Positions 1 through 40,371 of a stretch of DNA of 40,371 nt are shown here, in pieces. The translations under genes and the position numbers were made by a program. A model generated the notes under the pieces. The model saw only the letters and a program-made list of their open reading frames with translations, made no database searches and was not told where the DNA came from. Within the stretch, counting starts at the first letter, position 1. Each line of letters opens with the position of its first letter. The DNA is from Ignavibacteria bacterium GWF2_33_9 (GTDB taxonomy: Bacteria > Bacteroidota > Ignavibacteria > Kapaibacteriales > UBA2268), in NCBI GenBank assembly GCA_001804565.1, contig MHAC01000011.1, positions 1 to 40,371 of the forward strand. Reading direction: 5' to 3'.

Positions 1-595
1 TTATGTATGTTTCCTCGGAAATGGAGGAACAAAAAGTCTTTATTTACTTAAACTAGATGGTGAAGAAATAGGATTTTCTGGAATGAAGAATTATTATTCT
101 GTTACTTTTACAAATGATAGTAAAAAAGTATTATTAGAAGGGATGGGAAGCGATAATAAATGGGGATTGAGAGTACTAGATTTGAATTCAAGGAATTTTC
201 AATATCAATTTTCGAAACCATCAATCCATGTAGCGATTAATTCAAATAACGAGATATTTACAGGTAAAAATGAAATAAGACTATATTCTAACAACTGGTA
301 CACAGTTGGAGTGAATGTACCCAAAGAGCCGCAAGCGGCAATCTTCCCCAACCCCGCAACGGAATATATTGAGGTAAACGTAGGGGCAATTCATGAATTG
401 CCCCTACAGGAAGAAGGTGTGTCAGATGCAATCCGAATTTTCGATATATTTGGGGATGAAATGCATCCACCCCGCCCTTCGGGCACCCCTCAAGAGGGGA
501 ATAAATACAGGATTGATGTTTCCACTTTGCAGGCGGGAGTGTATTTTGTGAGGATTGGGAATGAGAAACCGATGAAATTTATGGTAGTGAGGTAA
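1..595 (+). CDS. T9SS cargo protein, C-terminal part (beta-propeller-like)
   Basis: The reading frame is open from base 2 to the stop at 593-595, so this is the 3' part of a gene that begins outside the window; the first internal ATG (83) is not its real start. The visible part has short beta-strand repeats (for example KSLYLLKLDGEEIGF and WGLRVLDLNSRNF) like WD40 or YVTN propeller blades. It then has a type A T9SS sorting domain: FPNPATEYIEV near the start and GVYFVRIG at the end. Such domains send proteins across the outer membrane and are usually cleaved at the surface. Two extra peptides, VGAIHELPLQ and PPRPSGTPQEGN, interrupt the sorting domain; both are encoded by palindromic DNA repeats at 380-407 and 469-500. 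The final 55 bases are nearly identical to a gene end at the right window edge. The T9SS call is solid; the role of the propeller is unknown. Confidence 0.8.
   Translation, partial: YVCFLGNGGTKSLYLLKLDGEEIGFSGMKNYYSVTFTNDSKKVLLEGMGSDNKWGLRVLDLNSRNFQYQFSKPSIHVAINSNNEIFTGKNEIRLYSNNWYTVGVNVPKEPQAAIFPNPATEYIEVNVGAIHELPLQEEGVSDAIRIFDIFGDEMHPPRPSGTPQEGNKYRIDVSTLQAGVYFVRIGNEKPMKFMVVR
380..407. repeat. 28-nt perfect palindrome inside a coding sequence
   Basis: The left half is GTAGGGGCAATTCA and the right half is its exact reverse complement, so all 14 base pairs match. It is read in frame as part of the peptide VGAIHELPL within the T9SS sorting domain. It shares length, a GTAG-type left end, a CTAC right end and a CATG centre with the intergenic palindromes at 25121-25148 and 25155-25182. 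Confidence 0.9.
469..500. repeat. GC-rich double-hairpin repeat inside a coding sequence
   Basis: Two adjacent hairpins: GCCC-TTC-GGGC at 474-484 and CCCCTC-AA-GAGGGG at 486-499. The stretch is far richer in G and C than its surroundings. It is translated in frame as roughly PPRPSGTPQEGN within the T9SS sorting domain, where such a proline/glycine-rich segment is unexpected. From memory, similar CCCGCCCTTCGGGC elements recur in some Bacteroidetes genomes; no database was checked. Confidence 0.7.
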
Positions 596-615
596 ATTAT
601 GAAAAAGTATTATTT
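541..615. repeat. Left copy of a 75-nt inverted repeat shared with the right window edge
   Basis: Bases 541-615 match the reverse complement of 40297-40371 at 74 of 75 positions; the one difference is at 581 (Met versus Val codon). The repeat covers the last codons of a T9SS protein, a 3-base spacer and the first codons (MKKYYF) of the next gene. The match runs to the last base of the window, so its true length is unknown. Confidence 0.92.
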
Positions 616-634
616 CTTTTTTTCTATTATTTAA
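599..634 (+). pseudogene. Broken leader of a second T9SS-type gene
   Basis: An ATG three bases after the preceding stop opens a frame reading MKKYYFFFSII and then stops at 632-634. The first six residues and the 3-base spacing are the same as at the start of the intact WD40/T9SS gene at 39060-40313 on the other strand. It is most likely the remnant of a signal-peptide start left after deletion or recombination. A short real peptide cannot be excluded. Confidence 0.45.
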
Positions 635-683
635 TTTTATTTTGTATTTTTATATAAATAATTATAAATCAAATGGAGTTACG

Positions 684-2114
684 ATGAAAAATTCAAAATG
701 GTTACTCGTTACAATAATTATTGCTCTTCCTTTTATAATGGGACCAAGTGAACCTGTAGAATATGTAATACTTTCTTGGAATGATTTGGGAATGCATTGT
801 TCTAATAAAGATTTTAGCACAATGGCTGTTCTACCTCCTTACAATAATTTACTTTGTCAAGTTATTCGTAAAGGTGATGCTTCTACAATGCCGGTTGTTA
901 TAACTGATGGAATTACTGTAACTTATGAAGTACCCGGAAATACAACATCTATAAATAAAACGAATTTTTGGCAATATGCCAAAGCCTTGTTTGGTGCCGA
1001 TTTAGGCGAAAATGTTGGATTAACAGGGAAGAAACTTTCGGATTATATGGATGCCCGAGCAGGGTATTTCACAGCTGAAGGAATTCCCCTCACTCCTTAT
1101 ACTGATAATGATCTAGTAAACGAAGATCCATTTCAATTGGCTTTGGTGAAAGCATTTGATTCTGGAGGAAATCTTATTGGTACATCAACTCCGGTAATAC
1201 CTGTTTCAAATGAAATCAACTGTGTTAGTTCAGGATGTCATTCAAGCGAGCAATCAATTTTAAATCGACATGAAAATGAAGGAGGATTCAATCCAAATAT
1301 TAAGCCGATACTTTGTGCAAAATGTCATGCTTCACCTGCTCTTGGAACTACAGGAATAGGAGAAGCCCCAATTTTTTCATATGCAATTCATAAAAGTCAC
1401 GCCGACAAGACCTCAGATTGCTATAAATGTCATCCAGGTCCTAATACGAAATGTCTTAGAGACGTAATGTCTGAAAAAGGATTAACTTGCACAGATTGTC
1501 ACGGTTCAATGAGTAATGTTGCAAATACTATTGCACAAGGAAGAATTCCCTGGCTAAATGAACCTTCATGTGGTCAAACAGGATGTCATTCAAGTGAATT
1601 TGAAGTAAATGGCGGAAAACTTTTCAGACAATCCAAAGGTCACGGAGGAGTTTATTGCAGCGGGTGTCATGGAGAACCACATGCAATCGTCCCAACAAGG
1701 GAAGGAACCCGAGATAATGCACAAAATGTCGCCTTGCAGGGATTTGAAGGAACTTTGAAGGAATGTAAAGTGTGTCACGGATTTGTGCCAAATGCACCCG
1801 GTCCGCATAATATTTTGCCAAATAAAATCAAAGTTATAAATGATTTTTCAGATAAATTCTACATTAAAAATATTTATCCAAATCCTTTAAAAACTTCTTC
1901 CACAATTTATTTCAGCATTGCAAAGGCAGGCAACGTACATTTGGATATATATGATGCAAACGGGAGCCATTGCCTTAGTTTGCTGAATCAATATCTTCTT
2001 CCTGCAGAATATTCCGCAAATATTGATGCAAAATTTCTGACAAATGGAGTATATCTTTCAGTTTTGAAAGTTAATGGAGAAACTCGAACAACAAAAGTCA
2101 TAGTGGAAAAATAA
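684..2114 (+). CDS. Multiheme c-type cytochrome with T9SS sorting domain
   Basis: The ATG at 684 is preferred over the in-frame TTG at 642 because GGAG (675-678) lies just upstream and the protein then starts with a clean signal peptide (MKNSKWLLVTIIIALPFIMG). Five CXXCH heme motifs are visible (CAKCH 211, CYKCH 246, CTDCH 269, CSGCH 325, CKVCH 361) plus two CX4CH variants (CVSSGCH 180, CGQTGCH 296), so up to seven hemes. The N-terminal part contains WNDLGMHC followed by VLPPYNNLLCQVI, a signature I associate with predicted multiheme proteins. From about residue 395 a T9SS type A sorting domain follows (IYPNP at 397-401, then GVYLSVLKVNG). Inference: the protein is exported with hemes attached and displayed or released outside the outer membrane, where it could transfer electrons. 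The partner and substrate are unknown. Confidence 0.88.
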   Translation: MKNSKWLLVTIIIALPFIMGPSEPVEYVILSWNDLGMHCSNKDFSTMAVLPPYNNLLCQVIRKGDASTMPVVITDGITVTYEVPGNTTSINKTNFWQYAKALFGADLGENVGLTGKKLSDYMDARAGYFTAEGIPLTPYTDNDLVNEDPFQLALVKAFDSGGNLIGTSTPVIPVSNEINCVSSGCHSSEQSILNRHENEGGFNPNIKPILCAKCHASPALGTTGIGEAPIFSYAIHKSHADKTSDCYKCHPGPNTKCLRDVMSEKGLTCTDCHGSMSNVANTIAQGRIPWLNEPSCGQTGCHSSEFEVNGGKLFRQSKGHGGVYCSGCHGEPHAIVPTREGTRDNAQNVALQGFEGTLKECKVCHGFVPNAPGPHNILPNKIKVINDFSDKFYIKNIYPNPLKTSSTIYFSIAKAGNVHLDIYDANGSHCLSLLNQYLLPAEYSANIDAKFLTNGVYLSVLKVNGETRTTKVIVEK

Positions 2115-2130
2115 AAAAAGGGATACTTTA

Positions 2131-2167
2131 AAAAAAAAAGACGTCTCAGTGAAGACGTCTTTTTTTT
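2131..2167. terminator. Bidirectional intrinsic terminator
   Basis: Stem AGACGTCT (2139-2146) and AGACGTCT (2153-2160) with loop CAGTGA, an A tract on the left and a T tract on the right. It lies between the convergent cytochrome and glycosyltransferase genes and can serve both. Confidence 0.9.
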
Positions 2168-2182
2168 AAATAGAATCTGTTG

Positions 2183-3634
2183 CTACGATTGTAGAGCTTG
2201 CTTAAGTGAAAGATATCCAACCGAACCAAAACCAAGAAGGAACATTAATTGGAATGGAATTGCAGCGATTTCCAGATAATATGCAGATATTATCAAACCA
2301 ACTAGGAAATATGCAGCTAAACCTAATTCGAAAATAACTGTTTTGTTAATCTTGGATCTTTTGGCGGATTTCACTTTTTGCACAGGATCTTTTCCAATAA
2401 TACCTGCTTTAGGAGTGCGGACAAAACCTGTTTTCTTGCCTATTAAGGCTTCCAGAACAGCTTTTGTATTATTCACAGCAAAACCCATACTACCAGCCAA
2501 AAACAGCGGGAAGAAGAGCAAACGCTTTCTCCAGTCCATGTGGATTGTCCTTTGAGCAAAAGTATAGAACAGGAATGTGGAAATCGAAGCCAGAACGAAA
2601 ATTGACATCATAGAATAGTACAAATCGTAAGCATTTGTCAAATTCTTGATAATCACAATAGGAACATTGAGCAATGCAACAATAACGATGAAGGGGAATA
2701 CAATGTTACTTGTGAGGTGAATAATGCCTTCCAGTTTCACTCTCCAAGAAAAATCGGATTTAATTACTGCAGGAAGCAATTTTTTTGCAGTTTCCACAGC
2801 ACCTTTTGTCCAGCGGAATTGTTGAGTCTTGAGTGCATTGATGTCTGCCGGCAATTCTGCAGGGGAAGTAACTTCATTCAGATAAATAAACTTCCACCCC
2901 TTCAACTGAGCACGATAGGATAAATCCAAATCCTCAGTTAAAGTGTCGGGCTGCCAATTTCCTGCATCATAAATGCATTCTTTACGCCAAATTCCAGCAG
3001 TTCCATTAAAGTTAATGAAAAAGCCGGATTTGAAACGAACTTGCTGTTCCAAAGCAAAGTGACCGTCCAAAGCCAAAGCTTGGGCTTTGGTCAAATACGA
3101 ATATTCTTCGTTTAGATGTTCCCATCTTGTTTGTACCATGCCAACTTTCGGATTATTGAATTGAGGGACCGTATTTTGCAAAAAGTCTGCATCTGGCAAA
3201 AAGTCTGCATCAAAGATTGCGACATATTCACCTTCGGCAACTTCCAGTCCTTCTTTAAGTGCACCCGCTTTGTAACCTTCACGGTTAGTACGGTGGATAT
3301 ACTTAATGTTAAATCCTTTGTTCTGATATTCCGCAACAATAGGTTTGAGCAATTGAGGAGTTTCGTCTATCGAATCGTCCAAAACCTGAATTTCCAATTT
3401 ATCCTTTGGATACGAAATTCTGCATGCAGAATGAACAAGTCTTTCTGCAACTTCCATTTCATTAAACATAGGCAATTGTATTGTAACAACAGGCATATTT
3501 TCGGGCATCTGTTGTTTGGGAGAGTCTGATTTATTATACTTACGATAATAAAAAAGCAGAACTACACCATGCATACCAAAACCGAATAGTACCAGCATTG
3601 ATAGGAAATAAAAAATAAATAGAGATGTTTCCAT
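2183..3634 (-). CDS. Membrane family 2 glycosyltransferase (cellulose synthase-like)
   Basis: This is a processive-type GT2 enzyme that would move a sugar from a nucleotide donor to a growing glycan or lipid at the inner membrane. The hydrophobic N-terminal segment (residues 1-30) is followed by the catalytic domain: DDS at 86-88, the DAD motif at 142-144, TEDLDL at 233-238 and the QxxRW acceptor motif (QQFRW, 271-275). Several membrane segments follow from about residue 305. An 18-nt tandem duplication encodes FDADFLPDADFL around the DAD motif. It lies 37 bases downstream of an lptE-like gene on the same strand, so they are probably co-transcribed and linked to envelope biogenesis. The sugar and product cannot be read from the sequence. 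Confidence 0.88.
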   Translation of the reverse strand: METSLFIFYFLSMLVLFGFGMHGVVLLFYYRKYNKSDSPKQQMPENMPVVTIQLPMFNEMEVAERLVHSACRISYPKDKLEIQVLDDSIDETPQLLKPIVAEYQNKGFNIKYIHRTNREGYKAGALKEGLEVAEGEYVAIFDADFLPDADFLQNTVPQFNNPKVGMVQTRWEHLNEEYSYLTKAQALALDGHFALEQQVRFKSGFFINFNGTAGIWRKECIYDAGNWQPDTLTEDLDLSYRAQLKGWKFIYLNEVTSPAELPADINALKTQQFRWTKGAVETAKKLLPAVIKSDFSWRVKLEGIIHLTSNIVFPFIVIVALLNVPIVIIKNLTNAYDLYYSMMSIFVLASISTFLFYTFAQRTIHMDWRKRLLFFPLFLAGSMGFAVNNTKAVLEALIGKKTGFVRTPKAGIIGKDPVQKVKSAKRSKINKTVIFELGLAAYFLVGLIISAYYLEIAAIPFQLMFLLGFGSVGYLSLKQALQS

Positions 3635-3671
3635 ATGCGGATTTTTTATCCCTTTTTTTCAAATAAAATGA

Positions 3672-4178
3672 TTACCACCCGGAGATTACTGCAAGCAGTA
3701 TATCTTCGGCGTTATTTTTTAAAACTAAACGTATGGCTTCATTTCGACCGGTGAAGCCTTCAGAAACACTGTAAAAACTGTAATTAGAGAAATCTTTCTC
3801 CCACACTACTTTTTTAAGAACATTGTCGTAATATTCAACTCTGCAGGTTACCTGAACTTTCCTTTCTTTTTCCAATTCCCCCGGGTTCACCTGGGAGATT
3901 GTTTCGGTAATGAAGGAAATTTTCACATTTAACTGTGAATCTCCTCTAGTATCTTCCACTTTCAAACTACCATCGGACCTGAATTGAGTAATCAATTCTT
4001 CGGTTAGATAGTCTTTGAATTCAGGCACACCGAATGAACTCACATCCATTACCGTTGGGATGACTATTGTTTTCAGATGATCCGGCACACTTCCGCCTGT
4101 GAATGAATAACATCCCCAAAAGAACAGGAAAATCAAAGAACTTGCAGCCGACTTAATATTTATTTTTTGTATCTTCAT
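3672..4178 (-). CDS. lptE: LptE-like LPS-assembly lipoprotein
   Basis: A 168-residue lipoprotein. The N-terminus is a signal peptide ending in a lipobox-like stretch (LFFWGC, Cys at 22), and the mature part begins YSFTGGSVPDHLKTIVIP. The pattern of an early 'sIaIP'-type strand, EELITQFRSDGSLKV, and a later RVEYYD...VVWEKDFS strand is that of Bacteroidetes LptE-family proteins. In other bacteria LptE plugs the LptD barrel that inserts lipopolysaccharide in the outer membrane. The neighbour downstream is an envelope glycosyltransferase, which fits. Family assignment is by recognition only, and the gene symbol is given on that basis. Confidence 0.75.
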   Translation of the reverse strand: MKIQKINIKSAASSLIFLFFWGCYSFTGGSVPDHLKTIVIPTVMDVSSFGVPEFKDYLTEELITQFRSDGSLKVEDTRGDSQLNVKISFITETISQVNPGELEKERKVQVTCRVEYYDNVLKKVVWEKDFSNYSFYSVSEGFTGRNEAIRLVLKNNAEDILLAVISGW

Positions 4179-4346
4179 TCAAATTCAAAAAACCAATTTT
4201 TCGAAAAAAGTTGAACTTTTTCAAAAATGGATTATTAAGCAATTTCAAAATTAATAACTTGAAATGAAATAGCAAAGAAAATGATAATAATAGTTGGTGT
4301 TTATTCTTAAGCTAATTTTAGAGTTTTTTAACTTATTTAACTGAAA

Positions 4347-7154
4347 TTATTCAATCCAGCTCACCTTTTGCACATAACTTTTTTGCCCTGCATTTACCTG
4401 AATAATTAATATTTGCGATGGTAAGTCACTTATTTGATATGTTAAACCGTTTTCCGGATTAGTGCCGACATTCCTGCAAAATGTCTGAACCGGATTACCA
4501 CGTAAATCATAAATATGAGTGTCAAAAATTTGCCCGAAATCTTTAGGTGCATAAATTGTGATTTGATTTGAATTCTTATCTGCGAAAATTCTGAAATTAT
4601 CATTTTTGATTTCAGAAACAGCATTATTTGCAATTGAATTAAGCAAAGCAGCAGTTAAATTTTCAAGATTTGTATCAGCTCCAATAAGAAGTTTAATATC
4701 GAATGTAGTATTTGCCGGTAAATAACCGCTGCGTTTAATTCCGGCGAAAACACTTCTGTCGTAAACTATATCACTTTGGAGTGACATCCCAGAATTTAGA
4801 ACTTCGATTTTTCTTTCATCTGTAAAATCGCTGATATAGTCATAATCCAGTCCGGCAATTTGGGCTGTTGTGTTAGGTTCAGCAGAAAGTGCAACGCATC
4901 CAACGTAAATGTCCACATTTGGCTTATAAACAAGTTCTGCACCAAGTGATGCTAATTTATTCGCATATTGTGAATTATTGATTTCCTCATAAAGAACTGC
5001 CACATTGCTGTCGGGGTCTTCCTGAATATCCCAGTCATAGAAATATCCGAGAGATATATCCTTTAACGTTTTACCACTTATATTTTGTAAGGTTAAAGCT
5101 ATTTGCGCAACATTAGGATGAGCAAAAGTTACTTCCTGAATGATGCTGACACTAATTGGATTGACAGAATAATCATCATTAATTATATTGATATTCTTCG
5201 AGGGATTAGTAAAAAGTTTGATTGGTTTATAACTATCCAAATCGAAACCTGTTACTTTAGACTCATCTTCGCACATCATTAAACCGGAATCCCCGTAAAG
5301 CTGATTGCCCACTCCTTTCAAAATGAATCCTACACCTTCTTTACTACCTCCGATTTCAGTATATCCGAATTCGCCATTGTCTGCCATGGAAAATTTGAGA
5401 TTTTCATTTTCAAAAGTAGTAACTTTAGCAGTTGGTATAAAGTCGAATTTCACGAAATCCGAAAAAGTACCATTACACTGAATATCCAAACGGAATATCA
5501 CTCTTGTATAATTTTCTTTAGTAATTTTCAGTTGAAAATTGCCGATGTTTGCTTTTTGATCTTTATTTAATTGATTCAATGTAATAATGTCTTGTGTTAT
5601 TTCAACACTATTCATTGGATCGTAAACCTTGGAAAGTGTGAATTTTATATTATTTGCATCAGCAAGGTAATTAGTAAGATTGATAGACAAATTCACATCG
5701 TCTCCAACTTCAAATCTTGAAGACTTCTGTCCTTGTTCATCCATCCAAACATATTCAATCGGAACAATTCCCGGAATTGAAAATGGGTCGGTCGTAACAA
5801 CTTTAAGCAAATTAATTCTGCCGGGTACCATTTTCAAATCAGAATATCCGTTATTTATAGCAATAATATCGTCAGTACAATGTCTAACAAATTCAATTGC
5901 CTGTAAAGGAGTGAGGGATTTATATTTAGAACGGGCCAAAGCAACAGCACCTGCTACAATCGGAGATGAATAGGAAGTCCCTTCTCCAAGACTTTGATAA
6001 TCTCCCCAATTATTGGTTGCGAAATCTCCATCACCAGGCGCAAGAATATCGGTTTGTACTCCCATTGTCGAGTTGTAAGTTGTAATCAAATCGTCACTAT
6101 CTACTTCGCCAACACCAAGTACACCAAAATAATTTGCAGGATAGAAAGTATCGTAACGAGTAGCATTATTTGTTCCGATATTACCACTCGAAGCAACGAT
6201 TGCAACACCATTGGCAATTGCATAATTAATTATAATCTGTTCTAAATCGGAATAAAGCTGAGGTCCACCCCAACTCAAATTCAACACAGAATAATGTTTT
6301 GATGCTGCATAAATTATCCCATCGTAACCATACTCAATAAACTGACCTTTTGCAACACGAACAGGGAATAATCGGCAATTACCTGCAACCCCTGCAATAC
6401 CTTTCCCATTATTGAAATCAGCAGCAGCAAGCCCTGCAACTTCAGTTCCATGACCGCTCGAACCATTGAAGGTATTTCCCCAGTCATTTTCCATGAAACC
6501 ATAGAAATTATATCCACGATAATCATCAATATAACCGTTTCCGTCATCGTCAGTCTGATTATCTTCAATTTCGCCGGTATTTATAGCAATATTATCAATC
6601 AAATCTTCATGGTCCTGATTCATGCCGTTATCGCATATGCAAACTATTGTTTCGGGATCACCTTTCCATATTTCCCATGCTTCAGGTGCTTTTATGTTAA
6701 AAAGTGATTTTTGTTCGGAAAATAAAATGTCATTCGGCTCAAAACCCTGAATTTTGTAGATGTGATACGGTGCAATTGTTTCAATTTCAGGATATTCTGC
6801 TTTCAATTGTTTTGCTATTGTCTTTGGATTAATATCTTTATCGAATTCAAAGATGAAAGTTCTGAGTAAAGGTTCTTCTGTTTTTTGAATTTGAGCATAA
6901 TCCAGATTTTTGCTTTGAATTTCGAAAAACTTTTTAGGATTATATTTTACAGAATAAACATTTGGCAAAATTGGTGAGACTTTGCATGTAAATTTGTCCT
7001 GAAATAGATTAATTCGAGTCTGATTATCCCGAATATCACTTCTGAATTGCACTAATACTTTCCGTTTGGAAACATTTTCCGCATAAATTGAATTTATGCC
7101 TGAAAAAATCATTAAAAATGCTAATAGGTATATAATTCGAGATTTCATTTTCAA
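4347..7154 (-). CDS. Secreted subtilisin-like serine protease (S8) with degenerate T9SS-type tail
   Basis: A 935-residue exported protease. After a signal peptide (about 1-25) and a propeptide-like region (to about 150) comes the S8 domain with the complete triad: Asp175 in VCICDNGMNQDHEDL, His235 in GHGTEVAGLAAA and Ser394 in GTSYSSPIVAG, plus oxyanion Asn325 in SSGN. A stretch rich in Asp and Asn at 198-211 (NQTDDDGNGYIDDYRGY) may bind calcium. The long second half is beta-rich and of unknown role. The last ~85 residues (THIYDLRGNPVQTF...IIQVNAGQKSYVQKV) resemble a T9SS sorting domain, but the usual PNP motif is missing. It stands alone, with 168 bases to lptE and 107 bases to the next gene upstream. 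Extracellular protein digestion is the natural role. Confidence 0.88.
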   Translation of the reverse strand: MKMKSRIIYLLAFLMIFSGINSIYAENVSKRKVLVQFRSDIRDNQTRINLFQDKFTCKVSPILPNVYSVKYNPKKFFEIQSKNLDYAQIQKTEEPLLRTFIFEFDKDINPKTIAKQLKAEYPEIETIAPYHIYKIQGFEPNDILFSEQKSLFNIKAPEAWEIWKGDPETIVCICDNGMNQDHEDLIDNIAINTGEIEDNQTDDDGNGYIDDYRGYNFYGFMENDWGNTFNGSSGHGTEVAGLAAADFNNGKGIAGVAGNCRLFPVRVAKGQFIEYGYDGIIYAASKHYSVLNLSWGGPQLYSDLEQIIINYAIANGVAIVASSGNIGTNNATRYDTFYPANYFGVLGVGEVDSDDLITTYNSTMGVQTDILAPGDGDFATNNWGDYQSLGEGTSYSSPIVAGAVALARSKYKSLTPLQAIEFVRHCTDDIIAINNGYSDLKMVPGRINLLKVVTTDPFSIPGIVPIEYVWMDEQGQKSSRFEVGDDVNLSINLTNYLADANNIKFTLSKVYDPMNSVEITQDIITLNQLNKDQKANIGNFQLKITKENYTRVIFRLDIQCNGTFSDFVKFDFIPTAKVTTFENENLKFSMADNGEFGYTEIGGSKEGVGFILKGVGNQLYGDSGLMMCEDESKVTGFDLDSYKPIKLFTNPSKNINIINDDYSVNPISVSIIQEVTFAHPNVAQIALTLQNISGKTLKDISLGYFYDWDIQEDPDSNVAVLYEEINNSQYANKLASLGAELVYKPNVDIYVGCVALSAEPNTTAQIAGLDYDYISDFTDERKIEVLNSGMSLQSDIVYDRSVFAGIKRSGYLPANTTFDIKLLIGADTNLENLTAALLNSIANNAVSEIKNDNFRIFADKNSNQITIYAPKDFGQIFDTHIYDLRGNPVQTFCRNVGTNPENGLTYQISDLPSQILIIQVNAGQKSYVQKVSWIE

Positions 7155-7261
7155 CCTTAATCTTTATTTTTTTTCTTTTCGATTCAATAATATTCGGGAT
7201 ACTATAATTGTTAAAACAAATATTTTACAAAAAAGTTACAAATTCATTAAAAATACTTCAA

Positions 7262-7900
7262 TTAAAAATTAGAAGTATTGAATAAATAATCTAGACCAAC
7301 TTCAATATGAGCAGGTTTTGGATTCAATCCAACAACGTTTTTATGGACTTCATTCACCATATAACCGGCATTTATAAATATATTGAATATTCCATACTTA
7401 TTTTCAAATAACTTAAACATTCCACCCAATTTCAAATCAGCAGTAATATTCAAATTGTTCGAAGCAACTTCGTAACTGGGGTCAATATGGTCCAAAGTCA
7501 TCGGGAAGGAAACATCCAATCCTATTGTAAAACCTGAAAGATTAAATAAACCGCCAACAATGAAGTATGACATATCATAAAAATCCTTATAAGCTCCATT
7601 ATTATAACCATAAGGGACATGTTTGATGCCTAATAGTCCGGCATAACCGGAATTAGATGAAATGTCTGTTGGCTTATAAACCATTATTCCAAAGTTTGGA
7701 GAAGATGAACTGCCAACAGCAACTTTTAAACCTGTTGGTGCACCTGTCGTATTCACTCCGGCAACAGACCAACCCAGGTATGGTCCGAACATCAATGCAT
7801 TTTTGTCGTAATCATTGTTAATTTCATCATTCAACTGAGAAAATGAAATGGAACTTGCAGCAAATAGAATTGCCAAAGAGAGTAAAGTAAATTTTTTCAT
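7262..7900 (-). CDS. Hypothetical small outer-membrane beta-barrel protein
   Basis: A 212-residue protein with a typical signal peptide (MKKFTLLSLAILFAASSISFSQ, ending in a likely SFS-Q cleavage site). The rest alternates aromatic and glycine-rich strands (FGPYLGWSVAGV, YFIVGGLFNLSGFTIGLDVSF, YGIFNIFINAGYMVN) and ends in Phe, as many outer-membrane barrels do. I recognise no family-specific motif. It is transcribed alone between the ABC-F gene and the protease, about 100 bases from each. The location in the outer membrane is inferred from the strand pattern; the function is unknown. Confidence 0.65.
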   Translation of the reverse strand: MKKFTLLSLAILFAASSISFSQLNDEINNDYDKNALMFGPYLGWSVAGVNTTGAPTGLKVAVGSSSSPNFGIMVYKPTDISSNSGYAGLLGIKHVPYGYNNGAYKDFYDMSYFIVGGLFNLSGFTIGLDVSFPMTLDHIDPSYEVASNNLNITADLKLGGMFKLFENKYGIFNIFINAGYMVNEVHKNVVGLNPKPAHIEVGLDYLFNTSNF

Positions 7901-8000
7901 AAAATTATTTTTTAATTTGATTATTTATTTCCTTTCCAAAAAAACGAAAACGTAAATTAAGTATTATAAAATTAATATTCTTAATTAATTAAGATTCAGA

Positions 8001-9956
8001 TTACAATTCTTCAAGTTCATTACTTTTCTGTTCCAAATTCCGATTTTCATCATCCCAAACTGAATATGTTTTTTCCAGCGAGGATTTCAAATCATCATAT
8101 TCTTTTTGAGATTTAAGATATACTTTAGTATCATTGTAAAAATCAGGATTTGCAAATTGTTCTTCCAACTCGGCAATTCGTGTTTCGTACTTTTCGATAT
8201 CCGCTTCGTATTTACTTATCATTTTCTTGCATCTTTCAATTTCACGGTTCAGATTTTTTCGGATTTCATAAAGATTTTGTTTCGGTTCTTTTGTAGCATC
8301 TTCAATTGCAAAATTTTGCTCCGGCATCGGACTTGATGCAGCAATCTGATTATTATTTTTCAGCAAATATTCATCAATGTCGCCAAGAGTAACTTGCAGT
8401 CCTTTATCTCTCACTTCCCAAACCTGTTCAGTGAGTCCCTGCAAAAATTCCCTGTCGTGGGAAACAACAATTAAAGTGCCTTCATAATTTAGAAGTGCAT
8501 CTTTAAGTACTGCTTTGGAATATACATCCAAGTGATTTGTAGGTTCGTCCATAATCAGAAAATTCACAGGTTGTACTACAATTTTGGCGAGAGCTACACG
8601 TGACTTTTCGCCACCGGAAAGTACTTTGATTTTCTTGAATACATCATCACCGTGGAATAGGAATGCACCCAAAATAGTGCGGACCTGCATCTGAGTTTTC
8701 CCAACTGCAACCCGTTCTACTTCTTGCAAAATGTCATTCTCAGGATTCAGTTCTTCATATATTAATTGAGAGAAATACTTTATTTTAAGATATGTTCCCG
8801 GATAAAGTTTCCCGTCAAAGGATTCAGTCCCTGCCAAAATTCTGGACAAAGTAGATTTACCTTCACCATTCCTTCCGACAAAAGCAATTTTCTCACCACG
8901 AATAATTTTGAAATTCAAATTTTTTAAAATCAGTTTTTCCCCATAAGATTTGGATAAGTTGATTGCTTCGGAAACAATCAAGCCCGATTTATCGACCGAA
9001 GGAAAACGTAATTCAATAGAACTGCCTTCCGGCATGTCAATTTCAATCCTTTCGATTTTTTGCAATTGTTTAATTCTAGATTGCACCCGTGTTGCCAGAG
9101 TTGCCTTATATCGGAAGCGAGTAACAAATTTTTCGATTTTTTCAATTTCCTTCTGCTGAGCTTTATAGGCATTCATTTGCTGTTCTAACTGTTTTGCACG
9201 AAAATCAAGGAAATCGAAATATGGTAGTTTATAATCGTATATTTGATTATTCGAAATTTCAATAGTTCGATTCGTCACATTATTCATGAAAGTAGTATCG
9301 TGCGACACTAAAATTACTGAACCGAAGTAATTAACAAGAAATTTTTCCAGCCATAAAAGAGAATCCAAATCCAGGTGATTAGTAGGCTCATCCAGTAAAA
9401 TCAAATCAGGTTTTGCAAGCAGAATTTTTGCAAGTTCTATCCTCATTCTCCAGCCTCCGCTCAAAGTATGAACCGAACGATAAAATTCTTCACGTGCAAA
9501 ACCAAGACCTACGAGAGTCCTTTCGATTTCAGCTTCAATGGAATTTCCGCCAAGCAAATCGAATCGGTAATGCAATTCCTCAAGTTTCTCCAAATCTCCA
9601 TACATTTTTTCATGATTTTCATGATTTGCGGAAATTTGCACTTTATGTTCTAATTCTTCAATTTTTTTTAATATTGCTTCAATTTCTTTGAGTGATGTGC
9701 GAACTTCATCGAAAACTGAATTATCGCTTTGTATGTCCATTTCCTGTTGAAGAAATCCTATTTTATAATCTTTTGGGAATGAGACATTCCCTTCATCACT
9801 AGGAAATTGACCATTAATAACTTTCAACAAAGTTGTCTTTCCGCTTCCGTTACGGCCAATTAAACCAACACGTTCACCACGACCAACAGAAAAACTCACA
9901 TTGGAAAATAAGGGATTACCCCCAAATAAAATACCTAAATTATTTACGTTTAACAT
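8001..9956 (-). CDS. ABC-F family ATPase (Uup/Ettα-like translation factor)
   Basis: 651 residues with two ABC ATPase domains in one chain and no membrane segments, the mark of ABC-F proteins, which act on ribosomes and not in transport. First domain: Walker A GRNGSGKTT (34-42), signature LSGGWR (165-170), Walker B LILLDEPTNHLD (185-196). Second domain: GRNGEGKST, LSGGEKSRVALAKI and FLIMDEPTNHLD. The domains are joined by the long charged helical linker typical of the family. The C-terminal ~90 residues (from about 560) are Glu/Lys-rich and predicted coiled coil, as in Uup. Its start overlaps the upstream MFS stop by one base (TGATG), so the two are translationally coupled. Which ABC-F subfamily it belongs to, and whether it protects against antibiotics, cannot be told from the sequence. 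Confidence 0.92.
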   Translation of the reverse strand: MLNVNNLGILFGGNPLFSNVSFSVGRGERVGLIGRNGSGKTTLLKVINGQFPSDEGNVSFPKDYKIGFLQQEMDIQSDNSVFDEVRTSLKEIEAILKKIEELEHKVQISANHENHEKMYGDLEKLEELHYRFDLLGGNSIEAEIERTLVGLGFAREEFYRSVHTLSGGWRMRIELAKILLAKPDLILLDEPTNHLDLDSLLWLEKFLVNYFGSVILVSHDTTFMNNVTNRTIEISNNQIYDYKLPYFDFLDFRAKQLEQQMNAYKAQQKEIEKIEKFVTRFRYKATLATRVQSRIKQLQKIERIEIDMPEGSSIELRFPSVDKSGLIVSEAINLSKSYGEKLILKNLNFKIIRGEKIAFVGRNGEGKSTLSRILAGTESFDGKLYPGTYLKIKYFSQLIYEELNPENDILQEVERVAVGKTQMQVRTILGAFLFHGDDVFKKIKVLSGGEKSRVALAKIVVQPVNFLIMDEPTNHLDVYSKAVLKDALLNYEGTLIVVSHDREFLQGLTEQVWEVRDKGLQVTLGDIDEYLLKNNNQIAASSPMPEQNFAIEDATKEPKQNLYEIRKNLNREIERCKKMISKYEADIEKYETRIAELEEQFANPDFYNDTKVYLKSQKEYDDLKSSLEKTYSVWDDENRNLEQKSNELEEL

Positions 9957-11140
9957 CAGTCAAGCTTCGTTTGTTTGACAAATAAACTTACAGAAATTAT
10001 TCCCACTCCTGCAAAAATTATCCCGAAGTAGAAAACCGGATACATCCCTAAAGACTTGAAAATTAAGCCGAATACGAATGGTGCCGCTGTCTGTCCGAGC
10101 AAGGAAGTTGCACGATTGAGCGACATAAATCCGGCAAGATTCTCTTTTGGAACCAGTGTTGAAAGCAATGAGATATAACTCGGAATATTTACTCCATGCC
10201 CGATTCCATAAATAGCGGAGGAAATGAAGAAAAAGTACGGATTTTTGAAAATTATGAATGTAGCTATCGAAATCAAATAAAGTGAGAAAGCAAGAATTAC
10301 TAATTGCTTTTGCGATAAAAACTTAAGCCATTTTTTTAGTTGTGAGGAAGAAATTGCCGCAAAAATGGACATCGTGGAAATTTGCAGACCAATAAATATC
10401 GGATATTTAATTCCCAAGTCACTTATTAAAAAAGGTAAAAATGAAATTAAAGTTCCGAAAAGCACAAAGAAAGTAAGGAATGAAACCAGAAATATGCTTA
10501 AAATATGTCTATTTTTCAAACTATCCTTAAGAGTACGCAAATTATCGGCTAATGAACTTCTTTTTAAATTGGATTTATCTTCTTTTAAAAATATAAGAAC
10601 AATTAAAAAAGCAATCAAACCAAGAGCAGGCATGAGGAATGGAAAATTCCAGCCGATTCCGGCAAGCATACCACCCAGAAATGGATAAAGAGCTGTGCTT
10701 ATATTAAGGACTGTGCCATTGTAGCCCAACGCAATGGCTCTCTCCTTGCCCTGATAATAATCGCTAATGAGAGTAACGTTCATTGCACCTAGCGAAGCCG
10801 CTCCAACTCCTTGTAGGAAAATCATTACCAGCAAATAATTGAAATCATTCACAAAGAAAATAGAAAAGCCGGCTATTGAAAAAAGAAGCAGGGAAGGTAA
10901 AATAACACTTTTGCGACCATAACGGTCGGCAAGAACACCAAAGATGGGAGCAAGAAAAAGTCCCGGCAGCGTGAAAAGCGTTGGTATTAAAGCAACTTTA
11001 TCGGGTGTAACGCCAAAATGCAAAGCAATCTTAGGAAAAGCAGACATATAACCGGCAATTCCCATCACTGCAATTGTCGTTATAGCAAAAACCTGCCAAA
11101 TTCTAATATCTTTCAGAGTTGAGGACTTTGGAATGTTCAT
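9956..11140 (-). CDS. Major facilitator superfamily transporter
   Basis: 394 residues with about twelve hydrophobic segments and the MFS loop motif GVLADRYGRKSVIL between the second and third segments, which fits a drug/H+ antiporter-type exporter. The start overlaps the menA stop by four bases (ATGA at 11137-11140), and its own stop overlaps the ABC-F start by one base, so the three genes form a tight operon. The substrate is unknown. Linkage to an ABC-F gene raises the possibility of a resistance function, but this is only inference from position. Confidence 0.87.
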   Translation of the reverse strand: MNIPKSSTLKDIRIWQVFAITTIAVMGIAGYMSAFPKIALHFGVTPDKVALIPTLFTLPGLFLAPIFGVLADRYGRKSVILPSLLLFSIAGFSIFFVNDFNYLLVMIFLQGVGAASLGAMNVTLISDYYQGKERAIALGYNGTVLNISTALYPFLGGMLAGIGWNFPFLMPALGLIAFLIVLIFLKEDKSNLKRSSLADNLRTLKDSLKNRHILSIFLVSFLTFFVLFGTLISFLPFLISDLGIKYPIFIGLQISTMSIFAAISSSQLKKWLKFLSQKQLVILAFSLYLISIATFIIFKNPYFFFISSAIYGIGHGVNIPSYISLLSTLVPKENLAGFMSLNRATSLLGQTAAPFVFGLIFKSLGMYPVFYFGIIFAGVGIISVSLFVKQTKLD

Positions 11141-12021
11141 AGAATTTTCATAAAGATAAATGTAAGTGAAGTAAGAAGTCCATTGAGAATCAGCAAAATC
11201 CCATTTAAAGCAAGCAATTTATTAAGTTCTTTTCCCTGATATTTGTCAATGTACTTGCTCAGTCTTCCGTAAAGCGGTACCGCAATTAACGGAATAAAAA
11301 ACAGAAAATTTTGATAAGTCAAAACCATGAAAATTGGTACAAGTAGTGCGGCAGTAACCAAAAAATTAAATAATTTTACTGATTTTTCTTTACCGAGTCT
11401 TACTTCCAAAGTCATCTTCCCTACTTGACTGTCATTTTCAATATCACGGATATTATTCACCATCAGTAGTGTTGTGGAGAGAAGTCCGGGCATAAAACTT
11501 GCGTAAACTCCAATCTGACTTATTTCATTAGTAAATGCGAAAATTGTTCCATTAGTGGCAACCAACCCAAAAAAGATAAACACGAATGGTTCAGCAAGTC
11601 CTTTGGATGAAAGAGGATAAGGTCCGCCGGTATAAGCCCAGGCGAAAAGCATACTTAAAATACCTGCAGGCATCAACCACCAGGAAGTCATCGAACAAAC
11701 CCAAAGGCCAATCATAAAGGTAAGAAACATAATCAGGATGGAAGCTGTTTTCATTTGACTGAGCGAAATTGCACCGGTGAAGAGAGACTTTTTTGGTCCG
11801 ATACGGTTAATATTATCCACTCCATTCTTGAAATCGTAAATATCATTTATAAAATTTGTGCTAATTTGCACAAGGAGTGAAATCAGGCAAATCAGACCAA
11901 AAATCAACCAGTCGAATTTGCCGAGATAATACGAATAGGAACTGCCGATGAAAACAGGTGCCAGACTAGCCGGCAATGTTTTCGGGCGTGTTGAATGTAT
12001 CCAGGCTCTCAGATTGCTCAT
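11137..12021 (-). CDS. menA: 1,4-dihydroxy-2-naphthoate polyprenyltransferase
   Basis: An integral membrane prenyltransferase of the UbiA family that attaches the polyprenyl tail to dihydroxynaphthoate in menaquinone synthesis. The first Asp-rich motif is NDIYDFKNGVD (from residue 59) and the second is DIENDSQVGKMTLEVRLG; both bind the prenyl diphosphate through magnesium. The N-terminal MSNLRAWIHSTRPKTLPASLAP is typical of MenA. I chose the ATG at 12019-12021, because the upstream alternative at 12060 would add 13 polar residues (MNLLILQNKNKNN) not expected in the family. No Shine-Dalgarno is visible. It heads the menA-MFS-ABC-F operon and diverges from gyrA. Menaquinone from this pathway would serve the succinate dehydrogenase encoded further right. 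Confidence 0.9.
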   Translation of the reverse strand: MSNLRAWIHSTRPKTLPASLAPVFIGSSYSYYLGKFDWLIFGLICLISLLVQISTNFINDIYDFKNGVDNINRIGPKKSLFTGAISLSQMKTASILIMFLTFMIGLWVCSMTSWWLMPAGILSMLFAWAYTGGPYPLSSKGLAEPFVFIFFGLVATNGTIFAFTNEISQIGVYASFMPGLLSTTLLMVNNIRDIENDSQVGKMTLEVRLGKEKSVKLFNFLVTAALLVPIFMVLTYQNFLFFIPLIAVPLYGRLSKYIDKYQGKELNKLLALNGILLILNGLLTSLTFIFMKIL

Positions 12022-12183
12022 ATTGTTTTTATTTTTATTTTGCAAAATTAATAAATTCAAAGAGATTTGCTTATTTTTACCACGAATAATAAATTTGGTT
12101 CATTATAATAATATGTTAATAACTTTTCTAAGAAAATTAAAAGGAATCTGCAATTTTCACATTAATAATCCACCAAAAATGAG

Positions 12184-12191
12184 TAATTTTG
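12184..12191 (+). promoter_or_regulatory. Possible Bacteroidetes-type -7 element of gyrA
   Basis: TAATTTTG fits the Bacteroidetes consensus TAnnTTTG and lies 30 bases before the gyrA start. A matching TTTG-type upstream element is not clear (only TTTTC near 12154), so the call is weak. Confidence 0.3.
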
Positions 12192-12220
12192 TAAGTTATA
12201 ATAATTAAAGTTAGAATAAA

Positions 12221-14731
12221 ATGTCCTTATTAGATATCAATCGAATTATACCAACCGTATTAGAAGATGAAATGCAAAGTTCATATCTTGATTATGCGAT
12301 GAGTGTAATTGTGAGCCGTGCTCTACCGGATGTACGTGACGGACTCAAACCGGTACACCGCAGAATTCTCTTTGCAATGCAGGATATGGGTTTACATCAT
12401 AATCGTCCATATAAGAAATCTGCAAGACTTGTGGGTGAAGTTTTGGGTAAGTATCACCCCCATGGCGACTCATCTGTTTATGATGCAATGGTGCGTTTAG
12501 CTCAACCATGGTCAATGCGTTACCGCTTGGTAGATGGTCAGGGTAACTATGGTTCTATCGACGGTGACAGCCCCGCAGCAATGCGTTATACCGAAACACG
12601 TATGTCCACTTTGGCTTCTTATTTGCTGAAAGATATTGATAAAAACACAGTAGATTTCCAGTCTAATTTTGATGAATCTCTCAAAGAACCAAAGGTTTTA
12701 CCGAGTGTTTTCCCAAATCTTTTGGTTAATGGTGCAAGTGGTATTGCCGTCGGTATGGCAACAAATATTCCACCTCACAATCTTACTGAAATCATTGATG
12801 GTTTGCAATTACTTATCAAAAATCCTGATATTACAATACAGGAATTGATGGAAGTAATCCCTGCTCCAGATTTCCCTACAGGTGCTATTATTTATGGCCA
12901 GAATGGCGTAAACGAATGTTACAATACCGGTAGAGGCAAAATTGTTCTGCGTGCCAAAACTTCAATGCACGAAGCTAAGAACGGAAAGGCAAAAATTATA
13001 ATCCATGAATTACCTTACCAGGTTGTAAAGAAATCTCTAATTGAAAAAATTGCTGATTTAGTTAAAGGAAAAGTAATTGAAGAAATTTCCGATATCAGAG
13101 ATGAATCTGACCGTAGAGAAATGGTTCGTGTAGTTTTGGAATTGAAACGTGATGCTGTTCCCGAAGTTGTGTTGAATAAACTATTCCAGCACACACAAAT
13201 GCAGGTAACATTCGGTGCTATTATGCTTGCGCTTGTCAATGGTGAGCCGAAAGAGCTAAATTTGAAGGAATTGATGCAATATTTCATTCTGCACAGGAAT
13301 GAAGTAATTATTCGCAGGACAAAATACGATCTTGACCTTGCTGAAAAACGTGCTCATATTTTGGAAGGCTATATTATTGCATTGGATAATTTGGATGAAG
13401 TAATTAAAACAATCCGTTCATCTGCTAATCCCGGAATTGCTTCCGAACAGTTACAAAGCAAATTTGGAATGAGTGAAGTTCAGGCAAAAGCAGTACTTGA
13501 CTTGCGTTTGCATAGACTCACTGCTCTCGAAAGAGACAAAATCATGGGTGAATATCGTGAAATTCTTAAAATGATTGAACAATATCAAACAATTTTAGCA
13601 AGTCCTGAATTGCAATTGCAAATCATTTCCGAAGAATTGAATGAAATTAAAAATAAATTTGGTGATGACCGCCGTACTGAAATAGAAATCAATACTTCCG
13701 AAATCAGAATGGAAGATATCATTGCCGATGAAGAAGTTATTGTTACAATTACTCATCGTGGATTTATTAAGCGTACATTGCTCACAACTTACCGCAAACA
13801 GAATAAAGGCGGTCGTGGAGTGAGCGGTGCTGCTACTTCCGAAGATGATTATATTGAAATGGTATTTCAGGCAACAAATCATAATCACCTTATGTTTTTC
13901 ACTGATTTAGGAAGAGCTTACAGCGTGAGAGTATTTGATTTGCCGGAAGGTTCCCGAACTGCAAAAGGACGTGCTATATCGAATGTTATTCCTCTTATGG
14001 AAGAAGAAAAAGTAACTGTAATTTTGCCGGTGAGAGCATACGAAGAAGGCAATTATATCTTTATGTGCACCAGATATGGCACAGTAAAGAAAACAGATAT
14101 GACTGATTTTGCAAAAATACGTTCCACCGGTATTATCGCTCTTAATTTGAATGATGACGATAAACTTGTTGCCGCAAGAATTACAAATGGAGAAAATGAA
14201 ATATTAATAGCTTCCCGAAAAGGACAGGCTTGCCACTTCAAAGAATCAGATGTTCGCCCGATGGGCAGAACAGCTGCAGGCGTTCGTGGTATCCGTCTCG
14301 CTCCTGATGATTATGTTGTTTCGATGGTTGCAGTGAATGACCCAATGGAACAAATTTTGGTTGTTGCAGATAAAGGTTACGGCAAACGCACTCATGTGAA
14401 TCAGTTCCGTATGACAAATCGTGGTTCCAAAGGTGTAATTTCGATGAAAACAACGAATAAGACTGGAAATGTTATAAATATTCTCACAGTTAGAGAAACA
14501 GATGAAATCGTTGTGATGACTCAAAATGCTGTAATAATTCGCCAGGCAGTGAATAGAATCAGCTTGTTAAGCAGAAATACTCAGGGAGTAAGACTTATCA
14601 GACTTGATACCGGCGACAGTATTGCCGATTTGACAGTTATTCCGAGAGAGGAAGTACTCTTACTCGAAGAAGGTGATGAAACAATTGAAACAACAACAGA
14701 AGAACCAACAATTTTCGATCAGGAAAATTAA
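12221..14731 (+). CDS. gyrA: DNA gyrase subunit A
   Basis: 836 residues; the breakage-reunion subunit of the topoisomerase that introduces negative supercoils. The catalytic tyrosine is Tyr123 in [10 protein letters not shown]. The quinolone-resistance region reads [12 protein letters not shown], with Ser84 and Asp88 at the positions of E. coli Ser83 and Asp87, the wild-type state. The C-terminal pinwheel contains a GyrA box, QNKGGRG, at residues 527-533, which separates GyrA from ParC. An acidic tail ([21 protein letters not shown]) ends the protein. The gene is divergent from menA and followed 33 bases later by a TonB-receptor-like gene on the same strand. There is no Shine-Dalgarno, which is common in this phylum. 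Confidence 0.97.
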
Positions 14732-14764
14732 TTTTTTTCAGAAAATTTATCTGTTGATTAATAT

Positions 14765-16762
14765 ATGAGATTCAGGATTAATATTTCAAAAATAAAATTA
14801 ACTTTTGCAATGTTAATCCTGTTTTCGTTTCCTGTAACTGCTTTAACACAAAACAGATTAACTACCGAAGATCAGAGAAAATTAATTGAAGAAGAATTAA
14901 ACGAAAATGCTCCGCAGGATACTACCCAATTTGTAATGGATACTGTCGGGCTAACCAAACCGTTGAAAAATCATACACGAATTCTGTTGAATGACAATTC
15001 TCCTTATAAATTTATCAGTAAGCGGGATATTAATTACAAATCATATTATACATTTTACGAAATATTCAAATCGGAAAGAATAGGTTATCCACTTTCTTTA
15101 GGATTTCCGGGGATGAATAATTCATTCTCTGCGGTAGGCAATTTCTCTGCAAGTTCAAATCTGAGATTAGCAGGAAATTCCGCAAATGATTTTGAAACAG
15201 GTATTGCAAATTTGAGTATAATTCCTGTGGAATATTTCGAATCTGCTGAAATTTTCCTTGGCTCTGATGCTGTTATTTTTGGGGATAATTCCACAGGTAC
15301 TTTGGTGAATATTCAGGAAGTAAATCATAATACATATTTGCCCTACACAAAGTTATGGTATTCTCAAGGACCAAATGAATTAATTGCGGCTGATGGTTCT
15401 TATTCACAGAATTTTGCAAAGAATTTCAATTTGGATTTAGGATTCAGAAGTTTAAATAGTCCCGGTAGATTTACTAATCAAGCACTTCATTCATGGAATT
15501 TAAGAGCTAAATTTCGCTGGAATCCGACTGATTTGACAACAATTTCCTTTTCGGAAAATTATACCGACTATGGTGTTGGTGAAAATGGCGGTAATAATCC
15601 TGAAAAAGGAAATATATATGACTTAATCGAAAGTCAACCTTATTTTTCTGCAGAAAATTCCAGACTTTTCCGACATAATATGCAGTTGAATTTCAGCACT
15701 TTCCTGGATTCTACTCGTCATTTTGGAATTACTTCCTCGAATTCTTTCAATTACTCAATGAAAGAATTTAAGGATGGGAATAATATTTTTTTCGGAACAA
15801 TCGATTCAATTTCCTATTTTGAATATGATACTTACTCTTTTTCCAATAAAACGCAGATTGAAACAGACTATAAAGCAGTTGGACTCACCGCAGGAGAAGA
15901 AATCTCCTACAATAAAATTCTGCCTAACCCATTTTTAAAAAGTGATAGTTACTTTAATTTTGCACTTTTTGCTCAGGCAAAAATGAATTTGTTTGATTAT
16001 GTGGAACTCAGCGGAGGAGCAAGATATTACAACCGTTTCGGCAATAATGCACTATCTGTTGGAGCAAAAATCAAAATTAATTTCGATACGGCATTTTACT
16101 TTTTCGGTGATATTTCCAAGTCGGACAGATTACCTTCTCTAATGGAAGGAATTGTTTTGAATGCCGAACATCATTATTTGATATTGGCAGGTTTGAATAT
16201 GGACGCCGGAAAATTCTCGCTTGAATTAATGGGATTCATTCGTCAAGTAGATTTGCCAATACTTTTTTCAAGAAATTACGATTCTGCTGCAGGCAATTAC
16301 AGAATATCATTCAATAATGGTTCGAATATGCGCATATTGGGCATAGAGGCCAATTCTAACTTTAATATTGAAAAATTGCATTTTAATTTTTTCGTTAAAA
16401 CATATTTTTCGCAGCTAAATTCTCAAACTGAGAATATTTTGCCAAATCTTTATTCCGGATTAAGAAGTTACTATCAAATCAATGCCGGCAGAAGTGAATT
16501 ACACTTAGGTCTGGAGTATGAAGCAATTATCGGTGGCGGAGGTATGAGTTATTTCCCCGGCTATCAAGCGAATTATTATTTACAGGATGCTGCCGGTTTT
16601 ATGGGGAACGGACTCAATTTATTTGTTGAAGGTAAATTAGGTGAAGCATATCTGAAAGCTGCATTCAACAATGCTTTAGGTCAGGGATATTACTTTTTGC
16701 CCTATTACCCTGAACTTGGAAGCAATTTTAATTTTACTTTTTCATGGGCATTTTTGGATTAA
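14765..16762 (+). CDS. TonB-dependent receptor-like outer-membrane protein
   Basis: 665 residues with a signal peptide (1-29, ending VTALTQ). Residues ~75-190 look like a plug domain (NFSASSNLRLAGNSANDFETGIANLSIIPVEYFESAEIFLGSDAVIFGDNSTGTLVNI), and the rest is a run of aromatic-rich amphipathic strands suited to a barrel, ending in FTFSWAFLD. No clear TonB box or carboxypeptidase-like N-terminal domain is visible, and no SusD gene is near, so it is not a classic SusC. Import of a ligand across the outer membrane is the likely role, but an unlinked barrel with a plug-like domain is also possible. It ends four bases before the preferred start of the MATE gene. Confidence 0.7.
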   Translation: MRFRINISKIKLTFAMLILFSFPVTALTQNRLTTEDQRKLIEEELNENAPQDTTQFVMDTVGLTKPLKNHTRILLNDNSPYKFISKRDINYKSYYTFYEIFKSERIGYPLSLGFPGMNNSFSAVGNFSASSNLRLAGNSANDFETGIANLSIIPVEYFESAEIFLGSDAVIFGDNSTGTLVNIQEVNHNTYLPYTKLWYSQGPNELIAADGSYSQNFAKNFNLDLGFRSLNSPGRFTNQALHSWNLRAKFRWNPTDLTTISFSENYTDYGVGENGGNNPEKGNIYDLIESQPYFSAENSRLFRHNMQLNFSTFLDSTRHFGITSSNSFNYSMKEFKDGNNIFFGTIDSISYFEYDTYSFSNKTQIETDYKAVGLTAGEEISYNKILPNPFLKSDSYFNFALFAQAKMNLFDYVELSGGARYYNRFGNNALSVGAKIKINFDTAFYFFGDISKSDRLPSLMEGIVLNAEHHYLILAGLNMDAGKFSLELMGFIRQVDLPILFSRNYDSAAGNYRISFNNGSNMRILGIEANSNFNIEKLHFNFFVKTYFSQLNSQTENILPNLYSGLRSYYQINAGRSELHLGLEYEAIIGGGGMSYFPGYQANYYLQDAAGFMGNGLNLFVEGKLGEAYLKAAFNNALGQGYYFLPYYPELGSNFNFTFSWAFLD

Positions 16763-16766
16763 CAAA

Positions 16767-18134
16767 TTGGATAAATTACATAAATTTCAGAATGAATCTC
16801 TGTCAAAACTAATAGTACAATATTCTCTCCCTGCTACAATCGGGATGATTGTAAGTTTTTCTTATAATATTATTGATAGAATTTTTGTTGGAAATCAGCT
16901 TGGAGCAGATGCACTCAGCGGTGTTGCTATTCTTTTCCCGATTCAAACCTTAATATTCGGTCTTGCTTTCATGGTCGGAATTGGTGCTAACAGTAATATA
17001 TCTATTCAACTCGGGAAGAAAAAGCTGGACGAAGCAGAAAAATATCTTTCGAATGCTTTGTTTTTGTCAATAATAGTTCCAATACTATTCTTTATTATAA
17101 CAATGCTTTTTTTAAATCCCATTTTGGATTTACTTGGTAGCAGTGGTTCATTCAGAGCATATTCCCATGAATTTCTTTTTTGGGTATCATTTGGTTTTGT
17201 TTCACAATTCATTGCTTTTAGTTTGAATAATATTATTCGTGCTGTTGGTTACCCAAATATTGCAATGTGGACTCAGATTTTTGGTGCAGTATTGAATATA
17301 TTTTTAGATGCTCTTTTCATCTTCAAATTCGGCTGGGGAGTGATGGGAGCAGCAATTGCGACTGATATTTCCTTTACTGTCAGCATGATTTGGGTTCTAA
17401 GTTTCTTCTTTTTCTCAAAGAAAAGTCCACTTAAAATTCATTGGACTAATTTCAAGCCGAAATTGTATTATATAAAAAGTATTATTGCAATTGGTGCACC
17501 ATCTCTTATTACTCAGGTTTCCGGTAGTATTGTTATTTTACTTCTCAATCACTTATTGTTGCAGTATGGCGGTTCTCATGCTATTGCTGTTTTGTCCATT
17601 GCAACAAGTATAGAAGCCTTTATGTTCGTTCCGACAATTGGTCTAAGTATTGGTGTGCGGCCGATAATCGGATATAATTTTGGGGCAAATGAGCTGAAAA
17701 GAGTTCGGAAAGTATTGGAACTTGGTATTGCAATTACCGTTATAATAGGTCTTTTCGGATTTGGCGTGATTCAAATCTTTGCAGCAGACCTTGTGAAATT
17801 ATTCGTACCAAATGATCCAAAAATGCTCGAAATGGGGATTACTGCACTTCGCACTTTCACATTCTTTATTTATATGATTGGTCTGGAAATTATTGCCACA
17901 ACATATTATCAATCGATTGGCAATCCTAAAGTATCACTTGCACTTGCATTGGTACGCCAATTAGTTTTTCTTTTGCCCCTTGCTTACATATTACCTCAAT
18001 TTTACGGTTTGATGGGCATTTGGGTTGCAGGAGCAGGCAGCGAATTAGGTTCTTCCATTTTATCAATCACTTTTTTAGTCCTGGCTTTACGGAAATTAAA
18101 AAGAGATGAAAATCAAGTAGTTGCTATTAAGTAA
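16767..18134 (+). CDS. MATE family multidrug/Na+ efflux transporter
   Basis: About 455 residues with twelve hydrophobic segments and typical MATE features: LIVQYSLPATIGMIVSFSYNIIDRIFVG at the N-terminus, IGANSNISIQLGKK, and the second-half counterpart IGLSIGVRPIIGYNFGA. It would export cationic drugs or metabolites in exchange for Na+ or H+. The frame extends to a TTG at 16716, inside the upstream gene, but the in-frame TTG at 16767 lies four bases after that gene's stop and gives a usual-length N-terminus, so I prefer it. A stem-loop terminator follows at 18150-18176. Translation from TTG is unusual but acceptable; the substrate cannot be inferred. Confidence 0.85.
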   Translation: MDKLHKFQNESLSKLIVQYSLPATIGMIVSFSYNIIDRIFVGNQLGADALSGVAILFPIQTLIFGLAFMVGIGANSNISIQLGKKKLDEAEKYLSNALFLSIIVPILFFIITMLFLNPILDLLGSSGSFRAYSHEFLFWVSFGFVSQFIAFSLNNIIRAVGYPNIAMWTQIFGAVLNIFLDALFIFKFGWGVMGAAIATDISFTVSMIWVLSFFFFSKKSPLKIHWTNFKPKLYYIKSIIAIGAPSLITQVSGSIVILLLNHLLLQYGGSHAIAVLSIATSIEAFMFVPTIGLSIGVRPIIGYNFGANELKRVRKVLELGIAITVIIGLFGFGVIQIFAADLVKLFVPNDPKMLEMGITALRTFTFFIYMIGLEIIATTYYQSIGNPKVSLALALVRQLVFLLPLAYILPQFYGLMGIWVAGAGSELGSSILSITFLVLALRKLKRDENQVVAIK

Positions 18135-18149
18135 CAATCAATTTGAAAA

Positions 18150-18176
18150 AAAAACGCATCCCTGAGATGCGTTTTT
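18150..18176. terminator. Bidirectional intrinsic terminator
   Basis: AAAAACGCATC (18150-18160), loop CCTGA, then GATGCGTTTTT (18166-18176), with additional A residues to the left. It separates the convergent MATE and Omp28-like genes. Confidence 0.9.
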
Positions 18177-18199
18177 CAGTTATATTATTTACTAATAAC

Positions 18200-19054
18200 T
18201 TATCTTAAGATATATTTTTCTCCGCATTGAACAACCTCATAGTCATTATTAACATCCATCAAAACAGCAACAATTCTAATCCATTCCGGACGCCAATCTG
18301 CTGTTTCAGGTATCGTTTTGGAATATTGCTTTATGATTTCACTGCCTTTAGAAATTGTTTCATCGGAAATTTTTTCGCCAAAAGAATTTGTGAGTGCATC
18401 ACGAACTATATTATTATGAACAAAATCTTCCACGTCAACATTCGGGGCAAGTCTGTAATCTGTTTGATATTGAACAATTGAATCTTCAACAACGTAAAGT
18501 GCAAGTTGATATGACGATGGAGCATCATCCAAGAATTTCATAGCAGCAGAGCAGGAAATTGTTTTTGTTGTTTCATTGTAACTTGGAGTTAATGTGATTT
18601 TCACATTTGCAGGAATTTTCGTTCTTTCCAAAACTGCCGATTCCCAATCTCCCGGAGGTAAAATTAAAGCTCCATTGTATGATATACGGTCAACAAGACC
18701 GTTTGGCGTTCCAGCTAAACTAATCTGATATTTTGCATCCAAATCCTTCATAACTTGGGAAATAAAATTATATGGATGCTTAGGTGTCGGAAGTGCTAAA
18801 GATCCTGCATGAATTGAAAGCAAAACGACATTATCGGGATATTTTGCCTTAATTTCATGTGCAATATCTCCTGCTGTAGGACAATTTCCGCAACGGAAAC
18901 CGGTATATTCTTCCATTAATACAACTTTTGATGCTGTATCTATTTGCTGATTTCCACCATCTTCTTCATAAGGTGCTTCAATGATATCGCAGGAATTCAT
19001 TATTGATGCAAAAGTGAAAATAGCGAATACTATGTTAATTAGTTTAAATTTCAT
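18200..19054 (-). CDS. Omp28-related lipoprotein (thioredoxin-like fold)
   Basis: 284 residues. The signal peptide ends in a lipobox (ASIMNSC, Cys at 22), so the protein is lipid-anchored. The mature part has VVLMEEYTGFRCGNCPTAGDIAHEI, that is an E-x-T/F-T-G-x-x-C-x-x-C motif, and an early Omp28 signature. The CGNC pair suggests a redox-active or metal-binding thioredoxin-like fold. Members of this family are frequent outer-membrane proteins in Bacteroidetes and were first named from Porphyromonas. The protein may help with folding or redox state of exported proteins, but this is inference. It is 92 bases downstream of the aldo/keto reductase gene and reads toward the terminator at 18150. Confidence 0.8.
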   Translation of the reverse strand: MKFKLINIVFAIFTFASIMNSCDIIEAPYEEDGGNQQIDTASKVVLMEEYTGFRCGNCPTAGDIAHEIKAKYPDNVVLLSIHAGSLALPTPKHPYNFISQVMKDLDAKYQISLAGTPNGLVDRISYNGALILPPGDWESAVLERTKIPANVKITLTPSYNETTKTISCSAAMKFLDDAPSSYQLALYVVEDSIVQYQTDYRLAPNVDVEDFVHNNIVRDALTNSFGEKISDETISKGSEIIKQYSKTIPETADWRPEWIRIVAVLMDVNNDYEVVQCGEKYILR

Positions 19055-19145
19055 TTTTCTTTTAATTTAATTAAGAATTACAAAATTACGAAAAAAAATT
19101 TGTTCACTTTATTTTGACAAACAAATCATTATCACAAAAAAAATA

Positions 19146-20138
<993 letters not shown>

Positions 20139-20145
20139 TTAATTT

Positions 20146-21987
20146 TTATTTTATAAATTTAAATTCTACTCTTCTGTTTTGTGCACGCCCTTCTTCTGTT
20201 GTATTATCTGCAATTGGTTTTGATTCCCCGTAGCCAACTGCTTTTAATCTGTCACGTTCAATTCCTTTGGCTGCTAAATAGTCCACAACAGCCTGAGCAC
20301 GATTTTCACTTAATTTTTTATTATAAATATCACTACCTTGGTCATCTGTATGAGCAGAAATCTGAATTTTGACTGATTTATTATTATTAAGAATTTTCAG
20401 TAATCTTTCCAATTCAGGAAAACTTTCTTCTTTCAGTTCATATTTATCGTAATCAAAGAAAATATTATTCATTCTTACTGATTGACCTTCTTCAATCATT
20501 TTCTTAATAGAAACAAGCACAATATCCTGTTTAACATTATCAGTTTTCTGCTTTTCTGCAGATAAATCAAGAAAATTCGAAGTTTCGTAATATCCTTCTT
20601 TGGAAGCATAATATCCCAGTTTTTTACCGAAAGGAATTACCAGATAATATTCACCGGTATTAACATTGGATTTAAGGTTTCCAATTTGCTTGCCGGAATT
20701 CACATCTTCCCAAATCAAGTCGGCTTCGAGTGGATTCCCTTTTTCGTCAGTAACTTTCCCGGAAACAGTGAAAACCTGTTCAGGTTTTGCTTCCTGTGGC
20801 AAATTCAAAGTAAAAATATCCATATTGATTTTGCCATTTTCTACCACTTCTTTTGAAAATATTGCTTGAGTTCCGTCAGTTGAAATTTTATATCCCCAGT
20901 CATCATTGCAGGAATTGATTTCCTTGCTAAGATTTACGGGTTCACTCCACTTTGTCCAGCTGTTTTCATCCAGTCGTTTCGCAACGAATACGTCCAGCCC
21001 TCCGAGACCTGCATGACCTTCTGAAGAAAAATACAAGGTTTTTCCGTCAGGATGCAAATATGGTTTCCGTTCTGCAAAAGGAGTATTAATTACAGTTCCC
21101 AAATTGATTGGTTTGCTCCATCCTTTACCATGCTTTTCGCAAACATATAGATCAGTATTACCCCAGGTAGAACCATGATATTTTGTATCTTTTGGTGTAA
21201 AAGGCGGTGTCCCGCCAAGTCTGTCGCTCGTAAAGATGATTGCTTTGCCGTCAGAAGTAAAATATCCGTCTCCATCCCATCTGTTGGAATTTATTGGTTC
21301 CGGGAATGGGATAGGGGCTGACCAGCCTTTATTGGACAATTTCGAATAGTACAAATTACCATCTTCAAAATTGCATGGATAATTCCCGAATATGCAAAGT
21401 TCTGTCCCATCTGCAGAAATTGATGTGAGTGCTTCATGCGAATAAGTATTTATTGGCACTCCAATATTCTTTGAAGTTGAATAATTACCATTTTCAATAT
21501 CCGAATAAAATATATCTTCGCCTCCATATGAATTTGGACTATCTATCCTTACGAAAAACAATCTTTTACCGTCGATTGAGATAATTGGAGAATATTCATC
21601 ATTACTTGTGTTCAATTGGTTTGGCAAAGCTACTTGCGGTACTTTTTCAGGTTTTTCTTGTAATATCCTTTTCAGTTTGGAAATTTTACTTGAATTATTT
21701 TGAAAATACTTCTCAAATTTATTAATCTTTGCAAGTGCTCCCTCATAATTTTTTGCATCAATTTCCGGTTTAATGTACCTTTGCAGGGCAACAAACGCAT
21801 CTTCAGTATTCGGATTTGTTTGGATAAAATTACTCAATAAATCTAAATCTTCCTGCGATTGAGGATCTATACTCAATATAGCAAAAGGCGTATTTGTTGT
21901 ATTTTCTTGATTATACTGTAAAATTGTACACGATGTAGAAATTAGTAGGAAACATAAGGAAAAGGTCGCAAATTTATTTATCTTCAT
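20146..21987 (-). CDS. PorE-like lipoprotein: propeller, regulatory-like and OmpA peptidoglycan-binding domains
   Basis: 613 residues. A lipobox (LISTSC, Cys20) follows a short signal peptide. Residues ~45-115 are helical and possibly TPR-like. Residues ~125-400 hold PD40-type propeller blades (YSPIISIDGKRLFFVR, YFTSDGKAIIFTSDRLGG, RKPYLHPDGKTLYFSS). A carboxypeptidase-regulatory-like segment follows at ~407-495, and an OmpA peptidoglycan-binding domain at ~505-613 (FFDYDKYELKEES, SAHTDDQGSDIYNKKLSENRA, VGYGESKPIADN, NRRVEFKF). This layout matches PorE, the lipoprotein that anchors the type IX secretion machine to peptidoglycan. The sorting domains elsewhere in the window agree. Several paralogues of this architecture exist per genome, so a direct T9SS role is inference. 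Confidence 0.75.
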   Translation of the reverse strand: MKINKFATFSLCFLLISTSCTILQYNQENTTNTPFAILSIDPQSQEDLDLLSNFIQTNPNTEDAFVALQRYIKPEIDAKNYEGALAKINKFEKYFQNNSSKISKLKRILQEKPEKVPQVALPNQLNTSNDEYSPIISIDGKRLFFVRIDSPNSYGGEDIFYSDIENGNYSTSKNIGVPINTYSHEALTSISADGTELCIFGNYPCNFEDGNLYYSKLSNKGWSAPIPFPEPINSNRWDGDGYFTSDGKAIIFTSDRLGGTPPFTPKDTKYHGSTWGNTDLYVCEKHGKGWSKPINLGTVINTPFAERKPYLHPDGKTLYFSSEGHAGLGGLDVFVAKRLDENSWTKWSEPVNLSKEINSCNDDWGYKISTDGTQAIFSKEVVENGKINMDIFTLNLPQEAKPEQVFTVSGKVTDEKGNPLEADLIWEDVNSGKQIGNLKSNVNTGEYYLVIPFGKKLGYYASKEGYYETSNFLDLSAEKQKTDNVKQDIVLVSIKKMIEEGQSVRMNNIFFDYDKYELKEESFPELERLLKILNNNKSVKIQISAHTDDQGSDIYNKKLSENRAQAVVDYLAAKGIERDRLKAVGYGESKPIADNTTEEGRAQNRRVEFKFIK

Positions 21988-22081
21988 ATAATAATCTTAT
22001 ATTTATGTAAAAAAAACGTTAGAATCAACTTTTATTGTTAAAATTCGTATTATTCATTATTAATAATATAATTACAAAATT

Positions 22082-22561
22082 ATGAAAAAATTATTTGCAA
22101 AATACATTTCAGCAGCATTATTTCTAATAATTATAACTTCTTGTGGAACTACATCGAAAGTAGCTGTTTGTGACCAGCCTGTTTCTAAGGATCTCATTAT
22201 CCGTTGGGGAGTTGTCTCCTCGCAATCCCAGATGGACAGTTTTTACGAATTGAATGCTGACAGAACAATTTCTCTTGGCGTTAAAGAATCACGTTCTTCA
22301 ACACCAAAGTTACAAGAAATTGGTAAAATTCCTTTAGAATTATATTGCGAGTTGCTCAAATCTACTCGTGAGACGATTATGAAAGTCCAGGCATTAAATG
22401 TGCCGAGCGATGTGAATAATTATCTGGAATATAAAGATGATGCGAATAACATCCGATTTCGTGCTCTTTGGAATCCTAATCATGATAATGCCGGGAACGT
22501 TGAATTCAAAGCACTTTATACCAGATATCAAGAAGCCGTAAAAGCAGCTAACAGCAAATAA
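22082..22561 (+). CDS. Hypothetical small lipoprotein
   Basis: 159 residues with a clear signal peptide and lipobox (LFLIIITSC, Cys at 21) followed by GTTSKVAV, so it is membrane-anchored through lipid. The mature part is soluble, mixed alpha/beta in appearance (RWGVVSSQSQMDSFYELNADRTISLGVKESR) and contains only two more cysteines. I recognise no family. It is divergent from the PorE-like gene (94 bases between starts) and convergent with rubrerythrin, with a terminator between. Nothing in the neighbourhood indicates its role. Confidence 0.7.
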   Translation: MKKLFAKYISAALFLIIITSCGTTSKVAVCDQPVSKDLIIRWGVVSSQSQMDSFYELNADRTISLGVKESRSSTPKLQEIGKIPLELYCELLKSTRETIMKVQALNVPSDVNNYLEYKDDANNIRFRALWNPNHDNAGNVEFKALYTRYQEAVKAANSK

Positions 22562-22573
22562 TCATTTACGATT

Positions 22574-22608
22574 AAAAAAAAGGGTTCCTACTATGGAACC
22601 CTATTGAA
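22574..22608. terminator. Intrinsic terminator between convergent genes
   Basis: AGGGTTCC (22581-22588), loop TACTAT, then GGAACCCT (22595-22602). Seven A residues on the left form a U tract for the minus-strand rubrerythrin transcript; on the right the T-rich stretch is weaker. Confidence 0.85.
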
Positions 22609-22647
22609 TTTTATGAAAGTACAACTTATGTTGTCAAATTTTCCAAT

Positions 22648-23298
22648 TTATTTTATTTCAATAAATTCTTCGTTGGAAGTTGCACAAATTGGGCAAGGTG
22701 CATTTTGAGCTTCTTTGAAAGTTTCACCGCAAACAGGGCAAACCCAAAATGAATGACTAATTACTTTCTGATTTGCTAAATCTGTCAATGCTTCCTGGTA
22801 AAGTTTAGCATGATCTTTTTCAACAGTTGTTGCATAGTTGAAAGTTCTCATTGCATCAGTATTTCTTTCTTTCTTAGCATTTTCGATAAATTCCGGATAC
22901 ATAGTTTCGAATTCGTATGTTTCTCCGTCAATTGCAGCTTGCAAATTTTCTTCAGTAGTTTTCACATCTACTGTTTCCAAGTTAGCTGTTGCATCACCAC
23001 CCATTTTCTTGATTACTTCCAAGTGGTTATTGGCATGTATTTCTTCAGCTTTGGATGCAGCACGGAAAAGAACTGCAACTTGTTTGTAACCTTCTTTGTC
23101 AGCAGCTTCTGCGAACATTTTGTATTTATTTGCAGCATTGCTTTCGCCTTGGAAAGCAGCCATCAGATTGTCCATAACAATATTATTTTGAACAGCTTCA
23201 TCTTGTCCGCCTTCTGGTGCTTTGTCGCCGCCGCCACAGCTAACTAATGCAGCAGTCAATGCAAATAATAATGCGAATAGTGTTAATGTTTTTTTCAT
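22648..23298 (-). CDS. Rubrerythrin-type lipoprotein
   Basis: 216 residues from the ATG at 23298, which has a good Shine-Dalgarno (GAGG before it); an upstream start at 23325 would spoil the signal peptide. The N-terminus is MKKTLTLFALLFALTAALVSC, a lipoprotein signal with Cys21. Next comes a ferritin-like diiron domain with glutamate/histidine ligands (FQGESNAANKYKMFAEAA, KAEEIHANNH, YEFETMYPEFIENAKKE, VEKDHAKLY), then a rubredoxin-type [Fe(Cys)4] end (CPVCGETF and CPICATSNEEF). Rubrerythrins reduce hydrogen peroxide and are normally cytoplasmic. A lipid-anchored form outside the cytoplasm is unusual and raises the question of its electron donor. It is divergent from a Fur/PerR-type gene, the classic regulator of such genes. 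Confidence 0.92.
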   Translation of the reverse strand: MKKTLTLFALLFALTAALVSCGGGDKAPEGGQDEAVQNNIVMDNLMAAFQGESNAANKYKMFAEAADKEGYKQVAVLFRAASKAEEIHANNHLEVIKKMGGDATANLETVDVKTTEENLQAAIDGETYEFETMYPEFIENAKKERNTDAMRTFNYATTVEKDHAKLYQEALTDLANQKVISHSFWVCPVCGETFKEAQNAPCPICATSNEEFIEIK

Positions 23299-23346
23299 GT
23301 TTTTTTCCTCATTAATAAAAAACAATAAATTATAAAAATTTAATTA

Positions 23347-23379
23347 CAAAAATATAAAAAAAGTATGAAATTCTCACAA
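23347..23379 (-). promoter_or_regulatory. Possible Bacteroidetes-type promoter of rubrerythrin
   Basis: On the minus strand TATTTTTG (23347-23354) fits TAnnTTTG, and TTG (23377-23379) lies 22 bases upstream of it. The element is about 50 bases before the rubrerythrin start. AT-rich DNA gives chance matches, so confidence is low. Confidence 0.35.
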
Positions 23380-23425
23380 TTAATAAGGAAAACTTTAACA
23401 AATTTTCCACTGAATATAAATTTAA

Positions 23426-23444
23426 AAATAACATATTGTTAATT
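23426..23444. promoter_or_regulatory. Possible Fur/PerR-type operator
   Basis: The inverted repeat TAACA-TAT-TGTTA (23429-23441) extends with flanking A/T pairs on both sides. It lies between the divergent rubrerythrin and regulator genes, 47 bases from the regulator start. The size and place suit a Fur-family box, but the sequence is not the exact PerR consensus. Confidence 0.35.
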
Positions 23445-23487
23445 TCGTATTTATCGAATAGGATACTTCACAAAATCAGGTAGAATT

Positions 23488-23940
23488 ATGTCCAAGGAAA
23501 AGATAATCAAAATTCTTACAAAAAATAATGTAAAGCCGACTTTACATAGAATTGGCGTTATGGAAGTTCTTACAACTTTACATACACACCCGACTGCAGA
23601 TGAAATTTTCAAAAATGTGAAGATTAATTATCCTACTATATCTTTGGCAACAGTTTATAATACTTTAGATATATTGTACAGAAATGATATCATTAAGACA
23701 ATGAAGCACAATAATGAGCCAACCAGATACGATTTTTTTCACGAACCTCATTTCCACTTATTCGATAATGAAACATTCGAAATCTATGATTTTAAAGACG
23801 ATGAATTAAGGGATTTGATTAGTAATCATCTGAAAGATAAAAAGATCGATAATCACTCCATTAAAGATTTTGATTTAGAGATAAAAGTTTCAACCGGTAA
23901 TGACTTTTTTTACGAAGAAACCTTTAAATTGAAAAAATAG
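23488..23940 (+). CDS. Fur-family transcriptional regulator (PerR-like), without cysteines
   Basis: 150 residues. The winged-helix part is clear: KPTLHRIGVMEVLTTLHTHPTADEIFKNV, then the recognition helix SLATVYNTLDILYRNDIIK. The metal-sensing region has NEPTRYDFFHEPHFHLFDNETFEIYD, where Fur proteins have H-H-F-x-C. No cysteine occurs anywhere in the protein, so both CXXC structural-zinc pairs are absent. It is divergent from the rubrerythrin gene, which supports a peroxide-sensing PerR role; autoregulation through the inverted repeat at 23429-23441 is possible. Which metal it senses is not shown by the sequence. Confidence 0.88.
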   Translation: MSKEKIIKILTKNNVKPTLHRIGVMEVLTTLHTHPTADEIFKNVKINYPTISLATVYNTLDILYRNDIIKTMKHNNEPTRYDFFHEPHFHLFDNETFEIYDFKDDELRDLISNHLKDKKIDNHSIKDFDLEIKVSTGNDFFYEETFKLKK

Positions 23941-24030
23941 ATTTTACTCCACCAAAAATGCCTAAATCGTAAACATAATTTATATTGTCATTATTCTAAA
24001 CGCAATTATTCGTGAATCGAAAGCCCACGA

Positions 24031-24059
24031 AGCCGTTCAGTATGAGTAACAACGGGGCT
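24031..24059. other. Short GC-richer stem-loop in a gene-poor gap
   Basis: AGCCGTT (24031-24037) can pair with AACGGGGCT (24051-24059) with a two-base bulge. The surrounding stretch (about 24010-24065) is richer in G and C than the AT-rich gap around it and shows no coding sense. It may be the edge of an old repeat or a small RNA; I cannot decide. Confidence 0.25.
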
Positions 24060-24134
24060 AATGCACCTTTAAAATTTTTCTTGCAATAATAAATTCAAAA
24101 TTAATTTCATTTTATTTTTCGAGGAAATTTAAAG

Positions 24135-24233
24135 ATGCAAAGTAGCTATTCCCAAAAATTTCAATTAAGAATTTATACTTATCCCCAATCCCCGAGCGCC
24201 GAAGAAGAAATCAAGATAGTTGTGGAGGGATAG
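24135..24233 (+). CDS. Possible 32-residue peptide with Shine-Dalgarno
   Basis: An ATG at 24135 with GAGGAAA (24121-24127) upstream opens a 33-codon frame whose product begins MQSSYSQKFQLRIYTYPQS and ends EEEIKIVVEG. An intrinsic terminator at 24244-24268 follows directly. The Shine-Dalgarno and terminator suggest a transcribed unit, but a frame this short in a gene-poor gap can arise by chance, and no function is recognisable. The 550-base gap 23941-24491 otherwise contains the stem-loop at 24031, the palindrome at 24240 and a possible small membrane peptide on the other strand. Confidence 0.25.
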   Translation: MQSSYSQKFQLRIYTYPQSPSAEEEIKIVVEG

Positions 24234-24239
24234 GTATTT

Positions 24240-24268
24240 GTAGAGACGCCATGCCTGGCGTCTTTTTT
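24240..24268 (+). terminator. Palindromic repeat forming an intrinsic terminator
   Basis: AGACGCCA (24244-24251), loop TGCC, then TGGCGTCT (24256-24263), directly followed by a run of T (24263-24268). The left end is GTAGAGAC, as in the palindrome at 25121, but the right-hand CTCTAC end is replaced by the T run. It reads as a family repeat turned into a terminator for the plus strand. Confidence 0.75.
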
Positions 24269-24273
24269 GATAC

Positions 24274-24396
24274 TTAGGGCAAGATTTTTGGTCCGAGCAG
24301 AAATAACCATAATATATAACCACTTATTCCACCGACCAATCCTGCGTACATAAATGTCAATCTTAGCTTTAGTGGAATAATTAAAACTTCTTTCAT
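24274..24396 (-). CDS. Possible 40-residue single-pass membrane peptide
   Basis: The minus strand carries an uninterrupted frame from ATG 24396 to TAA 24274 encoding MKEVLIIPLKLRLTFMYAG followed by LVGGISGYILWLFLLGPKILP. It has a basic start and one plausible membrane helix with a glycine-rich face. There is no strong Shine-Dalgarno. The composition looks more natural than the longer frame covering the same bases, whose product is a mix of short low-quality segments. It may be a real small protein, perhaps toxin-like or regulatory, but support is from composition only. Confidence 0.3.
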   Translation of the reverse strand: MKEVLIIPLKLRLTFMYAGLVGGISGYILWLFLLGPKILP

Positions 24397-24491
24397 AACA
24401 TTTCTTACGAAGACAATCTGCAATCAATTTTAATTAAAATATTTTTTTCTAAAAAACTTCATTCAATAAGTGAATAATTTTGGTGTAAATT

Positions 24492-24722
24492 ATGGAAACA
24501 GTATTAAAAGATGAATTGGTAAAAAAAATTTTGTCATTAGCTCCTATGGACAGAATTGAAATCGTGGATAAAGTAATGGATGGTTTTATCTCGAATGATG
24601 AATATAATTTTGATTCAGTTTGGGCAGAAGAATCAGAACGCCGAGTAGATGCAGTTCACGAAGGTACCATTCAAATGATACCTGCTAATGAAGTTTTTTC
24701 AAAAATTAATAATCTGAAATGA
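24492..24722 (+). CDS. Addiction-module antitoxin (unstable antitoxin family)
   Basis: 76 residues. The start METVLKDELVKKILSLAPMDRIEIVDKVMDG and the end ERRVDAVHEGTIQMIPANEVFSKINN match the short 'addiction module component' antitoxins that pair with ParE/RelE toxins. Its stop overlaps the start of the toxin gene by four bases (ATGA at 24719-24722), the usual arrangement. It would bind and neutralise the toxin and may repress its own promoter. No operator was identified upstream, where the sequence is AT-rich. Confidence 0.88.
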   Translation: METVLKDELVKKILSLAPMDRIEIVDKVMDGFISNDEYNFDSVWAEESERRVDAVHEGTIQMIPANEVFSKINNLK

Positions 24723-25021
24723 AATTTGCAGTTTCATTTTTAGAACCCGCAGAGAAAGAATTATTTGATGCCGTTGAATATTACAATGAGCAACAATCAG
24801 GTTTAGGTTTTGAATTTGCTTTAGAAGTTCAAAAATCAATAAAGAAGATTATTAATTATCCTAATGCTTGGAGTAAATTTTCATCAAGAACCAGAAAATG
24901 TCATTGCAATCACTTTCCATATAGTATAATTTACTTCCTGAAAGAATCCGAAATAATAATTGTAGCAATAATGCATTCAAAAAGAAAACCAAATTATTGG
25001 AAAAAGCGAATTGAGAATTAA
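24719..25021 (+). CDS. RelE/ParE family toxin
   Basis: 100 residues. The family pattern is visible: VSFLEPAEKELFDAVEYYNEQQSGLGFEFALEV at the start, a middle NYPNAWSKFSSRTRKCHCNHFPYSIIYF, and the terminal IIIVAIMHSKRKPNYWKKRI. These toxins cut mRNA on the ribosome or inhibit gyrase; which one applies here cannot be told. The four-base overlap with the antitoxin supports a working pair. It is followed by a 225-base gap with two 28-nt palindromes. The pair may be mobile or a stabiliser of this stretch. Confidence 0.9.
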   Translation: MKFAVSFLEPAEKELFDAVEYYNEQQSGLGFEFALEVQKSIKKIINYPNAWSKFSSRTRKCHCNHFPYSIIYFLKESEIIIVAIMHSKRKPNYWKKRIEN

Positions 25022-25120
25022 TCAATTTACAATGGGAATTCAATTGACAATCGACTTCCTAATCTTTTTATAGGGGTTTAGAGTTTGTTTAAGTGAGTTC
25101 ATCAAGCAATTTATATTTCC

Positions 25121-25148
25121 GTAGAGACGGATCATGTTGTGTCTCTAC
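25121..25148. repeat. 28-nt imperfect palindrome, intergenic
   Basis: Halves GTAGAGACGGATCA and TGTTGTGTCTCTAC. The outer eight bases pair perfectly, the inner part only partly. It lies six bases from the next palindrome, between the toxin gene and CreD. Confidence 0.75.
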
Positions 25149-25154
25149 TAAAAT

Positions 25155-25182
25155 GTAAGGAACACGCATGCGTGTTCCCTAC
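25155..25182. repeat. 28-nt near-perfect palindrome, intergenic
   Basis: Halves GTAAGGAACACGCA and TGCGTGTTCCCTAC, with one mismatch (A instead of G at 25158). It shares its arm sequence with the repeat at 28596-28623 and its end design with that at 380-407. Confidence 0.85.
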
Positions 25183-25246
25183 AAAAAAATCATTCAAAAT
25201 TCAAAATTTACTTTATAAATTTGAAAAACTTTATGAACTTTATGAA

Positions 25247-26614
25247 CTAATCCGCTTGTTCTTCTTTTTCGCTGATTACTATATTGTCCCAATCAATTTT
25301 TCTTGAGAAATACATTACTAATCCGAGAACGATGAAGATGCCTATGCTTCCGATGAGCAGCGACAAATCTTGCAATTGAATGATTATGAAAATAAATGAA
25401 TAAAGAATGAACAGTATTCCGCTAATCAGGAATGTCAGTTTCGTAGATTTCAATATTGCTTTAATGTATCCTGCAATGAGCAGTAGAGTCGCTATTGCGG
25501 AAATTATATAGGCGGAATTGAAATTCAGTTGCTCCGAGATTGAAATCAGTAAAATGAAAAAGATTACCAAAGCAATCCCGACCAAAATATACTGCACAGG
25601 ATGTATGAAATAACGGTTCAGTACTTCGATGAAGAAGAATACCATAAAGGTAAAACCGATAAATAAAATTGCATAACGGATTGCTCTGTAAGATTTCTGA
25701 TAATTATCCACCGGCAAGAGTAAGTTAATTCCAAAAGCGGATTCATTCAAAGAAAATTTACTGCCTGTCCACGCCTGAGGATAGTTCCTGTTTAAATTGA
25801 GTATATTCCAGTTTGCAGAGAAGCCATGATTCGTAATATTTCTCGAATCGGGCAAGAAAGCACCATCGAAACTGGGATTTTTCCATGGAGAGCTTACAGT
25901 AACATCAGTAACTTTGCCGACAGGAGTAAAGTAAAGCAACTGACTACCTTTCAAATCCAGCGAAAAGGAGAAATTATAGTCGGTACTATCCATCAAATTG
26001 ACGCTAATCGGCGAGTTAATACCATTTTGAACAACATCGTTTGTTGTCACCCCCGGATTGAAATTGTAATATTCGCCATTCCAGCGCAATCTAATCTGCT
26101 TTTCGATTCCTCTCAAATCAGAAATCCCAATCACTAATCGAGCATTATCGAATTGAATATTTTCCGGCTGAATATCGAATTGGCTCAAATTAAGTTTAGA
26201 GAATTTTCCTGAGATTTTGATTTTAGTATTATAAACCACAATTTCGTAAATTCCCCTTTTCCTCAATTCCGGCATTACACCGCTCTGAATATTCAGTTCA
26301 TTGGGTAAAATATGGATGTAGTCCTGAAACCATTCTACTTTCTGAGTAGTATCGTTAGAGGCAGTCTTCTTCACGTAATAACTATAAGGGATTGAAATCA
26401 TCGGACCGGCAAGAGTCTGTTCCTTGCCCCATTTAGAACTTACTTCGTTAATTGCTTCAGTTTGTTTGTGTTCACGTTCGGAGATAATTTCCTGAATCAT
26501 AATCGTTGGCACAAGAAGGAAGAGTCCGATAACGAAGATGATAATAATTTTAAAAACAATCTTGTTTTTAAAGGACTTAGCTTTTTTTGGTCCCTGATAA
26601 GGCGGATAACCCAT
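25247..26614 (-). CDS. creD: CreD-family inner-membrane protein
   Basis: 455 residues. An N-terminal membrane segment (about 20-42) is followed by the CreD signature LAGPMISIPY (around residue 92), a long periplasmic beta-rich domain, and four to five membrane segments from about residue 308 to 440. CreD is a cell-envelope integrity protein in E. coli, where it is controlled by the CreBC two-component system; no such system is encoded here. A Shine-Dalgarno (GAGG) stands ahead of the ATG at 26614. It is a single gene between two toxin-antitoxin modules. The molecular function of the family is not well known. Confidence 0.85.
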   Translation of the reverse strand: MGYPPYQGPKKAKSFKNKIVFKIIIIFVIGLFLLVPTIMIQEIISEREHKQTEAINEVSSKWGKEQTLAGPMISIPYSYYVKKTASNDTTQKVEWFQDYIHILPNELNIQSGVMPELRKRGIYEIVVYNTKIKISGKFSKLNLSQFDIQPENIQFDNARLVIGISDLRGIEKQIRLRWNGEYYNFNPGVTTNDVVQNGINSPISVNLMDSTDYNFSFSLDLKGSQLLYFTPVGKVTDVTVSSPWKNPSFDGAFLPDSRNITNHGFSANWNILNLNRNYPQAWTGSKFSLNESAFGINLLLPVDNYQKSYRAIRYAILFIGFTFMVFFFIEVLNRYFIHPVQYILVGIALVIFFILLISISEQLNFNSAYIISAIATLLLIAGYIKAILKSTKLTFLISGILFILYSFIFIIIQLQDLSLLIGSIGIFIVLGLVMYFSRKIDWDNIVISEKEEQAD

Positions 26615-26731
26615 ATTTCCTCACAAATTAATTTACAAAATTAGTAAAATAGATATTTTACTATACTTTTTTATTGATTATTTATGTAAAGAAATTAATA
26701 GAGCTCCGGATAAGTGAAAGAAATAATCTTT

Positions 26732-27076
26732 TCAATTAAATTTCATGAATAAATTTTCAATTTCGATCTTAAGTTTTGGCAAATAATTCATTACTATTGC
26801 CCAAATTACATCATCCGAAACTTTATCATAACCATGAGAAATATGATTCCTTGTATCAATAATTTTTCTTGCATTACTAATTATAAAAGTAGAATCCTTT
26901 TTCAAGATACGATTGACTGATTCTCCAATAATTTCAAGATTTCTTTCTATTGCACGTTTTGTCTTTATATCTCTTTTAAAATCTTCGAAAAGCTTAGGTT
27001 GGTCAAGAAAATAATTTTCAATTTCTTTTATTGAGTTTTTAATGTCATACAACCAAGTTATGATTTGCTCATCCAT
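26732..27076 (-). CDS. hepT: HepT-like RNase toxin of a HepT-MntA module (DUF86)
   Basis: 114 residues, mostly helical. It has the HEPN catalytic motif RX4HXY as RNHISHGY (Arg76, His81, Tyr83), which cuts RNA. The N-terminal MDEQIITWLYDIKNSIKEIENYF is typical of the family. It overlaps the upstream nucleotidyltransferase by eight bases (27069-27076), so translation is coupled. In known pairs the partner adds AMP to the tyrosine of this motif and so silences the RNase; the presence of an intact Tyr83 agrees with that. The symbol is given from family resemblance. Confidence 0.87.
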   Translation of the reverse strand: MDEQIITWLYDIKNSIKEIENYFLDQPKLFEDFKRDIKTKRAIERNLEIIGESVNRILKKDSTFIISNARKIIDTRNHISHGYDKVSDDVIWAIVMNYLPKLKIEIENLFMKFN

Positions 27077-27368
27077 ATATTAATTGTTTTGATTGTTCAA
27101 TATTTTTCATAAGATAAGGATTTGTCAAAGCTTTACTTTCCAATAAATCTACATTTCTTTGGAAAAGTTCTTGCAGGGAATATTTAAAATCAAAATAATT
27201 ATCAGCATAATCATTCAAATCGACACTATCAAAATCAACCAAAAAGTCAATATCACTATTTTGGTTGAATTTGTTTGTTAAAATGGAACCAAAAACGTAT
27301 AACCTCAATACATGGTACTGAATGCAAAGTTTTTGAATTTGATTTAAATATGATTTTAAAGATTCCAT
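27069..27368 (-). CDS. mntA: MntA-like minimal nucleotidyltransferase antitoxin
   Basis: 99 residues. The catalytic motif GSX10DXD is present exactly: Gly27-Ser28, then Asp39 and Asp41 in VFGSILTNKFNQNSDIDFLVDF. Proteins of this kind transfer AMP to the HepT tyrosine and act as antitoxin. The order antitoxin first, toxin second, with overlapping frames, is the common one. No clear promoter was found in the short AT-rich gap upstream. The name applies only by homology of motif and context; it is not the manganese regulator MntR nor the transporter MntA. Confidence 0.86.
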   Translation of the reverse strand: MESLKSYLNQIQKLCIQYHVLRLYVFGSILTNKFNQNSDIDFLVDFDSVDLNDYADNYFDFKYSLQELFQRNVDLLESKALTNPYLMKNIEQSKQLIYG

Positions 27369-27447
27369 TTAAATTTGAATTGTTAAAATTACTAAATAAA
27401 TATACGAAAATGTTTTATAATTATTAATACTATACTTTCATTCATTT

Positions 27448-28488
27448 CTATTTGTTTAAATCAATCCAAAGCCGGAGAGCATCAATTTTTTCCTGATTGT
27501 TTTCAATCCATTTCTGAACTTCAGGACTATTTAGCGATTGGGAAATGTAGTAACAAAAAGGCTCTAGGTTATTTGTTGTCAGAATATCAGCAAATTTATT
27601 AACGAAATTCTCCCACCAAAAACCGTCACTATTTTGTGACGAATTCTTTACAATTTGAAAAAACTCTTTTGTCATTTCCATAAAGAATTCTAAAGTTTTT
27701 GCCTCTTTATCTTTATATTCAATTGTCTTATTATAAAACGTCATGTGTAAGAGTGCTTCTGCAGATGAAAATTCACGTTCATTCATATTAATAAACAAAT
27801 GTGCATGCGTGTTGCTATTGCCAAAATATTTTACATCACCTTCGTAAGTAAATAAACTTAAAAGCAATTTTAAATAGATTTGAGCTGCAGGAGAATCTGG
27901 TTCTAACATAAGAAAATAATAAATTGAAAACATTGCTTTAATTCTTGCTTTTTTCCTTAGCATCAAGTCGTTTAATATTAAGTAAGGTTCCGGAAAAGCA
28001 GAATTTTCTTTAATAGAGGAAATAATTGCTGTTTCACCCTTTTCAAAGTCTTCAAGCTTTATTGCTTGAACTGCAAGTTTGTAATATAAATCAAAATTAT
28101 GAGGAAATAGTTGGATGGCTTCTTCATAAACATTGACAGCTTCGAGTGGTAGATTCCTCTTTTCAAGGACACTTCCTAAAACAAGATAGGCTCCCATTTT
28201 AATCCTGTCTTCAGTTGCTTCGACTAGTGCAATTGTTGCATATTTTGTAGCATAATCATATAGTTCCAAAGACAAACAGGTGACAGCCATTTCCAAATTT
28301 GCAAGTGCAGAATTCTCGTCTATCTTTAAGGCTTCTTCGTATTTTTTGATTGCTTCATTATATTTACCTTGTTCATGAAGTTCAACACCTTGGCGTACGA
28401 GTTCTTCAATAGAATAAGTTTGAGCAGAAAGGATTGTGGTGAAAATTTCAAATAAAATTATAATCTTAAAAAAATTCATTATTTTCAA
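27448..28488 (-). CDS. Exported tetratricopeptide repeat protein
   Basis: 346 residues. A signal peptide (MNFFKIIILFEIFTTILSAQ) precedes TPR-type helices from about residue 27 to 210: GVELHEQGKYNEAIKKYEEALKID, LGSVLEKRNLPLEAVNVYEEAIQLF and KLAVQAIKLEDFEKGETAI. The C-terminal 130 residues are helical but not recognised as a domain. A second in-frame ATG two codons in (MKIMNFF) does not change the outcome. It sits between HepT-MntA and the sdh operon and is preceded by the sdh terminator, so it has its own promoter. TPR proteins are scaffolds; the partner is unknown. Confidence 0.8.
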   Translation of the reverse strand: MKIMNFFKIIILFEIFTTILSAQTYSIEELVRQGVELHEQGKYNEAIKKYEEALKIDENSALANLEMAVTCLSLELYDYATKYATIALVEATEDRIKMGAYLVLGSVLEKRNLPLEAVNVYEEAIQLFPHNFDLYYKLAVQAIKLEDFEKGETAIISSIKENSAFPEPYLILNDLMLRKKARIKAMFSIYYFLMLEPDSPAAQIYLKLLLSLFTYEGDVKYFGNSNTHAHLFINMNEREFSSAEALLHMTFYNKTIEYKDKEAKTLEFFMEMTKEFFQIVKNSSQNSDGFWWENFVNKFADILTTNNLEPFCYYISQSLNSPEVQKWIENNQEKIDALRLWIDLNK

Positions 28489-28564
28489 GCATTTTTGGAA
28501 TAAAGCCCTTAATCATAAAAGCAAATTAAATAAAATTACAATTTCAATTGACAAATTTCATAAA

Positions 28565-28590
28565 AAAAAGGCGGGGTAATCCCGCCTTTC
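28565..28590 (-). terminator. Intrinsic terminator of the sdhCAB operon
   Basis: AAAGGCGGG, loop GTAAT, CCCGCCTTT (28567-28589) with a run of A to the left that becomes a U tract on the minus strand, 80 bases after the sdhB stop. A 28-nt palindrome follows on the right at 28596-28623. Confidence 0.9.
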
Positions 28591-28595
28591 TTAAC

Positions 28596-28623
28596 TTAAG
28601 GAACACGCATACATGTTCCCAAC
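28596..28623. repeat. 28-nt diverged palindrome next to the sdh terminator
   Basis: Halves TTAAGGAACACGCA and TACATGTTCCCAAC. It has the same arm core as 25155-25182 (AAGGAACACGCAT and TGTTCCC) with several substitutions, so it is an older copy of the same repeat. Confidence 0.7.
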
Positions 28624-28668
28624 AAATTACTTTTTAACTTTTAACTTTTGAACTTGATAAACTTATTA

Positions 28669-29418
28669 TCAGGTACCTTCTTTGAATGTTGCACACAAAT
28701 AATCTCTGTTAAGTTTTGCAATAAAGTTTACAGAAACATTCTTCGGACAAGATGCTTCGCATTCATAGTAATTAGAGCATCCTCCAAATCCTTCAGATTC
28801 CATTTGTCTTACCATTGCTCTAGCTCTTGCTGCTTTTTCCGGTTGACCTTGCGGCAGCAAATTCAGCTGGCTTGCTTTTGCGGAAACGAAAAGCATTGCC
28901 GAACCATTAGGGCAAGCAGCAGCACAAGCACCACAGCCAATGCAGGATGCGGCATCCATTGCCAAATCAGCTACGTTTTTGGAAATTGGGAGTGCATTTG
29001 CATCTTGGGCTGAACCAATATTTTGCGAGATAAATCCACCTGCCTGCATAATTCTGTCATAAGCAGAACGGTCCACTGCTAAATCACGAATGATAGGGAA
29101 CCCTTTTGCACGGAATGGTTCGATTGTGATTTTATCGCCGTCATTGAATTTGCGCATGTGCAGCTGACAAACAGTTGTGCCATGCTCTTTTCCGTGAGGG
29201 CGTCCGTCCACAACCATACCGCATGTCCCGCAAATACCTTCACGGCAGTCATGTTCGAACACAACAGGTTCTTCACCTTTATGGATTAAGTCTTCATTAA
29301 GTATGTCCATCATTTCCAAGAATGACATATCTTCATCAACTTCATTCAATTTATAATTTTTAATTGCACCTTTGGAATCTTTATTTTCCTGGCGCCAGAT
29401 GTTTAATTGTAATTTCAT
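28669..29418 (-). CDS. sdhB: Succinate dehydrogenase/fumarate reductase iron-sulfur subunit
   Basis: 249 residues. The [2Fe-2S] site uses Cys58, Cys63, Cys66 (CREGICGTC) and Cys84. The two further clusters use CIGCGACAAACP (Cys159, 162, 165, 169) and Cys214, 220, 224 (CSNYYECEASCP). The protein passes electrons between the FAD subunit and the quinone site. Its start overlaps the SdhA stop by one base, so translation is coupled. It ends the operon, followed by the terminator at 28565. Whether the complex works mainly as succinate dehydrogenase or fumarate reductase depends on the quinone; with menaquinone both directions are possible. Confidence 0.95.
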   Translation of the reverse strand: MKLQLNIWRQENKDSKGAIKNYKLNEVDEDMSFLEMMDILNEDLIHKGEEPVVFEHDCREGICGTCGMVVDGRPHGKEHGTTVCQLHMRKFNDGDKITIEPFRAKGFPIIRDLAVDRSAYDRIMQAGGFISQNIGSAQDANALPISKNVADLAMDAASCIGCGACAAACPNGSAMLFVSAKASQLNLLPQGQPEKAARARAMVRQMESEGFGGCSNYYECEASCPKNVSVNFIAKLNRDYLCATFKEGT

Positions 29419-31331
29419 TATTTGTAACTCCTCACGCCTAATTGAACAAATTCATAATTAAGGTCTTCTTTGTGCATTTCAGGTTTTTCGCCAACACCTT
29501 TAAATTCCCAAGCCGCAACGTATGAGTAATCTGCATCATTACGTTCAGCTTCGCCTTCTGCTGTCTGGTGTTCTTCACGGAAGTGAGCGCCGCATGATTC
29601 ATCTCTTTCCAAAGCATCCGTTGCGATTAATTCGGCAAATTCCATAAAGTCAGCAACTCTCGAAGCTTTTTCGATTACAGGGTTCATATAGGAATCGTTT
29701 CCAACTAATTTCAGGTCACTCCAAAATTCATTACGCAATTCCTGAATCATACCGATTGATTTTTCCAAACCAGCCTTATTGCGAGCCATACCAACATGTT
29801 CCCACATTATCTTACCAAGCTTTCGGTGTAACTGCATTGGAGTTTGCTTACCATTTATGCTCATGAGTTTGGAAATTTTTTCCTTAGCATCATTTTCTGT
29901 TTTCACAAATTCTTCATGATTAGTATTAACTTCTGCAGGTTTTCCTTTTCCAAAATAAGAATTAATTGTGTATGGAATAACGAAATAACCATCAGCTAAA
30001 CCTTGCATTAGAGCACTTGCTCCCAATCTGTTTGCACCGTGATCGGAGAAGTTAGCTTCGCCAAGAACAAAAAGACCTTCAATATTACTCATCAAATTAT
30101 AATCAACCCACAAACCACCCATTGTGTAATGTACTGCGGGATAAATCATCATTGGATTATGGTAAGGGTCAACTCCTGTAATGCGTTCGTACATTTCGAA
30201 TAAATTGCCGTATCTGTCTTCGATTACGTTTTGTCCCAATCGGTTAATTGCATCGGAAAAGTCCAGATATACTGCCTGTCCTGTTGCATTCACGCCACGA
30301 CCTTCGTCGCAGGCTCTTTTTGCAGCACGAGAAGAAATATCTCTAGGTGATAAATTACCGAATGAAGGATACATTCTTTCCAGATAATAATCACGTTCAT
30401 CTTCAGGGATTTGAACAGGTTTTCTCTTATCGCCCACAGCTTTCGGCACCCAGATACGTCCGTCATTACGCAAAGATTCACTCATTAATGTTAGTTTGGA
30501 CTGATGTTCACCGCTTGCAGGAATACAAGTCGGGTGAATCTGAGTGAAACAAGGATTTGCGAATGCTGCTCCTTTTTTGTAAGCACGGTAGGCAGCTGTA
30601 ACATTACAGTGTTGTGCATTTGTAGAAAGGAAGTAGGTATTACCATAGCCACCTGTTGCAAGAATTACTGCATCACCATAATGCGATTCAATCTTGCCGG
30701 TCTGCAAATCACGAACTACGATACCAACTGCCCTGCCTTCTACTGTCACAACGTCCATCATTTCCTTGCGATTGTGCATAATTACTGCACCTATACCGAT
30801 TTGGCGGCTGAGTGAAGAATATACACCAAGTAATAACTGTTGTCCTGTCTGACCACGAGCATAAAATGTACGGGAAACCAATGCACCGCCAAATGAACGA
30901 TTAGAAAGTACTCCGCCGTATTCACGAGCGAATGGAACACCTGCTGCAGTTGCCTGGTCAATGATATTATTGCTTACTTCTGCCAAACGATACACATTAC
31001 CTTCACGTGAACGGAAGTCGCCGCCTTTGATAGTATCATGGAAAAGTCTCCAAACACTATCGCCGTCATTAGGATAATTTTTTGCAGCATTAATTCCACC
31101 CTGAGCTGCAATTGAGTGAGCTCTGCGTGGTGAATCATGGTAAGTGAATGCTTCTACTCTATAACCTAATTCTGCAAGCGATGCAGCTGCTGCACCACCC
31201 GCCAATCCTGTTCCTACAACCAAAATTTTGAATTTCCTTTTATTCGCAGGATTAACAGGTTTTAAATCATTTTTATATTTTGACCATTTTTGTTCTAATG
31301 GTCCTGATGGAACTTTCGATTCTAATTTCAT
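29418..31331 (-). CDS. sdhA: Succinate dehydrogenase/fumarate reductase flavoprotein subunit
   Basis: 637 residues. The FAD fold starts at [10 protein letters not shown] (40-49), and the covalent-FAD histidine is His72 in HSIAAQGG. Later SdhA features include [43 protein letters not shown] and [12 protein letters not shown]. It oxidises succinate to fumarate on the cytoplasmic side, or the reverse. The start overlaps the sdhC stop by four bases (31328-31331), and its stop overlaps sdhB, so all three are made from one message in the order C-A-B. This order and the single cytochrome subunit fit the Bacteroidetes-type complex. Confidence 0.96.
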
Positions 31332-32098
31332 ACATTACCTCCTATAAAACCAAGCAAAATTGCAAGAGGAACAATCAGGAATACGATTGCCGTTATTGTC
31401 CCATACCAATTGGAAAAAGTTCTGATAAACGGACTAAACCTTGGACCAGCCATACCCAAGGTTTGGAAAAAGCTCTGTAATGCATGAGAAAGGTGGAATC
31501 CCAGTAAAATCATACCCAGAATATACAATCCCGATACATAAGGATTTCTGAATCCGAGTATTACCATTTTGTATACATCATGACGCTCGTAAACTACTTT
31601 GTTTAGCACACTTCCTCTGTGTTCTTCCGGGTTTGCTATGTGTGCATTCATTCCCATTCCTACAGAATAAGCATTTTTAGTGTATATTTCTTCCTGATTG
31701 TAATTTTCAGGTTGAATAGATCCAACAGTAAAATGTAATATGTGATACCCCAAAAATGCAGCTATCATAATTCCTGTCCAAATCATTGTACGGGAATTTA
31801 ATTTTGCTTTAACATAACTTGTAACAACGTATTTATCCGGACGGGCACCGTTATTATATAACTTCAGATAAATTGAAGTTATTATGTGCAGAAGCAATGC
31901 AATAATAAGAACAATCCTTATTATCCACAAAATTTCTCCTAATCCTTGCAGAAAAGCAGCATAAGCGTTCAATGCTTCCTTCCCGATAAATATCTGCAAG
32001 TTTCCTATTGCATGGCCTGTTACAAAAAGGAGAATTATTATCCCTGTTACTGCCATAACAAACTTGCTTACTACTAAATGGTTTAAGTATTTGAACAT
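31328..32098 (-). CDS. sdhC: Succinate dehydrogenase/fumarate reductase cytochrome b subunit
   Basis: 256 residues with about five membrane helices (from [33 protein letters not shown] to [17 protein letters not shown]). Histidines that may ligate two b-type hemes are in [30 protein letters not shown] and [13 protein letters not shown]. The single large anchor, as in Wolinella-type (type B) enzymes, holds SdhA and SdhB at the membrane and reacts with menaquinone. It is the first gene of the operon. The 229-base gap upstream contains the inverted repeat at 32228-32249. Confidence 0.93.
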
Positions 32099-32227
32099 AA
32101 TTTGTTTTGTTTAATTTGACAAATTGAATTTATTTTAGTCTAATTTATATGTTTTGCAATATTAGAAATTTAAGAAAATATAAATTACAAAAATTTAAGC
32201 AAATTTATTATATATATGCTCAATAAA

Positions 32228-32249
32228 TTGTTTAGGAGAGGCTAAACAA
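32228..32249. other. Perfect inverted repeat between tsaD and sdhC
   Basis: TTGTTTAG (32228-32235), loop GAGAGG (32236-32241), CTAAACAA (32242-32249). It could be a weak terminator for the minus-strand tsaD transcript (T-rich DNA follows on that strand) or an operator ahead of sdhC. The stem is AT-rich, so I cannot choose. Confidence 0.4.
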
Positions 32250-32327
32250 TGAATTTCCTGTTAATTTAATTAGATAGTTTTTTAAGGGTATCTGAAAAAT
32301 AAGGAAAAGAAACTCAAAAAAGATTTT

Positions 32328-33347
32328 CTACTTTCTTTTAGCTCTTAAGGCATTTGCCGCTGCAGTAAAAGTGAAATCATGGAAGGGATCAGCACCGGAT
32401 TCAGATAATTTCTGTTCAGCAAGAAAACCAATCATTGCTGCATTATCCATTGAAAGTTGAATTGAAGGGAATACTGCATGCATACCACGTTTAGCGGCTT
32501 TTTCTGTCATATCTTTTTTCAACTGAGAATTTGCTGATACTCCACCAGCAACGATGATATTTTTTACTTTATATTCCTTTGCTGCAGAAATTGTTTTGAA
32601 TGTTAGGACGTCCACAATAGCTGCCTGAACAGATGCTGCGAGGTCTTTCTTATTACCTTCGGTAATCTCGCCGGGAAAATTCTTATGTAAAAAAGTGCGG
32701 AATGAAGTTTTAAGACCACTGAAACTGAAATCTAAATCACCTGAATTTATCATTGAACGTGGGAAATTATACGCTGCAGGATTTCCTTCTTTAGCAAGGC
32801 GGTCAATGATTGGTCCGCCCGGGTAACCTAGCCCGAGCATTTTGGAAATCTTATCGAATGCTTCGCCTGCAGCATCGTCACGTGTGAGTCCGATTATGTC
32901 ATATTTATTATATGAATGCACATAGAAAAGTACAGTATGACCTCCACTCACAACAAGGCATATTGCCGGAAATGATAAATCGGGTTCTTGCAAATATCCT
33001 GAATAAAGATGTCCTTCGATGTGATTCACCGGAACTATAGGCAAATTATGCTTCAGAGCAAGACCTTTGGCAAAGTTTGTTCCAACAATGAGCGAACCCA
33101 TTAAGCCGGGTTGATTAGTAACTGCAATTGCTTCAATATCTTCAATCTGTGTGCCGGCTTCATTTAATGCCTGATGATAAATCGAACTGATTGTCTGCAC
33201 GTGTGCACGTGATGCAAGCTCCGGAATTACGCCGCCATACTTTGAATGGAAGTACTGTGAGGATATTACATTACTTAATATTTTGCCGTTACGCAAAATC
33301 GCAATAGAAGTTTCATCGCAGGATGATTCAATAGCTAATATCAGCAT
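32328..33347 (-). CDS. tsaD: tRNA N6-adenosine threonylcarbamoyltransferase
   Basis: 339 residues; the universal enzyme that transfers the threonylcarbamoyl group to A37 of ANN-decoding tRNAs. The ASKHA-fold nucleotide site begins at ILAIESSCDET. The metal-binding histidines are His109 and His113 in VNHIEGHLYSGYL, and the late SMDNAAMIG supplies the aspartate. AIVVSGGHTVLFYV-like and VAGGVSANSQL motifs are present. It has its own promoter region (125 bases to the FMN reductase gene) and ends 229 bases before sdhC. Length and motifs are complete, so it should be functional. Confidence 0.96.
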   Translation of the reverse strand: MLILAIESSCDETSIAILRNGKILSNVISSQYFHSKYGGVIPELASRAHVQTISSIYHQALNEAGTQIEDIEAIAVTNQPGLMGSLIVGTNFAKGLALKHNLPIVPVNHIEGHLYSGYLQEPDLSFPAICLVVSGGHTVLFYVHSYNKYDIIGLTRDDAAGEAFDKISKMLGLGYPGGPIIDRLAKEGNPAAYNFPRSMINSGDLDFSFSGLKTSFRTFLHKNFPGEITEGNKKDLAASVQAAIVDVLTFKTISAAKEYKVKNIIVAGGVSANSQLKKDMTEKAAKRGMHAVFPSIQLSMDNAAMIGFLAEQKLSESGADPFHDFTFTAAANALRAKRK

Positions 33348-33472
33348 AATTCCCGTATAATAAGGTTATAAGTTAGTATAGACGAAAAAACAGAATTTGT
33401 AGTAAATCAAAAACAAATTATTATTTACAATAATTTACGGAAAAGGATTATAAAAAGATTTTCTCTGATTTT

Positions 33473-34033
33473 CTATCCTTCCATACGACTTTTGGCTTCA
33501 ATACTCCAAAGTAATTCATTGATGAATCTTTTAGTTTTCTTGTCTGTTGCAGGTGCATCGTTCGGAACTCCATTTTCATCGAAATGCTCATGAATTCTAG
33601 GAGAGTGAAATCTCGTTGGAACGGTCCAAAAACCCATCTTCCATAATGTGAACTGCAAAGAAATCAAAGCTTGTGTTCCTCCAAAGTCCCCATCAGATAC
33701 TGTTGCTATAACTACGGGTTTCCTTGTTATTTCAGAAGTAAATAAGTCTATTGCATTTTTTAGTGCTGCCGGATAAGTGCCATTATATTCTGGAGTTACG
33801 ATTATCGCACCATCAGCATTTTTTAATTTTGTTGTAAAATCAATAACTTCGTCTGATGGAGATTTAAGATTTTTAAAACGTTCTTCGAAGATTGGGAAAT
33901 TATATTGCTTTAAATCCAGCAATTCTGTTTCTGCTAAATTATTATTTTCTAGATATTTCTGAAAATATAATGCCAACCGGTGGCTTTTTCTTTCTTCTCT
34001 TATACTGGAAGATATAATTGCAATTTTAAACAT
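33473..34033 (-). CDS. NADPH-dependent FMN reductase family flavoprotein
   Basis: 186 residues with a flavodoxin-like fold: IAIISSSIREERKSHRLALYF binds the FMN phosphate, and VTPEYNGTYPAALKNAIDLF binds the isoalloxazine ring. The GDFGGTQALISLQFTLWKMGF region is also typical. It could reduce quinones, azo dyes or chromate, or supply reduced flavin; the physiological acceptor is not visible. It is a single gene; on its right a stem-loop at 34145-34172 ends the neighbouring transcript. The protein is cytoplasmic. Confidence 0.87.
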   Translation of the reverse strand: MFKIAIISSSIREERKSHRLALYFQKYLENNNLAETELLDLKQYNFPIFEERFKNLKSPSDEVIDFTTKLKNADGAIIVTPEYNGTYPAALKNAIDLFTSEITRKPVVIATVSDGDFGGTQALISLQFTLWKMGFWTVPTRFHSPRIHEHFDENGVPNDAPATDKKTKRFINELLWSIEAKSRMEG

Positions 34034-34144
34034 AGTGGTTTTCTTTTTTAATTATAAATTATTAATTTGTCAAATGATTAGTATATAGAAGAAAAAACAA
34101 AATAAAAATTTTATAATTAATTATAATGAATCCTATTAAAATAA

Positions 34145-34172
34145 AAAGGAGATACTTAGCAGTATCTCCTTT
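34145..34172 (-). terminator. Intrinsic terminator of the unknown membrane-protein gene
   Basis: AAAGGAGATACT (34145-34156), loop TAGC, AGTATCTCCTTT (34161-34172). The A-rich DNA to the left gives a U tract on the minus strand; the stop of the gene is 22 bases away. Confidence 0.87.
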
Positions 34173-34193
34173 AGAATCAATTTATTTGTTATG

Positions 34194-35576
34194 TTAAAAT
34201 TTATAATTCAATGTGAAAAATGGGATTGAAGTTCCGTACTGCTTGTTAGTCTTTCCTGCAAAAAATCCTTCGGGATGAATTCCCCAATTTAAATTGGAAG
34301 TAGTTTTAGTACGTATCTTCGCCTGACTTTTTAAACTATTATAGGTAATTAAAAATCCTATCACTGCTCCGCCGGTTATTAATGTAGAATATACTTCCTC
34401 ATTTTCGGAATTTGTTAATAATGCAATACCGCCGCCCATTACTCCGCCTCCTAATGAACCTAAACCAATATAAGTTGCAGTACTGTTCGAAAAGTCATAT
34501 CCTTTAATAGCTTCCCATCCTAAATAATGTCCGCCGATTGTAGAAGCAAGCATTATTGCAGTTCCGGTTCTTATATCGTTGGGTTCAATGTAAGTTAGTA
34601 AAGTACCACCTGCCATTAATCCTAAAATTCCTGCATTGGACATTACAGTGGGATCTCCAGGTGCAAGATTTTGCATATTAGCTAATGAATTACCCATAAT
34701 TGCTCCCCCGATCGAGCCAAGTAACAGCGGGATATCGTAGGATACTTCCTCCTCTCCGAATTCATCGCCATAAAGCATCATGGAAGCTCCAACACCGTAT
34801 CCGGCTCCCCAGAAAGCATTTGCCACAATCGAATTTGCTCTGCCTTCACTTACTTTATTATTTTTTGCATAAAAATATCCTGCGGTTAGTTCACCCAAAC
34901 TCGCAACAGTCATCAATAAATTCAAGGCTTTATAATTTGGCTCAGTATATGTATATCCCCATTCATCTGTTGTTGTTTTCGGGTCGACAAATAAATCATA
35001 CAAAATTGCCCCGTGTCCTAAACCTATCACTCCGCTACCGATGCTCAACTGTGCCATTCCTTTTGTAACTTCAGATTCTTTTGTTGCATAATAAGGTATG
35101 AAAAAGCCCAGACCTGCTGTCAGCATATAAGTTCCGGCTGCAGCACTTCCATCGAGGTTCATTATATAAGGTATTGCCCAGCCATAATAACCGAGTGATA
35201 ATACTGTTGTCCCGATTAAGAAATTTGCTCTGCCGCTTTGGTCAAGTCCTAATGCTGGCATTTCTGTTGTAATTAGCGATTGTATTTTAACTCTTAAATC
35301 ATCAAGTTCTGATTGGGATAAATTCTTACGGATTCTTATTTCATCTTCATTTTCTATATAAGTGATTTCTAAAACATAGGAATTGTCAGATTTTTGGTAA
35401 AGTCGTGCTTCTTTGAAATTATTATATTCAGGGAATAAATTCAATTTTGTTTCCATTTCGGAATCAATAACCTTTATATTATTTTCAGGTATGAACTGAA
35501 TTTGCTTTTCCTGTGCATGCCCTACCATAGCGATAAAGAAAAGAAATAAGCTAAAGATAACAAATTGATTTTTCAT
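34194..35576 (-). CDS. Unknown exported protein with about ten glycine-rich hydrophobic segments
   Basis: 460 residues. A signal peptide (FSLFLFFIAMVGHAQ) is followed by a soluble N-terminal part to about residue 110 (Glu/Asn-rich), then about ten hydrophobic segments full of glycine and serine, such as LLGSIGGAIMGNSLANM, LGSLGGGVMGGGIALLT and TLITGGAVIGFLITYNSL. The protein ends in SIPFFTLNYKF. Glycine-rich segments resemble transporters or channels in the inner membrane, but the signal peptide and terminal Phe would suit an outer-membrane protein. I recognise no family. It is a single gene with a terminator and is followed upstream by the exonuclease gene 10 bases away, so both are probably co-transcribed. 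Confidence 0.7.
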   Translation of the reverse strand: MKNQFVIFSLFLFFIAMVGHAQEKQIQFIPENNIKVIDSEMETKLNLFPEYNNFKEARLYQKSDNSYVLEITYIENEDEIRIRKNLSQSELDDLRVKIQSLITTEMPALGLDQSGRANFLIGTTVLSLGYYGWAIPYIMNLDGSAAAGTYMLTAGLGFFIPYYATKESEVTKGMAQLSIGSGVIGLGHGAILYDLFVDPKTTTDEWGYTYTEPNYKALNLLMTVASLGELTAGYFYAKNNKVSEGRANSIVANAFWGAGYGVGASMMLYGDEFGEEEVSYDIPLLLGSIGGAIMGNSLANMQNLAPGDPTVMSNAGILGLMAGGTLLTYIEPNDIRTGTAIMLASTIGGHYLGWEAIKGYDFSNSTATYIGLGSLGGGVMGGGIALLTNSENEEVYSTLITGGAVIGFLITYNSLKSQAKIRTKTTSNLNWGIHPEGFFAGKTNKQYGTSIPFFTLNYKF

Positions 35577-35586
35577 ATATCCTCAA

Positions 35587-36525
35587 TTATTTGATTGTTA
35601 GATAATTTTTAATACGTAAAAACAGTTTCCATGTTGCATCCACATCACGAAGGCAATAATCAGCTATTGTTTTGTACTTACCCTCACGGAAAAAGACTGA
35701 CACCAGCGAACCATCTATACCTTCGCTTTTTGGGGAAACAAGCCCGAATGCACGTGTATAAAAGTCAAAATTATATCTTTTGGTTGCACCATATCCTGAT
35801 GGCGAGTAAAATGTTAATTCATCGATTAAATCTATATGCTGAGGATAGTTAAATTTAGTTCCTTCCATAAGATTTCTTGTCGGCTTCACCTTTAGTAATG
35901 CTGAACGAATCATTAGGAATGGGGCATCGAAATTCCTCCCGTTAAAGGACATAAGTACGCAGCCTTTATATTTATCTACTGTTTTCCAAAATGTTTCCAA
36001 AAGCCTTTTTTCGGAGGTTTCATAAAATGTCTTATCATCTTGGATTGTTATAATCGGTTCATCATCGTCTGTCAAGTCCGGATTCAGCATTAGTGCTACA
36101 TTTTTGGTTACTGATTCAATTGATTCCCGATTTTTATCATACAATATATCCTGAGATATTGAATAATCCATAAGTGAGTCGGATGTCTTCGAAATATTAT
36201 TTTCATTTTTTTCAGGATTTGTATCATCATAATTCTCTGCATCAATATACTCTTCCTTACTATCACGGACTGCATAGATTTCTTCATTTAGCAATTCGTA
36301 TAGTTTTTCTTCCTCCTTCTCGAGTTGGCTGAATGGTACAATCTTCATCCCAATTGTTGCAACTTGTGCCGTAAGGGGAGTGAGCCCCATTTCTGCTTTT
36401 TTTCTTTCGATTTCTTCTTCAGTAACAGCACCACGCACAAGATACTCCTGCTGCGATGCTGAAAAAGATTCATAAGGAATCACTGCTGTTTCTATATCGA
36501 ATACTAAGTATACTTTTTCAGACAT
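35587..36525 (-). CDS. Predicted 3'-5' exonuclease of the DNA polymerase B type
   Basis: 312 residues with all three DEDD exonuclease motifs: Exo I with Asp10 and Glu12 (FDIET), Exo II NGRNFDAPFL (195-204, Asp200), and Exo III YCLRD (Tyr290, Asp294). The Tyr-x3-Asp form is the DEDDy type. Between motifs I and II, residues ~80-170 form a long, acidic, Asn- and Asp-rich insertion without recognisable structure. Proteins of this sort are stand-alone relatives of the polymerase B proofreading domain, of uncertain role in DNA repair. It is 10 bases upstream of the unknown membrane protein gene; the next gene upstream lies 47 bases away. Confidence 0.87.
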   Translation of the reverse strand: MSEKVYLVFDIETAVIPYESFSASQQEYLVRGAVTEEEIERKKAEMGLTPLTAQVATIGMKIVPFSQLEKEEEKLYELLNEEIYAVRDSKEEYIDAENYDDTNPEKNENNISKTSDSLMDYSISQDILYDKNRESIESVTKNVALMLNPDLTDDDEPIITIQDDKTFYETSEKRLLETFWKTVDKYKGCVLMSFNGRNFDAPFLMIRSALLKVKPTRNLMEGTKFNYPQHIDLIDELTFYSPSGYGATKRYNFDFYTRAFGLVSPKSEGIDGSLVSVFFREGKYKTIADYCLRDVDATWKLFLRIKNYLTIK

Positions 36526-36572
36526 TAATCTTATATATTTATTAATTTCAATTTTATCATCATTTTTTTTTA

Positions 36573-38876
36573 CTACCTTATAATTACAAACGATTTTATT
36601 TGCGAAACTCCATTATTGGATAGTCTAAGGAAATAACTTCCGGGTGCATATTTCTCAGTTGTTAAGTTCAATTTATAATTACCTTTATCATATTTTCCAA
36701 TCAGAATATTTTCTACTAAATTAGATTTTAAGTCGAATAAATCAATTGAAATATCGGAATTATTCTTTCCTATATTGAATTCTGCAGCAAGATAAGTGGA
36801 TGAAGGATTTGGACCTATTATTGAAAGATTATCTCCACTGGAAAGACCATCAAGTTCATCAACGGATACATGTTCATTATGTATTTTGTTTATTTGGTTA
36901 ATCTTAACTCCCGGATAAGACACCCAATCGGTTTTGCCCGGCCATCTCACTTTTACGTCTTCTATTGCAGAAGCAGTGCCTAGCCCAAAGTGCAAACGAG
37001 TAGGTTTTTGCATTTTCTTGCCACGTCCGGCATTCACTTCTTGAGTGTATATTTTTCCGCTTACGTAAATTTTCACTCTTGCACCAATTGCAAAATAATT
37101 ACCATTGCCGTCGGTCAAGTCAATTTCCACCCAACTATTATTTGTGGTATATGTATTTTTATATAATTTTAATTTACCATTGTCAGAAGAAACCAAATCC
37201 AAATGACCATCATTATTATAGTCTGCCCAACAAGCATCATTGTCGGCGGTAATTCTGCTTAAACCCCATTCAAAACTTACATTGATGAATGTATGGTCTG
37301 CATTATGCTTTAATAAACTTTCATAATGACATTCATTTTGAACAGAAATTAGCAAATCGATTAAGCCGTCATTGTCTATATCGCCAAAGGCACCACCTGA
37401 ATGGGAATCATCATATTCTATTCCCAAATTTGATTTGTATTCTGTTGTATTCCAAGTGTTTAGGAAACTTCCATTATTTGTGCGGTATAGAGTTGTTCCC
37501 TGATAACCCCTTGGAATCAATTGTGGATATGTTGCCTGCGAAATTAACAAATCCATATCATTATCATTGTCGAAATCGTACCAATCAGTACCTGTACCGC
37601 TATTTGCATAATATTTGCTGTCGAACTGGAAAATGTCTATTGATTTATCTGTTGCTACATTCACAAAAGTCAGATTCCCTCGATTTTCCCATAATTCATC
37701 CGGTTCCTGAAAGTAATTCGTAACGAATAAATCTTGGTCACCGTCATTATCGTAATCCACGAATGAACATGCAACCGACCTCCTTGATGGATTGGTTACA
37801 CATGCTCCGTTTTTTACAGTAAATGTATTATCTTTATTATTTATAAATAAATAATTCGCATAAGGATTGTTTGATGCATTGTACGATTGAGCAACAAATA
37901 AATCCGGGTAAGAATCATTATTCACATCTGCAATAGAGATTCCCGAAATTTGCATGAAGGCAGGCATATTTAATTCATTTGCAGTGAAGTTGCCAAAACC
38001 ATCATTTATGAAAATTTTACACTTTTCCGGGTAACCGTTCAGAAACAGAATATCTAAATCCATATCATTATCAATATCAATAAAAGCGTTTGCCTGAGGA
38101 GTGCCGGTAATTCCTGCAGTTGTCGTGGCATCTTTGAATTCTGTGCCGGGCATGTAACGATATAATTTGCCTGTTGCAAGCAAATCTAAATTATTGTCCT
38201 GGTCATAATCTCCCCATGCAACTGTTTCATTCGTAAGCGATGGCAAAAGTCCGGTTGACAAAGTTCTGTCCGACAAATAACCATATTTTGTTCCGGAATA
38301 TTCAACTGTTAAAGTAGATAAATATGTGTAACCGGCAACACGCCACATTTCGTTAATCGAAGCCGCTTGATCGTCTGCCAGCACCTGGAAGCCGTAATTT
38401 CCTGTATTTTCGGAAGTACATGATGGTTGCAATTCGGTAGTTGCTGTCAGTAAGAATGTTTTATCAGGATTATCAATCTTTACACCGATAAATACTTGTT
38501 CTCCAATGTATTCAATGGGTGTTTGCAGCGGCAAAGTGATTGTTGCTGGCTGAGTTGAACCGGCATACTGAAATTGCGAAAAAGCCAGAACATCTTTGCC
38601 TGTGTACATAAAATACTGCGGCAATGCATTCCTTCCTTCATTCCCTATCAGAACAATTGTAACAGCAGATGGTTCTCCAAAAAGTGTGATGGTCATTTCT
38701 TTGATTTTGCAAGGTTGGTCTAACTCGTATCTTTGGAATTGCCAAGTATATAGGAAGCCTTCTCTTGTAAAATAAGTAGGTTGGTCTGCCTCTGTCCAAT
38801 ATTTCAGAACTACATCTTCTGCAAATAATTGAGCGCCGCTTATTAAAATTAATAATAGTATATATATCTTTTTCAT
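36573..38876 (-). CDS. Secreted FG-GAP/ASPIC-UnbV protein with T9SS sorting domain
   Basis: 767 residues. A signal peptide (1-19) leads to a beta-rich N-terminal region, then seven FG-GAP-like blades with calcium-type loops: DYDQDNNLDLLATG, DIDNDMDLDILFLNG, DVNNDSYPDLFVAQ, DYDNDGDQDLFVTN, DFDNDNDMDLLISQ, DIDNDGLIDLLISV and DYNNDGHLDLVSSD. Around residues 585-665 an ASPIC/UnbV domain follows (GARVKIYVSGKIY, HFGLGTASAIEDVKVRWPG). The last ~85 residues are a type A T9SS sorting domain (IIGPNPSSTYLAAEF, GSYFLRLSN). The protein is likely displayed on or released from the cell surface; CRTAC1-like adhesion or ligand binding is possible. A cluster of T9SS genes continues to the right. Confidence 0.88.
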   Translation of the reverse strand: MKKIYILLLILISGAQLFAEDVVLKYWTEADQPTYFTREGFLYTWQFQRYELDQPCKIKEMTITLFGEPSAVTIVLIGNEGRNALPQYFMYTGKDVLAFSQFQYAGSTQPATITLPLQTPIEYIGEQVFIGVKIDNPDKTFLLTATTELQPSCTSENTGNYGFQVLADDQAASINEMWRVAGYTYLSTLTVEYSGTKYGYLSDRTLSTGLLPSLTNETVAWGDYDQDNNLDLLATGKLYRYMPGTEFKDATTTAGITGTPQANAFIDIDNDMDLDILFLNGYPEKCKIFINDGFGNFTANELNMPAFMQISGISIADVNNDSYPDLFVAQSYNASNNPYANYLFINNKDNTFTVKNGACVTNPSRRSVACSFVDYDNDGDQDLFVTNYFQEPDELWENRGNLTFVNVATDKSIDIFQFDSKYYANSGTGTDWYDFDNDNDMDLLISQATYPQLIPRGYQGTTLYRTNNGSFLNTWNTTEYKSNLGIEYDDSHSGGAFGDIDNDGLIDLLISVQNECHYESLLKHNADHTFINVSFEWGLSRITADNDACWADYNNDGHLDLVSSDNGKLKLYKNTYTTNNSWVEIDLTDGNGNYFAIGARVKIYVSGKIYTQEVNAGRGKKMQKPTRLHFGLGTASAIEDVKVRWPGKTDWVSYPGVKINQINKIHNEHVSVDELDGLSSGDNLSIIGPNPSSTYLAAEFNIGKNNSDISIDLFDLKSNLVENILIGKYDKGNYKLNLTTEKYAPGSYFLRLSNNGVSQIKSFVIIR

Positions 38877-39059
38877 ATTTACTCCAATTTAATTATCAAA
38901 TTTAACAAAAAATATGTTACAATTTTTAATTTTTTAATAAATATTTCTATAAATGAAATCAAAAGTTGCTTGTACTGGTTCTGAATTCTGTGAATTTAAT
39001 TATGTTGTCATTATCACAAATATTATGACTAATATACTTATTTTCATGTCTTTTCTTCC

Positions 39060-40313
39060 TTACTTTTCAATAATTAATTTAAAAGTTTGGGTTAGTGATG
39101 TGGAGGAAATGACTATGTAGTATACTCCTGTACTAATTTCTTCAATATTTGCTTCAATATTTTGTTTACCCGATTCTAATAATCCTGAGAATATGTTATT
39201 AATTTTCTTACCTTCTAGATTTAATAAGTCAATTTTTATAAAATTTTGTCTTGGAAGAATAAATTGAATATTTACTAATTGGTTGGTTGGATTTGGAAAA
39301 ATAGTATTAATTATCTCAAGATTTGGCTGAACACTTGTTAAAGGATTATTATATAATATCAACAGTTGTGCAATACTTGTCACTATATACTGATTATTTA
39401 AAGAATATGCAACATTTTGGTGTGTGCCATTTATGAAGTCATAAACTATTTTTCCAGTCTCAATATCCCAAATCTTACATGCACCTGCTAATTCGTAAGC
39501 AACAGCGAGATATTTCCCATCCGGAGAAAAAGCAATACTGGTTATTCCACTTGGAGAACCGGGAATTGACTGTACTATTTGCTTTGTCTCAATGTCCATA
39601 ACTTGAACTGCAAATCCGCTCAATCCGGTTTTAAATGCAATATACTTACCATTATCACTAATTGCTAATTCTCCATATCCTGCATTGTATGTGTAATCAA
39701 TTGTATAAGTTTGTATATTAAGAAATCTCAACTTACCATCAGTTGAAGTATAAATAATTGAATTTATTAATGGTGTATATACCATTTTAAAAAGTTCATA
39801 ATATGATCCTTGTTGGTCAGGAGAAACAATGTCATTAATTTTTTTGATTAATTCTCCGGTTTGAAAATCCCAAATTGAAATTGATTTTCTTCCTCCAATA
39901 GCAATCATATTTGCATTATTTATGAATGCTAAGCTGTTTGTAGGAGTTACAATCATTTTATAATCTTGCCAGTTATCGCAGTCAATTATTTTAACTCCAC
40001 CTTGATCTGCTCCACCTCCGAATGCTAAGTATTTTCCATATTCTGTAAATTCAACTGCAAGATTACTACTTGCACATGAAAATCTTCTTAGTTCTACTCC
40101 TGTGGGCACATCCCAAATTGAAAGGTAAGCTGAACTATTTCCTGTAGCTATAAGTTGCGAATTTGGATGAAAAGCAATCTGTTTGATTGAAGATTGTGTC
40201 ATCCTTGTCCAAACAGTATCGTATTGAGCCATTGTGTTTTGCCCTTGGCAGAGCAAACAAAACAAGAAGAAAGCGAGCCAGAGTACGTTGTGCGAAAAAT
40301 AATACTTTTTCAT
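39060..40313 (-). CDS. WD40-repeat protein with T9SS sorting domain
   Basis: 417 residues. The signal peptide is MKKYYFSHNVLWLAFFLF and onwards to about residue 30 (TMAQ). WD40 blades follow (KQIAFHPNSQLIATGNSSAYLSIWD, ISIWDFQTGELIKKI, IAFSPDGKYLAVAYELAGACKIWD), about six to seven in all, followed by a T9SS type A sorting domain (TIFPNPTNQLVNIQF, GVYYIVISS). It is therefore exported and probably surface-attached. The gene begins three bases after the stop of another T9SS gene at the right edge, and the pair matches the left end of the window. Such propellers mediate protein binding; the partner is unknown. Confidence 0.9.
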   Translation of the reverse strand: MKKYYFSHNVLWLAFFLFCLLCQGQNTMAQYDTVWTRMTQSSIKQIAFHPNSQLIATGNSSAYLSIWDVPTGVELRRFSCASSNLAVEFTEYGKYLAFGGGADQGGVKIIDCDNWQDYKMIVTPTNSLAFINNANMIAIGGRKSISIWDFQTGELIKKINDIVSPDQQGSYYELFKMVYTPLINSIIYTSTDGKLRFLNIQTYTIDYTYNAGYGELAISDNGKYIAFKTGLSGFAVQVMDIETKQIVQSIPGSPSGITSIAFSPDGKYLAVAYELAGACKIWDIETGKIVYDFINGTHQNVAYSLNNQYIVTSIAQLLILYNNPLTSVQPNLEIINTIFPNPTNQLVNIQFILPRQNFIKIDLLNLEGKKINNIFSGLLESGKQNIEANIEEISTGVYYIVISSTSLTQTFKLIIEK

Positions 40314-40371
40314 AATTTACCTCACTACCACAAATTTCATCGGTTTCTCATTCCCAATCCTCACAAAATAC
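40297..40371. repeat. Right copy of a 75-nt inverted repeat shared with the left window edge
   Basis: Reverse complement of 541-615 with one mismatch in 75. It contains the last codons of a T9SS gene, the 3-base spacer and the first codons of the WD40 gene. Because it reaches the window's last base, it may extend further. Confidence 0.92.
40317..40371 (-). CDS. C-terminal end of a further T9SS cargo protein (partial)
   Basis: The minus strand from 40371 reads YFVRIGNEKPMKFVVVR and then a stop at 40317-40319. This is the last strand of a T9SS sorting domain, identical to the end of the protein at the left window edge except for one Met-to-Val change. The rest of the gene lies outside the window. 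It is followed three bases later by the WD40 gene start, so the two form a tandem pair. Nothing can be said about the N-terminal part. Confidence 0.8.
   Translation of the reverse strand, partial: YFVRIGNEKPMKFVVVR

Follow-up and report, generated by a model that had tools for sequence, protein, structure and literature searches.

Why should short palindromes keep the same ends while the arms between them differ from copy to copy, and why does one of them lie inside a gene for a secreted protein? Both questions are raised by a stretch of 40,371 nucleotides from Ignavibacteria bacterium GWF2_33_9 (contig MHAC01000011.1), which is called the window throughout. The original prediction grouped five places in it into one dispersed palindromic element, moved perhaps by a REP-type Y1 transposase encoded elsewhere. 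The palindromes belong to a known kind of small, probably mobile DNA element. We consider it likely that they are double-foot REPs of 28 or 29 nt with GTAG/CTAC ends, copied round the genome by RAYT proteins (TnpA_REP, HUH/Y1), and that in sorting domains they keep their site while their arms turn over. The features of the window are as follows.

83..595, + strand: gene encoding a type A sorting domain of T9SS (Por_Secre_tail); the 380-407 palindrome lies in loop 1 of this domain
380..407: double-foot palindrome GTAGGGGCAATTCATGAATTGCCCCTAC, whose in-frame translation, completed by the two bases that follow, is VGAIHELPLQ
467..500: another dispersed repeat, whose translation is PPRPSGTPQEGN, situated in loop 2 of the sorting domain of gene 83..595
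24240..24263: decayed copy, a 10-pair hairpin with a 4-nt loop; covariance model E = 2.7
25121..25148: imperfect 28-nt copy GTAGAGACGGATCATGTTGTGTCTCTAC, 11/14 pairs
25155..25182: 28-nt copy GTAAGGAACACGCATGCGTGTTCCCTAC, 13/14 pairs, 6 nt from the 25121-25148 copy
28596..28623: diverged copy that has mutations in each foot (TTAA...CAAC); covariance model 26.6 bits, itself a training sequence

Common feet and changing arms

The copy at 380-407 is a perfect 28-bp palindrome with 14/14 pairs, which recurs exactly at C50:13218 and with one mismatch at C35:356 and C50:20540 (labels such as C30, C51 and C34 denote contigs of this genome, and G-numbers denote genomes), and the copy at 25155-25182 has relatives at C25, C40:21023 and C54. 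When TA at positions 2-3, a right end of TAC or AAC and at least 11/14 pairs are taken as the definition, the window holds 3 places, while its dinucleotide shuffles average 0.02. Thus the places at 380, 25121 and 25155 stand as members of the family and that at 28596 is a diverged copy, while 24240-24263 is merely a decayed relative, in which the left half and centre are kept, the CTAC end is lost and CATG is off centre. E-values in the window are flattering since four of its copies (380, 25121, 25155 and 28596) were in the training set of the covariance model.

Two small observations concern the surroundings of the decayed copy. It is preceded, within 24196-24263, by a 3′-end remnant of a restriction-modification-type gene (EEIKIV...EG), and copies on C30 and C22 (L018; L007) likewise follow such a remnant. 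Two small adjoining frames at 24493-25021 resemble, by eye, an antitoxin and a ParE/RelE-type toxin.

Are these few copies all that the genome has? The strict pattern GTAGRGRC...GYCYCTAC occurs 20 times genome-wide and never in the reversed control, the loose pattern GTAGNG...CNCTAC gives 29 matches against 17 in the control, and the covariance model recognises 41 separate places (E < 0.1). The element is therefore dispersed, as predicted. In GC-rich genomes the loose pattern matched the control as often as the real sequence, and the strict one was used instead.

The claim that the arms differ and remain self-complementary also holds across the genome. Copies are 28 or 29 nt long. The arms fall into several self-complementary types, with 89.5% of the cells in the genome-wide alignment paired, and arm covariation scores 0.509 against 0.176 after shuffling (0/500 shuffles as high) and at most 0.181 with the strands slid; the weight lies on the inner columns, because the foot pattern supplied most rows of the alignment and a further three were chosen by eye. 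Across phyla the score is 0.481 against 0.113, in sequences that had been selected as palindromes. Bases adjoining the feet show an excess of pyrimidine pairs (58% versus 33%), from which we claim no target motif, since duplication has given copies common flanks and the palindromes were themselves part of the control.

RAYT genes with internal palindromes

What moves the palindromes? Three genes of the RAYT type are found in the genome, and all of them (3/3) carry palindromes in frame between the HUH and Tyr motifs, in keeping with the suspected REP-type Y1 transposase.

C30: RAYT gene, 197 aa; ETGLRPVS in frame twice in the NHxH-to-Tyr interval
C51: RAYT gene, 189 aa; VGVQNFEPLQ in frame in the NHxH-to-Tyr interval
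C34: RAYT gene, open frame of 206 aa; VGANGHSPLR in frame in the NHxH-to-Tyr interval

The three share the WQ and YI[QE]NNP motifs. Their HUH motif is NHVH in C34 and NHLH in C30 and C51, the latter with a residue beyond the published bracket NH[IFV]H. The C30 protein scores 67 bits, under the cut-off of 80 of the NCBIfam RAYT model, and the C51 protein, searched by sequence against the PDB, gave no match. The arm type inside the C51 gene recurs at C33:21057 and C65:19704, and the 29-mer of the C30 gene at seven further places; recurrences of the two types lie in sorting domains and in intergenic places. In addition, the C30 gene is flanked by a copy ending 19 nt upstream of its ATG and by a variant downstream.

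This arrangement is not peculiar to one genome. An internal double-foot palindrome is present in 37 of 80 RAYT genes from many phyla and in none of the shuffles, and nearly all of these internal copies sit soon after the HUH motif. Palindromes adjoining RAYT genes match the internal arm of the gene (0/2000 permutations as good). In a set of 148 genomes from the phylum, RAYT genes tend to accompany palindromes (51/54 versus 64/94, p = 1.5e-4, a value that includes shared ancestry), with palindromes present and a RAYT undetected in three of them, and for some arm types in the present genome a cognate RAYT was not detected.

In other RAYT groups, the enzyme cleaves single-stranded REPs next to a hairpin with a GTAG foot (PMC8266576). 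By analogy, the RAYT proteins here may act on single-stranded REP hairpins and copy the palindromes to new places in the genome, the cognate enzymes being most likely those of C30, C51 and C34. Such an enzyme would recognise a foot and a paired stem, as the covariation and work on other RAYTs suggest, so that the arm sequence would be free to change as long as it still pairs. Copies would then persist wherever an in-frame addition of 30 nt is harmless, of which the HUH-Tyr interval of RAYTs and two loops of T9SS sorting domains seem to be examples; the placement there is observed and the tolerance is our reading of it.

Another candidate mover is an IS200-like transposase encoded on C55, which at 70.5 bits lies above its model cut-off. 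No recognised palindrome lies closer to it than about 9.5 kb, and its motif YIENQEKHH resembles that of subclass 1.2, reported without REPs (PMC6006769), so that we regard this protein as a very improbable mover and the RAYTs as the presumable ones.

Several other arrangements of RAYT-like sequences were encountered. At C8:26291-30932 (G000, L031), a RAYT-like Y1 domain lies within a single frame of 1547 aa that has Eco57I/PglX-like methyltransferase domains, with the motif DPACGSG on one side of the Y1 domain and NPPY on the other; this frame contains many HILKDVVAE and NYTLQGVG repeats. A RAYT match at G025:C1:142098-142427 lies inside a frame of 1288 aa. Near-identical RAYT genes of Bergeyella and Capnocytophaga (L198 and L211) differ by an in-frame repeat expansion of 78 nt in the HUH-Tyr interval. 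In G018 (C155:53-670 and C67:93-474; L118), the 29-mer forms a tandem array with a period of about 118 nt.

Likeness to known REP families

Unlike REPINs, which consist of two inverted REPs around a spacer, the present elements are dominated by single palindromes footed at both ends. Rickettsia palindromic elements (RPEs) are a different element in a different lineage, and their likeness to the present palindromes is one of description. The likeness to REPINs lies in populations of palindromic sequences attributed to RAYTs (PMC3116915, PMC8049555), and that to RPEs in palindromes read in frame within unrelated proteins (cited in PMC3733652). Closer are the GTAG-tagged REP families of Di Nocera et al. 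(2013, PMC3733652), short palindromes with complementary stem variation, some of them intragenic, and with a link to RAYTs; theirs, unlike ours, have one unpaired tag. GTAG repeats are listed there for Proteobacteria, Cyanobacteria, Chloroflexi and PVC, and Bacteroidetes are absent from that list. The usual copy number of REPs exceeds 100 (PMC2817692), and in contrast to such classical, extragenic REPs at more than about 100 copies, there are 41 places here and at least 23 copies within sorting-domain genes.

The closest likeness is to the double-foot REPs of TnpA_REP subclass 2.4. In the description of Quentin et al. (2018, PMC6006769), these consist of a long hairpin with a 5' foot GT[AG]G and a 3' foot C[TC]AC, and their RAYTs have flanking REPs, in-frame REPs between HuH and Tyr, and the motifs NH[IFV]H, WQ and YIxNNP. 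Both feet, the perfect stem and in-frame REPs in RAYTs recur here, and the taxa, Bacteroidetes and Cyanobacteria, agree with the statement in the original prediction that similar sequences occur in these two groups. By these features, the present elements fit that subclass at the level of sequence. Since the features include copies within the transposase gene itself, the kind of element is already known. Not described in the parts of that paper covered here is a residence in T9SS sorting domains, where the present elements occupy fixed loops and show several arm types.

Residence and turnover in sorting domains

Where do the copies live? Many in-gene copies, that at 380-407 included, lie in the coding sequence of sorting domains of the type IX secretion system (T9SS), the tails by which proteins are marked for secretion; this the earlier reading overlooked. 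The gene at 83..595 matches PF18962 (43.7 bits) and TIGR04183 (29 bits), both above cut-off; its sorting domain spans 341-568, and the palindrome begins at codon 100. At least 21 of 53 palindrome places fall within the T9SS sorting domains listed, while 0.7 are expected, in a count that used at least 150 sorting-domain matches (32 kb of 2.65 Mb) and a set of places that takes in weak model matches, together with a small number picked out by eye, and whose duplicated copies are not independent. Among 134 sorting domains read, 23 have a recognisable copy, always in frame 0 (23/23), which is thereby favoured over one alternative and not two because one frame would hold a TAG stop. The second-loop copies (n = 19) start 18 or 19 codons ahead of the GxY motif, and six arm types occupy this site in this genome. 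To judge from the sequence alignment, the copies probably sit in surface turns. Matches at C75 and C84:67399 in the same scan were set aside by eye as chance. We found nothing relevant on T9SS and palindromic repeats in a search that covered mainly openly available papers; as far as this search reaches, in-frame palindromes at fixed sorting-domain loops, with different arms per site, are new.

Other dispersed repeats occupy loops 1 and 2 as well, namely PPRPSGTPQEGN, TPSSLRDATPQEGN, PPLEKRGLGGVL and NYTLQGVG; the peptide PPRPSGTPQEGN is at the identical position in sorting domains of C35, C79, C23 and C83. A guessed pattern for the NYTLQGVG family gave no matches. NYTLKGVV is another dispersed palindromic repeat at these loops, like PPRPSGTPQEGN and PPLEKRGLGGVL.

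At least 7 further palindrome places lie within 200 nt of a listed sorting domain. Could the palindromes then be RNA hairpins, transcription terminators or mRNA stabilisers, in which pairing is kept for the function of the RNA? Their nearness to sorting-domain ends and the RNA role proposed for REPs elsewhere (PMC3733652) speak for it. Yet many copies are within reading frames, G-U pairs are scarce in the cross-phylum palindrome set and a terminator has no need of conserved GTAG/CTAC feet, and we think this explanation very unlikely beside that of mobile double-foot REPs.

How, then, do the arms change while the site remains? Upstream of the palindrome, the sorting domains at C42:33402 and C87:42815 share 93% identity across 60 nt, and downstream of it 77%, while their arms, both good palindromes, agree at 33% of positions. 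If the arms had changed stepwise by compensatory mutation, flanks more diverged than these would be expected. Quasipalindrome correction, in which template switching between the arms keeps them paired and neither transposase nor selection is needed, is an established mutational process, and some copies do differ by single paired changes (L248). It cannot, however, make one arm type at unrelated loci or account for an exchange of 8 of 12 arm positions where the upstream flanks of two domains are so similar, and uncorrected asymmetric copies are present, C50:20540 being an example; it is a very unlikely explanation of the pairing. Downstream, C87:42815 is closer to C32:41345 (87%), whose arm is of the identical type, and recombination between paralogues breaking at the palindrome therefore fits as well as an exchange of the palindrome only.

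Such recombination would also be part of another history, in which a palindrome entered an ancestral sorting domain, which was later duplicated and recombined onto many secreted proteins, the element being no longer active. The palindrome-bearing domains form one homogeneous subfamily with the palindrome at a single codon position, the loops in G008 and G022 each hold mostly one arm type, and similarity partners switch between the upstream and downstream sides of the palindrome as recombination would make them do. Against it, six arm types share one site in one genome, and domains nearly identical upstream carry very different arms. Moreover, arms are common to sorting domains, RAYT genes and intergenic places, and therefore copying between unrelated places must have occurred at some stage. 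We hold co-duplication as the sole process to be doubtful, though a serious possibility.

The constant site with changing arms suggests an exchange of resident REPs or recombination at REPs, not repeated random insertion. For double-foot REPs moved by RAYTs, the likeliest routes of turnover would be replacement of the resident by another copy, or recombination between paralogues breaking at the palindrome. More tentatively, the resident REP might itself be the landing site: a RAYT would swap double-foot palindromes at the GTAG/CTAC feet, with position and frame kept and the arms turning over, and T9SS sorting domains would have carried such cassettes since before the genera of the family split.

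These paralogous secretion tails are a natural record of REP turnover, which bears on how RAYTs spread REPs, and such a set of constant sites and changing arms makes insertion, replacement and recombination testable against each other. They also suggest that mobile DNA can supply the sequence of T9SS sorting-domain loops, which should therefore not be taken as an adaptation unchecked.

The site is shared with other genomes of the family, which have other arms there. The genus-mate G001 has VGTGRDLSLQ in a second sorting-domain loop. Sorting domains of G022 have the 29-mer in the first loop and ACAGCATGCTGT in the second, and those of G008 have GAACGGCCGTTC in the first and mostly AATTCATGAATT in the second. 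An orthologous subtilase in G182, only 37% identical, is without the palindrome. In G008 and G022 (L275-L288), palindromes in sorting-domain loops persist although, over the whole genome, matches to the loose pattern do not exceed those in the control, as if the protein-coding copies outlived the others.
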